Below, one piece after another: positions 1 through 64,000 of a DNA stretch of 64,000 nucleotides. Position numbers and translations under genes: made by a program. The notes beneath the pieces are model-generated. The model did not search any database. It was not told the origin of the DNA and was given only the letters and a program-made list of their open reading frames with translations. Numbering within the stretch: the first letter of the stretch is position 1; the number at the start of each line of letters is the position of its first letter. The stretch comes from Desulforamulus hydrothermalis Lam5 = DSM 18033 (GTDB lineage Bacteria > Bacillota > Desulfotomaculia > Desulfotomaculales > Desulfotomaculaceae). Location of the stretch: assembly GCF_000315365.1 (NCBI RefSeq), contig NZ_CAOS01000001.1:63456-127455 (forward strand), read 5' to 3'.

Positions 1-1
1 C

Positions 2-139
2 AACCGTTCAGAGGATGAAGTATGGCTAATGCCTATTGGGTACCTGCTTGATTTATGGGAGTGCCATAAGCAGTTTTTAGGGCTGGCGAAACCAAAGCGT
101 ATGCTTACCATTGATGATGTGATACCTTACGGAATTTAA
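2..139 (+). CDS. Phage protein upstream of tape measure, C-terminal part
   Basis: The reading frame is open at the left window edge and ends in TAA at 137-139, giving the last 45 residues (…EDEVWLMPIGYLLDLWECHK…IDDVIPYGI). It ends 27 bases before the tape-measure start, the position where siphophages of Firmicutes usually carry a small tail-assembly chaperone or its frameshift partner. That role is inferred from position only; no domain can be recognised in so short a piece. Confidence 0.6.
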   Translation, partial: NRSEDEVWLMPIGYLLDLWECHKQFLGLAKPKRMLTIDDVIPYGI

Positions 140-166
140 AAATTTTGCAGGAAAGGAGGCGGTTAT

Positions 167-2353
167 GTGGCAGACAATTTTGGCCTGAAGATCGGGATTG
201 AAGGCGAAAAGGAATTTAAAAACGCCATTCGTGAGATCAACCAAAGTTTTAAGGTACTGGGTAGCGAAATGAACCTGGTTGCATCTCAGTTCGACAAGCA
301 GGATAAGTCAGTTGAAGCTGTTACTGCAAGAAACAAGGTGCTTAACAAAGAGATCGAATTGCAGAAAGAAAAAATAGCTACTTTGGAGAAAGCGCTTGCC
401 AATGCCGCCTCATCTTTCGGAGAAACCGACAGACGTACTCAGTCGTGGCAAATACAGCTTAATAATGCAAAAGCCGAACTGAACAAAATGGAGCGCGAGC
501 TCGAACAGTCTGCTGAAAGTGCAGACGAGCTTGGGGACGAATTGAAGGAAAGTGGAGACAATGCCGAAAAATCCAGCTCGAAATTTGAGAAGCTGGGCAG
601 CGTTCTTAAAGGTGTTGGCGCGGCTATGGGTGCTGCAGCGGCCGCAGCGGGCGCGGCTGCCATCAAGCTGGGAAAAGAGGTCGTGGAGCAGTTTGGTGAG
701 CTTGAGCAGAACCTTGGCGGTTCTGAAGCTGTGTTTGGAGAATATGCTGCACGTATCCAGAAAACAGGAGAAGAAGCTTACAAGAACCTGGGCTTGTCCC
801 AATCCGAGTACCTTGCCACCGCCAACAAAATGGGCGCACTGTTTCAGGGTGCTGGTGTCGATCAGCAAAAAAGTCTGGAGCTTACTGAGAAGGCCATGCA
901 ACGGGCGGCAGATATGGCTTCGGTTATGGGTATTGACATGCAGACTGCCATGGAATCCATCGCTGGCGCAGCCAAGGGTAACTTTACCATGATGGATAAT
1001 CTGGGTGTCGCCATGAACGCCACTACCATTGAAGCTTATGCTCTTGCAAAAGGGCTGGACTTTGCCTGGAATAGCGCAACCAATGCCGAAAAAGCCGAGA
1101 TCGCCATGCAGATGTTTTTTGAAAAAACCGAACAGTATGCTGGCAACTTCGCAAGAGAGTCTACCCAGACCATCAGCGGTTCCATTGGTCTTTTACAAGC
1201 CTCTCTAAGTTCGTTTATAGCAGGACTTGGCAATGCGAACGCTGATATGACGAACCTAACACAAAATCTTGTGGATGCCTTTCAGGCTGTAGTTAAAAAT
1301 ATCGTACCGGTTTTGGAAAATATAGTGGCTGCTCTGCCGGAGGCAACCGGTGCGATTATCTCAGCAGTCAAAGATCTGCTTCCCGTGCTGTTGCAAACTG
1401 TAACTGAATTGTTCTCTCAGGTGCTTCAAACTCTCTTGAGCCTGCTGCCGGAGCTGATTCCAGCAGCAGTAGATGCGGTCATGACCATTGTCGGAGCACT
1501 CATTGATAACCTGCCTTTACTCATTGATGCAGCGGTGCAGCTAATCACAGCGTTGGTAATGGGGCTTGGAGAAGCATTACCGGAGCTAATTCCAGCAGCG
1601 GTTCAAGCAGTGATCACCATTGTGCAAGGGCTGCTGGATAATATGGACAAAATCCTTGAAGCTGCTTTTACATTGATTCAGGGACTGGCGCAGGGACTTT
1701 TAAATGCATTGCCAGAACTAATTGAAGCACTGCCGAGGATAATTACAACAATCATTGACTTTGTGACGAACAATATGCCGAAGATCATAGAATTGGGAAT
1801 TACGCTTATCGTACAGCTTGCTGCCGGGCTTGTGAAAGCCATTCCAGAACTAGTAAAGTCTTTACCTCAGATTGTTGCGGCTATTATAGAAGGTTTGGGC
1901 AAGGCGGTTGTTTCAGTGGTTGAGATTGGTAAGAACATTGTAAAAGGCATCTGGGAAGGTATTAAAAGCCTTGGTAGCTGGATTAAGGATAAGGTTTCCG
2001 GTTTCTTTTCCGGTATTGTTGATGGAGTAAAGAATTTTCTTGGAATCAGATCTCCGTCCACTGTTTTTGAAGGTATTGGCGGCAATATGGCACTGGGTAT
2101 TGGTGAGGGATTTGACAAGGCTATGGCCAGAGTGGCAGACGATATGCAAAATGCAGTGCCGACAGATTTTAATATATCTCCTGATATTAGTGTAAGTGGA
2201 AGAGGTGGATTTAGCGATTTAGCTTCTGGGCCGCTTGTTGTGGTGCAGCAGATGATTGTTCGTGGTGAAGAAGACATACGTAGGATTTCACAGGAGTTAT
2301 ATAACCTGATGCAGACAGGTTCAAGGGCGCAGGGACGTTTTATAACAGCGTAA
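167..2353 (+). CDS. Phage tail tape measure protein
   Basis: 728-aa protein that would set tail length and line the siphophage tail tube. The start is GTG at 167, with AAGGAGG at 153-159; the ATG two bases upstream is out of frame. Residues about 40-140 are charged heptad-like coiled coil, followed by an Ala-rich segment (about 150-170). The conserved tape-measure block (FGEYAARIQK, SEYLATANKMGALFQG) lies at about 190-230. From about 350 to 600 there are tandem hydrophobic helical repeats built on an LPELIPAAVxAV theme, typical of the membrane-active part of tape measures. The C-terminus contains the FLGIRSPSTVFEGIGGNM motif shared by Firmicute tape-measure proteins. It is followed 13 bases later by the distal tail gene. 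The family call is firm; whether the prophage is functional is doubtful given the damage downstream. Confidence 0.93.
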   Translation: MADNFGLKIGIEGEKEFKNAIREINQSFKVLGSEMNLVASQFDKQDKSVEAVTARNKVLNKEIELQKEKIATLEKALANAASSFGETDRRTQSWQIQLNNAKAELNKMERELEQSAESADELGDELKESGDNAEKSSSKFEKLGSVLKGVGAAMGAAAAAAGAAAIKLGKEVVEQFGELEQNLGGSEAVFGEYAARIQKTGEEAYKNLGLSQSEYLATANKMGALFQGAGVDQQKSLELTEKAMQRAADMASVMGIDMQTAMESIAGAAKGNFTMMDNLGVAMNATTIEAYALAKGLDFAWNSATNAEKAEIAMQMFFEKTEQYAGNFARESTQTISGSIGLLQASLSSFIAGLGNANADMTNLTQNLVDAFQAVVKNIVPVLENIVAALPEATGAIISAVKDLLPVLLQTVTELFSQVLQTLLSLLPELIPAAVDAVMTIVGALIDNLPLLIDAAVQLITALVMGLGEALPELIPAAVQAVITIVQGLLDNMDKILEAAFTLIQGLAQGLLNALPELIEALPRIITTIIDFVTNNMPKIIELGITLIVQLAAGLVKAIPELVKSLPQIVAAIIEGLGKAVVSVVEIGKNIVKGIWEGIKSLGSWIKDKVSGFFSGIVDGVKNFLGIRSPSTVFEGIGGNMALGIGEGFDKAMARVADDMQNAVPTDFNISPDISVSGRGGFSDLASGPLVVVQQMIVRGEEDIRRISQELYNLMQTGSRAQGRFITA

Positions 2354-2366
2354 TGGAGGGAAGCAT

Positions 2367-3140
2367 ATGGGATTTATCTACAATGGAATATCGTCGCAAA
2401 GTATGAAAATACGAGCAAGACTTACCAAATGGCAGGTCTCCCCTGCCCTGCGCAATTCCTTTGAAACTGTGCCGGGCAAAGCAGGTATTGCAGATTTTGG
2501 CTGCGACATATCAGAACGAAACATAATAATTAGCTGTAGTGTGCTTCCCCAGCGCAGTTTTGCTGAGCTTGTATCGGTTCTTGATAATGTTGCAGAATGG
2601 TTAAATCCGGAAAACGGGCTTAAGCAACTTGTTATAGATGATTTGCCCGACCGATATTTCATGGCTCGCTTATCAGAAGCGGTTGACTGTGAGCGGATAT
2701 TGCGGACAGCGGGCAGCTTTGAACTTCGGTTTGTTTGTCCCGACCCGTATGTTTACGCGTTGGAAGATGAGATATTTGTTCTTTCTGAAACAGGTCTGCA
2801 TGAGTTGGAGAGGGTTAAAGGAAATACGGATTCCAATCCGGTTTATCTCTTGAAGGGTTTGATATCAACGTCCTCATCAAGCTATATTTCGCTTATTACA
2901 AACGGCGAGGAATTGCTAATTGTTGGCTCATTATCTGAAGGTGAAACTCTGATTGTCGACTCCGGCATGGTAACAGCTAAGGTTATTGATGAAACAGGCC
3001 GAACCTTGAGAAATGGCCTTCCCAGCTTGCAGGATCTGAATTTTCCGATTCTCAGAAAAGGTGTTAATAATATTGAGATTGCCGCAGAAAACGCGACCTT
3101 TACCGAGTTAAAAATACAGGCAAAAAGCAGATGGAGATAA
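2367..3140 (+). CDS. Phage distal tail (Dit-like) protein
   Basis: 257-aa protein of the siphovirus distal-tail family, which forms the hub connecting the tail tube to the baseplate. The N-terminal half (MGFIYNGISSQSMKIRARLT, then ERNIIISCSVL, LNPENGLKQLVIDDLPDRYF and AGSFELRFVCPDPYVYAL) matches the usual Dit pattern of a beta-rich ring domain ending near a CPDPY-type turn. The C-terminal 110 residues are a beta-rich, lower-identity domain. The gene lies immediately after the tape measure, the canonical order. ATG start with GGAGGG at 2353-2358. Confidence 0.85.
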   Translation: MGFIYNGISSQSMKIRARLTKWQVSPALRNSFETVPGKAGIADFGCDISERNIIISCSVLPQRSFAELVSVLDNVAEWLNPENGLKQLVIDDLPDRYFMARLSEAVDCERILRTAGSFELRFVCPDPYVYALEDEIFVLSETGLHELERVKGNTDSNPVYLLKGLISTSSSSYISLITNGEELLIVGSLSEGETLIVDSGMVTAKVIDETGRTLRNGLPSLQDLNFPILRKGVNNIEIAAENATFTELKIQAKSRWR

Positions 3141-3150
3141 ACGCCGGGGA

Positions 3151-3222
3151 CCCCGCAAAGTCGTAAGACTTTGTGGGGAGAGGAGGAACAACGGATTGGA
3201 GCGAATGTCCGCCGACAGGCGG
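3151..3222. repeat. Two-hairpin intergenic element in the tail module
   Basis: CCCCGCAAAGTC (3151-3162), loop GTAA, then GACTTTGTGGGG (3167-3178) forms a 12-bp stem with one G-U pair. A second small stem, CCGCC-GACA-GGCGG, lies at 3209-3222. Phage tail genes are normally packed tightly, so a 110-base gap filled by two hairpins is unusual and resembles a small repetitive element. It could also simply be a terminator without a T-run or a translation-spacing structure. Confidence 0.45.
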
Positions 3223-3252
3223 GCGTAGCAGAAAGGAGTTTGTGACGACGAT

Positions 3253-3651
3253 ATGGCGATAAAATCAATTCTAACGAGCCAAGAGGATTTTACCGGTGAG
3301 TTTCCTGTAACATCAAGGACGTCTGCTTTATGGCGATTTAATGAAAAAACACCAGACGAAAATCTTCAGCTTATAGACTCATCGGGACATGGCAGACATT
3401 TTACCATCTCCGGCTGGGCAGGGACATCGGCAAACCTTATTGCTGGAAGATTCGGAAGATACTTCAGGCAAAATATTGTTAATCCGACTTCTGAAAAGAC
3501 CCATCTTATAGCAGAAAATGATGGGAGTTTCTTTAGCAATCTGGGCGAAAAGATTGTTGTAGGCGGTTGGATTAATCCTACCACCTATTCGGTCGGCCAG
3601 ACATATATACCCATATTCAATACCCGCCAAGGACCCGGTCAGCCTATAGAT
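3253..3651 (+). pseudogene. Phage LamG-like structural protein, cut by IS21
   Basis: ATG start with AAGGAG at 3235-3240. About 133 codons (MAIKSILTSQEDFTGEFPVT…ALWRFNE…LIDSSGHGRHFTISGWAG…VVGGWINP) resemble the start of a LamG/concanavalin-type domain as found in phage tail-tip and adhesin proteins. The phage frame then runs into the IS21 left end near 3652 and stops inside the element at 3768. No C-terminal part is visible on the far side of the IS, so the rest of the gene is lost or elsewhere. Host-surface (glycan) binding is inferred from the fold type only. Confidence 0.7.
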
Positions 3652-3699
3652 CGTAAAATAGAATTGACCCCTGATCGTCAAATAAAACTGACCCACCAT
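3652..3699. repeat. IS21 left end with two terminal repeats
   Basis: Outer repeat GTAAAATAGAATTGACCC and inner repeat GTCAAATAAAACTGACCCACC-like sequence (split at 3677-3699). They match the right end in inverted orientation with a few mismatches; such multiple repeats are the transposase-binding sites of IS21 elements. Confidence 0.7.
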
Positions 3700-3745
3700 A
3701 TGATAAAATATCCCCCGAAAGGGGGATGCAAAAGAGGTGGTCAGT

Positions 3746-5232
3746 ATGTACAAATGGCAACGTATTAAAGCTCTGTATGCCCAGGGGGTTAGCATCAGAA
3801 AAATAGCCAAAACAGTGGGCGTATCAAGAAACACCGTTAGAAAATACCTAAGAGATGTTAATCCGCCGGAGTTTAAGGCCAGAAAGCATGAAAAACAACT
3901 TGATCAGTACCGTGAAGAAATCCAAACTATGCTCCATAAAGGCTATATTGGTACAAGAATCCACAAAGAATTGGTTCAAAAAGGCTACAAAGGCTCTTTA
4001 TCCAGTGTACACCGTTTCCTGCGAGCCTTTAAAGAAGATGATAAGGCCGATAAATTAGCTACTACCCGTGTTGAAACTGATCCTGGCAGGCAGATGCAGT
4101 ATGATTGGAAGGAGTGGATGCTGCCGGTTGCCGGAAAGCCAGTAAAAATATATATCCATGAAGTAGTCTTATCATGCAGTCGGATGAAACATTATGCCTT
4201 CTCTTTGAGTATAACCACGGCCGACGTAATCCGTGCCCTTGCTGAATCCTTTGATTTTTTTGGCGGGTATGCTCTGGAACTGGTAATGGACAATGCCAAG
4301 CAAATGGTTATTACCCACCGGGGGACGGTATCGTTCGTTACAATGATGATTTTCTAAAGTTCTGTGGTTTATATGGTATCCAGCCATCAGCCTGCGAAAA
4401 GTACCGTGCCAGAACAAAAGGAAAAGTTGAACGTCCGTTTTATTATGTTCAGGAACAACTGCTGCGTGGCCTGGAGGTGGACAGTTTAAGTGATTTTGCC
4501 GTTAAACTTAGAGAATTCCAGGATGAATACAATAAAAGACCCCACAGCACGTTGGGGCGGCCACCGGAGCAAATGTTTGAAGAAGAAAAAGCACACCTGT
4601 TGAAAATACCTTCTATCGAACCGGCTTTATTACAATTTAAAGAACCCAGGAGGGTAAGTAATGATGGCTATATTTCCTATGATGGTAATCTTTATCCCGT
4701 CCCCATGCGCTACTGCACAAAAAGGGTGTGGACAGAGATTATCTATGGACGGCGAATGAAAGTATATGACGAGGCTGGAAAACTGCTGAGTGAGTTTGAT
4801 CTTTACCTGCAGAAACAAGCCAGCCGTCCGGTCCACCCGGAACATGAGGCTATGAATCGTCAATTTCAAGAAAAGAAAACCAGAGTTCGTTCCGCTCTGG
4901 TAGAGAAGTTTATCAGCACTTTTGGCGAAGCTGGCCAGGTTTATCTGGAGGGCCTGCGTAATCAGGCAGGTGCCAACCTCTACTGGCATTTAGCAGAAAT
5001 TATACGCTACCAAAACATATATACCACTGAAGAAATTATTACAGCCATAAAAGAATGTCTGAATATCGGCTCTTTTCACAAAAATAGTATTAAAAGACTA
5101 CTGGAGAAAAAAGAAATTACCCCGCTTTCTTTGGCTGGTTATAACAAGACAAATCTTAATCTGCCATCAATGAAAATTAAACGTGACCTTTCTTATTATG
5201 ACCTGAATGAAAGCGAGGCGGCAATTTCATGA
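3746..5232 (+). pseudogene. istA: IstA transposase, one frameshift
   Basis: DDE transposase of IS21. The N-terminal helix-turn-helix (RIKALYAQGVSIRKIAKTVG) is followed by an RNase H-fold core with acidic residues in QMQYDW and VMDNAKQ and in the KGKVERPF segment, then a beta-barrel C-terminus. ATG 3746 is preceded by GAGGTGG. The frame breaks at about 4319-4325: after …MVITHR the first part reads on to a stop at 4357, while the family sequence (GDGIVRYNDDF…KGKVERPF…) continues in another frame to 5232. One extra G in the run CGGGGGAC would restore a single protein of about 495 aa, the normal IstA length. A read error is plausible given other homopolymer trouble in the window. The stop overlaps the istB start (ATGA). 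Confidence 0.9.
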
Positions 5233-5993
5233 GCAATAAGTTGACCAGTTATTTAGAAAGCCAGATGAAAGCATTAAAACTGAAAGGTGTACTTACACAT
5301 TATCAGGAAATCACGGAAAAGGCAAGTCAAAACAACTTGTCTTATAAAGAATACCTCTCTCTGTTATTCGAAGAGGAATTAAAAAGAAAAAACGAGGGAA
5401 CAATCAGGACTAAAATTAACAAAGCCCGCTTTCCATATATTAAAACATTGGAGGAATTTGACTTTAGCTTTCAGCCTTCACTAAGAGAAAAAGAAATCAT
5501 CAGCTTAAGTTCTTTGGACTTTATTGAGAAAAAGGAAAATGTAATTTTCTTAGGCCCGCCTGGGGTGGGCAAGACCCACCTGTCAGTAGCCCTTGGTATT
5601 AAGGCATGCATGGCCAAATACCGAGTGGTATTTATTACTGCCCAGAAGCTGATGGAAGAATTAATGCTAAGCTCACGGGATGGTAGTCTTATGGACAAGC
5701 TCCTGAGCTATTCCCGGCTTAATCTTTTGATAATAGATGAACTTGGTTATATGCCAGTAAGCAAAGAGCAGGCCGATCTTCTTTTCCGCTTGATCTCCAT
5801 GCGCTATGAGAAGGGAAGTATTATCTTAACCAGCAATTATAACTTTAATGAATGGGGGGAGATATTTTCTGACCAGGTGGTGGCGGCAGCCATAATTGAC
5901 CGACTTGTTCATCATGCCCGGATATTTTATATCAACGGGACAAGCTATAGGCTAAAGGGCAAGCTAAAACCAGAAAACAACCCATTAAAATGA
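5229..5993 (+). CDS. istB: IstB helper ATPase of IS21
   Basis: 254-aa AAA+ ATPase that assists IstA in target selection and strand transfer. Walker A GPPGVGKTH at about residues 109-117, Walker B LLIIDELGY at about 166-174, and the N-terminal IstB region with KLKGVLTHY and KRKNEGTIRTKINKARFP. Full length and intact. It starts four bases before the end of istA (ATGA overlap), so the two are translationally coupled. Confidence 0.95.
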   Translation: MSNKLTSYLESQMKALKLKGVLTHYQEITEKASQNNLSYKEYLSLLFEEELKRKNEGTIRTKINKARFPYIKTLEEFDFSFQPSLREKEIISLSSLDFIEKKENVIFLGPPGVGKTHLSVALGIKACMAKYRVVFITAQKLMEELMLSSRDGSLMDKLLSYSRLNLLIIDELGYMPVSKEQADLLFRLISMRYEKGSIILTSNYNFNEWGEIFSDQVVAAAIIDRLVHHARIFYINGTSYRLKGKLKPENNPLK

Positions 5994-6015
5994 AAGCCCA
6001 TAACCTTTAAATGCT

Positions 6016-6164
6016 AAAATTTTGCCTGCCTTACAGGCGGCAGCAGCCGGTACAATTGATTGAGGCGAGGCGGTTAGCCCAATCATCTCCTCATTGCCTC
6101 GCTCCTGAACCGGCTACTGACGGTACCTGTCATGGCTGAGCGGAAGCGAGCCAGGCAAAATTTT
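6016..6164. repeat. Nested inverted repeats between istB and IS right end
   Basis: AAAATTTTGCCTG (6016-6028) is repeated exactly in inverse at 6152-6164 (CAGGCAAAATTTT). Inside lie further complementary blocks (AGCCGGT with ACCGGCT; GAGGCGAGG with CCTCGC). The whole 149 bases could fold into one long branched hairpin. No gene is present in 5994-6202; this is the non-coding tail of the IS element. Confidence 0.65.
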
Positions 6165-6202
6165 CGCCTCATCCGTGATTGTTTTATTATTTTAGGTATT
6201 CA

Positions 6203-6247
6203 GGTGGGTCAAATTTATTTGCACAAGGTGGGTCAAATCTATTGACA
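6203..6247. repeat. IS21 right end with two terminal repeats
   Basis: Two copies of GGTGGGTCAAAT (6203-6214 and 6228-6239) followed by CTATTGACA, the inverse counterpart of the left end. Repeat spacing is close to that of the left end. Confidence 0.7.
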
Positions 6248-6260
6248 ATCAACAGTATGG

Positions 6261-6343
6261 ATGAACACGACCGAACGCTTTGAAAAAGTTAATATTGACC
6301 GGTTAGTGCCATATGCCCGCAATGCCCGTACCCAAGCGCGGGT
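6261..6343 (+). pseudogene. ParB-like N-terminal fragment
   Basis: The first 25 or so codons (MNTTERFEKVNIDRLVPYAR then NART) are the signature start of phage/plasmid ParB-like nuclease-domain proteins, which would continue with a helix and the GFTNP-type core. Here the similarity stops at about 6340. The frame runs on to 6479 through sequence that makes better sense on the opposite strand. A truncated relic at a recombination joint a few bases outside the IS21 end. Confidence 0.65.
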
Positions 6344-6595
6344 TGACGAATTTTTCACATCCGCGCTCCTTAAGCCATTTCCAGGTCTATCTATACAAAG
6401 CGTCGGCTCCCAAGGGCCTGCCGTCTTTCTGTCTCGCGCTGAGGTAATCGCTGGGCGTGGGCATATCTTCTCCGTATAAATCGGCCGCATCATCAAGGTC
6501 ATCCGCTTCAAGCATTGACTCGGGATGCAGGTCCGGGACTTTTAATATCTTGGCGGCCTTGCCGGCTGGCTGTAAAGATTTTGCCCCCCCAGGCC
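6335..6595 (-). pseudogene. Terminase-small-subunit-like fragment
   Basis: Read on the minus strand from about 6595, one frame gives …AGKAAKILKVPDLHPESM…LYGEDMPTPSDYLSARQK…DALYR, an in-frame TAG, then TWKWLKERGCEKFVNPR. It then ends abruptly at the joint with the ParB-like fragment near 6340. The WLKERGC…VNP part resembles P27-type phage terminase small subunits. Near the 5' end the frame is also broken at a run of seven G (+ strand 6584-6590): the in-frame ATG connects only if one G is dropped. A prophage remnant in opposite orientation to the tail genes; the family assignment is tentative. Confidence 0.45.
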
Positions 6596-6631
6596 ATTAA
6601 ATTTTGCAATTTGTAATCACGTTGTAAAGCA

Positions 6632-6675
6632 ATTCAGTATATTATATTGAATGGTTGCATATGATGCTTTATAAT
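6632..6675 (+). promoter_or_regulatory. Antitoxin promoter with overlapping palindrome
   Basis: -35 TTGAAT (6647-6652), 17-base spacer, -10 TATAAT (6670-6675). An imperfect palindrome (ATTCA-GTATATTATAT-TGAAT, 6632-6652) overlaps the -35 box, the expected placement for autorepression by a RelB/DinJ-type antitoxin. Confidence 0.65.
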
Positions 6676-6699
6676 CAAGGTTAGAGAGGAGCTGATACG

Positions 6700-6969
6700 A
6701 TGGCTAACACCACCAATTTAAACATCCGCATCGACGAGGATTTAAAACGCCAGGCGGACGCTATTTTTTCAGAACTCGGACTCAACATGTCCACGGCGAT
6801 AAATATGTTTCTGCGCTATTCCGTCCGTTACGGCGGCATCCCTTTTGAGCTGCGCGTCGAAAAGCCTAACGCAGAAACTCTGGCGGCCATCGACGATGTT
6901 AACAACAACCGCAATATGAGCAAAACCTTTACCAGCGTCGATGACCTGATGGAGGACTTAAATGCTTAA
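6700..6969 (+). CDS. RelB/DinJ-family antitoxin
   Basis: 89-aa ribbon-helix-helix protein. The N-terminal strand and helices (NLNIRIDEDLKRQADAIFSE, then LGLNMSTAINMFLRY) are the DNA-binding fold, and the C-terminal tail (about 50-89) would wrap the toxin. ATG start with AGAGAGGAG upstream and a recognisable promoter/operator. The toxin gene overlapping its end is truncated, so this is an orphan antitoxin. It may still repress its own promoter or act on a related toxin elsewhere. Confidence 0.9.
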   Translation: MANTTNLNIRIDEDLKRQADAIFSELGLNMSTAINMFLRYSVRYGGIPFELRVEKPNAETLAAIDDVNNNRNMSKTFTSVDDLMEDLNA

Positions 6970-7042
6970 GATCAGATACTCCAGCCGGTTTAAAAGAGAT
7001 TTCAAAACTTGCTCATATATAAAATTGAAAAAGATATTCTAA
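6962..7042 (+). pseudogene. YafQ/RelE-type toxin, N-terminal fragment
   Basis: ATG at 6962 overlaps the antitoxin end by 8 bases, the normal toxin-antitoxin arrangement. The 26 codons (MLKIRYSSRFKRDFKTC…) match the first strand and helix of YafQ-family mRNA interferases and then stop at 7040-7042. The remaining roughly 65 residues, including the catalytic histidines, are missing. Confidence 0.7.
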
Positions 7043-7094
7043 CCCTGACCCTTACACGTACAGGAACCCACAGCGATTTGTTCTGACTAAGATT

Positions 7095-7466
7095 TTATTT
7101 GCGGGAATAGTTTCGTCCCCATCTCCCGCCCTCTTTGGCCGTAACCGCCGAGTGACAGGACTTGCACAGGCTCATCAGGTTCTCCGTCGCGTTGGTACCA
7201 CCTTTGGACAGGGGTACAATATAATGCACTTCCTCCGCCGACGTCAGCCTGCCTTGCTTTTGGCACACCTCGCAGAGCGGGTGCTGGGTAAGAAACCTGT
7301 CACGGACGCGCTTCCAGCTCCTGCCGTAGCGTTTTTTCACGGCCGGGTTCCGCTGGTATTTCTCGTATCTTGCGGCTTCCTGTTTAGCGTGTTCCTCGCA
7401 GAATCTTCCGTTCGTCAGTTTCGGGCAGCCGGGGTGAGAACACGGCCGTTTGGGTTTAAATGGCAT
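7095..7466 (-). CDS. Phage-type HNH nuclease, altered active site
   Basis: 123-aa HNH protein of the kind found beside phage terminase genes, where it helps process packaged DNA. Zinc-type cysteines (CSHPGC, CEEH, CEVC, CKSC) and the block SWKRVRDRFLTQHPLC are present. The core motif reads EEVHYIVPLSKGG…NLMSLCKSCH. The family normally has HH-I-x-PL, and the second, catalytic-type histidine is replaced by Tyr here, so nuclease activity is questionable. Ribosome site GAGGTG precedes the start on the minus strand. It belongs to the prophage remains and, like the terminase scrap, runs opposite to the tail genes. Confidence 0.9.
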   Translation of the reverse strand: MPFKPKRPCSHPGCPKLTNGRFCEEHAKQEAARYEKYQRNPAVKKRYGRSWKRVRDRFLTQHPLCEVCQKQGRLTSAEEVHYIVPLSKGGTNATENLMSLCKSCHSAVTAKEGGRWGRNYSRK

Positions 7467-7607
7467 AGTGCTTCACCTCAATTAGGCATAAAGAAAGCCC
7501 CCGCAGGTTTGTCCCGCGAAGGCTCTTGATACAGCTTTCGATACTATTATTATACATGGTCCTGGATCAAACACTCCCTCATAATTCCCTCATCTATCAA
7601 TATTGAT

Positions 7608-7817
7608 GTGATGCTTGCAAAAAGGAAAATGAGCGTCACAGAACTTGCACAAAAGGTTGGCATAACGATGGCTAATCTTTCTATATTGAAAAACGGCAAG
7701 GCAAGAGCGATTCGGTTTTCCACACTGGAGGGGATTTGCAAGGCTCTGCAATGTCAGCCCGGAGATATTTTGGAATACAAAAATGACGAAGATAATCAGG
7801 AAGAAAGAGAGGTATAA
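7608..7817 (+). CDS. Small XRE/Cro-type HTH regulator
   Basis: 69-aa helix-turn-helix protein (MLAKRKMSVTELAQKVGITM…LSILKNGKARAIRFSTLEGI…) of the YozG-like group that is all DNA-binding domain. GTG 7608 and ATG 7611 are both possible; neither has a good ribosome site. The conserved INIDVM just upstream in frame (7596-7613) suggests that the real start may be a rarer codon near 7584-7602. It lies 2 bases before the next gene, a membrane protein, a pairing often seen for this family. Confidence 0.85.
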   Translation: MMLAKRKMSVTELAQKVGITMANLSILKNGKARAIRFSTLEGICKALQCQPGDILEYKNDEDNQEEREV

Positions 7818-7819
7818 CC

Positions 7820-9064
7820 ATGGATACCGGCAATTCTATTATTGAAAATATGGTTAACCCCCGTGAGCTGGAGCGAATGTTTAGAAAAGACCCCGAAGGT
7901 TTTAAAAAGGCATTCTCAGACGCTTGGAGACAAAACCCCGATTCGCAGGTTCTTGCCGTTTGGCATGAAAGATTATATTTCCAAGAGACGACAGGTACAG
8001 ATAAAGCCCCCTGGCTCCGGAAAGATTTCTTAATCATGGGCCTTTTAGCGATTTTGGCCGGAGTAAGCACCAGAATACTTTTGGCACTTTGCGAACAGCA
8101 GGCAATAGCCCCTATTAACCTTGTTTTTGGCATAGTCCCCTTCATAGCTGCCTGTTTTGTATACAAAAATACTCCGAAAAAAAATATCCTTTGCACCCTT
8201 GCAGCGTTATTCCTAATTGCCGGAATTTATCTTAATATGCTGCCCCTGGAGCATAAAGACAGTATTATCCTGGCTTATATGCATCTCCCCGTTTTCTTAT
8301 GGGTATTATTGGGGCTTGCATTTACAGGAAATGAATATGGTTTAGGCAGCAGAAGATTAGCTTATCTTAAGTTTAACGGGGAATTCTTAATTCTCTATGC
8401 CAGCATGGCCGCCAGCGAGATGCTGTTGACAGCTTTAACTATGCAGTTATTTAGATTTATAGGCATGGATATAGAGGAATTCTATTTTAAAAATGTCGTT
8501 GTATTTGGTGCTGCGGCTCTCGCTGTTGTAGCTGCATACCTGGTATCAAGGAATCTTAAACTTGCTAAAAATATTGCGCCATATATAGCCAAAATTTTTA
8601 GTCCTCTTGTACTGGCTACGTTGCTGGTCTATCTTATAACGGCTATTTTGGTCGGAAAAAATCCATTCTTGGATCGTGATTTCCTCCTGGTCTTTAACGG
8701 AATACTCCTTAGTGTATTGGCCGTCACCATATTTTCCATTACCGAAAGTGGCACAGGCGAGAAAAAGACCATTTCCGATTATATAAATTTTGCCCTGATT
8801 GTTCTTGCCCTTATCATTGACAGTGTGGCTTTATCAGCCATATTGTTCAGGCTTTCTTCTTACGGGATTACGCCCAACAGAGTTGCTGTTTTAGGTGTAA
8901 ACATACTTATCTGGGCCAATCTGATTTGGGTTATGCTCTCCTATATGCGTTTTCTGCGAAACAAAACCGGAACCTCAACGATCCAGGAAGCCGTTACTAA
9001 GTATTTGCCGGTTTACGGGATTTGGGCAGCTTTTGTTACATTTACTTTTCCTTTAATTTTTTAG
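7820..9064 (+). CDS. DUF4153-like polytopic membrane protein
   Basis: 414 aa with a soluble N-terminus of about 75 residues followed by roughly ten hydrophobic segments. The motif YGITPNRVAVLGVNILIW near residues 350-370 and the terminal LPVYGIWAAFVTFTFPLIF resemble the C-terminal part of DUF4153 proteins. Function unknown. GAGAGGTATAACC precedes the ATG. Being 2 bases behind the small HTH regulator, it is almost certainly co-transcribed with it and probably its regulatory target. Confidence 0.75.
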   Translation: MDTGNSIIENMVNPRELERMFRKDPEGFKKAFSDAWRQNPDSQVLAVWHERLYFQETTGTDKAPWLRKDFLIMGLLAILAGVSTRILLALCEQQAIAPINLVFGIVPFIAACFVYKNTPKKNILCTLAALFLIAGIYLNMLPLEHKDSIILAYMHLPVFLWVLLGLAFTGNEYGLGSRRLAYLKFNGEFLILYASMAASEMLLTALTMQLFRFIGMDIEEFYFKNVVVFGAAALAVVAAYLVSRNLKLAKNIAPYIAKIFSPLVLATLLVYLITAILVGKNPFLDRDFLLVFNGILLSVLAVTIFSITESGTGEKKTISDYINFALIVLALIIDSVALSAILFRLSSYGITPNRVAVLGVNILIWANLIWVMLSYMRFLRNKTGTSTIQEAVTKYLPVYGIWAAFVTFTFPLIF

Positions 9065-9364
9065 GTTCGTTAGAAAGAATCCAATGGGAGTTTGCTGCCA
9101 ATAGATCGTTCAGGAAGCAATAAATAAAGGCTTGGCAATGATATGATTGAAATAGTGCAGGATGCCGAATACACTGGAATTGACCCCGTACCCCTTTTGA
9201 TAGATTTATAAAAACAGGAAGCAATACTTGTGTTTTATGTGTCTATTTAACGGGGAACGCCGCAGTTGGCTCCCAAACTCTAGTTTGGAAGTCACTATTA
9301 CACTCTGGCTTTCATAGCAATCGGCGATGACATGGAATCCTTATGATAAAGGGGAGAAGGAAAC
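9065..9364. other. Intergenic region, no gene seen
   Basis: 300 bases without a credible reading frame. It contains a short GAATTGACCCC-like sequence at 9176-9186 reminiscent of the IS21 ends and a small hairpin CCAAACT-CT-AGTTTGG (about 9272-9287). Probably scar sequence between accessory genes. Confidence 0.5.
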
Positions 9365-10465
9365 ATGCAAATTGCACTGACTAAAAAATTAGCGGATGCC
9401 ATGGGAATAAATTTTCCTTCCGTACGTGAAGCTGAAAATCAGCTGTTTTCTTGGACAGCAAATTGGACAAAGGTTTGGGATAATCGTAGATCGGAGGATA
9501 TGATCGTGTTGGTGAACAACGCCACACGCTTTACCGTTGCGATTTACCAAGTCAAGCGGAAAAATCTGAAAAATGTAGCGGAAATGATGAGAAAGGCTAT
9601 CTCTAACACCCTACTGTCCATGAATATAAACCCCGAGCTTGTGGAGGAATATATGCGTCTGGCAGGCGAAGTGAAGTTTGTCCAAAATCGCAGCAGGCAG
9701 ACAGCGGCATGGGTAACAAAAGCGGGGTTGGAATGTGCCTTTTATGTTGGCAATGAATATAACGGTATTGCGAAAATGTTCAATGATACGGTTGGAGTTC
9801 CCGCCAATTACCACCTTGTCAATTGTTCTGGGAAAAGTAACGAGGGGTTTATTCCCTACCAAGCAATGATTAAAGCACTTTCTGAGCTTACCGGAAAGCA
9901 GGCCTACAAGTACCGGGCCCTTGAATTGTTGGTTACACTTGATTTAGAAGTATACAAAGCGGTACGGAGAATTATTGTACCCGCAGGCATTGAGTTTTCA
10001 CAGCTCCACAAGGTGTTGCAGTCTGTGTTTGGTTGGAAAAACTATCACCTATATGATTTTACCGTTTTTGGCAGTAATAAACGTAAACCAGTTGCCAGAC
10101 TTGTTCCGTTTGAGGAAGACCTGGAGTATGATGAAGATGCTATTTTAATGAAAGGGCATACCTTATCAGAGTTTTTGCCTAAGCACAAACATATGCTCTA
10201 TACATATGACATGGGGGATAACTGGGAGCATGAGATCCGGCTTTTGCGTGTAATCGAGGAGTACGACAAGGAATCACCCTACTTGCTGGAAGCAAGTGGT
10301 CAAACACCGCCTGAGGATGTGGGCGGCGTTGGAGGATTTGTAAATTTCCGAGAAATCATGTTGAATCCCAGTCATCCGGAATATAGGGAAATGAAGGAAT
10401 GGGCAAAGTATTGGACAACTGAGCTTAGTGATTGGGAAAGACGCCCAAGGGTGATCCATATTTGA
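9365..10465 (+). CDS. pRiA4b ORF-3-like protein with N-terminal accessory domain
   Basis: 366 aa in two parts. Residues 1-170 (MQIALTKKLADAMG…) resemble the DUF6933-type domain. Residues about 185-366 are a plasmid pRiA4b ORF-3-like domain (VPAGIEFSQLHKVLQSVFGW, YTYDMGDNWEHEIRLLRV, PPEDVGGVGGF). The latter occurs on plasmids, integrative elements and the IS1096 TnpR passenger; its biochemical role is not established. ATG with AAGGGGAGAAGG upstream. Its placement among mobile scraps supports a horizontally acquired passenger gene. Confidence 0.85.
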   Translation: MQIALTKKLADAMGINFPSVREAENQLFSWTANWTKVWDNRRSEDMIVLVNNATRFTVAIYQVKRKNLKNVAEMMRKAISNTLLSMNINPELVEEYMRLAGEVKFVQNRSRQTAAWVTKAGLECAFYVGNEYNGIAKMFNDTVGVPANYHLVNCSGKSNEGFIPYQAMIKALSELTGKQAYKYRALELLVTLDLEVYKAVRRIIVPAGIEFSQLHKVLQSVFGWKNYHLYDFTVFGSNKRKPVARLVPFEEDLEYDEDAILMKGHTLSEFLPKHKHMLYTYDMGDNWEHEIRLLRVIEEYDKESPYLLEASGQTPPEDVGGVGGFVNFREIMLNPSHPEYREMKEWAKYWTTELSDWERRPRVIHI

Positions 10466-10475
10466 ATGAATTCAT

Positions 10476-10508
10476 AAAAAAATCCTCCTCGTTTGTAACC
10501 TGAGGAAG
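10476..10508 (-). terminator. Terminator for the SDR gene
   Basis: On the minus strand CTTCCTC (10508-10502), an 11-base loop, GAGGAGG (10490-10484) and A followed by seven T. Located 54 bases past the SDR stop. Confidence 0.65.
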
Positions 10509-10561
10509 ACTATACTATAAGCTAAAACATAGAGCAGGTGGCTGCGGTTTGACCTTTCATC

Positions 10562-11266
10562 TTACGTTTGAAGGGACCAACCGTGGTCACCGTGATAAAT
10601 CATCTGCTTTGTCATGCCGCCGTCGATGCAAATATTTTCCCCCGTGATGAATCCAGCCTTATCAGAACAGAGAAACAATACCATATTGGCAACATCCATG
10701 GGGTTACCTACCCGCCCTGCCGGGTGTTGCAAAGCATCCGGGCCGGAATGTTTGGCAGAGGTTGTGTCAATCCAGCCGGGAGAGATTGAATTGACCCGCA
10801 CCTTTCCTGCCAGAGAAACCGCCAAAGCATGGGTAAGGGCAGAGAGACCGCCCTTTGCTGCGGTGTAGCTTTCGGTTTGGGGTTGGCTCATACGGTCGCG
10901 GGTGGAAGAAATATTGACGATAGCAGCACCCGGTGCAAAATGCGGAAGAAATAGCTTGGTGAGATAAAAGGGTGCGGTTACGCCAACACGCAGTGCATAG
11001 TTGAATTCTTCATAACTGCATTGGTCGATACCTCGCATGATGGGCAGGGCATTATTGATTAGATAGTCAACCCGGCGATAGTCAGCAATTACCTGTTTGG
11101 CAAAACGCGACAGCGTTTCTTCTTCAGCCAGATCCCCTGTAAAATATTCACCTGGTTGTTTGTCGATCACGCAAACGATGGCTCCGTTTTTCCTGAATTC
11201 ATCAGCAATCACTTTGCCGATTCCCTGTGCGCCGCCTGTAATGACGGCAACTTTATTTTGAAACAT
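10562..11266 (-). CDS. SDR-family oxidoreductase
   Basis: 234-aa classical short-chain dehydrogenase/reductase. The dinucleotide-binding motif TGGAQGIG lies at 10-17, followed by D/K at the end of strand 2 (VIDKQ), NNA at about 91-93, catalytic Ser in NISST, Tyr and Lys in SYTAAKGG, and SPGWIDT after them. FITGENICIDGGMT near the end is typical of the FabG-like branch. The substrate cannot be predicted. Strong purine-rich ribosome site (AAAGGGGGGAAAC) before ATG. Monocistronic, with its own terminator. Confidence 0.93.
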   Translation of the reverse strand: MFQNKVAVITGGAQGIGKVIADEFRKNGAIVCVIDKQPGEYFTGDLAEEETLSRFAKQVIADYRRVDYLINNALPIMRGIDQCSYEEFNYALRVGVTAPFYLTKLFLPHFAPGAAIVNISSTRDRMSQPQTESYTAAKGGLSALTHALAVSLAGKVRVNSISPGWIDTTSAKHSGPDALQHPAGRVGNPMDVANMVLFLCSDKAGFITGENICIDGGMTKQMIYHGDHGWSLQT

Positions 11267-11379
11267 AGTGTTTCCCCCCTTTAGGGATTATACTGCATCA
11301 GCTTAGAAATCGCCATATATTATGTTTAAGATTTAGCGCTGCTTTATTCTAGGAAATATTGAAACGAGGAAGATTTTTT

Positions 11380-11490
11380 ATGACCAAAGCCAAACGGCCA
11401 AAAGAATGACAAGAAAGAATTGCATATCAGGCCGGCGGCCTCAGGGTCAGAGAGTGGTGCGCAGACAATTATCTGTCACTTTACCGGTTA
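11380..11490 (+). pseudogene. IS66-type TnpA fragment
   Basis: ATG 11380 after CGAGGA. MTKAKRPKE, a TGA where the family has Trp, then QERIAYQAGGLRVREWCADN and a short tail resemble the first helix-turn-helix of IS66 accessory protein TnpA. The similarity fades after about 11490 and no IS66 tnpB/tnpC follows. A dead scrap. The sequence from here to about 11600 is AT-rich and holds nothing else recognisable. Confidence 0.5.
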
Positions 11491-11599
11491 ATATCGGGGC
11501 CGGTCAACTTTTGTGTTGACAAAATCAAGTATATACCAAAAGTTTTTAATGATTTTTTTTATTGCGTAGTATATATTTATATATATATTATTCCAAATT

Positions 11600-12143
11600 T
11601 TGGTGGGTAGTCTTATGGCTTGTCCGTTCAGTGTTGTCTACCATATGGAGAAATTTTGGTTGCTTGCAGCGGCGGTCGTCCTGAGTACTGTACCGGCGGT
11701 CTGTTTCTATTGCGGCAATTTGCCTGCGAAACGCAAAAATTTTCCAGGGGGTCATTTTGTTGGTCCAAAGCAGCCAATTTCTTGCTTTGGCTGCAGCTTC
11801 GGCGGAAATTGAGTTTTTCTTCGTATGCAAAGCAGCAGCTTATGACTTTGGGGGCTGCTTTTTCTTTTTTCTCTGTTGTTGCGTGGCAGCGTTCAACAGC
11901 TGCCCAAGCCGGAAACTGGGTCCGGGTTAATGCCACGCTGGGAGAAGCGGTTGCCGGAATTGTGGCCAACCTGGAAGAAATAAAGAAAAAAAGGGGGATA
12001 CGGTTTTGACGGAGAAAAAAATCCGGGAGTCTGTGGACTACGCCAGGAACAGCATCAAAAAGATTCGCAGTTCTGTTGCGGCGCTGTCTTTGCCGGGAAA
12101 AGAAGGGGGAACGGACGATGATCCGTGTCCTGATAGCCGATGA
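11600..12143 (+). pseudogene. Degraded NarX/DegS-type histidine kinase
   Basis: Several short frames together recall a kinase. A possible TM segment (KFWLLAAAVVLSTVPAVCF) is in frame 2. NATLGEAVAGIVANLEEIKK (frame 1, ending at 12009) and KKIRESVDYARNSIKKIRSS followed by VAAL (frame 3, 12006-12143) line up with the two halves of a HisKA_3 dimerisation domain (normally HDxxGQxLxGIxxNLE…ARxSLxEVRRSVxAL). The phospho-accepting His is not visible (N-A in its place), a frameshift splits the domain, and the HATPase domain is absent. The last frame overlaps the response-regulator start by 26 bases, as a true kinase gene would. Alternative: a small non-catalytic phosphotransfer or dimerisation protein. 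Confidence 0.5.
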
Positions 12144-12756
12144 CCATGTTTTGTTAGCGGAAAGCCTGCAGTTTATGCTGCAGCAAGACTGCAGCATGGA
12201 AGTAGTGGGGATTGCCGTTGACGGCAAGAAAGCGCTGCAGATGTGCGAAGAGTTCAAACCGGAGGTTGTCCTGCTTGATATTAAAATGCTGAATAATTAT
12301 GACGGGCTGGAGGCCGCAGGGAAAATTAAACGCTTTTGGCCTCAAATTAAGGTAATTATCCTGACAACTGTTGAAGAAAGAGAAAATGTTGTGGCCGCTG
12401 TGCTTAAGGGTGTAGACGGCTATATTTTAAAAGATGTCACGCCCGGCGAACTGGCTTTAGCCATTAAATGCTCGGTTGCGGGCTTTTGCGTGTTGAACGG
12501 CACGGTCAGGGACATCCTCAGGGAAGCGATAGCCAATTTAGCCCAAAGCGGCGGCAAAATAAAGGGAATTTTCAAGCCCGAGGAAATTAAAATTATTGAG
12601 CTGATCGCTGACGGCAGAAATAACAGAGAAATTGCCGAGATTATGAATTATTCGGAAGGGACAATCAAAAATAAGGTTTCCCGGATGTTGGAAGCGATTG
12701 GGGCTAAAGACCGCACGCAGCTGGTACTCTATGCCTTTAAAAACAGCATAATTTAG
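12118..12756 (+). CDS. NarL/FixJ-family response regulator
   Basis: 212 aa from ATG 12118 (ribosome site GAAGGGGGAAC); an in-frame start at 12076 would add 14 residues but has no better signal. The receiver domain (about 1-120) has the acidic pair in VLIADDH, phospho-acceptor Asp in VVLLDIKM, Thr in ILTTVEE and Lys in YILKDV. The C-terminal LuxR-type HTH (about 150-212) contains ELIADGRNNREIAEIMNYSE and GTIKNKVSRMLEAIG. Its cognate kinase just upstream appears broken, so its input is unclear. The secreted/TPR cluster that follows is the likeliest regulon, which is an inference from position. Confidence 0.92.
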   Translation: MIRVLIADDHVLLAESLQFMLQQDCSMEVVGIAVDGKKALQMCEEFKPEVVLLDIKMLNNYDGLEAAGKIKRFWPQIKVIILTTVEERENVVAAVLKGVDGYILKDVTPGELALAIKCSVAGFCVLNGTVRDILREAIANLAQSGGKIKGIFKPEEIKIIELIADGRNNREIAEIMNYSEGTIKNKVSRMLEAIGAKDRTQLVLYAFKNSII

Positions 12757-12859
12757 TTTTGGGCGGGGTGATGTCCTTAATCTAAAACGGCTTTACGAAA
12801 TTTAAAGTTTTTTGGCTCTGCCAGAAGGAGCATAGCCCAAAGTCACTCCGCAGTTTAGC

Positions 12860-12887
12860 CACGAGTCACCGGATTAGGTGACTCGTG
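12860..12887 (+). terminator. Hairpin after the response regulator
   Basis: CACGAGTCACC (12860-12870), loop GGATTA, GGTGACTCGTG (12877-12887), then TTGCTTG. A perfect 11-bp stem with a weak T-rich tail, about 100 bases past the stop codon. Probably separates the regulator from the lipoprotein gene. Confidence 0.6.
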
Positions 12888-12976
12888 TTGCTTGTAGGGA
12901 CAATAACGGCTTAATACACTAAAAATACAGCTGTAATTGGGGATTACAGTAATTTTGAGAAAGAGGGGATGATTTA

Positions 12977-13498
12977 GTGAAACAGAAGGTTGCTTTTTGG
13001 ACAATGCCGCTTGTTCTTGCAGGGCTTTTTCTTTTTGTTCTGGCAGGGTGCGGCAAAAGCACGGAGACGGTCAAGCAAGGGGAGATGACCACGAAATATT
13101 CTACTGAAATCAAGAAAGGGGTAGAGTTGCCGGCCGATTATCCAAAAGACAAGTTTCCGGTTTATAAGGACGCTTATGTCATGTCCGTACAGACTATGGA
13201 CAAATCGTATATACTGGTTTGTTTCAGCCAAAACAGCATCCAAGAGGTCGCAGCATTTTATAAGGAATTGTTGAAGGATTCCCAAATCATTTCACAGACA
13301 GATCGGGCAGACGAGTACACCGTTATGGGAGTAAAAGACGGGTACACTTATACATTCTGTGTCACCAAGAATTCGCAGCAAGATAAAGAACTCAAAGACT
13401 TTCCGACTTCGCTGTCTGTCAGCCTGGTACCGGCTCCGGAAGGCATGGCCGAAAGCCTTAAAGAGATGTCCGGGAGTATGCCGGGCGGTAAGAAATAA
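12977..13498 (+). CDS. Predicted lipoprotein of unknown function
   Basis: 173 aa with a signal peptide ending in the lipobox LAGC (Cys25), so anchored to the outer face of the membrane. The mature part has a Ser/Thr/Lys-rich linker and then a compact alpha/beta domain (LPADYPKDKFPVYKDAYVMS, VAAFYKELLKDS) seen in small Firmicute lipoproteins with no assigned role. ATG with AGAGGGG upstream. First member of the downstream envelope cluster. Confidence 0.85.
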   Translation: MKQKVAFWTMPLVLAGLFLFVLAGCGKSTETVKQGEMTTKYSTEIKKGVELPADYPKDKFPVYKDAYVMSVQTMDKSYILVCFSQNSIQEVAAFYKELLKDSQIISQTDRADEYTVMGVKDGYTYTFCVTKNSQQDKELKDFPTSLSVSLVPAPEGMAESLKEMSGSMPGGKK

Positions 13499-13649
13499 AT
13501 GAAGATTAAATCAGATGCGAGCACTATTTGGTGCAGGCAGTTTTTTTATCTGCGAAGCAAACCGGCCATTCGCTATGGAAAAAACATTTTGGTTCAGCTG
13601 TGCCGTTGGTTAAATTTGCACCACCCTGCCAGAAGGGAGTGAATTAGGT

Positions 13650-16600
13650 GTGTTAAGGCTTGCTTTAGTTAAAAAGTCAGTCATTTTTTTCCTTCTGCCG
13701 GCACTGGTAATCGCTTTAATCATGCCCGGCTCATTTGCTTATGCTGTTGCCCAAAATGACGCCAAAGTACCGGGCCTCATCGAAGGTAACCTTCTTCAAA
13801 AAATTGGCCCGCCAAGTCTTCCCGACATCTCCCGGGAGGCCAGAGCAAACGGTCTCCGGCCTGCCTCTTTAAAAAATGTCAATTTGAAATTAAAGCCCGG
13901 GGTAAATTGGTTGAACGAAGCCCAGGTCCGGGCCATCAGAGATCATGCCGGCGGAGGGAAGATAAATTCATCTTTTTTGCCGTCCGTTGAGCCCGGCAAA
14001 ATTTATATCGACCCTTTCTCTCTTCTTGCTCTGGAGTTTGTCAGGGGAGAAGGAGGCACCTTTTATATTCTTCTGGCAGATGATGACAAAATTGTCGATG
14101 AATTGTCCATCCCTGAACAGACAGTATTTCTTAACGAGGCCAACCTTACTTACTTGGCGCATGGGGTTAATATTTCCTCATACAAGATAAAATCGGGCGC
14201 GACGGAGAGGGCAGGATTTAATTTTTATTTTGATGAAAAACACACGCTGCCGGGGTACGACCAGGAGGGGAAACGTGTCGAGGTAGCCTTAAAAGGCAGC
14301 ATCAATGTTGATTCTCCGGCCGTGGAGGTAAAATACACAGCAGACAGTGGATATAAATTTATCTATTTTGCTTCCCAAAGGGCTGAAGTGCAGGCGGAGC
14401 TGCTGGCCCAGCTGAAAAAAGAAGTTAAAATTCCGCTGTATGACTTTACTGTTCCTGCCGAAGGCTGCAAAATTACGGTGGGCTTTTTCCTGGTGTTGGG
14501 GGTTGACGGCAAGATCACACTGGAATTTTCTGTAAGCCAAAGTTCTTCTGTCAGAGCGGGTTTGCAAGGGAACACATCGTATTACCTGCCAACAAGCTTT
14601 CATGCAGTAAAAGAGGTAAGCTTTGCTTTTACCCCTGAGAATTTATCATTGTCCGCCGACATAAAGGGGGAAACCAGCCTGCTTGCCGAGGCAGCCTTTG
14701 ACATTCTGGGCAAGGGCAAGGTTATTTTAGACAACAAGATTGGCGTTCTTTTGGAGGCCAAAGCCAGTGTGCAAGGCGGGGGAAGCGATTACTTGAGCAT
14801 TAAAGGCGACGGCTTTGCCAAAATAAACGGCAGGGTGAAGATTAAATCCTTTGATGAAAATAAAACAATTTATGAATATAAATACCCCGTTTTTAATTAC
14901 GTTAAAGAACGCTCCGGCAGTTACAATATTGAAATTGCTGAAGCTTGCGCCTACCGAGACCTTATTCAGGGGAGCATTGTCGAAAAAGGTACGGGAAAAC
15001 CGTTTGCCAACCAGGAAATCCTGTTAAAAGTAACCGATTCTTCCGGCAGAGAAAAGGTTCTCAACTCCTTTACAGATAGTTTAGGGCATTTTAGCAGGTC
15101 TTTTGACTTAAAAAAGGGTGACCGGGTAAGGGTAAAAATCCCCGGAAACGTCGATTTATGGTCCTATCCACGGGAGGCAAGTTTTCCATATAATCACATT
15201 GCTGTGGAGGCGGCCGATTATCTCTCCAATACCATTAAAGGGCATGTGAGCAGTTCCGGCCAGGGCAACTTGCCCTATAACGGCCCTGTTTCGCTGTTTA
15301 TCGAGCGGTCTAACAACATTCCACTGCGTTGTGAAGAGGATATCTCGCTTCCTGTTGATTATACCATTCGTCTACAGGCACAAAGCAGCGGCGGATTCTT
15401 TCAACTGCAGGGAGTTGATCTGCGGCCCTTTGACCGGGTTTATGCCGTGGTTGACAGGGAGGGCTTCACGATAAACAGTGCCAAAGTGGGAGCAGACGGC
15501 ATAACTGTTCATGTTGACGGGGGATATTTGCAGGAAGCGCATAGCTTGAGCTCTTCGAACAGTACCGTGGTCTTGGGGGGTTCGGGGACGGTTTTGCCTT
15601 TTGGCGGAGAAGCCGATTTTCAAGTGGCGGCCCTTTATCCTCACTGCACCGAACCGGAAAATTCGCTGAAGTCCAAGGAGTGGCGCCTGCGGTTTACTCC
15701 TGTGGCCGGCAAAGGATACTCTTTTGCGGGCACGGGTTCCTGGGAACTGGATCTGCACAGCCCGGCCGGCCTGATTGCTGACCCGTCGGATAGGTTCCGG
15801 AGTTCTTTGCCGGGAGGACGTTCCGTCAACTACCATGTCTTTGAAACAGTAAAATTTTATGTTGAAGGCAAAAAACTGGAGTATTTCCACGAGGCCAAAA
15901 CATGTGAGGCGGAAAGATACAACAGTCTTGCCGGCAAAATCGAAAAAAACGTTCCGATGGTGGGCTCCATACCGGCCGGCTTTTTTCTAAAAACTTTGGA
16001 AGCAATAATGTTGAATTTGGCAGAACAACCACCGTCAGAAAGCCCGGCAACGGGGATGTCTACGACTCTTTCCGCACAAAATTGTGCTGCCGGTGCAACT
16101 GTTAAATACTATCCTTCCGCCACAGCTGCTACCCCTTCCTACAGCAAAAATATTAAATTTTCTGTCTTAAACGGCCAGCAAAGGGTTGAAAGCGGCACCC
16201 GCGATCCTATCCTGTTATGGGATAAAAGAGCCGGCACCAAGGTTGTGCAGTACCAGGAGTTTCCCGGCAAGGAAAGCGTCCGCTACGATTTGGACGACTA
16301 CATTCCGGAATTGCAGAATGTTCCTTTTATCCTAAAAGGGATGGAACGGGTCAACGGTATCCCCTGTCAGGTCTGGGAAAAAAGCAAAAAGATCGACCCC
16401 ATTATGAATATTTACGTTAAAGTTCAGCTGTTCATCGCGCCGGACAGCAACTTACCGCTCAAGGTGGTTTTCTTAGACGGTTATTATCAAAAAATTGAAC
16501 TGAACTTTGCCAACTGGCAAAAAGCATCCGCCTCAGGCAGTCAGGCGCTGGGCAGCGCCAACAGCGGGCTTTTTATGACTCCTTTTGGCGGCATCAGGCT

Positions 16601-16688
16601 GCCGGCGGTACAGCTTGAGCTTCCTGCTTCTGCGGGGGGGCGGGCTGAGGAGTCTGCAATGGGTGAAAACGGTTCTGGCAATACGTAG
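13650..16688 (+). CDS. Large exported protein with a CarboxypepD-like and a LolA-like region
   Basis: 1012 aa. GTG start with AGAAGGGAG upstream. A signal peptide (about 1-34, ending near SFAYA) and no other TM segment, so exported. Residues about 35-430 are beta-rich with alternating polar/hydrophobic strands. About 435-520 (IQGSIVEKGTGKPFANQEIL, SFTDSLGHFSRSFDL) looks like a carboxypeptidase-regulatory-type beta-sandwich. 600-760 is another beta-rich section. About 830-960 (KFSVLNGQQRVESGTRDPIL, RVNGIPCQVWEKSKK, PLKVVFLDG) resembles the LolA-like half-barrel of lipoprotein-carrier-type proteins. No catalytic motif is recognised. It is followed 41 bases later by the TPR membrane protein, suggesting a joint envelope role. 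Confidence 0.8.
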   Translation: MLRLALVKKSVIFFLLPALVIALIMPGSFAYAVAQNDAKVPGLIEGNLLQKIGPPSLPDISREARANGLRPASLKNVNLKLKPGVNWLNEAQVRAIRDHAGGGKINSSFLPSVEPGKIYIDPFSLLALEFVRGEGGTFYILLADDDKIVDELSIPEQTVFLNEANLTYLAHGVNISSYKIKSGATERAGFNFYFDEKHTLPGYDQEGKRVEVALKGSINVDSPAVEVKYTADSGYKFIYFASQRAEVQAELLAQLKKEVKIPLYDFTVPAEGCKITVGFFLVLGVDGKITLEFSVSQSSSVRAGLQGNTSYYLPTSFHAVKEVSFAFTPENLSLSADIKGETSLLAEAAFDILGKGKVILDNKIGVLLEAKASVQGGGSDYLSIKGDGFAKINGRVKIKSFDENKTIYEYKYPVFNYVKERSGSYNIEIAEACAYRDLIQGSIVEKGTGKPFANQEILLKVTDSSGREKVLNSFTDSLGHFSRSFDLKKGDRVRVKIPGNVDLWSYPREASFPYNHIAVEAADYLSNTIKGHVSSSGQGNLPYNGPVSLFIERSNNIPLRCEEDISLPVDYTIRLQAQSSGGFFQLQGVDLRPFDRVYAVVDREGFTINSAKVGADGITVHVDGGYLQEAHSLSSSNSTVVLGGSGTVLPFGGEADFQVAALYPHCTEPENSLKSKEWRLRFTPVAGKGYSFAGTGSWELDLHSPAGLIADPSDRFRSSLPGGRSVNYHVFETVKFYVEGKKLEYFHEAKTCEAERYNSLAGKIEKNVPMVGSIPAGFFLKTLEAIMLNLAEQPPSESPATGMSTTLSAQNCAAGATVKYYPSATAATPSYSKNIKFSVLNGQQRVESGTRDPILLWDKRAGTKVVQYQEFPGKESVRYDLDDYIPELQNVPFILKGMERVNGIPCQVWEKSKKIDPIMNIYVKVQLFIAPDSNLPLKVVFLDGYYQKIELNFANWQKASASGSQALGSANSGLFMTPFGGIRLPAVQLELPASAGGRAEESAMGENGSGNT

Positions 16689-16729
16689 GGAAATATAATG
16701 TGATTCCCAGACAGAGAGGTTGTTTCTGC

Positions 16730-19180
16730 ATGGTAGAATATTTAAATCTGCTTAAGGAATCCGAAACAAAATACGCAGCCCGATACTGGAGCTGGCTTTG
16801 GTTGGCTTTTTTTCTCCTGAATAGCAGCTGGCTTTTCAGCAGCTTGGCTCTTTATCTGATGAAAAGGCCTGTTCCGTTGGGGCTGCAAGTTCTTTTTACC
16901 GTTACGTCTTTCTTGCTGGGCCTGCTGGCTGCTGCTGTTTTTTCCGGCAAAGCGTTTGCCGGCTTTAAGAGTGTCCGCGCTTCCTTCCCGCCCCTTCTGG
17001 CAGCAACGCTGACTCTTGCTGTTGTTGTTGCGGCAGTACCGTTGGCCATGCGGGCCTGGACCTGTTATCTGGCTGAGATGATTGGACGGGGAGATATAAG
17101 CAATTGGGCAGCAGCCTTGACGTTTGCCGGGTTATTGCTGGTTATGGCTGTGTTTGCCATGTTTGCCGGAATGTCTGCCTGCGCCTTTTTGTTGTACGGG
17201 GTTGCGGCCCGTGGCACAGGACGGGTGGCAGCCGCTCTGGTTGCGGTTTGCCTGCGAAGGTTGCCTGTCTTTTTGCTGTTGGTTCTGGCCAATCTTATGG
17301 TTGGAGCTGTGTTGCTCAAGGTTTTGCAGTTAATTGAAGTGTTTCTCAAGGAGCTTCTTCCTTACGGTTTTTTTTCCCGCTATGTTCTGGAGATGTTTTT
17401 GGCCGGAGGGAAGACGGCCCTTGCTTTATTTTTATTGGGGAGCACTCAGCTCATGCTGGCCAAAGACGGGGATAAACTTAGAGAAAAAATCGGGGAGCAG
17501 GCAGCCGGAGCTTTGTGGTTCCCGGCCGGAGCAGCCGTTTTAACTGCGGTGTTGACCGTCTTTAACGTTTTGCCTTATTTGGATGCTCCGGGGCAGGTGG
17601 TAAAAAACATCGAAGCCAGGATAATCCGAGCGGATAGCTTTAGGAATCTGGGCCGTGACGGGGAGGCTTCTGCAGAATATCGCAAAGCCCAAGCGGATCT
17701 TTTGGCTTTTCAGGCGTACTTAACGGGGATCGAGGAAATACGGGAGAACGGTAAAATTGAAAAAGCCCGGGATTTTTTGACCGGAGCAGAGGAGATTTGT
17801 CCCGATTCGCCTTATGTCCCCTATTTCCGGGGAATGCTGCTTAAACTGGCCGTTCCTCAGGCCGAAACCGATCCGGAGATTAATAATTTGTTTGCCACTG
17901 CAGCAGCTAAGAGTGCTGGAGAAAAAACGGCGCATGTCCCCGAAGCAAGACTCTGGACTATCGGCGGCTATTGGGCAGCGGGAGACAAGGAAAAGGCCCG
18001 GGAGGCGCTTAGTTTGGCCATTGCTCGGGGCATATTCAGCGACAGGTTTGTCGGACTGGCAGGTGCCGGCGAGAAAAGGCTGGCCGGTTTGCGGCAGGAA
18101 ATATCCAAACTTGAGAACTTGCTTAAGGTAAGAGAACTTTATGTGCTTTTGAACAGGGCGGAGTATGAGGACGAAAGTGCGGTTTTGCCGGAATTGCTGG
18201 AGTACGCAGAGCAAAACCCCGGGCCGGAAAGCTATTACCAGGCGGCGCTGCTGGCGGAACGGATACCTTACCCGGACTATATGTATGAATATGCCCGAAA
18301 ATATTTTACCGCCAAGTCATGGGAGAAAGAAGAAGAGATCAAAGCGGCTTTGTTCACCTCATACATGTATGTCAAATCCGGCCACCCTGGAGAAGCTGAG
18401 CAACTGATGGCGGCCATGCATGCCAAATACCCGGAGAATGCGGAAATTGCCGGCGATTATGCTTATACCCTTTTGGAAAACCAAAAGCCGGCCAGGGCTT
18501 TGGCTGTCATCAAAGCTCTGGGGGTGCAGGATGTTTCCCTGCTTTATCTTCAGGCTGTAGCCGCCCAGCAAATGCAGGATTATCCGGGGGCTCTGGCTGC
18601 TTTGGCCAGCCTCTGCCGTGAGGCGGAGCGAGGGGGCGCTGCTCCTGATGAAATAAGAAAAATTGACGAATACCTTTACCGTTTTTTGCTGGAGTACCAG
18701 GAATTAGCTGCCTGGGGGACGGTGAAAGGCCAAGAGTTGATCGCAGAGGTGAAGAAAAAGCAGGAACCGGTCCTTGTCTATTATTATGTTCTGGGCCTGG
18801 AAGCCAGACAGGCTGAAAATTATGAACAGTCTAACAGTTATTTTGCCCGGTTGCTGGCATTGAATTCCCACCTTGCTTATCCCTACTATTTGCTGGGCGT
18901 CAATTACAATGAAATGGCCGGCTACCTTAAGCAAGACTGCTATCGCTTGGCTGAAAAAAATTTCTTGCAATTTCTGGAGCGTCGGCCGGATGTGGTGGAA
19001 GGGTATTTCTGCCTGGGTATGGTTTATAAGCACACCGGCGAACCGGCCAAGGCCGAGCGCGCTTTCCGCAAAGTAATCGCTCTCAACCCCCGCCGGGACA
19101 ATCCATTGTATGAACCTTTCAGCATGTACAATCATGCGCTGGCTGAGATTGAAAGAATCAAGCAGAAAGGACAGGAGTAA
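16730..19180 (+). CDS. Membrane protein with N-terminal helices and TPR array
   Basis: 816 aa from ATG 16730 (AGAGAGG 9 bases upstream); GTG 16700 would add 10 residues without a good ribosome site. Residues about 15-300 contain seven or so hydrophobic segments (first LAFFLLNSSWLFSSLALYLM, last VLTAVLTVFNVLPYL). The remainder is helical with tetratricopeptide-like repeats, clearest at the C-terminus (SYFARLLALNSHLAYPYYLL, GYFCLGMVYKHTGEPAKAER AFRKVIALNP). TPRs act as protein-docking scaffolds; partner candidates are the exported proteins on either side. The stop is adjacent to the next gene, which also carries TM helices plus TPRs, so the two look like paralogous scaffold subunits. Confidence 0.85.
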   Translation: MVEYLNLLKESETKYAARYWSWLWLAFFLLNSSWLFSSLALYLMKRPVPLGLQVLFTVTSFLLGLLAAAVFSGKAFAGFKSVRASFPPLLAATLTLAVVVAAVPLAMRAWTCYLAEMIGRGDISNWAAALTFAGLLLVMAVFAMFAGMSACAFLLYGVAARGTGRVAAALVAVCLRRLPVFLLLVLANLMVGAVLLKVLQLIEVFLKELLPYGFFSRYVLEMFLAGGKTALALFLLGSTQLMLAKDGDKLREKIGEQAAGALWFPAGAAVLTAVLTVFNVLPYLDAPGQVVKNIEARIIRADSFRNLGRDGEASAEYRKAQADLLAFQAYLTGIEEIRENGKIEKARDFLTGAEEICPDSPYVPYFRGMLLKLAVPQAETDPEINNLFATAAAKSAGEKTAHVPEARLWTIGGYWAAGDKEKAREALSLAIARGIFSDRFVGLAGAGEKRLAGLRQEISKLENLLKVRELYVLLNRAEYEDESAVLPELLEYAEQNPGPESYYQAALLAERIPYPDYMYEYARKYFTAKSWEKEEEIKAALFTSYMYVKSGHPGEAEQLMAAMHAKYPENAEIAGDYAYTLLENQKPARALAVIKALGVQDVSLLYLQAVAAQQMQDYPGALAALASLCREAERGGAAPDEIRKIDEYLYRFLLEYQELAAWGTVKGQELIAEVKKKQEPVLVYYYVLGLEARQAENYEQSNSYFARLLALNSHLAYPYYLLGVNYNEMAGYLKQDCYRLAEKNFLQFLERRPDVVEGYFCLGMVYKHTGEPAKAERAFRKVIALNPRRDNPLYEPFSMYNHALAEIERIKQKGQE

Positions 19181-19181
19181 A

Positions 19182-20021
19182 ATGGTCATTGCAAGTATAA
19201 CGGTGGCAATCGGCGTTTTATTGCATAGCCTTTTATCCGGCTGGGAAACCTGGGCCGGGGTTTGCCTGGCGGTCGGGGCCACGGCGGCTGTTTTAGGCTG
19301 TCCTTATATCCGGCAAAAGTTTGGCCCACAAAAAGGAAGAAAAAGTTTGGTTTATGACTTGGGGCTGATTGTCCTGCCGGTAGTCACAGTTTTGCTGGCG
19401 CCTGTCTTAGGCGCTGCTTTTGACCCGCAATACCTGGACAGGGCGATAAAGAAAAGTGTTTCCCTGCTGGCTGCCAACGACCTGAACCGTGCGGAGCAGC
19501 TGCTCCAGGAGCTTTTGACTCGGCATCCGGATGTTGCGCAGCTCAGGCTTAACCTTTCATCTGTTTACTTGCGGCAGGGACAGCCGGAAAAAGCGGCGGG
19601 TGTGCTGGGAGAAGTTAAAGAATACAGATTGTTTAATGCTTACGAATTGTTTAATTATGCTTTGGCTTATTACCAGCAGGGGGAATACAAAGAAGCCCTG
19701 ACCAACTTGCAGAAGGCTTTGCAGCAGGACCCTGGCCTGGTGGAAGGTTGGTTGTATGCAGCAGAATGCGCTCTCAAGCTGAAAGATTATAAAGCTGCCC
19801 GGTACTATTGCGGCCAGTTGGCAGAAATAGAGCCGCAGCTGCCCCTGGTTCATGTGCAGCTGGCCAGAGCGCACCTGCTGGTTATGGACTACCGGAAAAC
19901 GTTGGCCGAACTGGAGAAAGCGCTGGAACTTAAACCTGAGGCCGCTTGGCGGCAAGAAATCCTCAAGTTGCGGCAGGAAGCAGGCTATTACTGCAGCCGG
20001 ACGGCTGACAGCAGCAATTGA
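19182..20021 (+). CDS. Second membrane-anchored TPR protein
   Basis: 279 aa from ATG 19182, one base after the preceding stop and behind ACAGGAG; an earlier in-frame start overlaps the previous gene. Two or three hydrophobic segments at the N-terminus (ASITVAIGVLLHSLLSG, LGLIVLPVVTVLLAPVLG) precede four to five TPR units (AEQLLQELLTRHPDVAQLRL, YALAYYQQGEYKEALTNLQK ALQQDP, TLAELEKALELKPEA). Smaller relative of the gene before it. Likely co-translated and co-assembled with it. Confidence 0.85.
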   Translation: MVIASITVAIGVLLHSLLSGWETWAGVCLAVGATAAVLGCPYIRQKFGPQKGRKSLVYDLGLIVLPVVTVLLAPVLGAAFDPQYLDRAIKKSVSLLAANDLNRAEQLLQELLTRHPDVAQLRLNLSSVYLRQGQPEKAAGVLGEVKEYRLFNAYELFNYALAYYQQGEYKEALTNLQKALQQDPGLVEGWLYAAECALKLKDYKAARYYCGQLAEIEPQLPLVHVQLARAHLLVMDYRKTLAELEKALELKPEAAWRQEILKLRQEAGYYCSRTADSSN

Positions 20022-20084
20022 GCAAAAACTGCTGAATACCAATATTTGTGTTAATAGGTTTAGGGTTAAAGGAAGGTTGACAAA

Positions 20085-21137
20085 ATGTGGAGATGGTCCA
20101 TAAGCGGTACAAGGTCAAAGGCACTTGCCATAATTTTGATCCTGACGCTGACAGCGGCAGGCTGTCTTTATCCTGCCCTTTATCCCGCCCAGGTGCAGGC
20201 CGGAGTTGTATCCGACGTATTCGGGTTGGACGGTATGACAGGAAAGGTAGCGGACGATATTTTTGACGGCGGCTGCAAGCTGGCCGGCGGGCCTGTCTAT
20301 AACCTGGGCAAGGGTATTTACGATACATTGTCAGGCACCATCGGCATGCTTGCCGGAGAACACACAATGGTGGGTAAGGTAGCGGGCTGGTCAGAGGTTG
20401 TTCTTAACGCAGCGCAGACGGGTGTCATAATTTATACTCTGGCCACGGGAACAGCCACCCTGCCGGTGTTGGCGGCCGTAACCATTACCGTAACCCTGGG
20501 CAAGATGGCTGTTGATAACCTAAAAAATATTGATAAAATATTTTCTTGGCTGAAAAAAAACCTGGGCGATGCGGCCCGCAGTTTTCTGGATGTTTACAAA
20601 CCTAACATCTATATTTATTCTGACATGGATCTGGCTGTCCGGGTGCGTTTGGAGCCCAGCAGCTATATTACAGCTTCTTCTCCGACGTACGACCGGGAAC
20701 AGGGCTGGCAGGCAGAAGTATTTGGCGGGTCACTCAACGGATGCAATGATTATCTGTTTTATGAAGCCCGGGTGCCGGATCGGGGATTCCAGAGAGAAGC
20801 AGGGTATAAAATCAGGGGGAATAACCTGAGGCATGACCTGTGCAGCCTGATGGAGCGATACGGCTTTAATGCCAGAGAAACTGCCGATTTTGTGGAATAT
20901 TGGGAGAAAAAGCTTTCAAGCCGGCAAGACTACGTTTTTTACCCACAGGGCACGGCTATACTGGATAAAATTATGCCTGTCGTTGTAGAACCGGAGCCAA
21001 TCAGCATCAGCAGGCTGTGGTTTTTAATCGAGAAGGATCGGGGGCAACCCTGCAGGCCTATCGCCTGGCCGGAAAAAGTGGTTCACAGCCCTTACGCTGT
21101 GGTGGAATGGGGCGGCATCATAGGCAGCGGGGAATGA
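20085..21137 (+). CDS. Exported protein of unknown function
   Basis: 350 aa. The N-terminal hydrophobic stretch (SKALAIILILTLTAAGC) ends in either a lipobox (TAAGC, Cys27) or a type I site after PAQVQA. A Gly/Ala-rich hydrophobic segment at about 100-150 (ATGTATLPVLAAVTITVTLG) could insert into a membrane. The C-terminal half is a mixed domain with several Trp/Tyr and no motif I recognise. Ribosome site AAGGAAGG. It shares the direction and close spacing of the TPR genes. Confidence 0.75.
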   Translation: MWRWSISGTRSKALAIILILTLTAAGCLYPALYPAQVQAGVVSDVFGLDGMTGKVADDIFDGGCKLAGGPVYNLGKGIYDTLSGTIGMLAGEHTMVGKVAGWSEVVLNAAQTGVIIYTLATGTATLPVLAAVTITVTLGKMAVDNLKNIDKIFSWLKKNLGDAARSFLDVYKPNIYIYSDMDLAVRVRLEPSSYITASSPTYDREQGWQAEVFGGSLNGCNDYLFYEARVPDRGFQREAGYKIRGNNLRHDLCSLMERYGFNARETADFVEYWEKKLSSRQDYVFYPQGTAILDKIMPVVVEPEPISISRLWFLIEKDRGQPCRPIAWPEKVVHSPYAVVEWGGIIGSGE

Positions 21138-21209
21138 AGTATGCGGTGCCGGAATAAGTTTAAAATAAGGCTATTTTAAATAAAGATTAAGAAAAGGAGC
21201 GGATGACCA

Positions 21210-21545
21210 ATGGAAATGCCGGGTAGCAACATGCGGTACAGTCCGGAAGATATCGACAAGAACAAGACGGTGGCCATCTTGGCCTATATTCTGTTTTTTA
21301 TCCCTTTGCTGGCCGCCCGGGAATCAAAATTTGCTATGTACCATGCTAACCAGGGATTAGTGCTTTTTTTGGCAGCTATGATTGTAAATGTTCTCGGTTC
21401 TTTCATTCCTCTTATCGGTTGGTTTGTGATTCTGCCGCTTGGCAACCTGGTGATTATTGTCCTGGCGATTCTGGGGATTGTCAACGCCTATAAAGGAGAG
21501 GCCAAACCTTTACCATTACTGGGAGGGATAAAAATTATAACATAA
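21210..21545 (+). CDS. DUF4870/Tic20-like small membrane protein
   Basis: 111 aa with three hydrophobic segments (TVAILAYILFFIPLL, QGLVLFLAAMIVNVLGSFIP, FVILPLGNLVIIVLAILGI) and the HANQGLVLF signature of the DUF4870/Tic20-like family. Role unknown. ATG 21210 with AAAGGAG upstream. It closes the envelope cluster. Confidence 0.85.
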   Translation: MEMPGSNMRYSPEDIDKNKTVAILAYILFFIPLLAARESKFAMYHANQGLVLFLAAMIVNVLGSFIPLIGWFVILPLGNLVIIVLAILGIVNAYKGEAKPLPLLGGIKIIT

Positions 21546-21704
21546 AAAACCAATAATTAACTTAAATAAGCATTAATTTGCTTGCAACATGTTTAAAAAT
21601 AAAAAATATAAGAAATATTGGGAGTTGCATTTTAAAAGTTAACTGTTTAAACTGAAAAATCAAATTATACTACTAAAATGCAATTGAAAAAGGGGAGAAG
21701 TAAG

Positions 21705-22349
21705 GTGCATATACCCAATGGTTTTTTAGATCCGGTAACTGCTGCCACCACAACGGCTGTCAGCGCAGGAGTACTTGCTTATGGTTGGCAGCGGTTGCGC
21801 CAAGAAATCAGCCGGCATTCCCCGTTAACTTTAGGCATGGTGGCAGCCTTTATCTTTGCGGCACAAACGGTCAATTATGCCATCGGCCATCACACCAGCG
21901 GACACTTAATCGGTGCCATGCTTGCCGTTGTGGTTTGCGGCCCCTGGGCGGCAGGTTTGTTAATGGCTTCAATAATAGGTGTGCAGAGTTTGTTTTTCCA
22001 TGACGGCGGCACCTTAGCACTGGGCGCCAACATACTTAATATGGCTGTTATTGCCACTGCGGTGAGCCATGCTGTTTACCAAAGGACATTTGAAAAAACT
22101 GGCAAGCGGCGGCTGGCCATGGTTTTAGGGGCCTGGTTATCCGTTGTTGCGGCAGCCGGTGCGGCAGCTATGGAACTGGCTATAGCGGGAACTTCCGCTT
22201 TCACGGAGGTGCTTCCGGCAATGCTGGGTTGGCATAGCCTGATCGGGGCAGGGGAAGCTATTATAACCCTGGCCTGCGCCAGGTGCTTTCTTGGGCAAAC
22301 CGGTAAAAACCTTAATCTCCCCCAGGTGAAAAGATATGCCGAAAAATAA
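21705..22349 (+). CDS. CbiM/NikM-type ECF metal-uptake component
   Basis: 214-aa integral membrane protein, the substrate-specific subunit of cobalt/nickel energy-coupling-factor transporters. I choose GTG 21705 (GGGGAGAAG upstream), because family members start with Met-His-Ile-Pro and the N-terminal Met-His provides metal ligands; the longer ATG 21678 frame would bury them. Conserved segments: HIPNGFLDP, FAAQTVNYAIGHHTSGHLIG, QSLFFHDGGTLALGANILNM, GWHSLIGAGEAI. The ATPase and T-component genes are not in this window. It overlaps the next gene by 14 bases. Confidence 0.93.
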   Translation: MHIPNGFLDPVTAATTTAVSAGVLAYGWQRLRQEISRHSPLTLGMVAAFIFAAQTVNYAIGHHTSGHLIGAMLAVVVCGPWAAGLLMASIIGVQSLFFHDGGTLALGANILNMAVIATAVSHAVYQRTFEKTGKRRLAMVLGAWLSVVAAAGAAAMELAIAGTSAFTEVLPAMLGWHSLIGAGEAIITLACARCFLGQTGKNLNLPQVKRYAEK

Positions 22350-22629
22350 GCATGTATTAGTGCAGTTGCTGTTAATAGTTTTTGTTGCCGGAGTGCTGTC
22401 CGGGTTTTCTGCAGCAAGCCCGGACGGGCTTGAACGAGTGGCTGAAGATTTGGGGTTTATTACACAGGCCCAAGATCATAGTTCAATCTTAAGTGACTAT
22501 AATTTACCCTTCATCAACAACCCCTACCTGTCCGCCGGTTTGGCAGGAATATTAGGTTGCGCGGTAGTTTTTTGTCTTGTTTTTGGTTTGGGTTATTTGC
22601 TAAAGGCGCACAGTGGCAGGAAAATCTAA
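22336..22629 (+). CDS. PDGLE-domain protein (CbiN/NikN-like)
   Basis: 97 aa with an N-terminal TM helix, the diagnostic ASPDGLE motif at about residues 27-33, an extracellular loop (…NLPFINNPYLSAGLAGILG) and a C-terminal TM helix. Such proteins are the small auxiliary component of CbiM/NikM transporters and are often fused to them. Overlap with the CbiM gene implies translational coupling. Confidence 0.9.
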   Translation: MPKNKHVLVQLLLIVFVAGVLSGFSAASPDGLERVAEDLGFITQAQDHSSILSDYNLPFINNPYLSAGLAGILGCAVVFCLVFGLGYLLKAHSGRKI

Positions 22630-22735
22630 AGTGCGAATCAGTATCCCTGGCTAACTAACCGGGGTGGTTTGCCATCCTGCCAGCTTCGTCTTTTGCCCCG
22701 ACAACACTTTGATTTCTCCGTTGGCTGTCATGGTT

Positions 22736-22768
22736 CGGCCGGCGCCCAACTCCGGTGGGTGCCGGCCG
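22736..22768. terminator. GC-rich hairpin between convergent genes
   Basis: CGGCCGGCGCCCA (22736-22748) pairs with TGGGTGCCGGCCG (22756-22768), leaving a 7-base loop. It sits between the PDGLE gene and the oppositely oriented csoR-type gene. No strong T-run on either side, so possibly a bidirectional terminator of the weaker kind. Confidence 0.55.
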
Positions 22769-22776
22769 TGCAGCTT

Positions 22777-23055
22777 TTATGAAAATTTTTTAAAAATCTT
22801 CATAAAATCATCCATAGATTCGGTAATTTCTTTGCCCTGCTCCAGATTATCCTTCAAGGAGCCGGCCAGGTAGCAGGCCAGTACAGAGAAGCCAACACGA
22901 TTGACAGCTGCCTTAACAGCAGCCAGTTGTGTTACTATATCACTGCAACTGCGGTTTTCACCAATCATTTTTTGAATTCCCCGCACCTGCCCCTCGATTT
23001 TTTTTAAGCGGGTCAGCAAGTCCTGTTGTATCTCGGGATCAATATTCTTTGGCAA
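22777..23055 (-). CDS. CsoR/CstR-family repressor, unusual sensor residues
   Basis: 92-aa all-helical DUF156 repressor (LLTRLKKIEGQVRGIQKMIG, SCSDIVTQLAAVKAAVNRVG, then FSVLACYLAGSL). The first sensor Cys in RSCSDI is conserved. Copper CsoR proteins have His and Cys at +25 and +29 from it, but here the only other Cys is at +24 (SVLACYL). That matches neither CsoR nor the +25 His of FrmR types; a dithiol or sulfur-sensing mode, or a different metal, is possible. Divergent from the ferredoxin/cytochrome b pair, with operator-like palindromes in the shared region, so probably an autorepressor that also controls that pair. Confidence 0.88.
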   Translation of the reverse strand: MPKNIDPEIQQDLLTRLKKIEGQVRGIQKMIGENRSCSDIVTQLAAVKAAVNRVGFSVLACYLAGSLKDNLEQGKEITESMDDFMKIFKKFS

Positions 23056-23077
23056 CGCCCTCGCCCCCTAACACAGT

Positions 23078-23094
23078 ATACCCCTACATGGTAT
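23078..23094. promoter_or_regulatory. Operator candidate near the csoR-type gene
   Basis: ATACCCCTACATGGTAT, an imperfect ATACC…GGTAT palindrome 23 bases upstream of the repressor start. It resembles the site at 23187-23202 and the TACCC-N4-GGGTA core of CsoR-family operators. Confidence 0.55.
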
Positions 23095-23143
23095 AAGTTT
23101 ATAAGCTCTTTTTTGCAATGTCAATAAGTCATAACAATAGCTA

Positions 23144-23172
23144 TTGACTGACAAACAGAGCTGTGCTATGTT
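23144..23172 (+). promoter_or_regulatory. Promoter for the ferredoxin/cytochrome b pair
   Basis: -35 TTGACT (23144-23149), 17-base spacer, -10 TATGTT (23167-23172). The predicted transcription start (about 23180) is just upstream of the operator candidate at 23187. Confidence 0.7.
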
Positions 23173-23186
23173 TGTTTTAAATACAT

Positions 23187-23202
23187 ATACCCGTATGGGT
23201 AT
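23187..23202. promoter_or_regulatory. CsoR-family operator candidate
   Basis: ATACCC-GTAT-GGGTAT: 6-bp perfect arms with a 4-base spacer. It lies immediately downstream of the promoter, where a bound tetramer would block transcription of the TAT-exported ferredoxin gene. Confidence 0.7.
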
Positions 23203-23220
23203 AGAAGGGAGATGATCTGC

Positions 23221-24237
23221 ATGGCCGGTTTGTCAAGGCGTGAATTTATTAAGCGCTCCGTTGCCGGCGGAGTGGCGGGAAGCGCTGTCCTGTATGGTTT
23301 TCATAAGCCTGCAGCAGCCGCTGCTAAAGGTGTCGAAGGATCGGTGGGAACGTTTATCGATTTATCCCAATGCAACGGCTGCGCGGGGCAAAGCATCCCT
23401 GCCTGTGTCGCCGCCTGCCGGGCTGAAAATCAGGCCAAATACCCCAACCCGGTACCCTCACAGGAGATTCCTTATTACTGGCCCAACAAAAATAAAAAAG
23501 AAGACTGGCAGGATAAAAAACATTTAACGGATCGGCTGACCCCCTACAATTGGCTTTTTGTGCAAAAAGTAAAGGTGGTTCATGCGGGTAAAGAAATAAC
23601 AGTATCAATCCCGCGACGCTGTATGCACTGTGAAAATCCCCCCTGTGCCAACCTGTGCCCCTTTGGAGCCCAGTATAAAACCGCAGAGGGAGTTACCTTA
23701 ATCAACAAGGATTTGTGTCTGGGCGGCGCCAAATGCCGGGATGTTTGTCCCTGGGGTATACCGGCCCGGCAGGCCGGGGTAGGCTTGTACATGAAAATGG
23801 CTCCCCGCTACCTGGGGGCCGGGGTGATGTATAAATGCGACCTTTGTTACGACCGGATTAAGGTTGGCCAAAAACCGGCCTGTGTGGAAGCCTGCCCGCA
23901 AGGTGCCATTTATTTCGGTTTGAAAAAAGAAATGAAAGAGCTTGCCCGAAAAAGAGCTAAGGAAATTAACGGCTACCTGTATGGGGATGCCGAAAACGGG
24001 GGTACTTCAACATTTTATGTGGCGCCGGTACCCTTTGAGAAAATTCATCAGGCCTTACAAGAGGAAAAAAGCCGCAAATTTGCTCCCTCCGCTACCGGCT
24101 ATCCTTTAATGCCGGTAAAGGTCGGTAATTTCTTGGATACAGCCAACGGTTTACTGCTCAGTGCCCTGGCAGCTCCGGTGGCAGGAGCTTTCCTGGCGGG
24201 CTTTACGGCCTACCAAAAGATGAGGGGCGGTGAATAA
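23221..24237 (+). CDS. TAT-exported Fe-S electron-transfer subunit (FdhB/HybA-like)
   Basis: 338 aa from ATG 23221 (GAAGGGA 10 bases upstream; ATG 23212 is too close to it). The twin-arginine signal SRREFIKRSVAGG is followed by a hydrophobic stretch. Four 4Fe-4S cluster motifs: CNGCAGQSIPACVAAC, CMHCENPPCANLCPFGA, CLGGAKCRDVCPWGI and CDLCYD…CVEACPQGA. A C-terminal hydrophobic helix (about 310-332, LLLSALAAPVAGAFLAGF) would anchor it. In formate dehydrogenase-type complexes this subunit passes electrons from a catalytic molybdopterin subunit to cytochrome b. No catalytic gene is adjacent, so the electron donor is unknown. The next gene starts 3 bases after its stop. Confidence 0.92.
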   Translation: MAGLSRREFIKRSVAGGVAGSAVLYGFHKPAAAAAKGVEGSVGTFIDLSQCNGCAGQSIPACVAACRAENQAKYPNPVPSQEIPYYWPNKNKKEDWQDKKHLTDRLTPYNWLFVQKVKVVHAGKEITVSIPRRCMHCENPPCANLCPFGAQYKTAEGVTLINKDLCLGGAKCRDVCPWGIPARQAGVGLYMKMAPRYLGAGVMYKCDLCYDRIKVGQKPACVEACPQGAIYFGLKKEMKELARKRAKEINGYLYGDAENGGTSTFYVAPVPFEKIHQALQEEKSRKFAPSATGYPLMPVKVGNFLDTANGLLLSALAAPVAGAFLAGFTAYQKMRGGE

Positions 24238-24239
24238 TA

Positions 24240-24905
24240 ATGGGGAAAAAAATAAAAAGACATGGTTTTCCGGTCTTGTTTGTGCACTGGACCGTAGCGC
24301 TGTCCACCTTTTTGTTAATTGTCACCGGTTTTGGCCAAATGCCCATGTATAAGCGTTATAAAATTGCTGATCTGCCCGGCCTTGGCTGGACGGCAGATTA
24401 TTCAATAACCCTGGTAATTCATTACCTGGCAGCGGCTGTTCTTATGTTGGCCGTTGCGTATCATATTGTTTACCATGTTCTGCGCCGAGAGTACGATATC
24501 ATGCCCCGGCGTGGCGATGTTAAAGCTTCCTATGAGATAATTAAAGCCATGCTTCTTAAAAAACCGGAGCCCCCCAGCGATAAATACCTGGCCGAGCAAA
24601 GATTGGCCTATGCTTTTATCGGCGGCAACTTGCTGGTGATTATTATTACAGGGATAGTAAAGATGCTAAAGAATTTACCCCGGGTGGATATGCCCGCGGC
24701 CTTGATCGTGTGGACAAATAATTTCCATACGCTGGCCAGCATACTGCTGGTGGCAGGTATCGTGGGGCACCTGGCTGCCTTTCTGTTTAAGGAAAACCGG
24801 GCGCTGCTGCCGGGTATGTTTACCGGTAAGATTGACCTGAACTACGCCAAACACCGCCATAGCATCTGGTTTAAGAAGGTATTTAAGGACAAGGAAGATA
24901 TGTAA
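24240..24905 (+). CDS. Cytochrome b subunit (FdhC/FdnI-like)
   Basis: 221-aa membrane protein with four hydrophobic helices. Histidines in suitable positions to ligate two b hemes occur in LFVHWTVAL, LVIHYLAAAV, AYHIVYHVL and NNFHTLASILLVAGIVGHLA. It matches the gamma subunit of formate dehydrogenase-type enzymes that deliver electrons to menaquinone. Co-transcribed with the Fe-S subunit and likely under the CsoR-type operator. Menaquinone genes later in the window fit the predicted electron acceptor. Confidence 0.9.
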   Translation: MGKKIKRHGFPVLFVHWTVALSTFLLIVTGFGQMPMYKRYKIADLPGLGWTADYSITLVIHYLAAAVLMLAVAYHIVYHVLRREYDIMPRRGDVKASYEIIKAMLLKKPEPPSDKYLAEQRLAYAFIGGNLLVIIITGIVKMLKNLPRVDMPAALIVWTNNFHTLASILLVAGIVGHLAAFLFKENRALLPGMFTGKIDLNYAKHRHSIWFKKVFKDKEDM

Positions 24906-25055
24906 GGCGTGTATCCGTGGGCTGCCTGTTAAACATAGAAACTTATGACATAATAATGAACAAATTCTTAAATCACCATGAACATAAAGGGAAAAAACAC
25001 CTGGTTGCAGAAATAACCGGTTATTCACAACAAACGTATAAGAAGGAGGCATATT

Positions 25056-25589
25056 ATGAATTTAAAAGGAACCAAAACCGAAGCAAATCTTAAGGCAGCC
25101 TTTGCAGGTGAAAGCCAAGCGCGGAACAAATACACTTACTGGGCCGGTGTGGCCAAAAAGGAAGGTTATGAACAAATCGCCGCTATCTTTTTAGAAACTG
25201 CGGATAACGAAAAAGAACATGCCAAAAGACTGTTTAAATTCCTTAATGGTATTACAGATACCAAAACCCACCTTAAAGAGGCTGCTGCCGGGGAAAACTA
25301 TGAATATACCAGTATGTACAAAGAATTTGAGCAGGTGGCCAGGGAAGAAGGTTTTCCGGAAATTGCGGATGTTTTCCGGGAAATCGGCGAAGTGGAGGAG
25401 GAACACGAAAAACGCTTCCTGGCCCTGTTAAAGAATATCGAAGAAGGCAAAGTCTTTAAACGTGATGAGGCAGTAAAATGGAAGTGCCGGAATTGCGGCT
25501 ATGTGCATAAGGGGCAAGAGGCACCCAAGGTTTGCCCGGCCTGTGCCCACCCGCAGGCCCACTATGAAATCCTTTGCGAAAACTACTAA
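25056..25589 (+). CDS. Rubrerythrin
   Basis: 177 aa, a peroxide-reducing di-iron protein. The four-helix di-iron domain has its ligands in [40 protein letters not shown] and EVEEEHEKR; the C-terminal rubredoxin domain has CRNCGYVH and CPACAHP. ATG with AAGGAGG upstream. Oxidative-stress defence in an anaerobe; single-gene unit with a strong terminator. Confidence 0.96.
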
Positions 25590-25598
25590 GGCTTTTAA

Positions 25599-25638
25599 AA
25601 TAACCCGTATCACCGGCCCGGTGATGCGGGTTATTTTA
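25599..25638 (+). terminator. Rubrerythrin terminator
   Basis: AATAACCCGTATCACCGG (25599-25616) pairs with CCGGTGATGCGGGTTATT (25618-25635) with one mismatch, followed by a T-rich tail (TTATTTTA). One of the strongest hairpins in the window. Confidence 0.88.
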
Positions 25639-25709
25639 ATGCAGAGTGGTAAAGCCGCGCCGAATGTGATAAAATCCTGTCGTAATGAAATAGCAGAGGT
25701 GATAGAAAC

Positions 25710-26810
25710 GTGTCAACCAACCTGACCACCGGTATTATTGGCCTACCCATGGTAGGAAAAACAACCATTTTTAATTTATTAACCAACTCCAACCTGGAAA
25801 CTTCAAATTTTCTCAGCGGCAAAACCGAAACCGTTACGGCAGCCGCCCGGGTGCCTGATAAGAGGATAGAATTTTTAGCGGATATGTATAAGCCCCGCAA
25901 GACTACCTATGCCCAAATTCAGTTCAGTGAAGTGCCCGGTCTGGTGCGGGGGGCCAGCGAAGGCAAGGGAGTGGGCAACCAGTTTTTAAGTGCTATCCGC
26001 CATGCCGATTTGCTGGTGCATGTGGTAAGAGCTTTTGCCAATCCGGATGTACCCCATGTGGAAGATGAAATTAATCCCCTGCGGGATATTGAAACTATTG
26101 CCGTGGAAATTTTGCTGGCGGATATGGATTTAGTGGAAAAAAGAATTCAAAGAATACAGTCGGGCAAAAAGATTACTAAAGAAAATGCCTTTGAGCTGGA
26201 AGTGTTAAAAAAATGCCTGGCGGCTCTGGAGGATGAACTACCCATCAGCAGCCTGGGGCTTACCGAAGAAGAAAAACACACCCTGAGAAACTACGCCTTT
26301 TTAACCGAAAAGCCGATGATGCTGGTAATAAATATTGATGAAGAACAATTTCGGCAGGGCAGTTATCCCGGTAAGGAAGAAGTAACCAAGTATGCCGCCG
26401 ATAAGGGAATGCCTGTGCTGGAAATTTGCGGCCGCCTGGAAATGGAAATCAGCCAGCTGCCGGCCGAGGATCGGGCCATGTTTATGGAGGACCTGGGTCT
26501 TGCGGAAACGGGTATTGAGCGCCTGGCCAAAGCGGTATACGATTACTTGGGTTTAATTTCTTTTCTAACAGCCGGGGAGGACGAAGTAAGGGCCTGGACT
26601 ATTAAGCGCCATACGGATGCCAAAAGAGCAGCCGGCAAAATCCACTCAGATATTGAGCGCGGTTTTATCCGGGCCGAGGTGGTGGCCTTTGACGATTTGG
26701 CAGCGGCGGGTTCCCTGGCCAAAGCCCGCGAGAAGGGTTTGCTGCGCCTGGAAGGTAAAGAATATATAGTGCAGGACGGGGATATTATTAACTTTAGATT
26801 TAATGTCTAA
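25710..26810 (+). CDS. ychF: YchF/Obg-like GTPase, divergent
   Basis: 366 aa from GTG 25710 (GAGGTGA upstream). G domain with G1 GLPMVGKTT (family norm GLPNVGKS), G3 VPGLVRGASEGKGVGNQFLS, a helical insertion, and a C-terminal TGS domain (TIKRHTDAKRAAGKIHSDIE, VQDGDIINFRF). YchF-type proteins bind ribosomes, hydrolyse ATP rather than GTP and respond to redox stress. Several core positions differ from canonical YchF (Met for Asn, Thr for Ser in G1), so this may be a lineage-specific paralogue rather than the universal copy. Confidence 0.88.
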   Translation: MSTNLTTGIIGLPMVGKTTIFNLLTNSNLETSNFLSGKTETVTAAARVPDKRIEFLADMYKPRKTTYAQIQFSEVPGLVRGASEGKGVGNQFLSAIRHADLLVHVVRAFANPDVPHVEDEINPLRDIETIAVEILLADMDLVEKRIQRIQSGKKITKENAFELEVLKKCLAALEDELPISSLGLTEEEKHTLRNYAFLTEKPMMLVINIDEEQFRQGSYPGKEEVTKYAADKGMPVLEICGRLEMEISQLPAEDRAMFMEDLGLAETGIERLAKAVYDYLGLISFLTAGEDEVRAWTIKRHTDAKRAAGKIHSDIERGFIRAEVVAFDDLAAAGSLAKAREKGLLRLEGKEYIVQDGDIINFRFNV

Positions 26811-26843
26811 GGTTGCCCGGTCTGCCGGCACGAATCAGTGTTT

Positions 26844-26868
26844 CCCCGGCTGCCCGGGGTTGTTTTTT
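26844..26868 (+). terminator. ychF terminator
   Basis: CCCCGG (26844-26849), loop CTGC, CCGGGG (26854-26859), then TTGTTTTTT. A short but classical intrinsic terminator 34 bases after the stop. Confidence 0.75.
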
Positions 26869-26895
26869 ATAGCTGCATAGGAGTTGTACAGCGTA

Positions 26896-28777
26896 ATGCA
26901 AGAGAACGGCGTTATTGTAATTGGCGGCGGGCCTGCCGGCATGATGGCTGCCGCCAGGGCCGCCGCCCTGGGAGTGCAGGTGTGCTTGCTGGAAAAAAAT
27001 GATTGCTTAGGGAAGAAAATGTTAATTACCGGCGGCGGCCGCTGCAACCTAACCAATGACACGGATATCCAGACCGTCATAGCCAATATTCCGGGTAACG
27101 GGAAATTTGTTTACAGTGCTTTACACCGGTTTACCCCCCAGGATTTGCGGCATTTTTTGCTAAAGTTGGGTGTTCCCACCAAGGTGGAAGACCAGGGCCG
27201 GGTGTTTCCGGTCAGTGACCGGGCCGGTCAGGTGGTGCAGGCCTTGGAGCAGTATTTACGGCAGCAGGGGGTAACCGTGCGGTACAAAAGCCAAGTGGAC
27301 GGTCTGTTAGTCAAAGACCGGCGTTGCCTGGGCGTACAAGCGGGCTCTCACACCTTTCGGGCGGGAGCGGTGGTGCTGGCCACCGGCGGCATGTCTTACC
27401 CGCATACCGGCAGTACCGGTGAAGGATATGCCATGGCCCGCCGGTGGGGACACAACATTACCGAACTGTTTCCGGCTGCGGTGGCTGTTACCTGCAACGA
27501 CGCCTGGATTACCGAACGACAGGTACAGGGCGTTAGTTTGTCCGGTGTGAAGATAGTCTTATCGTAATAACTTCGTATAGCATACATTATACGAAGTTAT
27601 ACGAGAAAATGTTAATTACCGGCGGCGGCCGCTGCAACCTAACCAATGACACGGATATCCAGACCGTCATAGCCAATATTCCGGGTAACGGGAAATTTGT
27701 TTACAGTGCTTTACACCGGTTTACCCCCAGGATTTGCGGCATTTTTTGCTAAAGTTGGGTGTTCCCACCAAGGTGGAAGACCAGGGCCGGGTGTTTCCGG
27801 TCAGTGACCGGGCCGGTCAGGTGGTGCAGGCCTTGGAGCAGTATTTACGGCAGCAGGGGGTAACCGTGCGGTACAAAAGCCAAGTGGACGGTCTGTTAGT
27901 CAAAGACCGGCGTTGCCTGGGCGTACAAGCGGGCTCTCACACCTTTCGGGCGGGAGCGGTGGTGCTGGCCACCGGCGGCATGTCTTACCCGCATACCGGC
28001 AGTACCGGTGAAGGATATGCCATGGCCCGCCGGTGGGGACACAACATTACCGAACTGTTTCCGGCTGCGGTGGCTGTTACCTGCAACGACGCCTGGATTA
28101 CCGAACGACAGGTACAGGGCGTTAGTTTGTCCGGTGTGAAGATAGTCTTATACAATAGTGGGGGAAAAGTAATGGCTGCCGAACAGGGAGATGTTATTTT
28201 TACCCACTGGGGTTTGTCCGGTCCCGCCGCCTTGCGGCTGGGGCGGGCCGTAGCACTGGCGCAGCAGCGGCAGCCGGGTGTGATGCTCAAAGGGGAAATG
28301 GATATTTTACCTGACCAATCTCCGGATCTGCTGGCCAAGCGCCTGCTGCAAAGGGTGCAAGAAGGCGACCGGCGCTCTTTAAAAAATCTGCTGGCCGACT
28401 GGCTGCCGGAACGTTTGGCCAGGGTACTGGTCAAGCTGGCCGATATCAGCCCGGACGCCACCTGGGGACAGGTTGACAAAGGCGCCTGCCAAAGGCTTCT
28501 GGCCTTAGTGAAAAAGTTGCCGCTGCAGATTACCGGCACCCGCCCCCTGGCCGAGGCAACCGTAACAGGCGGCGGCATCAATATTAAAGAAATTGACCCG
28601 CGAACCATGGGTTCCCGTCTTATTAAAGGTTTGTTTTTGGCCGGCGAGGTATTGGACGTGGATGCCCATACGGGCGGCTATAATATGCAGGTGGCTTTCA
28701 GCACCGGCTATGTGGCAGGTGAGTCAGCGGCTGCTTGCTGCAAGGAAACTCTTGACGAAAGAAATACTTTCATGTAA
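26896..28777 (+). CDS. HI0933/YhiN-family flavoprotein, split by an assembly artefact
   Basis: FAD-dependent oxidoreductase of the HI0933 (YhiN/aminoacetone-oxidase-like) family. It starts with VIVIGGGPAGMMAAARAAAL (FAD-binding GxGxxG) and GGGRCNLTN near residue 50, has ATGGMSYPHTGSTGEGY in the middle and ends with GLFLAGEVLDVDAHTGGYNM. As printed, the gene is broken: bases 26896-27562 are followed by a 42-base synthetic linker and a repeat of 27015-27562 carrying a one-base deletion. Deleting 27563-28151 joins 27562 to 28152 in frame and gives 1293 bases, 430 aa, the normal size. The biological gene is therefore probably intact. ATG 26896 is behind AGGAG; TTG 26884 is too close to it. Confidence 0.9.
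27015..27562 (+). repeat. First copy of an artefactual 548-base duplication
   Basis: Identical to 27605-28151 except for one base: a run of six C (27133-27138) is five C in the second copy. Belongs to the HI0933-family gene. Confidence 0.95.
27563..27604. other. 454 paired-end linker containing loxP (synthetic)
   Basis: A perfect 34-base loxP site (27567-27600) with 13-base arms ATAACTTCGTATA and TATACGAAGTTAT and spacer GCATACAT. It is flanked by CGTA on the left and ACGA on the right, exactly the 42-base circularisation linker of 454 Titanium paired-end libraries. Not biological; it marks an untrimmed chimeric read in the assembly. Confidence 0.97.
27605..28151 (+). repeat. Second copy of the artefactual duplication
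   Basis: Repeats 27015-27562 with one C missing from a homopolymer at 27724-27728, the typical pyrosequencing error. The deletion shifts the frame, so the second half of the gene appears to start at 27734. Correct sequence resumes at 28152. Confidence 0.95.
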
Positions 28778-28805
28778 ATTACCATTAAATAAAAAATATT
28801 AAAAG

Positions 28806-28908
28806 TCTTATCAAGAGTGGTGGAGGGACTGGCCCAATGAAGCCCGGCAACCGGCCTATTTCTGGCGGCGGTGCCAACTCCTGCAGGATTAGTTCCTGAG
28901 AGATAAGG
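28806..28908 (+). promoter_or_regulatory. SAM-I (S-box) riboswitch aptamer
   Basis: P1 strands CTTATC (28807-28812) and GATAAG (28902-28907) enclose the S-box core: CAAGAGTGGTGGAGGGACTG, GCCCAATGAAGCCCGGCAAC, GGTGCCAACTCCTGCA and the 3' GAGAGATAAGG. SAM binding would favour the downstream terminator. TAAGGTG (28904-28910) can instead pair with CACCTTA (28931-28937) as an antiterminator. Controls the methionine synthase operon. Confidence 0.97.
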
Positions 28909-28936
28909 TGCGCCATGGAGTTATTTTTAACACCTT

Positions 28937-28962
28937 ACGCCCTTATTGGGCGTTTTTGTTTT
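28937..28962 (+). terminator. S-box expression-platform terminator
   Basis: ACGCCC (28937-28942), loop TTATT, GGGCGT (28948-28953), then TTTTGTTTT. Its 5' base overlaps the antiterminator partner CACCTTA, so the two structures compete. Confidence 0.9.
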
Positions 28963-28979
28963 CCTTGCCGGAGGTTATT

Positions 28980-29672
28980 ATGCTGTTGCCTCACATACCT
29001 TTAGACCTACAACCGCAGCAGGTGGCGGCCTGCCTGGGAGTGGGGAACAAACAACCTGTTGAGCCGCGCTGGCTGGCCCGGGTGCAGGAGATGATTAACC
29101 TGGGCAAATGCTTAATGCAGCCGGCTGCGGTAGCCGCTCACATGCAGCTGGCGCCGGACGGTGCCACCCTGTATCGCCGGGAAGCTTCATTTAACCTGCC
29201 CTGGCCAGGCTCTTATCTTGAAAATTGTAGCACGGCCAGCGTGGTAACTGTAACGGTGGGAGAAACTATCGAGAAAGAAGTGACCGGCTTGTTTAGCCAG
29301 GGCCTGGCGGCGGATGCCGTTCTGTTGGATGCTGTAGGAACGGCCGCCGTGGAGGAAGCTGCCCGGCGAGTGGTCAGACTGTTGGCCGGCCGGCAAAGAA
29401 GTAAGGGTTTATTTCCTGCCCCCCGGCTTGGTCCGGGCTACCGGGGCCTGCCAATGGATTGCCTGCCCTTGTTTTTGCAAATGTCAGGGGCAGAACAAAT
29501 TGCTGTTGCCTGCAATGAATATTATCAAATGCAGCCGGCAAAGTCCCTTTGTTTTATGGTGGGGTGGTGCCCCCGGCCAACTCAAAAACAGGTAAAATGT
29601 CAGTCCTGTCAGATGACAAATTGTCGCATGCGGCAAGCCAATGCAGAAGGAGAGAGCGAACTTGTCTTTTAG
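28980..29672 (+). CDS. Stand-alone MetH activation-domain protein
   Basis: 230 aa from ATG 28980 (GGAGG upstream); a longer frame would start inside the riboswitch. It resembles the C-terminal SAM-binding activation domain of cobalamin-dependent methionine synthase. RLGPGYRGLP near residue 165 is the RxxxGY SAM-binding motif, and VVTVTVGETIEKEV and AVLLDAVGTAAVEEAA match the core. A Cys-rich tail (KCQSCQMTNCRM) could bind a metal or Fe-S cluster. The MetH encoded next lacks this domain, so the two proteins together rebuild the usual enzyme. Co-translated with metH, as the genes overlap. Confidence 0.88.
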   Translation: MLLPHIPLDLQPQQVAACLGVGNKQPVEPRWLARVQEMINLGKCLMQPAAVAAHMQLAPDGATLYRREASFNLPWPGSYLENCSTASVVTVTVGETIEKEVTGLFSQGLAADAVLLDAVGTAAVEEAARRVVRLLAGRQRSKGLFPAPRLGPGYRGLPMDCLPLFLQMSGAEQIAVACNEYYQMQPAKSLCFMVGWCPRPTQKQVKCQSCQMTNCRMRQANAEGESELVF

Positions 29673-32064
29673 GGAAAGAATTAAAAGAGAAATCTTGGTG
29701 GTTGACGGCGCAATGGGTACCCTGCTGCAGCAACTGGGGTTGCCGGCCGGGTGGTGTCCGGAGGAATGGAATCTTAGCCGTCCGGCCTCGGTGCAAGAGG
29801 TTCATAAATTATATTTGGCTGCCGGTGCCGATATTATCACCACCAATACATTTGGTGCCATCAGGTTGAAACTGGCAGATTACGGCCTGGACCACCTGGT
29901 GCGGGAGATCAACTTGGCCGCGGTAAGTTTAGCCAAGGAAGCTGCCCGGCCTTACGGAGCGATGGTGGCGGGTTCGGTGGGCCCCCTGGGCAAATTCTTG
30001 CAGCCTCTGGGCACCATGACTTTTGATGAGGCCTATGAGCAGTTTTATGAACAGTGCCGGGCCCTGGTAGAGGCAGGGGTGGATTTAATTCTTTTTGAAA
30101 CCTTCGGTGATATAGGCGAGATGCGGGCGGCCCTGATTGCTGCGGCAGATGCCGGTCCGGTGCCGGTGGTGGCCAGTTTTACCTTCGACGAAACCGGCCG
30201 TACCTTTACGGGTACTGACCCGGAAACAGCGGCGGTAGTGGTGGAGAGGCTTGGAGTAGCGGCCATTGGCGTCAATTGTTCGGTGGGTCCCCGGGAACTG
30301 GTGCCGGTAGTGCAGCAGCTTACCCAAAGCACTAACCTGCCGGTGTTAGTTTCACCCAATGCCGGCATGCCGGAAATGGTGGAAGGCCGCACGGTTTTCC
30401 GGGAAACGCCGGCTACGATGGCTGAGTTTGCAGCCCGGTTTGTGGCTTTTGGCGCCTCCCTGCTGGGGGGGTGCTGCGGTACTACCCCGGAACACATTAA
30501 AGCCATTCAGCAAAGCGTTAAGGGGTTGCCCCTCAAGGAGCGCAACAGGGATTTTGGTTTGCGGGTGGCCAGCCGGGTTAAGACCGTAACTGTTCACCCG
30601 CAGGCTATGCCGGTGGCCGTAGGGGAACGCCTTAACCCCACCGGCAAAAAGGCTCTGCAGGCAGAAATAAGAGAGGGCAAGACCGAAATTACCCGCCGGG
30701 ATGCCCTGGCCCAGGTGGCCGCGGGCGCTGCCATACTGGATGTCAACGTGGGGGTCGGGGGGGTAGACCAGGTGGCCGCTATGGAACGGGCTGTCCAGGC
30801 GGTTCAGGTGCTGGTGGATGCTCCCTTGTGTATTGACAGCACTGATCCGGCGGTTATTGAAAAGGCTCTCAAAATATATCATGGTAAGGCCATTATAAAC
30901 TCGATTAACGGAGAAGAAAAAAGCCTGCAAACCATTTTGCCCCTGGCTAAACGATACGGGGCGGCCCTTATTGGCCTTACCCTGGACGAAGGGGGTATTC
31001 CCGCCACCGCCGAGGAACGTCTGGCGGTAGCCCGGCGGCTGGTGGAGCGGGTTGAGGCTATGGGAATACCCAGAAGCGATTTAATGATAGATTGTTTGGT
31101 GCTGACAGTCAGTGCCCAGCCCGCAGGGGTACCGGAAACTCTCAAGGCCATTAGTCTGGTAAAAAAAGAGCTTGGCCTTACCACCAGTCTGGGAGTAAGC
31201 AATGTGTCCTTTGGCTTGCCCAACCGCGGGCTGATCAATGCGGCATTTTTTGCCATGGCGCTGGCAGCGGGTCTGGATGCAGCCATATTAAATCCCCAGG
31301 AACAGCGGATGATGGAAACCCTGCGGGCTGCTGCGGTGCTCACCGGACGGGACCCCCAGGCAGCCGGTTACATTGCCCATGCACAAGAGGCGGCCGGTAT
31401 TCAGGTAACCCCGCAGCCGGCGGTACAAGCTGCCGCTACTCCGCTGGAGGTTTTATACCAGGCAGTGCTGTCCGGTGATAAAGATAATATTGTAGCATAT
31501 ATTGAAAATGCCCTGGCAGAGGGACTAAGTCCCATGGAAATGTTGGATAAAGCATTAATTCCAGGTATTGAAGAAGTGGGACGCCGGTATGGCGCCGGGC
31601 AGTATTTCTTGCCGCAATTAATGATGGCCGGCGAAACCATGACCAAAAGTTTTGCCCGGCTGCGGCCTGAACTGGCCAAGGGCCCGTCGAAAAGGGTCGG
31701 CACAGTGATACTGGCCACCGTCAAGGGAGACATCCATGATATCGGTAAAAATATTGTATCTGTGATGCTGGCTAACCATGGCTTTGAAGTTATTGATTTG
31801 GGCAAGAACGTAGATAATGAAGATATTATTGCGGCTGCTAAACAGCACCAGGCCCAAATCATCGGGCTGAGCGCTTTGATGACTACTACCATGGTTCACA
31901 TGGCAGATTTAATAAAGCGGGTTAAGGAGCAAGGTTTAAACTTTAAAGTGATGGTGGGAGGAGCGGCGGTTACCGCCCAGTATGCCCGGGAGATTGGCGC
32001 CGACGGCTATGCGGTGGATGCGGTGGAAGCCGTAAGCGTAGCGAAAGGCCTGGTCGGCTTATAA
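29662..32064 (+). CDS. metH: Cobalamin-dependent methionine synthase, lacking activation domain
   Basis: About 800 aa; TTG 29662 has AAGGAGA 8 bases upstream, and ATG 29641 is the alternative start. N-terminal homocysteine methyltransferase barrel (VVDGAMGTLLQQLG, zinc Cys in GVNCSVGP and GGCCGTTPEH); pterin-binding barrel (GERLNPTGKK, DVNVGVGGVDQ, LCIDSTDP); B12 cap and Rossmann domain with the cobalt-ligand motif DIHDIGKNIVSVMLANHGF at about residue 690 and GLSALMTTTM. It transfers methyl from methyl-tetrahydrofolate to homocysteine. It ends after the B12 domain; the usual C-terminal activation domain is supplied by the preceding gene. MetF at 48131 makes its methyl donor. Confidence 0.97.
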   Translation: MSFRERIKREILVVDGAMGTLLQQLGLPAGWCPEEWNLSRPASVQEVHKLYLAAGADIITTNTFGAIRLKLADYGLDHLVREINLAAVSLAKEAARPYGAMVAGSVGPLGKFLQPLGTMTFDEAYEQFYEQCRALVEAGVDLILFETFGDIGEMRAALIAAADAGPVPVVASFTFDETGRTFTGTDPETAAVVVERLGVAAIGVNCSVGPRELVPVVQQLTQSTNLPVLVSPNAGMPEMVEGRTVFRETPATMAEFAARFVAFGASLLGGCCGTTPEHIKAIQQSVKGLPLKERNRDFGLRVASRVKTVTVHPQAMPVAVGERLNPTGKKALQAEIREGKTEITRRDALAQVAAGAAILDVNVGVGGVDQVAAMERAVQAVQVLVDAPLCIDSTDPAVIEKALKIYHGKAIINSINGEEKSLQTILPLAKRYGAALIGLTLDEGGIPATAEERLAVARRLVERVEAMGIPRSDLMIDCLVLTVSAQPAGVPETLKAISLVKKELGLTTSLGVSNVSFGLPNRGLINAAFFAMALAAGLDAAILNPQEQRMMETLRAAAVLTGRDPQAAGYIAHAQEAAGIQVTPQPAVQAAATPLEVLYQAVLSGDKDNIVAYIENALAEGLSPMEMLDKALIPGIEEVGRRYGAGQYFLPQLMMAGETMTKSFARLRPELAKGPSKRVGTVILATVKGDIHDIGKNIVSVMLANHGFEVIDLGKNVDNEDIIAAAKQHQAQIIGLSALMTTTMVHMADLIKRVKEQGLNFKVMVGGAAVTAQYAREIGADGYAVDAVEAVSVAKGLVGL

Positions 32065-32084
32065 AAAAAAACGGAGTTGATTGC

Positions 32085-33722
32085 TTGGCGTCCCCCAAAA
32101 TAATTGTTACCTTTGTACCTGGCTCGTGCAGCCTGGAAGTAACGCCCGGCTTAACCGTTCTGGAAGCTGCCCGGCTGGCCGGGGTAAACCTGCCGGCACC
32201 CTGCGGGGGCAGCGGGCGTTGCGGCAAATGTCTGGTTAAAATGACTCCCGGCCCGGACCAACAAACTCCCCAATATGTACCCGCCTGCCAAACAACAATT
32301 ACCCGGTCCGTACAAATAGAATTGCCCGCTGACCCTTTAATTATTTTAGAACAGGCACAGGCTCCCCGGGAGGAATTGGCGCCGGCTGTTTATTGGAAAG
32401 ACGGTGTGCTTAAGCACCGGGCTGGCCTGAAGCTGGAGGGAGCCGCCACCCGGGGACGGCTGCTTGGTTTGGCGGTTGACTTGGGTACCACCACCATGGT
32501 GGGATATTTATACGACCTGACCGGCGGGCTACGGTTGGCAACAGCCGCCGGGGTGAACGGTCAGCTGACATACGGGGCGGATGTACTTTCCCGCCTGGCC
32601 CACGCCCTGCAGGGCGAAGCGGCATACCGGCAGCTGCGGCAAGCTTTAAGCCACAGCCTGGATCAGTTGATCTTAAACTGCAGCCGGCTGGCGCAAGTGC
32701 AGTGCGGGGATATTAAAGAAATAGTTATAGTCGGCAACACGGCCATGATTCATTTATTACTGAATCTGCCGGTTCGGGGGTTGGCGGTGGCACCGTTTCA
32801 GCCGGCAGCCGGCGGCCCCTGGTATTGCCATGCCGGTGACCTGGGTTTAACAGCTGCGGCTGAGGCGGTGTGTTATTTGCCGCCTCTGATCGGCGGCTTT
32901 GTTGGTTCGGATGCTCTGGCGGCCGCCCTGGCTCAGGGTTTCGACCGACCGTCTAATGAGACCGGCATGGTGGTAGATATTGGCACTAACGGAGAGATCC
33001 TTTTGCAGAACGGCCCGTTGCTGCTGGCTGCCTCCGTGCCGGCGGGACCGGCCTTTGAAGGTGGTAATATTCAGTGCGGCATGCCGGCCACCAGGGGGGC
33101 CGTCTGCCAGGTCACCATGGATTATGACGTTCGCCTGCAAGTGATCGGGGATACTAAGCCAATAGGCTTATGCGGTTCCGGCTTGGTGGATGCGGTGGCA
33201 GAAATGCTGCGCTTGCGCCTGCTTGATAGAAGCGGCCGTCTGGTGGAAGTTAAAGAGGTGCCGCCGGTGGTTTCTTTTAAAATTAAACAAAAACTGCAGC
33301 CGGCCGGACAAAACAAGCGGTTTTTGCTGGCTGACAATGTTTTTCTGGACCAGCGCGACATTCGACAGGTTCAGCTGGCCAAGGCTGCGGTGGCGGCAGG
33401 CATTAAGGCGGTGTTGGCGGAAGCCGGTCTGACTCCCCGCCAACTGGACGTTATGTGGCTGGCCGGTGGGTTTGGCAATTATTTAAACCCGTCCAATGCG
33501 TTAAGGATTGGCCTGCTGGGTGAGCCGGAGCCGGGCCGGATTCGCCAAGTAGGCAATGCGGCCGGCGCAGGGGCATGTCAAATGCTGCTTTCTTATGCGG
33601 CCCGGGAAAAAGCGGTAAGTTTAAGTCAACGTTTTAAACACCTGGAACTGGCGGCCCGGCAAGGTTATCAAGAATTTTTTATGCAAGAATTAAACTTTCC
33701 TGCTCATGAATATGGTTCATAG
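32085..33722 (+). CDS. RACo-like ferredoxin/ASKHA corrinoid reactivase
   Basis: 545 aa (TTG start, GGAG upstream). The N-terminal 2Fe-2S domain has CGGSGRCGKC plus Cys in YVPACQT. The rest is the DUF4445/ASKHA domain with phosphate-binding loops (VDLGTTTMVGYLYDL, VVDIGTNGEIL, WLAGGFGNYLNPSNALRIG). Such proteins use ATP to push electrons uphill to Co(II) corrinoids, returning them to Co(I). Behind metH and the split activation domain, its likely client is MetH. It is 20 bases downstream and in the same S-box operon. Confidence 0.92.
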   Translation: MASPKIIVTFVPGSCSLEVTPGLTVLEAARLAGVNLPAPCGGSGRCGKCLVKMTPGPDQQTPQYVPACQTTITRSVQIELPADPLIILEQAQAPREELAPAVYWKDGVLKHRAGLKLEGAATRGRLLGLAVDLGTTTMVGYLYDLTGGLRLATAAGVNGQLTYGADVLSRLAHALQGEAAYRQLRQALSHSLDQLILNCSRLAQVQCGDIKEIVIVGNTAMIHLLLNLPVRGLAVAPFQPAAGGPWYCHAGDLGLTAAAEAVCYLPPLIGGFVGSDALAAALAQGFDRPSNETGMVVDIGTNGEILLQNGPLLLAASVPAGPAFEGGNIQCGMPATRGAVCQVTMDYDVRLQVIGDTKPIGLCGSGLVDAVAEMLRLRLLDRSGRLVEVKEVPPVVSFKIKQKLQPAGQNKRFLLADNVFLDQRDIRQVQLAKAAVAAGIKAVLAEAGLTPRQLDVMWLAGGFGNYLNPSNALRIGLLGEPEPGRIRQVGNAAGAGACQMLLSYAAREKAVSLSQRFKHLELAARQGYQEFFMQELNFPAHEYGS

Positions 33723-33816
33723 CATGCCGCAAACAGCCGGGGTTTGTTTTTGGATGATGTTTCCGGGAGTGATCAGGCCGGGAATGTACACAATATGTAC
33801 GGGAGGTGTTACATTA

Positions 33817-33954
33817 ATGGCAAAAGAAAAACGGACGGTCAGGGCTCGGGAAGAACTGGAGAAAATGACATCCAGCTGTACCGAAGAATGTCCGGATGCC
33901 TGCAGCAGCCTCACTGAAGACTGCGGCAGCATCTCCAGCGATTGCCACAAGTAA
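33817..33954 (+). CDS. Small cysteine-rich peptide
   Basis: 45 aa from ATG 33817 (GGGAGGTG upstream). A basic N-terminal part (MAKEKRTVRAREELEKM) is followed by a 28-residue tail with five Cys spaced 4, 4, 7 and 7 apart (CTEEC, PDAC, EDC, SDCHK). It has no signal peptide. It recalls small Firmicute metal-binding peptides or radical-SAM-modified precursors such as SCIFF, but no maturase lies nearby and the spacing differs. The good ribosome site and terminator support a real gene. Confidence 0.65.
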   Translation: MAKEKRTVRAREELEKMTSSCTEECPDACSSLTEDCGSISSDCHK

Positions 33955-33961
33955 CACTCTT

Positions 33962-33992
33962 AAAGAAGAGCGGTTTTGCCGTTCTTCTTTTT
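33962..33992 (+). terminator. Terminator after the Cys-rich peptide
   Basis: GAAGAGCGG (33965-33973), loop TTTTG, CCGTTCTTC (33979-33987) with one G-U pair, then five T. Confidence 0.85.
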
Positions 33993-34121
33993 AATTTAAG
34001 ACAGGAAACAGCAAACAACTTAATTTGCCAGGTTTAACATTTTTCCGGTAACAAAGAAAAAACTTTGTTATAATTTAACCAGCCATATTCTATTAAAGGA
34101 TCATGCTACGGGGGAATACAT

Positions 34122-34337
34122 ATGACGGTAAAACTGTTTATTAAAACCCAAACCACCCGGGGCTTAGATAAAGATATTGTCAAAGTGACCTGGGGAGCCG
34201 TAAACAATGCCGGACGTATATTTTATTCAAATTCGGAAGTTATGAGTGTGGAAGATTTTTTAAAATTTAAGGAACTGTTTGCTGCCGTGGGGTTGGATGA
34301 AGAAAAAAGAACAGATACCGGCAGGGAACGCTATTAG
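34122..34337 (+). CDS. Conserved-looking hypothetical, 71 aa
   Basis: Small soluble alpha/beta protein (MTVKLFIKTQTTRGLDKDIV…VTWGAVNNAGRIFYSNSEVM…). A TATAAT at 34069-34074 and the hairpin ACAAAG-N6-CTTTGT (34051-34068) lie upstream, and GGGGGAA precedes the ATG. No family recognised; the well-formed upstream region argues that it is genuine. Confidence 0.6.
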   Translation: MTVKLFIKTQTTRGLDKDIVKVTWGAVNNAGRIFYSNSEVMSVEDFLKFKELFAAVGLDEEKRTDTGRERY

Positions 34338-34516
34338 GGCGCAGGACGAATTTAATTAACCGTCACCAGGGGTTTGTCAACCTCAGAGATGTGTCATGCA
34401 CCTTGAATTTATGAAAGTTTTCTGCTAAAGATAACTATTTTCTTACAATGTCTGCACCTTGGCAAAAGTTATTGTATAATAAAAAATAATATTCTGAAAA
34501 CTAGGGGGTGGGTAGA

Positions 34517-35635
34517 TTGTGTGCCCAGGGAACGCTTTGTGATATAAAGAAGGCGCTTCAACCGGAACTGAACAGCTTTCCCCTAGATCTTCTCTTTAAT
34601 GCCATGGACATTGGTGTAATATTACTGGATGAACAGGGTAAAATATGTTATTTAAACAAAACAGTGGGTCATATGCTGGAAAGGGATACACAGCACCTTT
34701 TGGACAAGCATTTTACAGAAATTTTCAGCACCTTCTTCAGCGTTTCTGCGGAGGAATACCGAAAAACCTCTCCCATGTTTGAAGTTATGGCTCACAATGT
34801 AGAAAAAATCGGGGTAGAAAGGTATTCGGATTTAACCAAGCGATGTTACCTGACCAACTATCATCCCGTCATGTTGAATAACCTAAAATATTACCTGATA
34901 ACTTTTACCGATATTACCAAACGAAAAAAATTAGAAGAAGAAATTATTAAAATGGGGCAGGAGTTGGATGCTGCCTTTGCCTTGACACTGCCTAATTCCA
35001 AAGTGGAATACAAATTAAAAAATACGCCAGAATATGTAGATACTTATAACCCGGATCAAGGAGAGATTACCATAACCGAAATTATTCAGGACGGTGGCTA
35101 CCGACATGTGGTTAATGCCTTAAAGATTGCGGGAGATTTGCATCGGGAAGGTGCCATGAGCATATTAGGTATTGATAAAGATTTGCTGGTACAGACCTTA
35201 ATTTTTCACGATATTGGCAAATCCCAGCCGGATCTTGCTGTGGGCCAGCGGGTAATTGCAGCGGAAGTGTTTGAAGACAGCAAGCTTCATGCCGGGCGGA
35301 GTGCTGAAATTGCCCAACACATCTACCAAAAGCCGCCGGATATGTGCACGCTGATCCGTTACCACCATCATGCCGAGGATGAGCTGCCAGCTTCCTTTCC
35401 CAGGTATTTGCTGCCCATGTTAAGGATGGTAAAATTAATTGATGGCCTTTCGGCGGCCCTGACCAGACGCAAGGCCCAAATAAAGCTGACTGTGCATAAG
35501 GAGTTAATTATTGTTGAAGAAAAAAACCATCACCCGGCATACAATAATAAGCGTTCTCTTAATCTTTTTACCGGCCAGGTAAAATACTGCCATAATTCCC
35601 CGGACGGTAATAAAAAATATCGATCGAGGGCATAA
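34517..35635 (+). CDS. PAS-HD domain signalling protein
   Basis: 372 aa from TTG 34517 (AGGGGGTGGG just upstream); GTG 34508 lies inside that ribosome site. PAS domain at about 20-140 (FNAMDIGVILLDEQGKICYL, YYLITFTDITKRKKLEEEI), then an HD phosphohydrolase-type domain at about 190-320 (YRHVVNALKIAG, IFHDIGKSQPDL, SKLHAGRSAEIAQ, IRYHHHAEDE, LIDGLSAAL) with the metal-binding His/Asp set. It lacks an obvious GYP motif, so the substrate (cyclic nucleotide or other) is open. The following small ferredoxin could be functionally linked. Confidence 0.85.
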   Translation: MCAQGTLCDIKKALQPELNSFPLDLLFNAMDIGVILLDEQGKICYLNKTVGHMLERDTQHLLDKHFTEIFSTFFSVSAEEYRKTSPMFEVMAHNVEKIGVERYSDLTKRCYLTNYHPVMLNNLKYYLITFTDITKRKKLEEEIIKMGQELDAAFALTLPNSKVEYKLKNTPEYVDTYNPDQGEITITEIIQDGGYRHVVNALKIAGDLHREGAMSILGIDKDLLVQTLIFHDIGKSQPDLAVGQRVIAAEVFEDSKLHAGRSAEIAQHIYQKPPDMCTLIRYHHHAEDELPASFPRYLLPMLRMVKLIDGLSAALTRRKAQIKLTVHKELIIVEEKNHHPAYNNKRSLNLFTGQVKYCHNSPDGNKKYRSRA

Positions 35636-35688
35636 TTTGCGATATTGGCAGGAAAAATAAGGCTGTTAAATTAAACGGAGGTGTAACC

Positions 35689-35877
35689 ATGAAAGCAGTG
35701 GTAGATCAAGATCTATGTATCAGCTGTGGTGCCTGCATTGATGTATGTCCCGAGGTTTTTGATTGGAATGATGAGGAAAAGGCCCACGCCATTGTGGATG
35801 AGGTACCGGAGGGACAGGAAGATCAAGCCAGAGAAGCAGCCGATGGCTGCCCCACGGAAGCCATTAAAATCAGCTAA
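35689..35877 (+). CDS. 4Fe-4S ferredoxin
   Basis: 62 aa with one complete 4Fe-4S motif CISCGACIDVCP near the start and a distant Cys in DGCPTEAIKI, the arrangement of single-cluster clostridial ferredoxins. Cytoplasmic electron carrier. ATG with GGAGGTG upstream. Confidence 0.95.
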   Translation: MKAVVDQDLCISCGACIDVCPEVFDWNDEEKAHAIVDEVPEGQEDQAREAADGCPTEAIKIS

Positions 35878-35885
35878 CAACCGTC

Positions 35886-35906
35886 CGGCCGCCCTGGTGG
35901 CGGCCG
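35886..35906 (+). terminator. Hairpin after ferredoxin gene
   Basis: CGGCCGCC (35886-35893), loop CTGGT, GGCGGCCG (35899-35906); 8 GC pairs, no T-run. Likely 3' end or stabiliser of the ferredoxin mRNA. Confidence 0.6.
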
Positions 35907-35942
35907 TCTGACTGCTGACAAGCTACGATAAATTTTAACGGT

Positions 35943-36067
35943 GTTTTATGATCCCCTTTTGTGCCGGTCTGCACACCGACAGCACGTTAATTCGCTACGG
36001 TCGCCACCGGTTGCCTCAAACGGCCCGCCGCTGATCAAGTGCTGTGGCTGGCAGGGGAACATAAAAC
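35943..36067 (+). ncRNA. Structured RNA candidate upstream of glycosyltransferase
   Basis: The ends pair perfectly: GTTTTATG (35943-35950) with CATAAAAC (36060-36067). The helix continues TCCCCT (35952-35957) with AGGGGA (36053-36058), then GCC (35963-35965) with GGC (36050-36052) and CAGCAC (35980-35985) with GTGCTG (36039-36044). Inside are small hairpins CGGT-CTGCAC-ACCG and CGGT-CGCC-ACCG. No plausible gene overlaps it. An intrinsic terminator follows at 36105 and the glycosyltransferase starts at 36227: riboswitch-like architecture, or an independent small RNA. It matches no class I can name. Confidence 0.5.
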
Positions 36068-36104
36068 CCCCTCGTCATAGTTATTCAACCTTTGTAAGTA
36101 TGGG

Positions 36105-36130
36105 GCGGTGTTTCACCGCTTTTTCTTTTT
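36105..36130 (+). terminator. Intrinsic terminator upstream of glycosyltransferase
   Basis: GCGGTG (36105-36110), loop TTT, CACCGC (36114-36119), then TTTTTCTTTTT. Ends the structured-RNA transcript or acts as its expression platform. Confidence 0.8.
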
Positions 36131-36226
36131 GGGGGGCAGGTGAAAGAACAAGTTATGGCGAATAAACTGGGATGCATACACTTGCTTATTTCGGGGGAAG
36201 ATATACATTTGCAGGGGTGAAACCGG

Positions 36227-37369
36227 TTGTCTAAAATAAAAATATTGCATGTGGTAAGACCCGCTGCAGGGGGTATGAAAAACCACCTGATCAATCTGGT
36301 AAAATACGCAGATAAAAAAAGGTTTGATATGACAGTGGCCTGCCCGCCCAATACCGTCTTATGGGACGAGCTGGTTGCCCGGGGAATTAAAACCATACCC
36401 ATCCCGCTGGTGGGAGAACTTTCACCAACCAGGGATTATGCAGCGGTTCGCAGTTTAGTTAAATATTTGCATCAATCCGGCACCACCGTTCTACATGCCC
36501 ATAGTTCCAAAGGAGCACTGGTGGGTCGTTTGGCGGCTCTGTTGGCCGGTACGCCGGTAATTGTTTTTACGGCTCATAACAGTATTTTTTATGAGGCATG
36601 GCCGGCCTGGAAGAAAAAATTATTTGCGCGGGTGGAGCGGTTGCTGGCCAGGTTTACCGATAAAATTATTACCGTTTCGGATGCCTTAAAACAGGAGCTA
36701 ATGGAAATGGAGGGCCTGCCTGCCAAACAAATAACCACCATTTATAACGGCATTGAGACTGACCGGTTTAATACCAAGGTGGATGTAAAAACGGTGCGGC
36801 GCCGGCTCAATATTCCGGAATTGGGGCAACTGGTGGGTACCGTTGCCCGTCTGGCACCCCAAAAGGGCGTCAGCTATTTTTTGAAAGCAGCCTCTCTGTT
36901 AAAAGATTATCAAGTGAATTTTCTGGTGGTAGGTGACGGCCCCCTGGCCGATGAGTTAAAACAGGAGGCTTGCGAGCTGGGATTACAGGGAAGGGTTATT
37001 TTTGCCGGGCAGCGGGATGATATTGCAGAAATCATGGCGTTACTGGACATTTTTGTACTGCCTTCGGTTACCGAGGGCCTACCCTTAACAATTTTGGAAG
37101 CCATGGCTGCCGGCAAGCCGGTGGTTGCAACCCGGGTTGGCGGGGTACCGGAAGCCATTGTGGAAGGGAAAACCGGACTGCTGGTGGCGCCGAAGGATCC
37201 GGAAGCGCTGGCAGTGGCTCTGGCAGAACTGATTGGAGAAAGGGATCGCTTGCAGAGGCTGGGCAATAACGGACAGAAATACGTGCAAGAAAAGTTTACC
37301 GTGCAAAACATGGTAGAAAAAACCATGACCTTATATTATGAGTTATTAGCAGATAAGAAGCTCATTTGA
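36227..37369 (+). CDS. GT4-family glycosyltransferase
   Basis: 380 aa (TTG start). GT-B fold: the N-terminal half has ILHVVRPAAGGMKNHLINLV and VLHAHSSKGALVGRLAA; the C-terminal donor-binding half has GTVARLAPQKGVSYFLKAA, VGDGPLADEL, PSVTEGLPLTILEAMAAGKP and GGVPEAI, including the E-x7-E motif of retaining GT4 enzymes. Probably builds a cell-surface glycan; donor and acceptor are unknown. It pairs with the following large phosphatase-fold membrane protein. Confidence 0.93.
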   Translation: MSKIKILHVVRPAAGGMKNHLINLVKYADKKRFDMTVACPPNTVLWDELVARGIKTIPIPLVGELSPTRDYAAVRSLVKYLHQSGTTVLHAHSSKGALVGRLAALLAGTPVIVFTAHNSIFYEAWPAWKKKLFARVERLLARFTDKIITVSDALKQELMEMEGLPAKQITTIYNGIETDRFNTKVDVKTVRRRLNIPELGQLVGTVARLAPQKGVSYFLKAASLLKDYQVNFLVVGDGPLADELKQEACELGLQGRVIFAGQRDDIAEIMALLDIFVLPSVTEGLPLTILEAMAAGKPVVATRVGGVPEAIVEGKTGLLVAPKDPEALAVALAELIGERDRLQRLGNNGQKYVQEKFTVQNMVEKTMTLYYELLADKKLI

Positions 37370-37398
37370 TTTGCTGACAGACTTGGAGGGATATGTAG

Positions 37399-39633
37399 TT
37401 GGCTGGTTCACTCTGGCACAGAGCTGCCGGTTTTTTAACTTTTCTTATACTCAGCCTGGTGTGCCTGGTGCAGGCCGCCGGAGCGGCGGACACCGCCCGG
37501 GCAGAGCGGGTTGTTATGGTGATTATTGATAAATTAACCGTGGATGATTTTGCCGATAATTACTTGCCTGAAATAAAGTCCCTGGCTACCGGCGGCTCGG
37601 TAGGGTTATTAAACAATAATACCGGTGCCGGTATTTATTCAGAACATACCTATGCGACGATTGGCGGGGGAGCCCACTTAATCGGTGTGGGAGAAGCAAA
37701 TAACGGTTTTAATGCCTCTGAACATGTAGCAGATACTACGGCAGCCAATGAATATTTTCGGCGTACGGGCTGGCAGGCGCCGCCCCAGGCGGTTGTCCAG
37801 CTGGCTGTGGGTAAGCTGATGCGTACCAATAATAACCTGCCTTATCCTGCTGTACCAGGCGCTTTGGGGCAGGCTTTGCATACGGCAGGCCTTAAAACGG
37901 CGGTGCTTGGCAATGCCGATACCCCGGGGGTTACCCGGCGGTTGGCCACTGCCATTTCTATGGACAGCCAAGGGTTAACTGATATGGGTTGCGTTGATGA
38001 AACTATTTTGCTGCCATATCCTACCGGCCTGGGGTTCTACCGTACTAATTTTGCCGAGGTGCTTAAAAAATTTAATGAATACCGGAACAAAGGGGCTTCC
38101 CTGATAGTGATCGAAACCGGTGACAGCACCCGGCTTTACGAAGAAAAGGACAAAGCCACGGATTTTGCTTATGGCAGACAAAGAGCAGAAGTGCTGGCCG
38201 GCATTGATCGGTTTGTGGGCAAATTAGCCGGGCAAATGGATTTCACCAGAGAGGTTTTGCTGGTTATTACCCCTACGCCCACGGCTGAAGCCGTCAAGGA
38301 AAATAAAAATCTCACCCCCGTTATCGCCGTCGGGCCCGGTTTGCCGGCGGGCAGTTTGTTAACCTCAGGCACCACCAAACGGGACGGCATTATTATGAAT
38401 ACTGACATCGCTCCTACCGTTTTGAAGTATTTGGGTCTGCCGCCGGCAGTGGGCATGTCGGGCAGGCCGCTGCTGGCTTCCGGCTTGCAATTGAAGGAAA
38501 ATGGATTGGACTATTTAATTGACCTGAACCGGCAGCTGGTGACCACATACCAGGCCAGGCCGCCGCTGCAGTCAGCCTATGTTTTGGTACAGTTGTTTGT
38601 GCTGTTTACAGCATTGTACGGTATTTTCTTTAAACGCCATATAGCAGAGTTGATAAAACCCTTTTTGCTGGTGGTCATGGCTGTGCCTCTGGCAGAACTG
38701 TTAATGCCGCTGCTGCCTCGACAATCGGTGGCCGTGATGGCCCTGATGCTTATCTTAACCACCCTGCTGATTGCCGCCTCAGCCATCCTGGTAAATAAAA
38801 AAACCGGCCTGGATCCGTTTATTTTTATTTGCATCACCAGCGCCGCTGCCATTTTAATGGATTTGCTAAACGGTTCGTTCTTGCAAAAGCAGTCTCTGCT
38901 GGGTTACGATCCCATTGTAGGGGCGCGGTTTTACGGTATTGGCAACGAATATATGGGTGTGCTGATCGGTTCTGTGATTATTGGCACCACCGCAGCCATC
39001 CAATACTGGTCAAAATGGCGCCGGCCCTTGATTGCCGCCGGCGGGTTGCTGTTTCTGGTAACAATTTATGCCATGGCTGCCCCCAATATTGGCACCAATG
39101 TGGGAGGAACCATTGCTGCCTCATCGGCCCTGCTGGTTACTTTTCTGTTGTTGGCAGGAGTACGTTTCCGGCTGCGCACCCTGTTGCTGGTAGGTCTGGC
39201 GGTGGTGCTGGCAGTGAGCGGGTTTATTGCTTTTGATCTTACCAGGCCGCCGGATATGCGTTCCCATATGGGAACCACCGCATCTTTGATCCTGCAGTCA
39301 GGGCCTGCCCAAGCTATTGATATTATCCAACGCAAGTGGGCCATGAATATGAAACTGCTGCGCTACACCGTATGGAGCAGAGTGCTGTTGGCCAGCTTAG
39401 GGGTGTTGGCTTTGCTGTTTTACCGTCCCAGGGGTGTCATGGAGAACATCCGGGTAAAATATCCTTATCTTTTTAAAGGCTTTATTGGTGTGGTAGCCGG
39501 TGCCATTGTAGCTTTTCTGGTTAATGATTCCGGCGTGGTGGCTGCTGCCACAACCATGATTTTCGGGGCACCGCCGTTGGTTTATCTGGTGCTGACAGAA
39601 CAAACGGCCGATCATAGACATACTATAAAATAA
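37399..39633 (+). CDS. Alkaline-phosphatase-fold protein with polytopic membrane C-terminus
   Basis: 744 aa. Signal or TM segment at 10-30. Residues about 35-370 resemble the alkaline phosphatase/phosphoglycerate mutase-like fold (VVMVIIDKLTVDDFADNYLP, EHTYATIGGGAHLIGVG, VIETGDSTRLYE, NTDIAPTVLKYLGLP), with Asp and His residues placed as metal ligands. From about 390 to 735 there are roughly ten TM helices. The enzyme domain would sit outside the membrane. A phospho-sugar or phospholipid-linked transferase or hydrolase acting with the upstream glycosyltransferase is an inference. Unusual fusion; no characterised homologue comes to mind. Confidence 0.75.
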   Translation: MAGSLWHRAAGFLTFLILSLVCLVQAAGAADTARAERVVMVIIDKLTVDDFADNYLPEIKSLATGGSVGLLNNNTGAGIYSEHTYATIGGGAHLIGVGEANNGFNASEHVADTTAANEYFRRTGWQAPPQAVVQLAVGKLMRTNNNLPYPAVPGALGQALHTAGLKTAVLGNADTPGVTRRLATAISMDSQGLTDMGCVDETILLPYPTGLGFYRTNFAEVLKKFNEYRNKGASLIVIETGDSTRLYEEKDKATDFAYGRQRAEVLAGIDRFVGKLAGQMDFTREVLLVITPTPTAEAVKENKNLTPVIAVGPGLPAGSLLTSGTTKRDGIIMNTDIAPTVLKYLGLPPAVGMSGRPLLASGLQLKENGLDYLIDLNRQLVTTYQARPPLQSAYVLVQLFVLFTALYGIFFKRHIAELIKPFLLVVMAVPLAELLMPLLPRQSVAVMALMLILTTLLIAASAILVNKKTGLDPFIFICITSAAAILMDLLNGSFLQKQSLLGYDPIVGARFYGIGNEYMGVLIGSVIIGTTAAIQYWSKWRRPLIAAGGLLFLVTIYAMAAPNIGTNVGGTIAASSALLVTFLLLAGVRFRLRTLLLVGLAVVLAVSGFIAFDLTRPPDMRSHMGTTASLILQSGPAQAIDIIQRKWAMNMKLLRYTVWSRVLLASLGVLALLFYRPRGVMENIRVKYPYLFKGFIGVVAGAIVAFLVNDSGVVAAATTMIFGAPPLVYLVLTEQTADHRHTIK

Positions 39634-39796
39634 CCGGACTACTAATATATAAGGATATAAGGCGGCAGATTATGATGTCCGGGCGAGAAAAACCTGTGTT
39701 TTAAAGCAGAATATTTAGTTAAATTAAACAAACAAGTGAATCAAGTTGCAAATAAATAAATTCGGCATTTAGAGGCAAAATTTGCGTAAAATTTTA

Positions 39797-39824
39797 TTGA
39801 CATGGGAAAAGTTTATGTTAAAAT
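39797..39824 (+). promoter_or_regulatory. speD promoter
   Basis: -35 TTGACA (39797-39802), 16-base spacer, -10 TAAAAT (39819-39824). The leader that follows contains a small GC hairpin (CCCGTCTTGGCGGG, about 39846-39859). Confidence 0.55.
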
Positions 39825-39907
39825 GGATTTTGGTTGGAATGGCCGGCCCGTCTTGGCGGGTCTGTCATTACCAACATTTTATTAATTAAAGGAGGAGGAT
39901 AACTATA

Positions 39908-40291
39908 ATGAAACCTTTGGGCCGCCATGTCTTGGCAGAAATCTATGGCTGTGAATTTGACATCCTCAACGATGTGAAGAAGGTTGAGGAAATTATGGTT
40001 AACGCAGCTCTGGAAACTGGGGCTGAGGTCCGTGAAGTAGTATTCCATAAGTTTAGTCCACAGGGTGTTAGCGGTGTTGTTGTTATCAGCGAAAGCCACC
40101 TTGCCATTCATACATGGCCCGAATTAGGCTATGCTGCGGTCGATGTATTCACCTGCGGTGATACCGTAAATCCGTGGGATGCATGCAATTTCTTAACCAG
40201 AGAATTTGGTGCTAAGGATATGGCTGCTCAGGAGACTAAGAGAGGAATCCTGCCTGGAATGGCGCCGCGTTTGGTGGCCGTAAACTCATAG
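39908..40291 (+). CDS. speD: S-adenosylmethionine decarboxylase proenzyme
   Basis: 127 aa; class 1b prokaryotic SpeD. The self-cleavage motif [17 protein letters not shown] contains the Ser that becomes the pyruvoyl group, and [14 protein letters not shown] is conserved. It makes decarboxylated SAM for aminopropyl transfer in polyamine synthesis. No spermidine synthase lies nearby; the gene stands alone between a promoter and a strong terminator. AAAGGAGGAGG ribosome site. Confidence 0.96.
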
Positions 40292-40323
40292 GAGGGATAT
40301 TTATTAGTACCAAGAGTAGTGGG

Positions 40324-40377
40324 AACTGACGAGCCTGGCTCATCGGCAAGATGGAGCGAGGCTCGTTAGTTTTTTTG
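40324..40377 (+). terminator. speD terminator
   Basis: AACTGACGAGCCT (40324-40336) pairs with AGGCTCGTTAGTT (40359-40371), with a 22-base internal region, followed by T to 40377. Confidence 0.85.
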
Positions 40378-40462
40378 CGGCTTTTTTCCAGGACGGAAAG
40401 GGAGGAAATTTCTTATGCTTAACGAAGTATTAATAAGTTAACCGCCAAAAGGGGGCTTTTTG

Positions 40463-41230
40463 ATGTCAGGCGACGTCTTCGCAAGCATCCGGGAAGATAT
40501 TCAAATTATTCACAATAATATTTCGCAACATCTATTCATTAAAGCCGGGCATGTGGGGGACTATGCCCATTTGGAGTTTTCCCCCTTAGACAATTTTATA
40601 CGCCCAGCATTGGTATTAAGTGCTGCTAACTTATATAACTGCAGGTCTGCCAAGGTAATCTCCCTTGGCGCAATTGTGCAGTTTATTTTTATGGCTTCCC
40701 AGATTCATAAAAACATTCCGGAAACAGTTGTGCCATCCCATCGGCCGGACCCCAGAGACGGCACCCAGTTTCCGGTTTTGGTGGGCGATTACCTGTACGG
40801 CAAGTTTTTTACCACCCTCTGCCAAGCGGGTCTTTTGCCCTACCTGCGCCCCCTGGCGGAAATGATTGGCCTGATCCATGAGGGAGGTATCTTGCGCCGG
40901 CGGCATCTTCATGCATTGGAAGAAAATCACCAGTTAGTTCAGGAAATAGTTCGCTTAGAAACTGCCGAGTTAATGGCGGGGGCGGCCCGCTTGGCCGGGC
41001 ATCTGGCAGGGGCGCCGGACACCGACCGGGAGTACCTGTACCAGTATGGTATAAATTTAGGTATGGTTTACGGCCTGGGGCAAAAAAATATGCTGTCCGT
41101 CCTGGGTTTACAATATATTGAAAGAGCCTTGGCAGCATTGGAACAACTGCCCAATCGACCGGAAAAAGCCATGTTGGAATATCTGGTGCGGTCTTTGTCT
41201 TTAACGGAGGACATTCGCAAGGTTGTATAA
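40463..41230 (+). CDS. Polyprenyl-synthetase-like protein without DDxxD
   Basis: 255 aa from ATG 40463 (GGGGGC upstream). All-helical trans-prenyltransferase fold: FIRPALVLSAANLYNC, SLGAIVQFIFMASQIHKNIP, FPVLVGDYLYGKFFTTLC, GGILRRR. The first Asp-rich motif, normally DDxxD after HxAS, reads QIHKNIPE here, and no second DDxxD is seen. It is therefore probably a non-catalytic partner subunit (like component I of two-subunit heptaprenyl synthases) or a scaffold. It opens the menaquinone operon and stands 19 bases before menG, so a link to the quinone side chain is reasonable. Confidence 0.8.
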   Translation: MSGDVFASIREDIQIIHNNISQHLFIKAGHVGDYAHLEFSPLDNFIRPALVLSAANLYNCRSAKVISLGAIVQFIFMASQIHKNIPETVVPSHRPDPRDGTQFPVLVGDYLYGKFFTTLCQAGLLPYLRPLAEMIGLIHEGGILRRRHLHALEENHQLVQEIVRLETAELMAGAARLAGHLAGAPDTDREYLYQYGINLGMVYGLGQKNMLSVLGLQYIERALAALEQLPNRPEKAMLEYLVRSLSLTEDIRKVV

Positions 41231-41249
41231 GAAGGGAGCGGGACAGCCG

Positions 41250-41966
41250 GTGCAGCAGTACAACGGGAAAAGCAAAGAGGAGTTTGTGCACGGGGTATTT
41301 TCCGCCATCGCACACCGCTATGATTTAATGAATACAACCCTCAGTTTTAACCGGGATAAATATTGGCGGCGGTTTGCGGTGTCGCAAACCGGTTTGCAGC
41401 CCGGGGGGGTGGCACTGGATGTAGCCTGTGGTACAGGCATGTTGTCCATCGAACTGGCGAGGGTTGCAGGAAAGACCGGCCGGGTGATCGGCTTGGACTT
41501 TTGTGAAAGCATGTTGGCGCAGGCTGTACGCAATATTGAAAAAACGCCTTACAAAAATAATATTGAGCTGGTTCAGGGCAACGCCATGAGCCTGCCCTTT
41601 GCAGATAATACTTTCGATTGTGCCACCATTGGCTTTGCTTTAAGAAATGTTCCCGATGTGGCGGGTTGTATTGCAGAAATGAGGCGGGTGGTAAGACCCG
41701 GCGGCCGGGTGGTGTCATTGGAGCTGGCTAAGCCCAGTGCGCCCGTCTTTAAACAACTGTATTATTTATATTTTGACCAACTGGTTCCTCTGTTGGGCAA
41801 ATTAGGTGTGGGCAAAGACGGGCCTTACCGCTGGTTGCCCAATTCTTTGAAAATGTTTCCCCACCAGTCTGTGGTCAGGGATATTTTTACCCAGGTCGGA
41901 CTGCGGGATGCCGTATACCATGAACTGACCGGCGGCATTGTAGCGGTGCATGTAGGCACCAAATAA
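41250..41966 (+). CDS. menG: Demethylmenaquinone methyltransferase
   Basis: 238 aa from GTG 41250 (GGGAG upstream); an earlier TTG overlaps the previous gene. Class I SAM methyltransferase of the UbiE/MenG family: FVHGVFSAIAHRYDLMNTTL, motif I ALDVACGTGMLSIELA, FDCATIGFALRNV, YRWLPNSLKMFPHQ. Last step of menaquinone synthesis. Embedded among futalosine-pathway genes. Confidence 0.95.
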   Translation: MQQYNGKSKEEFVHGVFSAIAHRYDLMNTTLSFNRDKYWRRFAVSQTGLQPGGVALDVACGTGMLSIELARVAGKTGRVIGLDFCESMLAQAVRNIEKTPYKNNIELVQGNAMSLPFADNTFDCATIGFALRNVPDVAGCIAEMRRVVRPGGRVVSLELAKPSAPVFKQLYYLYFDQLVPLLGKLGVGKDGPYRWLPNSLKMFPHQSVVRDIFTQVGLRDAVYHELTGGIVAVHVGTK

Positions 41967-42022
41967 AAATTAAGATGTCAAACCGTTTCCCTTTAATCAT
42001 TATATGGGATGGTGTATAAAAC

Positions 42023-43468
42023 GTGGCCTATCAAGATTTGCGTGAATATATAAAAACCTTGGAAAACAAAGGATTATTAAAAAGAATAACCACTGAGGTC
42101 AGCGTTGACCTGGAAATTACGGAAATTACCGATCGTGTTTGCAAAATGGGCGGTCCCACCCTGCTGTTTGAAAATGTTAAGGGCTATGACATGCCGGTGG
42201 TGACTAACCTGATGGGTTCCTTGGAACACATGAAACTGGCCCTGCAGGTTAACCACCTGGATGATATCGGCCGGCAAATTATGGAGTTTCTGCAGCCCCC
42301 CGAACTGCCTACCGGTTTTATAGATAAACTGAAAGCCTTACCCAAGCTGGCTCAGCTTTCTTCATTTATTCCCAAAACAGTTCGCACCGGTCCGTGTAAA
42401 GAAGTAATTATCAAAGATAAGCCTTCACTGGCTGCGTTGCCGGTGCTTAAATGCTGGCCTCTGGACGGCGGTCCTTTTATTACCCTGCCTTTGGTGTTTA
42501 CCAAAGATCCGGATACCGGCAGAAGAAATGTCGGTATGTATCGCATGCAGGTATACGACGAAACCACCACCGGTATGCACTGGCACAAACATAAAGACGG
42601 TGCGGAAAACTACCGCAAACAAAAAAACAAAAAGCAACGGCTGGAAGTAGCAGTGGCCCTGGGTGCTGACCCGGCCTGTATTTTCTCAGCCATTGCCCCC
42701 ATGCCGCCGGGTATAGATGAAATGCTGTTGGCGGGCTTTATCCGCAAGGAACCGGTGGAAATGGTAAAATGCGAAACGGTGGATATTGAAGTGCCGGCCA
42801 GGTCGGAGATCATTTTAGAGGGTTATGTTGATCCGGCAGAAACCCGCTGGGAAGGACCTTTTGGCGACCACACCGGCTATTATTCGCTGGCTGATTACTA
42901 TCCGGTCTTTCACCTGACCTGCATTACGCACCGCAAGCGGCCTATCTACCCCGCAACCATCGTGGGCAAGCCCCCTATCGAGGATAATTTTATCGGCAAG
43001 GCCATTGAAAGAACTTTTTTACCATTGTTGCGCTTGCAGTTGCCGGAAGTGGTAGATATGAACATGCCGCCGGAAGGCGTGTTTCACAACTGTGTTATCG
43101 TTTCCATTAAAAAGCGCTATCCCGGCCATGCCAAAAAGGTAATGAATGCCCTGTGGGGTATGGGACAGATGATGTTTGCCAAATTAATTGTTGTGGTGGA
43201 TGATCATGTGGACGTTCAGAATCTTTCGGAGGTGGCCTGGCGCGTTTTTAATAACATTGATGCCCGGCGAGATGTATTAATTGTAGACGGCCCCCTGGAT
43301 GCCCTGGATCATTCTTCGCCAACCCCCTATTATGGGGCCAAAATGGGGATAGATGCCACCAGAAAGTGGCCGGCCGAGGGTCATCCCCGGGAATGGCCGG
43401 CAGATATTGTGATGAGTGAGGATATTAAGGCCCTGGTAGACAGGAAGTGGAAAGAGTATGGCTTCTAA
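42023..43468 (+). CDS. UbiD-family decarboxylase of menaquinone synthesis (MqnL-like)
   Basis: 481 aa, prenyl-FMN-dependent decarboxylase (NVGMYRMQVYDETTTGMHWH, VALGADPACIFSAIAPMPPG, GPFGDHTGYYS, TIVGKPPIEDNFIGKAIER). GTG start. In futalosine-route organisms such UbiD proteins remove the carboxyl group after prenylation. No ubiX-type flavin prenyltransferase is adjacent, but an LpdD-like prenyl-flavin chaperone candidate lies at 60691. It overlaps the UbiA-like gene by 11 bases. Confidence 0.93.
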   Translation: MAYQDLREYIKTLENKGLLKRITTEVSVDLEITEITDRVCKMGGPTLLFENVKGYDMPVVTNLMGSLEHMKLALQVNHLDDIGRQIMEFLQPPELPTGFIDKLKALPKLAQLSSFIPKTVRTGPCKEVIIKDKPSLAALPVLKCWPLDGGPFITLPLVFTKDPDTGRRNVGMYRMQVYDETTTGMHWHKHKDGAENYRKQKNKKQRLEVAVALGADPACIFSAIAPMPPGIDEMLLAGFIRKEPVEMVKCETVDIEVPARSEIILEGYVDPAETRWEGPFGDHTGYYSLADYYPVFHLTCITHRKRPIYPATIVGKPPIEDNFIGKAIERTFLPLLRLQLPEVVDMNMPPEGVFHNCVIVSIKKRYPGHAKKVMNALWGMGQMMFAKLIVVVDDHVDVQNLSEVAWRVFNNIDARRDVLIVDGPLDALDHSSPTPYYGAKMGIDATRKWPAEGHPREWPADIVMSEDIKALVDRKWKEYGF

Positions 43469-44312
43469 ACTAAAAATTTTTTTACAGATGATTAAGTTTG
43501 AGCATACAGTATTCGCTTTACCCTTTGCCTATATCGGGGCATTGTTAACCGAACAGCGGATTCCTGCCCCGCATCATATTATTTGGATTACCTTAGCCAT
43601 GGTGGGGGCCCGGACCGCTGCCATGTCTTTTAACAGATTGGTGGATCGCCGCATTGATGCCAAAAACCCCCGTACGGCGGGACGAGCGCTGCCCAGAGGA
43701 TTATTGGGAGTAACCGAGGTATGGATTTATATACTGTTATCCTTTGGGTTGCTGGCAGTATCTGCCTACAATTTAAGCCCGCTGGCCTTTAAATTATTTC
43801 CCGTGGCAGTTTTTGCCCTGAGTTTTTACTCATATACCAAAAGATTTACCTGGACCTGTCATTTTTGGTGTGGTATTGCCTTGGGGTTGGCTCCTTTGGG
43901 GGCCTGGGTAGCCATTACCGACAGTTTTCATCCGGCGCCCATCCTGTTGGGTATTGGCGTTTTGCTATGGGTGGCGGGTTTTGACATTATCTATGCCTGT
44001 GATGATTATGACTTTGACCGGCGGGAAGGAATTTTTTCCATTCCGGCTCGGTTTGGCATCAAGAATGCCCTCAGGATCTCTACCATTGTCCATGTGCTGG
44101 CACCCCTGTGCTTTTTAGCGGTGGGCCTGTTGTTGAATTTAGGTCTGTTTTATTTTATGGGCGTGGTTATAGCGTGCGGTTTGCTGGCCTACCAACATAT
44201 CCTGGTAACTCCGGAGGATCTTTCCAGGACCGGGGTGGCCTTCTTCCAGTTAAACGGTACCTTAAGTGTGATGATGTTTATTTGCACGGTAGCTGACATA
44301 TTGCTTCCTTAA
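43458..44312 (+). CDS. mqnP: UbiA-like prenyltransferase (MqnP)
   Basis: 284 aa, about eight TM helices. First Asp motif NRLVDRRIDAKNPRTAGRAL (NRxxDxxxD) and second DYDFDRREGIFS (DxxxD-like) bind Mg-polyprenyl diphosphate. Transfers the polyprenyl chain to the naphthoate ring at the membrane. Coupled to the UbiD-type gene. Confidence 0.92.
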   Translation: MASKLKIFLQMIKFEHTVFALPFAYIGALLTEQRIPAPHHIIWITLAMVGARTAAMSFNRLVDRRIDAKNPRTAGRALPRGLLGVTEVWIYILLSFGLLAVSAYNLSPLAFKLFPVAVFALSFYSYTKRFTWTCHFWCGIALGLAPLGAWVAITDSFHPAPILLGIGVLLWVAGFDIIYACDDYDFDRREGIFSIPARFGIKNALRISTIVHVLAPLCFLAVGLLLNLGLFYFMGVVIACGLLAYQHILVTPEDLSRTGVAFFQLNGTLSVMMFICTVADILLP

Positions 44313-44348
44313 TACCGGAAATGCGGCCGGTAAGGAAAGGAGAAAGTT

Positions 44349-45452
44349 ATGCATACTTTTTTGGCAAACCATGAGTTAGCAGATATCGAGGCAAAGGTGA
44401 CAGCAGGTGAAAGGTTAAGCAGGGAAGACGGCATCCGCCTTTATCGTTCGCCTGATTTATTGTTCATCGGTTATCTGGCGAACTTGGTAAGAACGCGCAA
44501 GAACGGTAACAAAACCTATTTTAACGTTAACCGGCATATTAATCATACCAACGTTTGCAAGAATCTTTGCCAGCTTTGCGCCTTTGGCCGTAAAGCTGAA
44601 GACCCGGGGGCTTATACTTTGTCCCTTGATGAAGTGGAAGCCAAGGCCAGGGAGTGTCACGGTTTAAAAATTTCAGAAATACACATCGTGGGCGGGCTTA
44701 ACCCGGAGCTTAAACTGGATTACTACCTGGCTATGCTGCGGCGTGTCCGTACCGCGGCTCCCAACGCCGCTATAAAGGCCTTTACTGCGGTGGAAATTGA
44801 TTACCTGGCAACATTGCATAATATGTCCCTGACGGATGTCATTAAGGCATTGCGGGAAGCCGGCCTGGACTCTTTACCCGGTGGCGGTGCCGAGATTTTT
44901 GCACAGCGGGTACGGGATATTATTTGCTCCCAAAAAATCAGTGCCCGTCGTTGGTTGGAAGTTCATGCAGCGGCTCATGGTTTGGGGATGAAGACTAATG
45001 CCACCATGCTTTACGGGCATGTAGAAACCATTGAAGAAAGAATAGATCACCTGATTCAGTTGCGCCTGTTGCAGGACCGGACCGGTGGATTTTTAGCCTT
45101 TATACCGCTGGCCTTTCACCCCCGGAATACCGCTTTGGCTGACCATAACCTGTCTTTGACAACCGGCTTTGATGACTTAAAAACCCTGGCCATTGCCAGG
45201 TTGATGCTGGATAATTTTGATCACATCAAAGCCTATTGGGTAATGCTGGGTCCCAAAATTGCCCAGGTAGCTTTGCATTTTGGTGCCGATGATTTAGACG
45301 GCACGGTTGTAGAAGAAAAAATTGTTCACGAAGCCGGTGCGGCAACAGCTCAAATGATGGCAAAAAGCAGATTGATAAATTTAATTAAGTCGGCAGGCAA
45401 GGAACCAGTTGAAAGAGATACCCTGTATAACGTTATTGAGGAGGGTTTTTAG
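44349..45452 (+). CDS. mqnE: Aminofutalosine synthase
   Basis: 367-aa radical SAM enzyme. Cluster motif CKNLCQLCAFGRK (CxxxCxxC) at about residues 75; HIVGGLNPELKLDYYL and GLDSLPGGGAEIF are typical of the MqnE/MqnC pair. MqnE joins the enolpyruvyl benzoate made by MqnA to adenosine derived from SAM. Ribosome site AAAGGAG. It overlaps mqnA by one base. Confidence 0.93.
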   Translation: MHTFLANHELADIEAKVTAGERLSREDGIRLYRSPDLLFIGYLANLVRTRKNGNKTYFNVNRHINHTNVCKNLCQLCAFGRKAEDPGAYTLSLDEVEAKARECHGLKISEIHIVGGLNPELKLDYYLAMLRRVRTAAPNAAIKAFTAVEIDYLATLHNMSLTDVIKALREAGLDSLPGGGAEIFAQRVRDIICSQKISARRWLEVHAAAHGLGMKTNATMLYGHVETIEERIDHLIQLRLLQDRTGGFLAFIPLAFHPRNTALADHNLSLTTGFDDLKTLAIARLMLDNFDHIKAYWVMLGPKIAQVALHFGADDLDGTVVEEKIVHEAGAATAQMMAKSRLINLIKSAGKEPVERDTLYNVIEEGF

Positions 45453-46300
45453 TGGCCAGAATAAGGTTGGGGCAGGTGGATTACCTGAACACTTTACCGG
45501 TTTTCCATGCTTTTGAGGAAGGTTTGCTGCCCTTTAACGGTGAGCTGGTGAAGGGACCGCCCACCATGTTAAACCAAATGCTTTCTGCGGGCCGGTTAGA
45601 GGTAGCCTCTATATCATCTGTTGAATATGCCAGGCATATTGACAAGTATATGATTTTGCCCCGGTTATCGGTAAGTGCTGACGGGCCGGTGAAAAGCATT
45701 TTATTATTCAGCCATAACTCTGTTACCGAGTTGGACGGCAAGAAGGTTTGCCTGACATCTTCTTCTGCCACTGCAGTGGCTCTGTTAAAGGTGCTTTTTG
45801 ATCACTATTATCATGTAGAAGCTAATTTTGTCACCATGCCGCCGAATCTGGATAACATGATGGCAGAAGGAGACGCTGCCTTGTTAATCGGTGATGATGC
45901 CATGCGGGCGCATCTCAGGGTTGTGCAAGAACAATTACCTTATCATGTAACAGACCTGGGAGAGGTCTGGAAGCAATTTACCGGCGAAAGAATGGTCTAT
46001 GCCTTATGGATAGTGCGCAAGGATTTTGCCAGGGAATACCCGGCAGAGGTACAGGCCCTTTGCGGCATGCTGGCGGAAGCCAAACGCATAGCGGGAGAAA
46101 ACATGCCGGCACTGCTGGAAAAAAGCAGACGCCGTACCGGCATGCCGCTGGAGTACCTGGAGGAATACTTTAAAACCATAAACAATGAATTTGAGGCAGA
46201 TCATCGCAGGGCCCTGCTTACCTATTATGACTACTGTTATAAAAGCGGTCTGATTGAGGAACGGGTGCGGTTGTCTGTTTGGGGTGAAGAAGATGCCTAA
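45452..46300 (+). CDS. mqnA: Chorismate dehydratase
   Basis: 282 aa, periplasmic-binding-like fold but cytosolic (RLGQVDYLNTLPVFHAFEEG, GPPTMLNQMLSAGRLEVASI SS, LIGDDAMRAHL, DLGEVWKQFTGERMVYALWI). Converts chorismate to 3-enolpyruvylbenzoate, the first step of the futalosine route. GTG start on the mqnE stop; its end overlaps mqnC by 8 bases. Confidence 0.94.
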   Translation: MARIRLGQVDYLNTLPVFHAFEEGLLPFNGELVKGPPTMLNQMLSAGRLEVASISSVEYARHIDKYMILPRLSVSADGPVKSILLFSHNSVTELDGKKVCLTSSSATAVALLKVLFDHYYHVEANFVTMPPNLDNMMAEGDAALLIGDDAMRAHLRVVQEQLPYHVTDLGEVWKQFTGERMVYALWIVRKDFAREYPAEVQALCGMLAEAKRIAGENMPALLEKSRRRTGMPLEYLEEYFKTINNEFEADHRRALLTYYDYCYKSGLIEERVRLSVWGEEDA

Positions 46301-47360
46301 AATATCTGAAATATTGGCCAAGGCTGTGGCAGGAGAAAGGTTAAGTGTGGCAGAGGGCGTTGCCCTCTTAAATTCTTCTGATCTGCTTGCCCTGGGGGCA
46401 GCGGCGGATGCCGTCAGGCAAAGGATGCATCCGGAAAACCGCGTTACCTTTATCATTGACCGCAATATTAACTATACCAATGTTTGCAGTTGCCGGTGCC
46501 GATTTTGCGCTTTCTGGCGGGAACCGGATGCCCCGGATGCCTATATCATTGCTCGTCAGGAACTATATCAAAAAATTGACGAAACCATTGCTGCCGGAGG
46601 AACCGAACTGCTGATTCAGGGAGGCCTGCATCCAGAACTGGGACTGGACTACTACTTAGAATTACTTAAAGACATCAAGCGGCGGTATAACATTCATATT
46701 CATTCTTTCTCCCCGCCGGAAATTTGGCATATTGCCAAAAAGGAAGGACTCTCCTTGCGCCAGGTATTACAGCAATTGCAGGCGGCCGGCCTGGACTCGC
46801 TGCCCGGCGGCGGTGCCGAAATACTGGATAACCGGGTGCGTAAAGCCATCAGCCCGCATAAGATAACCTGGGAAGAATGGATGGAGGTTATGACCACTGC
46901 CCACAGCCTGGGCATGAAAACCACTGCCACCATGATGTTCGGGCATATTGAAACCCCTACCGAAAGAATTTTGCACATGGTTCGGGTGAGGGAGGTTCAA
47001 GACAAAACCGGCGGCTTTACGGCGTTTATCCCCTGGAGTTTTCAACCCAAGAATACCCGGCTGGGCGGTGAAACCGCTTCCGGCGTTGAGTACCTAAAAA
47101 CCCTGGCAGTGGCCAGATTAATGCTGGATAATGTGAAAAACCTGCAAGCTTCCTGGGTGACCCAGGGAGCCAAGCTGGCTCAGGTGGCCTTGCGTTTTGG
47201 AGCCAACGATTTTGGCAGTACCATGCTGGAGGAAAATGTTGTGCGGGCAGCAGGAGTCACCTACCGGGTTAAACTGGAGGAAATCCTGCGTTGCATCAGA
47301 GATGCCGGGTTTCGGCCGGCCCAGCGCACCACGGATTACCGGATTATCAGGGAGATGTAA
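46293..47360 (+). CDS. mqnC: Cyclic dehypoxanthinylfutalosine synthase
   Basis: 355 aa from ATG 46293 (GGGGTGAAG upstream). Radical SAM enzyme with CSCRCRFCAFWRE cluster motif, LLIQGGLHPELGLDYYLELL and GLDSLPGGGAEILDNRVRK; sister of mqnE in sequence. Closes the ring in the futalosine route. MqnB and MqnD, needed for hypoxanthine removal and the dihydroxynaphthoate step, are not in this window. Confidence 0.94.
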   Translation: MPKISEILAKAVAGERLSVAEGVALLNSSDLLALGAAADAVRQRMHPENRVTFIIDRNINYTNVCSCRCRFCAFWREPDAPDAYIIARQELYQKIDETIAAGGTELLIQGGLHPELGLDYYLELLKDIKRRYNIHIHSFSPPEIWHIAKKEGLSLRQVLQQLQAAGLDSLPGGGAEILDNRVRKAISPHKITWEEWMEVMTTAHSLGMKTTATMMFGHIETPTERILHMVRVREVQDKTGGFTAFIPWSFQPKNTRLGGETASGVEYLKTLAVARLMLDNVKNLQASWVTQGAKLAQVALRFGANDFGSTMLEENVVRAAGVTYRVKLEEILRCIRDAGFRPAQRTTDYRIIREM

Positions 47361-47365
47361 CGAAC

Positions 47366-47391
47366 AAAGCAGGCTGCATACAGCCTGCTTT
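47366..47391 (+). terminator. Menaquinone operon terminator
   Basis: AAAGCAGGCTG (47366-47376), loop CATA, CAGCCTGCTTT (47381-47391). Perfect 11-bp stem directly after mqnC with a short T tail. Confidence 0.75.
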
Positions 47392-47447
47392 ACATTTAAG
47401 CCAGTCAGGAATTAGAAGGGCCTTTTAATCTTTAAAGCCGGTGCAAG

Positions 47448-47939
47448 TTAACCTACGTTTTTAAAGGCACTGCCGTTGGCACCGCAGATCGGGCATTTAT
47501 CCGGTGCGGTATTCTCATGGATATAGCCGCATACCGGACAGAGGTAATAATCGAGGTTTTCTTTTTTCTCCAGAGCTTCCAGGGCTTTTTTGTACAATGC
47601 AGCGTGTACTTTTTCCGCCTCATTGGCAAAATGGAAAGCCCGCCGGGCTTGCTCATTACCTTCACCCGAGGCTTCTTGAATAAAGCCAGGGTACATATGG
47701 GTAAATTCATAGGTTTCGCCGTCTATGGCGGCCTGTAAATTTTCAGCGGTAGATTTAACAGCCCCCAGAGCCTTTAATTCGCTCAAGGCGTGAATGGCTT
47801 CCGCTTCGGCGGCGGCACGAAAGAGCTTAGCCACGGCAGGATATCCTTCCTGATCGGCCTTAGCGGCAAAAGCAAGATATTTGCGGTTGGCTTGGGATTC
47901 GCCGGCAAAAGCGGCTTTCAAATTGTTTTCAGTAGTCAT
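47448..47939 (-). CDS. Rubrerythrin (second copy)
   Basis: 163 aa from ATG 47939, with GGAGG upstream on the minus strand; an upstream in-frame start would add 24 residues without support. Di-iron domain ([62 protein letters not shown]) plus a rubredoxin domain (CPVCGYIHENTAPDKCPICG). Differs clearly from the rubrerythrin at 25056, closer to the type often called reverse or short-linker rubrerythrin. Peroxide defence. Confidence 0.95.
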   Translation of the reverse strand: MTTENNLKAAFAGESQANRKYLAFAAKADQEGYPAVAKLFRAAAEAEAIHALSELKALGAVKSTAENLQAAIDGETYEFTHMYPGFIQEASGEGNEQARRAFHFANEAEKVHAALYKKALEALEKKENLDYYLCPVCGYIHENTAPDKCPICGANGSAFKNVG

Positions 47940-48130
47940 GGAAATCCTCCTTACCAAATTATCTCTGTTCTTGACAGTTATCAGTATATTATCTCCCGAA
48001 CTTTCATTCAATAACAGCAGTCAAGATTTAAGAAGGTTGTAAGGAAAGGGCAAACATTTTGTTATTTTCCAATGGGTTAACTGCAGTTATAATAAAACAC
48101 AGACAAACTACATAAACAAGGTGATGAAAA

Positions 48131-49000
48131 ATGAAAATTGCTAAGCTTTTTGCAACCAAACAGCCGGTTATTTCTTTTGAAATATTTCCTCCCAAAGCAG
48201 ATACGCCTGTAGAAACAATTTTTACTACCCTGGAAGGTTTAATAAAATTAAAACCTGATTTTATAAGTGTTACCTACGGTGCCGGCGGCAGCAGCCGCAG
48301 CAGGACTAAAGAAATTGCTTCCCGTATTAAAAACCACTACCGGGTGGAAACACTGGCGCATTTAACCTGTGTAGGACATGAAGCCGGCGAGATTGATATG
48401 ATTTTGCAAGGGCTGCAGGAGGCGAACATAGAAAACGTGTTGGCTTTGCGGGGTGACCCGCCGGCTGATAATCCGCATTATGATTTTACAAAGGGTGCAT
48501 TCTCCTTTGCTTCTGACTTGATAAGTCATATTAAAAAGCATAACAACTTTTGCATTGCGGCAGCCGCTTATCCGGAAGGACATGCCCACTGCAGGCGTTT
48601 AAGTGAAGACCTGAACCATTTAAAGTACAAAGTTGATCAAGGGGTAGACTTTTTAATTACCCAGTTATTTTTTGATAACAGAATTTTTTATAATTTTATG
48701 GAAAACGCCCGCCGAATCGGCATTGCCTGTCCGGTTATGGCCGGAGTCATGCCGGTGCTAAACGCAAAACAAATTAAACGCATCATATCTTTATGCGGTG
48801 CTTCAATGCCTGCCAAACTGCTCATGATGGTGGATAAATACGGTGACCGGCCGGAAGACATGGAAAAGGCCGGCATAGAATATGCCAGCCAACAAGTACT
48901 GGATCTTATGGAAAATGGCGTAGAAGGCATTCATTTATACACTATGAATAAGCCACGGCAAATTACTGAAATATTATGTAATACCGGGAGAGTGTATTAA
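48131..49000 (+). CDS. metF: Methylenetetrahydrofolate reductase
   Basis: 289-aa FAD TIM-barrel enzyme (SFEIFPPKADTPVET, SVTYGAGGSSRSRTKEIA, HLTCVGHE, NVLALRGDPPADNPHYDF, DFLITQLFFDN, MAGVMPV). Produces methyl-tetrahydrofolate, the substrate of MetH at 29662. Upstream TATAAT at 48088-48093; GAAAGG and AAGGTGATG upstream of ATG. No S-box precedes it, unlike metH. No C-terminal regulatory domain, as in other bacterial MetF proteins. Confidence 0.96.
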   Translation: MKIAKLFATKQPVISFEIFPPKADTPVETIFTTLEGLIKLKPDFISVTYGAGGSSRSRTKEIASRIKNHYRVETLAHLTCVGHEAGEIDMILQGLQEANIENVLALRGDPPADNPHYDFTKGAFSFASDLISHIKKHNNFCIAAAAYPEGHAHCRRLSEDLNHLKYKVDQGVDFLITQLFFDNRIFYNFMENARRIGIACPVMAGVMPVLNAKQIKRIISLCGASMPAKLLMMVDKYGDRPEDMEKAGIEYASQQVLDLMENGVEGIHLYTMNKPRQITEILCNTGRVY

Positions 49001-49013
49001 TAATTATTTTTTG

Positions 49014-49073
49014 GTCGGGGCGGTTGGCAAGCGGCATTTGTCTGACGAATGCCGCTTGTCAACCGTCCCCGAC
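49014..49073. repeat. Long inverted repeat between metF and nitrilase gene
   Basis: A 25-base left arm (49014-49038, beginning GTCGGGGCGGTTGGC) pairs with a 26-base right arm (49048-49073, ending GTCCCCGAC) with one bulge and one wobble; the loop is 9 bases. The T-run is on the wrong side (TTATTTTTT precedes the left arm), so it is not a standard terminator. Could be a small repetitive element. Confidence 0.8.
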
Positions 49074-49098
49074 TTAAAGGGCAAGGAGGTTTTGCTAA

Positions 49099-49953
49099 TT
49101 GCTGGACACCAGGATTGGGCTGGTACAGATGCAGGCCAAAGTGGGACGGCTGAATGATAATCTGGCAGTGATGGGGAGATTTGTTGAGGAAGCAGCCGCG
49201 CAGGCGGTGGATATCATCTGTTTTCCCGAAATGTGCTTACAAGGGTACCATAGAGAAAAGGCGGGTGAATTTGCCCAGGATATTACGTCCAGTGCCTTTG
49301 TCACTTCCCTGGAACAAATGGCAAAACTGAATAATATCACGGTGATTGCCGGAATGGCAGAAAGAAACGGAGAGGCCAAGCCATTTATTACGCAAATAGT
49401 TGTATATCCGGACGGTACGGTGGATAAATACAGGAAAACACACTTGGGCAAAAGTGAACAACCTTACTTCAGTGCCGGTGATGATATTAAGGTATTTGCT
49501 ACTGCCAAGGCAAAGTTCGGCATACAAATTTGCTGGGATACTCATTTTCCGGAACTGGCAACCATTCTTTCCCTGCGGGGCTGCGAAATCATTTTTGCTC
49601 CCCATGCCTCTCCTTCCTTTGTGGGTGACAGGCGGGATATCTGGCTAAAGTACCTGCCGGCCAGGGCATATGATAATACCGTTTTTATCGGGGCATGCAA
49701 CCTGGTGGGGGAGGACGGACAGGGGCGTATTTTTTGCGGCGGTGCCCTGATACTTGATCCTAAAGGTAATATTGTGGCGGAAGATTTTCGGGGAGAAGCA
49801 TCTTTGCTGGTGGCAGATTTAGCGGGCAGCAAAATTAACACCATCAGGCAGCAACAGGCCGGTTCCATGGCCAACAGTTTTTATCTTCGGGCACGGCGAC
49901 CTGAGCTGTATCAAGAATTGGTGAAAGGCCAGACTGGTTTAAATACAGGTTAA
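49099..49953 (+). CDS. Carbon-nitrogen hydrolase (nitrilase superfamily)
   Basis: 284 aa (TTG start, AAGGAGG upstream). Catalytic triad positions are visible: Glu in ICFPEMCLQG, Lys in YRKTHLG, Cys in IQICWDTHFPE. Also FAPHASP and the C-terminal dimer region. The family hydrolyses amides such as N-carbamoyl compounds, omega-amides or nitriles; the substrate here is unknown. Single gene between metF and the lactate locus. Confidence 0.93.
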   Translation: MLDTRIGLVQMQAKVGRLNDNLAVMGRFVEEAAAQAVDIICFPEMCLQGYHREKAGEFAQDITSSAFVTSLEQMAKLNNITVIAGMAERNGEAKPFITQIVVYPDGTVDKYRKTHLGKSEQPYFSAGDDIKVFATAKAKFGIQICWDTHFPELATILSLRGCEIIFAPHASPSFVGDRRDIWLKYLPARAYDNTVFIGACNLVGEDGQGRIFCGGALILDPKGNIVAEDFRGEASLLVADLAGSKINTIRQQQAGSMANSFYLRARRPELYQELVKGQTGLNTG

Positions 49954-50081
49954 ACAGGCTGGATATTTAAGGATAAAAGTGGTTAAATTAAATTTTTCGG
50001 CTAAAATTAAAGTTGATTTTTGTCGATTTTTTTAATATACTGAAAAATGACAATGATGAGTAAAGTTTATATTATTATTTG

Positions 50082-50092
50082 TGGTCATACCA
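50082..50092. promoter_or_regulatory. FadR/LldR-type operator candidate
   Basis: TGGTCATACCA fits the TGGT-N3-ACCA consensus of FadR-subfamily GntR regulators. About 300 bases upstream of the first permease; two matching regulators are encoded at 54674 and 55553. Confidence 0.6.
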
Positions 50093-50136
50093 TTATGCCA
50101 TATGACGATAATAACTTCTAAACATAAGAGCGCTTG

Positions 50137-50171
50137 ACCACAAACCACAAACCACAAACCACAAACCACAA
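50137..50171 (+). repeat. Five tandem copies of ACCACAA
   Basis: Exact 7-base unit repeated five times in the leader of the permease gene. Each unit contains an ACCA half-site like that of the operator, which may be coincidence. Confidence 0.9.
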
Positions 50172-50388
50172 CACACTGATTAACCGTTTGACTGGTTAAC
50201 CGGCTAACCTATAAAGTAATGCCAGAATAATGAAGGGATATTTAATGACTGCAAGTGACATTCTTCAAAAAAGAATGTTGTGTAATATAAAACTACAGTC
50301 GGGAGGTGGAAGGAAGGAATTTGGCAAGCAACCGGATTTTTTGCAGCAATAATTTTATTAATTTTTTGGAAATGAGGGGTAAAGCAAC

Positions 50389-52131
50389 ATGTGGGTACAA
50401 GAAACAAACCCTTTCGGTAACATAGGATTGTCGGCCCTGGTGGCATCAATTCCCATACTGATCTTATTTTACGCCTTGGCCATTAAAAGAATGAAAGGGC
50501 ACATTGCCGGTGCCATTACCCTGGCTTCCGCCATTGCAGTGGCTATTATTGCCTATGGTATGCCGGTAAAATTAGCCTTGCTTTCCACACTGTACGGTGT
50601 ATTAACGGGTTTATTCCCGATCGGCTGGATTGTTCTCTGTGCGGTATTTCTTTATAACCTGACGGTAAAAACCGGTTACTTTGGCATTATTAAAGATTCA
50701 ATTGCTTCCATTACGGAAGACCGCCGTTTGCAGGCTTTATTAATCGGCTATTGTTTTGGGGCTTTCCTGGAAGGTGCTGCCGGGTTTGGGGCGCCGGTGG
50801 CCATTACCGCCGGTATGCTGGTGGGCTTGGGATTTCAGCCCCTTTATGCGGCAGGTCTGTGCTTGATTGCAAACACAGCTCCGGTAGCCTTTGGCGGTAT
50901 CGGCATTCCTATTATTACAGCCGGTAAGGTATCCAACCTGGATCCTATGGTGGTCAGCCAAATGATTGCTAACCAGTTGCCGTTGCTTTCCTTTATTGTA
51001 CCTTTCTGGTTAGTATTTATTATGTCCGGTTGGAAGGGTACTAAAGAAGTGTTTCCGGCTGTTTTTGTCACCGCTGCCAGCTTTAGCTTAACCATGTGGT
51101 TTGTGGCAGCCAAGATTGGCCCGGAGCTCCCCAACATTCTTTCGGCCTTGATTTCCATTGTTGTTCTGGTGGCTTTCTTAAAGGTTTGGAAACCCAAAAA
51201 CATTTGGCGCTTCCCCAATGAGCCGGCTGCCAGCATGGAAGTTAAAAAACATCCCATCGGACGTGTAATCCAAGCCTGGACACCTTTTATTGTTTTAACA
51301 ATTCTGATCGGCGACTGGGGCATCAGCGGTATTAAGTACATGTTAGACAAGCTTACGGTTAAAATCCCCATTGCCGGCTTGCATAACGCAATTATTGTAG
51401 GCGATAAGCCGCTGGAAGTGGTGTACAAGTTTAACTGGTTAGGGGCTGCCGGAACCGCTATTCTGCTGGCGACTGTTATATCTGCCCTGATTTTAAGAAT
51501 TCGTCCTGGTACTTATGTTTCTGTTTTTGGCGAAACTTTAAATAACCTGAAGTTTCCTTTAACTACTATTGCTTGTGTGTTGGGTTTTGCCTATATTGCT
51601 AATTTTGCCGGCATTACCCCCACTCTGGGCAAAGCCCTGACGGTAACAGGTTCTTTCTTTCCCTTTGTATCGCCTTTCCTGGGTTGGCTGGGCGTCTTTG
51701 TAACAGGCAGTGATACTTCTGCCAATGCTCTGTTCTGCAATATGCAGCGTATTACTGCTGAGCAAATTGACGTAAACCCTGTTTTAACTGTAACTGCCAA
51801 CACCAGCGGCGGGGTAGCCGGCAAAATGATTTCACCTCAGAGTATTGCTGTAGCCTGTGCTTCGGTTAACCTGGTCGGCAAAGAAAGTGATTTGTTCAGA
51901 TTTACCGTTAAGCACAGTCTGATCTTTACAGCCATTATGGGTATTGTAGTATATGCCCAGGCATATTATTTAAGGGGGATGGTGCCTGAAATGGTAGAAG
52001 CTCACGCTGCAGCTGCGGCGGCCACGGCGCCTGACAGCGGGTTCAGCCTGGTGGCTCTGGCAGTTTCGGTTCTCATTATGGTTGGTCTTGGTATTGTGGC
52101 AGCTCGTCAAGCCCGTTCCTACCGGGACTAA
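50389..52131 (+). CDS. lldP: L-lactate permease (first copy)
   Basis: 580 aa, 12-14 TM helices; LctP family. Signature blocks: ALAIKRMKGHIAGAIT, GLFPIGWIVLCAVFLYNLTV, DRRLQALLIGYCFGAFLEGA AGFGAPVAITAGML, APVAFGGIGIPI, FVTGSDTSANALFCNMQ. Lactate:proton symporter at the cytoplasmic membrane, supplying the main electron donor if the host is a lactate-oxidising sulfate reducer. AATGAGGGG upstream of ATG. Close paralogue of the gene at 52746. Confidence 0.96.
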   Translation: MWVQETNPFGNIGLSALVASIPILILFYALAIKRMKGHIAGAITLASAIAVAIIAYGMPVKLALLSTLYGVLTGLFPIGWIVLCAVFLYNLTVKTGYFGIIKDSIASITEDRRLQALLIGYCFGAFLEGAAGFGAPVAITAGMLVGLGFQPLYAAGLCLIANTAPVAFGGIGIPIITAGKVSNLDPMVVSQMIANQLPLLSFIVPFWLVFIMSGWKGTKEVFPAVFVTAASFSLTMWFVAAKIGPELPNILSALISIVVLVAFLKVWKPKNIWRFPNEPAASMEVKKHPIGRVIQAWTPFIVLTILIGDWGISGIKYMLDKLTVKIPIAGLHNAIIVGDKPLEVVYKFNWLGAAGTAILLATVISALILRIRPGTYVSVFGETLNNLKFPLTTIACVLGFAYIANFAGITPTLGKALTVTGSFFPFVSPFLGWLGVFVTGSDTSANALFCNMQRITAEQIDVNPVLTVTANTSGGVAGKMISPQSIAVACASVNLVGKESDLFRFTVKHSLIFTAIMGIVVYAQAYYLRGMVPEMVEAHAAAAAATAPDSGFSLVALAVSVLIMVGLGIVAARQARSYRD

Positions 52132-52133
52132 GC

Positions 52134-52160
52134 CAATTGCGATAATATAAAACATCTAAA
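52134..52160. repeat. 27-base inverted repeat, left arm
   Basis: CAATTGCGATAATATAAAAC plus ATCTAAA. The exact reverse complement occurs at 52617-52643. Starts 2 bases after the first permease stop. Confidence 0.97.
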
Positions 52161-52193
52161 GAAAGAAAAAGCAAAAAACTCAAAAGCAAGCTG

Positions 52194-52222
52194 GACCGGT
52201 ACAATCGTACCGGTCTTTTTTT
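52194..52222 (+). terminator. Terminator of the first permease gene
   Basis: GACCGGTAC (52194-52202), loop AATC, GTACCGGTC (52207-52215), then seven T. Perfect stem; it lies inside the segment bounded by the 27-base repeats. Confidence 0.9.
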
Positions 52223-52367
52223 AGCTAATATTAGAAAAAGATTCTTAATAAAAACCAAATTGAAATATTGATTATTCTCAATTTAAGATAAAGTTTAAAT
52301 ATTTTAAAAAATAGTTCCAAATACGAAGGAATTTATCGCTAGATGTCGAAAAATTATGATTAACTAA

Positions 52368-52380
52368 ATGGTCAGACCAT
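52368..52380. promoter_or_regulatory. GntR/FadR-type operator
   Basis: ATGGTC-A-GACCAT, a perfect 13-base palindrome containing the TGGT-N3-ACCA consensus. Upstream of the second permease and the best candidate site for the two regulators encoded downstream. Confidence 0.75.
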
Positions 52381-52616
52381 CACAATGGTTGACTACTCAA
52401 CCAGAAGACCCTATAATAAGAATTGCATTAATTAATTAACAATTTAAAATCTTGCAAAGATAACTAAATAAATTGAAGAATTATAATTTGGTGTATTTGC
52501 TTGTTCAACAAAACATTTACTCATCATTGGTCAAGCCATTAAGCCAACAGGTTATTTAACCTGCAGGCTAATAAATATAAGTGAATGGGGGTGGTAGAAA
52601 ATCAAAATTCAAAAAA

Positions 52617-52643
52617 TTTAGATGTTTTATATTATCGCAATTG
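52617..52643. repeat. 27-base inverted repeat, right arm
   Basis: TTTAGATGTTTTATATTATC plus GCAATTG, the exact inverse of 52134-52160, 102 bases before the second permease start. Together the arms bracket 456 bases. Confidence 0.97.
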
Positions 52644-52745
52644 TATCAGTTTTTGATTTGTTTTGTATTGCTTGTATTTTTGTTTTGCTTACTTTGTGCT
52701 TATGTCTGATTAACGTTTTTTATTAATTGCAAAGGAGAAGATACT

Positions 52746-54545
52746 ATGGAGTGGACCCAAGTCATAAATCCCTTTGACAACTTGTTCCTGTCAGCCCTGG
52801 TGGCGGCAATTCCTATTTTATTTATGTTCTATGCCCTGGCTATTGCCAGGATGAAAGGGCATATAGCAGGCAGTATCACTTTGCTGTTAGCTATCGGCAT
52901 AGCAGTGTTTGTACATGGCATGCCTGCTCAGTTAGCCATTTGGTCTTCCATCTACGGGGCTTTGTATGGTCTGTTTCCCATTGGTTGGATTGTTCTTACA
53001 GCGGTCTTTCTTTATCAGTTAACTGTTAAAAGCGGGCAGTTTGAAATTATTAAAGATTCCATTGCCGCCATTACCGATGACCGCCGTTTGCAGGCCTTAT
53101 TAATAGCATTCTGCTTCGGCGCCTTCCTGGAAGGTGCGGCCGGTTTCGGCACCCCGGTGGCCATTACCGCCGGTATGCTGGTGGGCCTGGGCTTTAACCC
53201 CCTGTATGCTGCCGGTCTTTGCTTGATTGCTAATACAGCCCCGGTAGCCTTTGGCGGTATCGGCATTCCCATTATCACTGCAGGTGCTGTTTCCGGCGTG
53301 GATACCATGGCCATCTCCCAAATGGTTGGTCGTCAGCTGCCCTTCCTGTCTGTTTTTGTACCGTTTTGGTTGGTATTCATTATGGCCGGTTGGAAGGGTG
53401 CCAAGGAAGTTATGCCTGCTATCCTGGTGTGCGGTGTTTCCTTCGCTGCGGCCCAGTGGTTCTCCGCCAACTACATGAGCCCCATGTTGCCTGACATTAT
53501 TTCCTCGCTGGTATCCATTGTTGCGATGGTGCTTTTCTTGAGAAAATGGAAGCCCCAAAATATCTGGCGTTTTAAGGATGAACCCCCTGCAACACTTGAA
53601 GTAAGGAAACACTCCTTCGGTACGATTGCAAAAGCCTGGTCGCCCTTTATTGTATTAACTATTTTGATCGGAGACTGGGGTCTCAAATCGGTAAAAACAT
53701 TGCTGGATGTAGTAACCGTTAAAATTCCCTTTGATGCCGTTAACAAAATGATTATTGCAGGCGGCAAGCCCATCGAGGTGGTTTATAAATTTAACTACCT
53801 GTCTGCTGCCGGCACAGCCATCTTAATATCCGCCATTATCACGGCCTTTATTCTTAAGATTAGCTTCGGTGATTTTATTAAGACTTTCCAGGAAACCGTA
53901 AAAAGCCTGGTCTTCCCGTTAATTACCATTGCCTGCGTACTGGCCTTTGCTTATGTTGCCAACTGGTCAGGTATGACACCCACGCTGGGTAAGGCTTTTA
54001 CCGTTACCGGTGCTTTGTTCCCGCTGGTAGCCCCCATCCTTGGTTGGTTGGGCGTGTTTGTAACCGGTTCTGATACTTCTGCCAACGCTTTGTTTGGTAA
54101 GATGCAGGCGGTAACAGCGGCTGACATCGGAGTGGATCCTGTGCTGACGGTGGCTGCCAACAGCTCCGGCGGTGTGGCTGCCAAAATGATTTCTCCCCAG
54201 TCCATTGCTGTGGCAACCGCTGCCTGCAACCTGGTGGGTAAAGAAGGCGACCTGTTCCGCTTTACCGTGCTGCATAGTTTGTTCTTTACCGCTATTATTT
54301 GCGTCATCACATACTTGCAGGCTTATGTATTAACCTGGATGATTCCGGTATATGAAACAGCCAAGCAGGCTGTGGCTAACGCTTCTCCCCAGGCTGCCGC
54401 AGCCGCGGAAGCTGCTCTGCGCAGCCAGGGTATGTTGATTCTGGCCGTAACCGCTGTAGTGGTTCTGGGTATTGCCGTATACGCCTACAAACAAGTGGGC
54501 GGCGGCAAATTTGGCAAAGAAAGTGCCAAGATCAGCGTTCACTAA
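52746..54545 (+). CDS. lldP: L-lactate permease (second copy)
   Basis: 599 aa, LctP family, strongly similar along its whole length to the first copy (QVINPFDNLFLSALVAAIPI, DRRLQALLIAFCFGAFLEGA AGFGTPVAITAGML, APVAFGGIGIPI, FVTGSDTSANALFGKMQ). The C-terminus is longer and Ala-rich (ASPQAAAAAEAALRSQG). AAAGGAGAAG precedes the ATG. Two differentially controlled permeases, perhaps of different affinity or substrate range (glycolate is also carried by this family). Confidence 0.96.
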   Translation: MEWTQVINPFDNLFLSALVAAIPILFMFYALAIARMKGHIAGSITLLLAIGIAVFVHGMPAQLAIWSSIYGALYGLFPIGWIVLTAVFLYQLTVKSGQFEIIKDSIAAITDDRRLQALLIAFCFGAFLEGAAGFGTPVAITAGMLVGLGFNPLYAAGLCLIANTAPVAFGGIGIPIITAGAVSGVDTMAISQMVGRQLPFLSVFVPFWLVFIMAGWKGAKEVMPAILVCGVSFAAAQWFSANYMSPMLPDIISSLVSIVAMVLFLRKWKPQNIWRFKDEPPATLEVRKHSFGTIAKAWSPFIVLTILIGDWGLKSVKTLLDVVTVKIPFDAVNKMIIAGGKPIEVVYKFNYLSAAGTAILISAIITAFILKISFGDFIKTFQETVKSLVFPLITIACVLAFAYVANWSGMTPTLGKAFTVTGALFPLVAPILGWLGVFVTGSDTSANALFGKMQAVTAADIGVDPVLTVAANSSGGVAAKMISPQSIAVATAACNLVGKEGDLFRFTVLHSLFFTAIICVITYLQAYVLTWMIPVYETAKQAVANASPQAAAAAEAALRSQGMLILAVTAVVVLGIAVYAYKQVGGGKFGKESAKISVH

Positions 54546-54551
54546 AAAATA

Positions 54552-54590
54552 AATAGAGAGTTATGGGGTATAACCCCATAACTCTCTATT
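54552..54590 (+). terminator. Terminator of the second permease gene
   Basis: AATAGAGAGTTATGGGG (54552-54568), 5-base loop, CCCCATAACTCTCTATT (54574-54590). Perfect 17-bp stem; a TTTTTT follows at about 54600. Confidence 0.88.
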
Positions 54591-54673
54591 ATTAAACAGT
54601 TTTTTGTGCTTTTTTTCCTTATTGTGTGTTATGATAATTTAATAAATTTAATAAAAGACCTGGAGTGCTGCCT

Positions 54674-55405
54674 GTGGAATTTAAACCTATTAAAGCTAAA
54701 AAAATTTATGAAGAAATTGTCGAGCAAATTAAAGGCATGATTGCCCGGGGTGAGCTCAATCCAGGCGACAAACTTCTTCCGGAACGAGAACTGGCAGAGC
54801 GCATGCAGGTAGGACGATCGGCGGTACGTGAAGCCTACCGGGCTTTGGAAGCCATTGGCATTATAGAAATCCGGCCGGGGGAGGGTACCTTTGTCCGCAA
54901 ATTGGGCAATAAACCGATGACTGATATTATGTCGTTGGCGGTCATGACCGGTAAGGATACGCTTTTTGAATTGCTGGAATTAAGAAAAATTATTGAAACA
55001 GAAGCAGCGGCCCTGGCTGCCGCCAGAAGGACGGAAGAAGACTTAAAGGCAATTAAAAGTTGTCTTGATCAAATGAAACTGGATATTGAAAGCGGTAACC
55101 TGGGGGATTTATCCGATATTAAGTTTCATTATGCCATTGCGGACGCAGCTCACAATTCACTGCTGACTCGACTGATGAATTCCATTACAGAAACCATGAA
55201 AAAAGAAATGAAGACCATCAGAGGACATCTTTACCTGACCCCCGGCACACCCCAAAGACTATACCAGCAGCATGAGTTAATTTATGAAGCTATTTATAAC
55301 GGCAATCAGCAAACTGCTCGCACTTCTATGTTTACTCATCTGTCCGGCGCTGAACAGCGTTTAAAAGAAATCATAACTGGCCAAAAATTATTGACTAAGG
55401 TTTGA
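54674..55405 (+). CDS. FadR-subfamily GntR regulator (first copy)
   Basis: 243 aa from GTG 54674 (GGAG 8 bases upstream; the paralogue has the same VEF start and spacing). Winged HTH (KKIYEEIVEQIKGMIARGEL, PGDKLLPERELAERMQVGRS AVREAYRALEAIGIIEI) and a C-terminal FCD ligand-binding helical domain (ELLELRKIIETEAAALAAAR, IKFHYAIADAAHNSL with Asp/His metal ligands). Likely LldR-type control of the permeases; a lactate ligand is inferred. Confidence 0.94.
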   Translation: MEFKPIKAKKIYEEIVEQIKGMIARGELNPGDKLLPERELAERMQVGRSAVREAYRALEAIGIIEIRPGEGTFVRKLGNKPMTDIMSLAVMTGKDTLFELLELRKIIETEAAALAAARRTEEDLKAIKSCLDQMKLDIESGNLGDLSDIKFHYAIADAAHNSLLTRLMNSITETMKKEMKTIRGHLYLTPGTPQRLYQQHELIYEAIYNGNQQTARTSMFTHLSGAEQRLKEIITGQKLLTKV

Positions 55406-55435
55406 ACCCGGTGCCAATACCGGGTTTAAATTTTA
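55405..55435 (+). terminator. Terminator of the first GntR gene
   Basis: AACCCGGT (55405-55412), loop GCCAAT, ACCGGGTT (55419-55426), then TAAATTTT. Confidence 0.7.
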
Positions 55436-55552
55436 AAGTCAAGTTTTCCGGGTCTAAATGAAAAATTTCTTATTCTAAAAGTATTTACAATTATTTGTTA
55501 GTTACATTATGATTATTTTAAGTTGGGCAAATTGTATTTTGGAGTGTTTATT

Positions 55553-56275
55553 GTGGAATTTAGACCAATAAAAACCAAAAAAATATATGAAGAAATTGTT
55601 GAACAAATTAAGCAAATGATTGCTCGGGGTGAGCTTACCCCGGGTGATAAGCTGTTGCCGGAACGTGAACTGGCCGACCGGCTTCAGGTGGGACGTTCGG
55701 CGGTGCGCGAGGCTTACCGGGCCTTGGAAGCCATTGGCGTGATTGAGATCAGACCGGGCGAGGGTACCTTTGTGCGTGAACTGGGTACCAAATGTATGAC
55801 CGATATCATGTCTTTGGCTGTTTCTACCGGCAAAGATACTTTGTTTGAACTGTTAGAATTAAGAAAAATCATTGAAACTGAGGCTGCTGCCCTGGCAGCT
55901 ATGCGCAGAACCAAAGAAGACTTAAAAAATATTAAATATTGGTTAGATAAAATGAATGAAGATATAAATCAAGGAAGCTTAGGTGATTTGTCGGATATAA
56001 AATTTCACTATGCTATCGCAGCTGCAGCTCACAATTCTTTGCTGATGAAAATTATGAATTCTATATCTGAAACCATGAAAAGAGAAATGAAAGTTGTCAG
56101 ACAAAAGTTATATTTAACCCCGGGTACTCCCAGAAGCTTGTATGAGCAGCACCTGATTATTTATGATGCCATAGTAAGCGGTGATGAAGCAAAAGCCCGG
56201 GAAGCCATGCTCATGCATTTAAACAGGGCCGAAAAAGGTCTTATACAAAATATGAACATAACCGTAAAATCTTAA
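55553..56275 (+). CDS. FadR-subfamily GntR regulator (second copy)
   Basis: 240 aa from GTG 55553 (TTGGAG 8 bases upstream). Nearly collinear with the gene at 54674, with the same HTH core (LPERELADRLQVGRSAVREA) and FCD domain (IKFHYAIAAAAHNSL; the Asp of the first copy's ADAAH is Ala here). That change next to the ligand site may alter effector response. Separate terminators suggest independent expression of the two regulators. Confidence 0.94.
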   Translation: MEFRPIKTKKIYEEIVEQIKQMIARGELTPGDKLLPERELADRLQVGRSAVREAYRALEAIGVIEIRPGEGTFVRELGTKCMTDIMSLAVSTGKDTLFELLELRKIIETEAAALAAMRRTKEDLKNIKYWLDKMNEDINQGSLGDLSDIKFHYAIAAAAHNSLLMKIMNSISETMKREMKVVRQKLYLTPGTPRSLYEQHLIIYDAIVSGDEAKAREAMLMHLNRAEKGLIQNMNITVKS

Positions 56276-56279
56276 TCAT

Positions 56280-56306
56280 AACCCGGCTCGGCTGGGTTTC
56301 TTGCTT
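56280..56306 (+). terminator. Terminator of the second GntR gene
   Basis: AACCCGGCTCGGCTGGGTT hairpin (outer AACCC/GGGTT, inner GC pairs) followed by TCTTGCTTTT, just after the stop. Confidence 0.6.
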
Positions 56307-56360
56307 TTCAGCATTTTTATGCCATATAATGAACAAAGAAACTGGGTACGGGGGTATAAA

Positions 56361-57782
56361 ATGGGTCCGGCTATTGATAAAACTTTGCTCAGGGCGCTGC
56401 CCAAAATTGATGAAGTGATGAAGCAGCATCAGGTAAACCGCTTATTGGAGATGCATCCCAGATCAATTGTGGTGGACGGGATCAGGGAAGCTGTAGAGCT
56501 AATACGGCAAGATATTTTAAAAGGAAGTTTTAACAGTGACCCGGCTAATCTCTTTGATCTGGTGATTGAACGGGCCCTTAAGCAGGTGGCGGCGGCCACC
56601 AGACCCAATTTGCGCCGGGTGATCAACGGTACCGGCGTGGTATTGCATACCAACCTGGGACGAGCCTTGCTCTCTGAAGCTGCCCGCCAGGCAGTTGATG
56701 CGGTGGCAGCGGTCTATTGCAACTTGGAATTTAATTTGGCAACAGGTAAAAGGGGTTCCCGCTATGAGCCCCTGGAGGAGCTGCTGGTACGCTTAACCGG
56801 CGCTGAAGCAGCGCTGGTGGTTAACAACAACGCTGCGGCAGTGCTGCTGGCGTTGGGTACCCTGGCCAGGGGAAAAGAAGTAATTGTCTCCCGGGGGCAG
56901 CTGGTGGAAATAGGGGGATCCTTTAGAATTCCTGATGTTATGGAACAAAGCGGGGCCAGTCTGGTTGAGGTGGGTACCACCAATAAAACCCACCCCCGGG
57001 ATTATCGCAACAGTATTTCGGAAAACACTGCTCTGCTGCTGCATGTACATACCAGCAATTACCGTATTGTGGGTTTTACCCGGGAGACAACAGTTGCCGA
57101 ACTGGTAGAAATCGGCAGGGAATATAACTTGCCGGTAATGTCCGATTTGGGCAGCGGATTTTTGGTTGATCTGGCAAAGTACGGTTTGCCGGTGGAACCA
57201 AGCGTGCAGGATACGGTAGCAGCGGGAGCTGATGTGGTAACTTTTTCCGGCGATAAATTGCTGGGCGGGCCCCAGGCAGGCATTATTGTAGGCAAGCGCA
57301 AGCATATCGAAAAAATGAAACAAAATCCCCTTACCAGGGCGGTCCGTATTAATAAGTTTACCGTCGCGGCCCTGGAAGCCACTCTCAGGGATTATTTGGA
57401 TGCAGAGCGGGTGCTTGAAAAAATTCCCACCCTTAAAATGTTGACGGAACCGGTTCAAACCATATACGAAAGAGCGGAAGCGCTGGTTAACGGATTGCGC
57501 CCTAAGCTAACAACCAGGGTAGAGTTAAAGATTATGCAGGGTTATTCCCAGGTGGGCGGGGGATCCATGCCCACTGCTGAACTGCCGACATATTTAATGT
57601 CCTGCTTACCGGCTCGGATGTCAGCGGATGAACTGGCGCAACGTTTGCGCCAGACGGATCCTGCTGTGGTGGGACGCTTGCAAGACGGCTGTTTTTTGGT
57701 GGATTTAAGAACGGTGCAGCCTGATGAGATAGACCTGCTGGCGGCAGTGATGGCAGACATATTAAATTCTGCAGGGGGGTAA
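56361..57782 (+). CDS. selA: L-seryl-tRNA(Sec) selenium transferase
   Basis: 473 aa from ATG 56361 (GGGGGT upstream); the longer in-frame start begins in the preceding terminator region. PLP-dependent fold: RRVINGTGVVLHTNLGRALL, GSRYEPLEELL, VNNNAAAVLLAL, VEVGTTNKTHPRDY, and the PLP lysine in TFSGDKLLGGPQAG. Converts seryl-tRNA(Sec) to selenocysteyl-tRNA with selenophosphate. selB follows after 7 bases. Confidence 0.97.
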   Translation: MGPAIDKTLLRALPKIDEVMKQHQVNRLLEMHPRSIVVDGIREAVELIRQDILKGSFNSDPANLFDLVIERALKQVAAATRPNLRRVINGTGVVLHTNLGRALLSEAARQAVDAVAAVYCNLEFNLATGKRGSRYEPLEELLVRLTGAEAALVVNNNAAAVLLALGTLARGKEVIVSRGQLVEIGGSFRIPDVMEQSGASLVEVGTTNKTHPRDYRNSISENTALLLHVHTSNYRIVGFTRETTVAELVEIGREYNLPVMSDLGSGFLVDLAKYGLPVEPSVQDTVAAGADVVTFSGDKLLGGPQAGIIVGKRKHIEKMKQNPLTRAVRINKFTVAALEATLRDYLDAERVLEKIPTLKMLTEPVQTIYERAEALVNGLRPKLTTRVELKIMQGYSQVGGGSMPTAELPTYLMSCLPARMSADELAQRLRQTDPAVVGRLQDGCFLVDLRTVQPDEIDLLAAVMADILNSAGG

Positions 57783-57789
57783 ACCGGTT

Positions 57790-59700
57790 ATGAAATATAT
57801 TGTAATTGGTACCGCCGGTCATGTGGATCACGGCAAAACGCAATTAATTAAAACTTTAACCGGTACCGATACAGACAGGCTAAAGGAAGAAAAAGAAAGA
57901 GGCATCTCCATAGAATTGGGTTTTGCCCAGCTCAAGCTGCCCAGCGGCAAACAGGCAGGCATTGTTGATGTGCCGGGGCATGAGCGTTTTATAAAAAATA
58001 TGTTGGCCGGGGTGGGCGGCATTGACCTGGTTTTGCTGGTTATTGCCGCTGATGAGGGTGTGATGCCCCAGACCCGGGAACACATGGATATTATCCAGTT
58101 ACTGCAGGTTAAAAAGGGCATTGTAGTGATAACCAAGACAGATCTGGTGGATGATGAATGGCTGGCTATGGTTACCGAGGAGATAAAAGAATTTCTCCGG
58201 CCTACCGTGCTGAGTCAAGCCCCGCTGGTGCCGGTATCCGCCCTTACGGGGCAAGGGATTTCCCGGTTATTGCAGTACATTGATAAGCTGGTAGACGACA
58301 CCGAGGAAAGGAACAGCGGCGGCCAGTTAAGATTGCCGGTGGACAGGGTGTTTTCCGTTACCGGTTTTGGTACGGTGGTCACCGGCACTTTGCGAACCGG
58401 TACAATTACAGTGGGGGACAGTGTGCAAATTATGCCGCAGGGCCTGGTAAGCCGGGTGCGCTCCCTGCAGGTGCACGGCCGAAAGGTAGAACAGGCCAAA
58501 GCGGGGCAGCGTACCGCAGTAAACTTATCAGGGGTGGAAGTGGAACAAATAAAAAGGGGCAGTGTTCTTGTTACCCCGGGTTCAGTCAAGCCTTCTCACC
58601 GGATGGATGTCCGGCTGCTGCTGCTGGCCAACGCTCCCAAAGAGTTGAAAAACCGGGCCAGGGTTAGGCTTTACCTGGGTACCGATGAAATACTGGGCCG
58701 GGTCAGGTTGCTGGACAGGGAGGAACTGGAACCGGGACAAGAGGTCTATGCCCAGTTAGAGCTGGAGGAACAGGCGGTGGCTGGCAAAGGTGACCGTTTT
58801 GTAATCCGGTCTTATTCGCCTATGCGAACCATTGGCGGAGGAGTTATTTTAGATGCCAATGCCCCAAAACATAAAAGATTCCAGCCGGCCGTGCTGGAGG
58901 CACTGGCCACCAAAGAGCTGGGTACCCCGGAGGAATTGGTGAACCAGTTTTTGGCCGGCCGACAGGCCTTATTTTCTGTTGAAGAAGTTGTCAAAGGTAC
59001 CGGTTTGCCGGCGCCGGAAGTTGCATTAGCTATAGAAAAACTGGCTGCCGACCGGCAAATTAAAGTGGTGCCGGCGGATCAAAAAGAGTTGGTGGTATCC
59101 CGGCAGGTTTATGATAACTGGAGTCGGGAAATTATCTCGATGACAGAAAACTACCAGCAGCAATATCCCTTAAGAGAGGGTTTGCCTAAAGAAGAACTGC
59201 GTTCCCGAAAATTTTCCTTCATTAATACAAAAAACTTTCAGCATCTCTTACAGTCTTTGGAGGCGGCGGGACTTATTGCACTATACGACAAAACGATTGC
59301 CAGTCCCAGGCTAACCGGCCGGTTGACCGCCGAACAGCAAAGGTTGGTTGATGCTTTGGTTAAGGCTATGCATGACGGGCAGTTTCAACCCCCTGCCTGG
59401 CATGATATTATAAAAAGCCATAAATTAAAAGAACCGGAGGCCCAGGAATATTTGCAATACCTGCTGCGAACAGGCCAACTGGTGAAACTGGCAGATGAAG
59501 AGCTGTATTATTCTGCTGCACGTTACCGGCAGGCTCGCCAAAAAATAGTTGATTTTTTGCGGCATAATAAAGAAATTTCGGTTGCGCAAACCCGAGATTT
59601 GTTGCATACCTCCCGCAAGTTCACCCTGCCCTTGTTGGAATCGCTGGACCGTGAAAGGGTAACCCGACGGGTTGGCGATAACCGGGTGCTGATTCAGTAA
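57790..59700 (+). CDS. selB: Selenocysteine-specific elongation factor
   Basis: 636 aa. EF-Tu-like GTPase (GTAGHVDHGKTQLIKTLTGT, GISIELGFAQL, DVPGHERFIKNMLAG, TKTDLVDD), domains II-III, then the C-terminal winged-helix repeats that bind the SECIS hairpin (GLPKEELRSRKFSFINTKNF, EISVAQTRDLLHTSRK). Delivers Sec-tRNA to in-frame UGA codons. With selA it shows that the host makes selenoproteins, but neither selC nor selD nor a convincing UGA-containing selenoprotein lies in this window. Confidence 0.97.
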   Translation: MKYIVIGTAGHVDHGKTQLIKTLTGTDTDRLKEEKERGISIELGFAQLKLPSGKQAGIVDVPGHERFIKNMLAGVGGIDLVLLVIAADEGVMPQTREHMDIIQLLQVKKGIVVITKTDLVDDEWLAMVTEEIKEFLRPTVLSQAPLVPVSALTGQGISRLLQYIDKLVDDTEERNSGGQLRLPVDRVFSVTGFGTVVTGTLRTGTITVGDSVQIMPQGLVSRVRSLQVHGRKVEQAKAGQRTAVNLSGVEVEQIKRGSVLVTPGSVKPSHRMDVRLLLLANAPKELKNRARVRLYLGTDEILGRVRLLDREELEPGQEVYAQLELEEQAVAGKGDRFVIRSYSPMRTIGGGVILDANAPKHKRFQPAVLEALATKELGTPEELVNQFLAGRQALFSVEEVVKGTGLPAPEVALAIEKLAADRQIKVVPADQKELVVSRQVYDNWSREIISMTENYQQQYPLREGLPKEELRSRKFSFINTKNFQHLLQSLEAAGLIALYDKTIASPRLTGRLTAEQQRLVDALVKAMHDGQFQPPAWHDIIKSHKLKEPEAQEYLQYLLRTGQLVKLADEELYYSAARYRQARQKIVDFLRHNKEISVAQTRDLLHTSRKFTLPLLESLDRERVTRRVGDNRVLIQ

Positions 59701-59721
59701 AAAACCGGCAGGAGGCTTATA

Positions 59722-60141
59722 ATGGTCAGTGTTAACGTTATCAAGCGGGGGTTATATAAAGGAATAACCACCACCTGGCTGCTAGCCAAAGTGGTGGTGC
59801 CGGTTTATCTGGCGGTTACTTTTTTAAGCTTTACACCTTTGTTAAATAAACTTGCCACCCTGTGCGCTCCTTTAATGAAATACCTGGGGCTGCCGGGAGA
59901 GGCATCCCTGGCCATAGTGCTGGGCAATGCGGTGAATCTTTATGCAGCCCTGGGGGCAATGGCTTCGTTGCCTTTAACATCACGGGAGGTCACCATTATA
60001 GCGATGATGTTGCTGCTTTCCCATACAATTTTTGTTGAAAGTGCGGTAGCCGGTAAATGCGGTATTAACCCTTGGGTTGTCGGCGGTTGTCGCTTTGTTT
60101 TTTCAGTGACAGTGGGGGTATTCTTAAATCAAGTGCTTTGA
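59722..60141 (+). CDS. Gate (nucleoside-recognition) domain membrane protein, A
   Basis: 139 aa, four TM helices. LGLPGEASLAIVLGNAVNLY and the FVESAVAGKCG region belong to the Gate/spore-maturation-A/B-like family. Transport or regulatory role unknown. GGCAGGAGG upstream of ATG. Adjacent to a second Gate protein, probably forming a heteromer. Confidence 0.82.
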   Translation: MVSVNVIKRGLYKGITTTWLLAKVVVPVYLAVTFLSFTPLLNKLATLCAPLMKYLGLPGEASLAIVLGNAVNLYAALGAMASLPLTSREVTIIAMMLLLSHTIFVESAVAGKCGINPWVVGGCRFVFSVTVGVFLNQVL

Positions 60142-60180
60142 AAATATTTAACCCAGATTAACTTTCAGAGGATGTTCAAA

Positions 60181-60684
60181 ATGGATTGGTCAGAATTTAT
60201 TAAAACTGCTGTTAGTGGCAGTCTGCGTAGTGTAGGGCAAATGGCCCTGATTATTATTCCTTTAATGGTAATACTGGAAATTGCCAAAGAAATACAGCTA
60301 ATGGACAGGATAGCCCACCGGCTGGCACCGGCCATGAGGTTTTTTAAACTTCCCCCGGAAAGTGCTTTTCCTGTTTTAATCGGTTTAACCTTTGGCTTAG
60401 CATACGGTGCCGGCTTAATTATTGAAAGCGTAAAGACCGGACGGCTGTCCTGGCGGGATTTGTTTATAATTAATGTATTTTTGATTTTGTGCCATTCGGT
60501 GGTGGAGGATACAGCCCTTTTTATCGCGGTGGGAGCCGACGGTACTGTTATTTTGCTTGGCAGAATTATCTTAGCTCTGGTTGTAACCTATTTTTTATCA
60601 CGATGGCAAGGGTTAAACAGGCTGGAGAGAATATTGGGCGGCAGCATTGATGTTCCCCGTTGTACGCATTGCCGGAAAGGATGA
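60181..60684 (+). CDS. Gate (nucleoside-recognition) domain membrane protein, B
   Basis: 167 aa from ATG 60181 (AGAGG at a suitable distance; ATG 60172 abuts it). TM helices with the Gate pattern (GSLRSVGQMALIIIPLMVIL, FPVLIGLTFGLAYGAGLIIE, LILCHSVVEDTALFIAVG) and a short tail with Cys pair (CTHCRKG). The HSVVEDT motif is characteristic of the B-type partner. Likely pairs with the protein at 59722. Confidence 0.82.
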   Translation: MDWSEFIKTAVSGSLRSVGQMALIIIPLMVILEIAKEIQLMDRIAHRLAPAMRFFKLPPESAFPVLIGLTFGLAYGAGLIIESVKTGRLSWRDLFIINVFLILCHSVVEDTALFIAVGADGTVILLGRIILALVVTYFLSRWQGLNRLERILGGSIDVPRCTHCRKG

Positions 60685-60690
60685 AACATT

Positions 60691-61092
60691 GTGATAAAAA
60701 ACCTATCTGTCACAGTCGGTGAAGGCAGGTACCGGGTTGAACTTTATGCCGGTATAACGGCAGACGGGGTGGTTTGCCAGCTGTATGGCGGTACCAAACC
60801 GCATGTGGGGGCAGTGGTTCTTTCTCTGCCTCGACCCAGTTTGCAAAATTCACGCCTAATAAGTTGTAATTCCAGTGTCCTGCCCAGGTTGGGACATAAA
60901 GATGATGAAATAGCCAAACCGCTGGCGGAAGAATTAGCCAGGCAACTTAATCAGCCGGTGGTATTGGTGGCCGGCCTCCATATTGATGAAGCCACGGCAG
61001 AGGAAATACAGCTGCTGTGCCGTCACTGCCGGCAAGCAGTAGAGCAGTTTTTAAATCATCCGGAAAGGGACACAATAACCCCAGTAAAATAA
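60691..61092 (+). CDS. LpdD-like prenyl-flavin chaperone candidate
   Basis: 133 aa. GAVVLSLPRPSLQNSRLISC, LGHKDDEIAKPLAEELARQL and VVLVAGLHIDEATAEEIQLL match the LpdD-like domain found with UbiD-type decarboxylases, where it is thought to help load prenylated FMN. The UbiD protein in this window (42023) is 18 kb away. GTG start. Family call by motif memory only. Confidence 0.65.
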   Translation: MIKNLSVTVGEGRYRVELYAGITADGVVCQLYGGTKPHVGAVVLSLPRPSLQNSRLISCNSSVLPRLGHKDDEIAKPLAEELARQLNQPVVLVAGLHIDEATAEEIQLLCRHCRQAVEQFLNHPERDTITPVK

Positions 61093-61104
61093 TGGGGTGA
61101 CAAA

Positions 61105-61419
61105 ATGGAAAAATTATGCGTATTGTGCAACCAACTCTTTCAACTAACCGCCAGCTGCCCCAACTGTGGGAATGATTTAAGTGATCAGGGTTTGATACAG
61201 GATTATTATGACTCTTACAGCCCCTATGAAGATCAGACGGTATTTGAGGACGGTTACAGAGGCTACACAGAAGAGTGTTGTGTCCATTTGCTGGCCTGCC
61301 CATGTTGCCGGTTTCGTGAGTTTCGGGCTCTGAAGCGGCTGCCGCTTCAGAACTATAGCAATGAAATGCCAGAGTTAACAAATATTAAGTCGTTAGACAA
61401 TTCTGTTCACCGACCATAA
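61105..61419 (+). CDS. Zinc-ribbon-type hypothetical protein
   Basis: 104 aa. CVLC-x10-CPNCG near the N-terminus and CCVHLLACPCC further on suggest two metal-binding knuckles; the central part is acidic and Tyr-rich (QDYYDSYSPYEDQ). No known function. ATG with GGGGTGA upstream; same direction as its neighbours. Confidence 0.7.
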   Translation: MEKLCVLCNQLFQLTASCPNCGNDLSDQGLIQDYYDSYSPYEDQTVFEDGYRGYTEECCVHLLACPCCRFREFRALKRLPLQNYSNEMPELTNIKSLDNSVHRP

Positions 61420-61441
61420 TATTATTATGGAGGTGAAAATA

Positions 61442-61660
61442 ATGCGGCAAAATTTAAACCCTGCCGAGCGATGGTTAAGTGTTGTGGGAGGCCTTGCTTT
61501 TGCCGGTTTAGGGCGTTCTGAGAGCTTGCGTCACTCCCTGTTGGGAAAATGTATGACTTTCCTGGGAGTAAAGACGGCAGCTGTAGGTATAATCGGTTAC
61601 GAACCGCTGCTGGAGTTAACGGGTCAAAAAGAAGATGATGATTATGAGGATTTCTTTTAA
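61442..61660 (+). CDS. DUF2892-like small membrane protein
   Basis: 72 aa from ATG 61442 (GGAGGTG at 61429-61435 lies within a longer in-frame start). LNPAERWLSVVGGLAFAGLG and the C-terminal segment fit the YgaP-type DUF2892 hairpin; Asp/Glu-rich end. Function unknown. Confidence 0.72.
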   Translation: MRQNLNPAERWLSVVGGLAFAGLGRSESLRHSLLGKCMTFLGVKTAAVGIIGYEPLLELTGQKEDDDYEDFF

Positions 61661-61670
61661 TTAAACTAAA

Positions 61671-61696
61671 CGCCCGGCCATAACCGGGTGTTTTTT
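61671..61696 (+). terminator. Terminator before the riboswitch region
   Basis: CGCCCGG (61671-61677), loop CCATAA, CCGGGTG (61684-61690), then six T. Isolates the sel-region transcript from the riboswitch transcript. Confidence 0.85.
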
Positions 61697-61708
61697 GTTT
61701 TTTGCTCG

Positions 61709-61737
61709 TTGACAAAAGTTTGCAGTCTTGGTAGTAT
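61709..61737 (+). promoter_or_regulatory. Promoter of the tandem riboswitch transcript
   Basis: -35 TTGACA (61709-61714), 17-base spacer, -10 TAGTAT (61732-61737). Start expected near 61744, just before the guanine aptamer. Confidence 0.75.
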
Positions 61738-61759
61738 AAATTTAGACAAGTGAAAAATT

Positions 61760-61824
61760 TCCGTATATGCTTGGGAATTGGCCCAAGTGTTTCTACCGGG
61801 CAACCGTAATTGCCTGACTACGGA
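61760..61824 (+). promoter_or_regulatory. Purine (guanine-type) riboswitch aptamer
   Basis: P1 TCCGTA/TACGGA (61760-61765 with 61819-61824). J1/2 TATA, P2 with loop-2 GAATTGG, J2/3 GTTTCTACC, P3 with loop-3 CCGTAA and J3/1 GACTAC. The C at 61818 occupies the specificity position, as in guanine rather than adenine aptamers. No terminator of its own follows. Confidence 0.93.
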
Positions 61825-61928
61825 GGGAAAGTGTACCTAGGGTTCCACAACCGTTGGGTTGGGTTGGTCCAAGCGGTACAGGCGTTTTGCGCTACACCTA
61901 TAGGGATAAAAGCCCAGGAGGTAGGTTT
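61824..61928 (+). promoter_or_regulatory. PRPP riboswitch aptamer (ykkC subtype 2b)
   Basis: Carries the ykkC core GGAAAGTGTACCTAGGGTTC, TTGGTCCAAGCGGTACAGGC, CTACACC and AGGGATAAAAGCCCAGG, and the 3' extension GGTAGGTTTC typical of PRPP rather than guanidine sensors. It directly follows the guanine aptamer, the known tandem arrangement in which guanine represses and PRPP overrides. Confidence 0.9.
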
Positions 61929-61970
61929 CACTCTGCTATTGAGGATGAAGCCTATCTGCCTGGGCTTTTT
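61910..61970. terminator. Shared riboswitch terminator, likely bidirectional
   Basis: AAGCCCAGG (61910-61918) and AGGTAGGTTT (61919-61928) pair with AAGCCTATCT (61949-61958) and CCTGGGCTT (61959-61967), then TTT on the plus strand. The left arm is part of the PRPP aptamer, so PRPP binding prevents the terminator. Read on the minus strand the hairpin is followed by TTTTA and can also end the csp transcript. Confidence 0.85.
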
Positions 61971-61990
61971 GGCATTGTTTTGATATTAAG

Positions 61991-62188
61991 TTACAGTTTG
62001 ATTACATTGGCCGCTTGCGGGCCGCGAGTACCTTCTACTATATCAAATTCTACCGGCTGACCTTCTTCCAGTGTGCGATAACCATCGGTTTGAATAGCAG
62101 AATAATGAACAAAAACATCCGTGCCGGATTCGGCTTCGATAAATCCGTACCCCTTATTTGCGTTAAACCATTTAACCTTACCTTGCAA
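61991..62188 (-). CDS. Cold-shock (CspA-family) protein
   Basis: 65-aa OB-fold RNA chaperone with RNP1 KGYGFIE and RNP2 [21 protein letters not shown] start and [10 protein letters not shown] end are typical. GAGGAGG ribosome site on the minus strand. It lies head-on between the riboswitch terminator and the transporter genes, so riboswitch read-through would be antisense to it. Confidence 0.97.
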
Positions 62189-62377
62189 TTTATTTCCTCC
62201 TCAAAATTATATAAAGCAAAACTGCTTCTACCTTAAAGTATGGGCAATAAAATGCCAAGCTATTCCTTGTCTTTAAAATATTTAACAGGTTTCAAAGAGG
62301 TTTCTGATCCAGGGGGTGAGAAAGGTCATAACAGAGCAGTTAAGATTTACGTCTTTAAAATGTAAGGAGGGTAAAAG

Positions 62378-63487
62378 GTGAAAAAAATTTTATGGTTTGT
62401 TTTAATGTTAATGCTTGCCTTTAATTTGGCTGGCTGTGGCGGCGAGAAGCCCCAGGTGCAAGATGATAAAAAGCAAGCTGCATCGTCTGAAAAACTGAAA
62501 ATTGCGTTTGTTTATGTGGGGCCGGTGGGTGATGGCGGCTGGAGCTATGCCCATGACCAGGGGCGCAAGTATTTAGAACAGCAAATACCGGATGTGGAAA
62601 CCACTTACATTGAGTCTGTACCTGAAGGTGCTGATTCTGAACGGGTAATTACCGAACTGGTTGAAAAGGGTAATAAAATTATTTTTGCTACCAGTTTTGG
62701 CTTTATGGACAGTGTGATTAAGGTGGCACAAAAATATCCTGATGTAAAGTTCTTGCATTGCTCCGGTTACAAAACCGCCGAAAATGTTGGTACTTATTTT
62801 GGTCGTATGTACCAGGCCCGCTATCTTACGGGTATTGTAGCCGGTAAAACCACCCAAAGCAATGTCATCGGCTATGTGGCTGCTTTCCCCATTCCCGAAG
62901 TAATTCGTGGCATTAATGCTTTTACTCTGGGGGTACGTTCTGTTAACCCCAACGCCAAGGTAAAAGTGGTTTGGACCAACACCTGGTATGATCCCGCCGC
63001 TGAAAAAGAAGCAGCCAAGAGTCTGCTGGAAGCCGGGGCGGATGTAATTACGCAGCACCAGGATACTCCCGGGCCCCAACAGGCGGCTGAAGAAAAAGGT
63101 AAGTTCAGTATAGGGTACAACAGCGACATGAGCAAAATGGCACCCAAGGCAGTATTGACTTCTGCCGTCTGGAATTGGGGTCCCTACTATGTGGAAACTG
63201 TGAAAGCCATTAAAGAAGGAACCTGGAAGAGCAACCAGTACTGGGGGCCCATGTCTGATCAAATTGTTGACCTGGCACCCTTTGGCCCGATGGTTCCGGA
63301 TGATGTAAAAAAATTGGTAGAAAATAAAAAACAAGAGATTATTTCCGGTAAATTTGACGTATTTACCGGCCCCATCAAAGACCAAACCGGCAAGGAGCGT
63401 GTAGCCGCCGGCCAGCAAATGTCGGATGCAGATATGCTTTCCTTTGACTGGTTTGTGGAAGGTGTAGAAGGTACCATACCCAAATAA
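62378..63487 (+). CDS. BMP-family substrate-binding lipoprotein (nucleoside-type ABC transporter)
   Basis: 369 aa. Signal peptide with lipobox LAGC (Cys20), Lys/Ser linker, then a BMP/PnrA-type binding domain (IAFVYVGPVGDGGWSYAHDQ G, IFATSFGFMDSVIKVA, NVGTYFGRMYQARYLTGIVA G, NVIGYVAAFPIPEVIRGINA F, ADVITQHQDTPGPQQAA, IGYNSDMSKMAP). Homologues bind purine nucleosides or related bases. AAGGAGGG upstream. It is the first gene downstream of the guanine-PRPP riboswitch, which supports a purine-salvage cargo, although the opposing csp gene lies between them. Confidence 0.93.
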   Translation: MKKILWFVLMLMLAFNLAGCGGEKPQVQDDKKQAASSEKLKIAFVYVGPVGDGGWSYAHDQGRKYLEQQIPDVETTYIESVPEGADSERVITELVEKGNKIIFATSFGFMDSVIKVAQKYPDVKFLHCSGYKTAENVGTYFGRMYQARYLTGIVAGKTTQSNVIGYVAAFPIPEVIRGINAFTLGVRSVNPNAKVKVVWTNTWYDPAAEKEAAKSLLEAGADVITQHQDTPGPQQAAEEKGKFSIGYNSDMSKMAPKAVLTSAVWNWGPYYVETVKAIKEGTWKSNQYWGPMSDQIVDLAPFGPMVPDDVKKLVENKKQEIISGKFDVFTGPIKDQTGKERVAAGQQMSDADMLSFDWFVEGVEGTIPK

Positions 63488-63495
63488 AAATAATT

Positions 63496-63524
63496 GCTGC
63501 TGGCAGGCATGTCCTGCCAGCAGC
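63496..63524 (+). other. Intercistronic hairpin
   Basis: GCTGCTGGCAGG (63496-63507), loop CATGT, CCTGCCAGCAGC (63513-63524). Perfect 12-bp stem without T-run between the binding protein and ATPase genes. Usual role is mRNA stabilisation or partial attenuation, so that more binding protein than transporter is made. Confidence 0.8.
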
Positions 63525-63545
63525 TGAATTTAAGGGGAGAGGGTT

Positions 63546-64000
63546 GTGACTGCCGATTTTCTGGTGGAAATGAAGCAAATCAGCAAAAGATTTCCTGGCG
63601 TGTTGGCCAACGACTGTATCGATTTGCAGGTAAAGAGAGGCGAAGTCCTGGCCTTATTGGGTGAAAACGGCTCGGGCAAAAGCACTTTGATGTCTATATT
63701 GTCTGGGCTTTACCGCCCGGATGCCGGTGAGATATATATTGAAGGCAGAAAAGTAAACTTTAAATCTCCTCGCGATGCCATTGATGCCGGCATTGGCATG
63801 GTACACCAGCATTTTAAACAAGTAGATACTTTTTCGGTGGCTGAAAATATTATATTGGGCAGCAAAGAAAAAAAATGCCTGTTACAGGCAGGTAAAGCAG
63901 AAAAAGAAATTGCAGAAATTTCGCGGGGATATGGCCTGCAAGTTGAGCCAACCGCAAAAATATGGCAGTTATCCATTGCCGAACGCCAGCGGGTAGAGAT
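63546..64000 (+). CDS. ABC transporter ATP-binding protein (partial)
   Basis: The first 151 codons are present and the gene runs off the window. GTG 63546 with GGGGAGAGG upstream. VEMKQISKRFPGVLANDCID, Walker A LLGENGSGKSTLMSIL, Q-loop region MVHQHFKQVD and the start of the signature area (LSIAERQRVEI) fit the double-ATPase type (YufO/RbsA-like) that partners BMP-family binding proteins. Membrane components are expected beyond the window. Confidence 0.93.
   Translation, partial: MTADFLVEMKQISKRFPGVLANDCIDLQVKRGEVLALLGENGSGKSTLMSILSGLYRPDAGEIYIEGRKVNFKSPRDAIDAGIGMVHQHFKQVDTFSVAENIILGSKEKKCLLQAGKAEKEIAEISRGYGLQVEPTAKIWQLSIAERQRVE

Follow-up and report, generated by a model that had tools for sequence, protein, structure and literature searches.

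A tandem guanine-PRPP riboswitch upstream of a predicted purine salvage operon in Desulforamulus hydrothermalis

The locus and its RNA element

The window analysed here, a stretch of 64,000 nucleotides from Desulforamulus hydrothermalis Lam5, carries a tandem guanine-PRPP riboswitch with a shared terminator at 61709-61970, followed by a cold-shock gene on the opposite strand and the beginning of an operon for nucleoside uptake. The original prediction had placed such a tandem at this position, and covariance models, individual residues and an alignment of 27 tandems agree that it is present. The first gene 3′ of the terminator, overlooked in that prediction, is csp on the minus strand (61991-62188; PF00313, 9e-32), which encodes a cold-shock (CSD) protein, converges with the riboswitch and is antisense to a read-through transcript. 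It is divergent from bmp, with an intergenic region at 62189-62377. The bmp gene (62378-63487, plus strand; PF02608, 3.5e-70), encoding a BMP/PnrA-type nucleoside-binding lipoprotein, starts ~410 nt beyond the terminator and is the first sense gene of the operon. It is followed by an ABC transporter ATPase gene (63546-64000, plus strand; PF00005, 1.4e-23) that extends past the window, and then, further along contig C1, by two permeases (BPD_transp_2) and xpt (up to about 131148), whose product has an XPRTase match above the NCBIfam cut-off. Based on this gene order, bmp-ATPase-permease-permease-xpt, we predict a purine salvage operon and not a de novo one, and it is through these salvage genes that the tandem has its association with purine metabolism. 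The earlier description of the element as standing ahead of a transporter instead of de novo purine genes therefore holds for the operon, but not for its being directly ahead, since csp intervenes.

On the minus strand, an Rfam match to the cspA thermoregulator stayed below threshold (37.1 bits against a cut-off of 78) and was taken as coding similarity to csp instead of an RNA element. Elsewhere in the window we observed a SAM riboswitch (RF00162, 28805-28909, plus strand, 93.5 bits) and, at 59722-60684 (plus strand), a tandem pair of small Gate-domain (nucleoside recognition) membrane proteins (both PF07670), which resemble the spore maturation proteins SpmA/SpmB.

The riboswitch is preceded by a sigma-A-type promoter (61709-61737, plus strand), which a consensus scan recovered as predicted, TTGACA(61709)-17-TGG-TAGTAT(61737), that is, TTGACA-17-TAGTAT with a TG extension. 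It has 10 of 12 consensus matches plus the extended -10 element, and the top-scoring promoter occupies the equivalent position, with intact TTGACA, in 26 of 27 homologous tandems. The guanine aptamer (61758-61826, plus strand; P1 61758-61765/61819-61826) was matched by RF00167 at 61741-61840 with 78.4 bits (E 2.6e-12, cut-off 37), and its P2 and P3 covary in the 27 tandems. The residues cited for the guanine-I class (PMC9295807), U22 (61766), U51 (61794) and C74 (61818), are all intact, which bears out the predicted specificity C at 61818 and led us to reject adenine, xanthine-II and 2′-dG variants. The PRPP (ykkC-2b) aptamer (61827-61929, plus strand; match about 61825-61929), assigned by the PRPP-class covariance model and its residues, adjoins the guanine aptamer; its P1 begins at 61832, so that the two P1 stems are 7 or 5 nt apart (61824 or 61826 to 61832), a spacing that fits the 5-7 nt tandem definition. 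No terminator was found between the two aptamers. A single intrinsic terminator hairpin (61908-61969, plus strand; -38.0 kcal/mol), found in 27 of 27 tandems, draws its 5′ arm from the 3′ strand of P3 and a P0 strand of the PRPP aptamer, as had been proposed, and ends in a short U-tract (61966-61970, TTTTTGGCATTG).

Ligand class and conserved structure of the tandem

An Rfam scan of the second aptamer yielded no PRPP or ppGpp family among its matches and Guanidine-I only (61826-61922, 61.1 bits, under the cut-off of 63); class models were therefore built from loci of the same order, a PRPP-class model (R1) from 30 sequences with the window left out and a ppGpp-class model (R2) from 22. The second aptamer scored 116.7 bits (E about 1e-27) with the former and 75.3 bits with the latter. 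Control PRPP-class loci scored 107-124 bits with the PRPP model and 69-78 with the ppGpp model, and control ppGpp-class loci, four of which had been included in building R2, scored 78-84 and 127-139 bits, respectively. Covariance-model scanning, which the original prediction had suggested as a check, thus recovered the purine class and ranked PRPP above ppGpp and guanidine.

A5, G6, G48, C49, C75, C77, C78, G96 and G104/G105 have been listed among the PRPP contacts or markers, and the G96A change turns PRPP specificity into ppGpp specificity (PMC6031431). With residue numbers transferred by an alignment made in this analysis, each has the PRPP identity in the window: A5 at 61830, G6 at 61831, G48 at 61873, C49 at 61874, C75 at 61895, C77 at 61897, C78 at 61898, G96 at 61917 and G104/G105 at 61924-61925 (A103-G105 being 61923-61925). 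A101 of T. mathranii is without a counterpart in the window or in most of the genus, where the element is 1 nt shorter, and the Thermoanaerobacter tails GCCCGGGAGGATAGGT agree with G95-G96-G97 and A101 of PMC6031431. The window element combines the ykkC-2b features of G96, C75, a pyrimidine at position 49 and a P0 helix (GAAA 61827-61830/UUUC 61926-61929), in line with the aptamer class originally proposed. That it is instead of the ppGpp (ykkC-2a) or guanidine-I type is extremely improbable: Guanidine-I is the sole Rfam model matching it and the difference between 2a and 2b barely exceeds one residue (PMC6031431), but it has G at position 96, where ykkC-2a has none, C and not A at position 49, where A would mark Guanidine-I, and both P0 strands, the PRPP-class model leads by 41 bits, and at the ppGpp-like loci of the order the sequence is CCCAAGCGG or CCCGAGCGG, lacking G at position 96, with no adjoining purine gene among the tabulated loci. 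The guanine-PRPP identity of the tandem is accordingly well supported, and the evidence speaks against a ppGpp or guanidine subtype. The ppGpp riboswitch resembles the window element in its ykkC fold and P0 tails and differs in lacking G96, in its downstream genes and in the lower score of its model. As a separate observation, ppGpp-type aptamers in family f4 and relatives (L067, L069, L071, L074, L106, L107 and others) are preceded, ~100 nt before the ykkC aptamer, by T-box-like sequences (GGTACCGCG...CGTCCCTGG), which recall the known T-box/ppGpp tandem.

Pairing statistics were based on an alignment (A1) of 27 tandems of the order Desulfotomaculales. Over these tandems, 95.4% of the proposed pairs of the combined secondary structure are formed and 15 pairs show changes in both partners; none of 500 shuffles was equally good, and the P0 helix is formed in all 27. 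Terminator pairing holds in 93.6% of cells over the 27 tandems, falling to at most 65% when the pairing is slid. Terminator covariation in the same tandems showed no excess over shuffles, because the aptamer fixes the 5′ arm. The minimum-energy fold of the full leader includes the terminator (-89.9), and when the terminator 3′ arm is held unpaired most helices of both aptamers persist at an energy of -64.7; given these energies, the switch would have to act during transcription. Two features of the guanine aptamers were noted in passing. In L038, L044 and L055, three species with a bmp-linked tandem, an A/A mismatch replaces the P3 closing pair at the binding junction (CTACA...AACTAC) and C74 is kept despite it, and in most Desulforamulus guanine aptamers the kissing loops L2 and L3 (A1 columns 35 and 65) are each 1 nt below the Rfam consensus.

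Operons headed by the tandem and origin of the bmp linkage

Guanine aptamers number exactly two in this genome, as do strong ykkC aptamers, and together they make up two tandems. The second tandem (contig C14:3372-3561), followed by an NCS2-type permease, purE, purB, purC and further pur genes, is alike in RNA architecture and promoter, but it stands directly ahead of its permease-purE-purB-purC genes with no intervening gene and has a longer U-tract (TTTTTTGTTTT), next to which that of the window is weaker. Searching 113 genomes of the order with RF00442 retrieved about 96 loci, whose neighbour genes were assigned by tblastn against the proteins of this genome. Within the genus, the tandem heads three kinds of operon: permease-purEBC, bmp...xpt and an adenine deaminase type. 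The riboswitch-csp-bmp layout occurs in six Desulforamulus genomes, with csp in the same place and orientation in all six, and the bmp...xpt tandems of the genus are always accompanied by the antisense csp. In family f7 (L097, L099, L102, L103) the tandem lies directly before bmp...xpt and csp is absent. In four genomes (L040, L043, L050, L056) a tandem is followed by a gene for adenine deaminase, one for a xanthine dehydrogenase-like protein and a second bmp/ABC set, and this third operon is predicted to serve purine breakdown or interconversion.

More widely, 84,980 species genomes were scanned with a sequence pattern, giving at least 120 matching stretches, 80 loci of which were sampled for gene content. 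An NCS2-type purine permease is the first recognisable gene in 39 of the 80 sampled tandems (of at least 120), among them the second tandem of this genome, and purE in 10, while in Brevibacillus and Paenibacillus xpt comes first, with a xanthine/uracil-type permease next in two confirmed cases. The suggestion that a transporter in first place is an oddity was rejected on these counts. A nucleoside-ABC/xpt operon under the tandem is rarer than a transporter generally, which is common.

Orthologues of bmp occur in 40 of the 113 genomes, and 30 were inspected. The SigH consensus of B. subtilis is AGGAwWW...GAAT. A motif resembling it (GCAGGATTT-N-GAAT) is located about 120-215 nt before bmp in 15 of 21 riboswitch-less orthologues (L260, L261, L297-L301, L309-L312, L314-L317) and in none of the nine bearing a riboswitch, with a shuffled expectation of about 0.01 per sequence. 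The exclusion has a Fisher p of 0.0007, not corrected for phylogeny and resting on 1-3 phylogenetically independent contrasts, too few for a corrected test; it persists (13/19 vs 0/9) when the discovery genomes G052 and G057 are left out. These two congeners keep csp-bmp without a riboswitch, have a SigH-like promoter before bmp, and on the other flank of csp possess different genes and an ordinary terminator.

On the Bmp tree the riboswitch requires three changes, and relatives of the SigH type separate the f7 and Desulforamulus carriers. A single origin was rejected, as the AU test gave p 4.7e-6 against one clade of Desulforamulus and f7 bmp-tandems. The tandem was probably recruited to the bmp operon at least twice, replacing a SigH-like promoter. 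The tandem RNAs cluster by lineage and not by operon, which suggests separate recruitment of a local tandem copy in each lineage or homogenisation within genomes, since the latter could give the same clustering. If orthologous operons have indeed exchanged a SigH-like promoter for a two-input riboswitch, as appears to be the case, this would represent a natural rewiring experiment.

Proposed route from riboswitch to operon

We consider it likely that the tandem functions as a transcription-attenuation gate on the predicted bmp...xpt salvage operon, and for the window locus we infer binding of the ligands, the switching itself, read-through over csp and a physiological rationale as follows. With PRPP bound, the PRPP aptamer would hold the P3/P0 strands paired, and because these strands double as the terminator 5′ arm, RNA polymerase would read on; with PRPP absent, the -38 kcal/mol terminator would be free to form. 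Guanine on the upstream aptamer would promote the terminator by destabilising the adjoining PRPP aptamer, whose 5′ strand starts 0-2 nt past the guanine P1. The read-through transcript would extend ~410 nt over the csp antisense strand to bmp, and nucleoside import and xanthine/guanine salvage by Xpt would proceed only at ample levels of the co-substrate PRPP or when guanine is scarce. The IMPLY logic of this scheme is assumed by homology with the B. megaterium riboswitch.

This type of RNA device has been described before (Sherlock et al. 2018, PMC5912903); its setting here is unusual. In that work the tandem guanine-PRPP riboswitch of B. megaterium codA was assayed, and the published tandem-associated genes are de novo purine genes up to IMP, and codA. 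As described there, the codA tandem likewise has the guanine aptamer ahead of the PRPP aptamer, a gap of 5-7 nt separating their P1 stems, transcriptional control and a single terminator, the 5′ arm of which is partly PRPP-aptamer sequence. Unlike it, the window tandem precedes a nucleoside uptake and xpt operon instead of codA or de novo genes, has an antisense csp between switch and operon, and has ligands that are predicted from its sequence. Singlet guanine riboswitches before xpt and nucleoside transporters in Bacillus (e.g. yxjA, PMC9756952) similarly exert guanine-OFF control of salvage and uptake, but lack a PRPP input and have a separate expression platform. Outside the supplementary gene lists of PMC5912903, we found no literature on a tandem with a bmp...xpt operon or on a riboswitch-antisense csp layout. 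The guanine-PRPP gate would extend from de novo synthesis to purine salvage, meaning uptake and the PRPP-consuming Xpt, and, in sister species, to an operon of the adenine deaminase-xanthine dehydrogenase-like type, in which case the published rationale, covering genes up to IMP only, would be incomplete.

Read-through across the antisense csp appears to be the best-supported route to bmp, because in none of six species did the stretch from the hairpin to bmp yield a plus-strand terminator and no promoter-like site between csp and bmp is common to them. A link between riboswitch and bmp despite csp is likewise suggested by this lack of a terminator, by the f7 operons, where bmp directly follows the tandem, and by the distribution of the SigH-like motif. 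A weak sigma-A-like site between csp and bmp (ATGCCA-16-TAAAAT, 9/12) makes an internal promoter possible. On this site, on the intervening antisense gene and on the two congeners that possess bmp without a riboswitch one could build a reading in which bmp is driven by its own promoter after csp, the riboswitch being a relic or adding only some read-through. We regard this as unlikely, however, since all six species retain an intact tandem whose PRPP aptamer shows no decay, the SigH-like promoter is missing exactly where the riboswitch is present, the weak site occurs in the window and not in the other five species, and the intergenic sequence near bmp is not conserved.

Less probable still is that the tandem chiefly gates an antisense RNA against csp, whereby purine status would set the level of a cold-shock RNA chaperone. 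The read-through RNA would be complementary to the whole csp mRNA, and the convergent layout is kept in 6/6 riboswitch-bearing congeners. For csp itself, five of these six species offer no recognisable terminator other than the riboswitch hairpin read in reverse, which may therefore serve both units. However, in f7 the tandem heads the bmp operon with no csp present, which points to the bmp operon as the conserved target, a second csp copy (78% identical) exists elsewhere, and csp adjoins bmp also in the two riboswitch-less congeners, so that its position is independent of the riboswitch. Marginally more doubtful again is an arrangement in which purine status tunes csp via the fully antisense leader and a two-way terminator on which Csp could in turn feed back; the family has members that melt terminators, its proteins can attenuate terminators in E. 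coli (PMC9765468), and feedback on the riboswitch terminator is possible, if wholly speculative. The antisense gene within a riboswitch-controlled leader is in itself a testable oddity.
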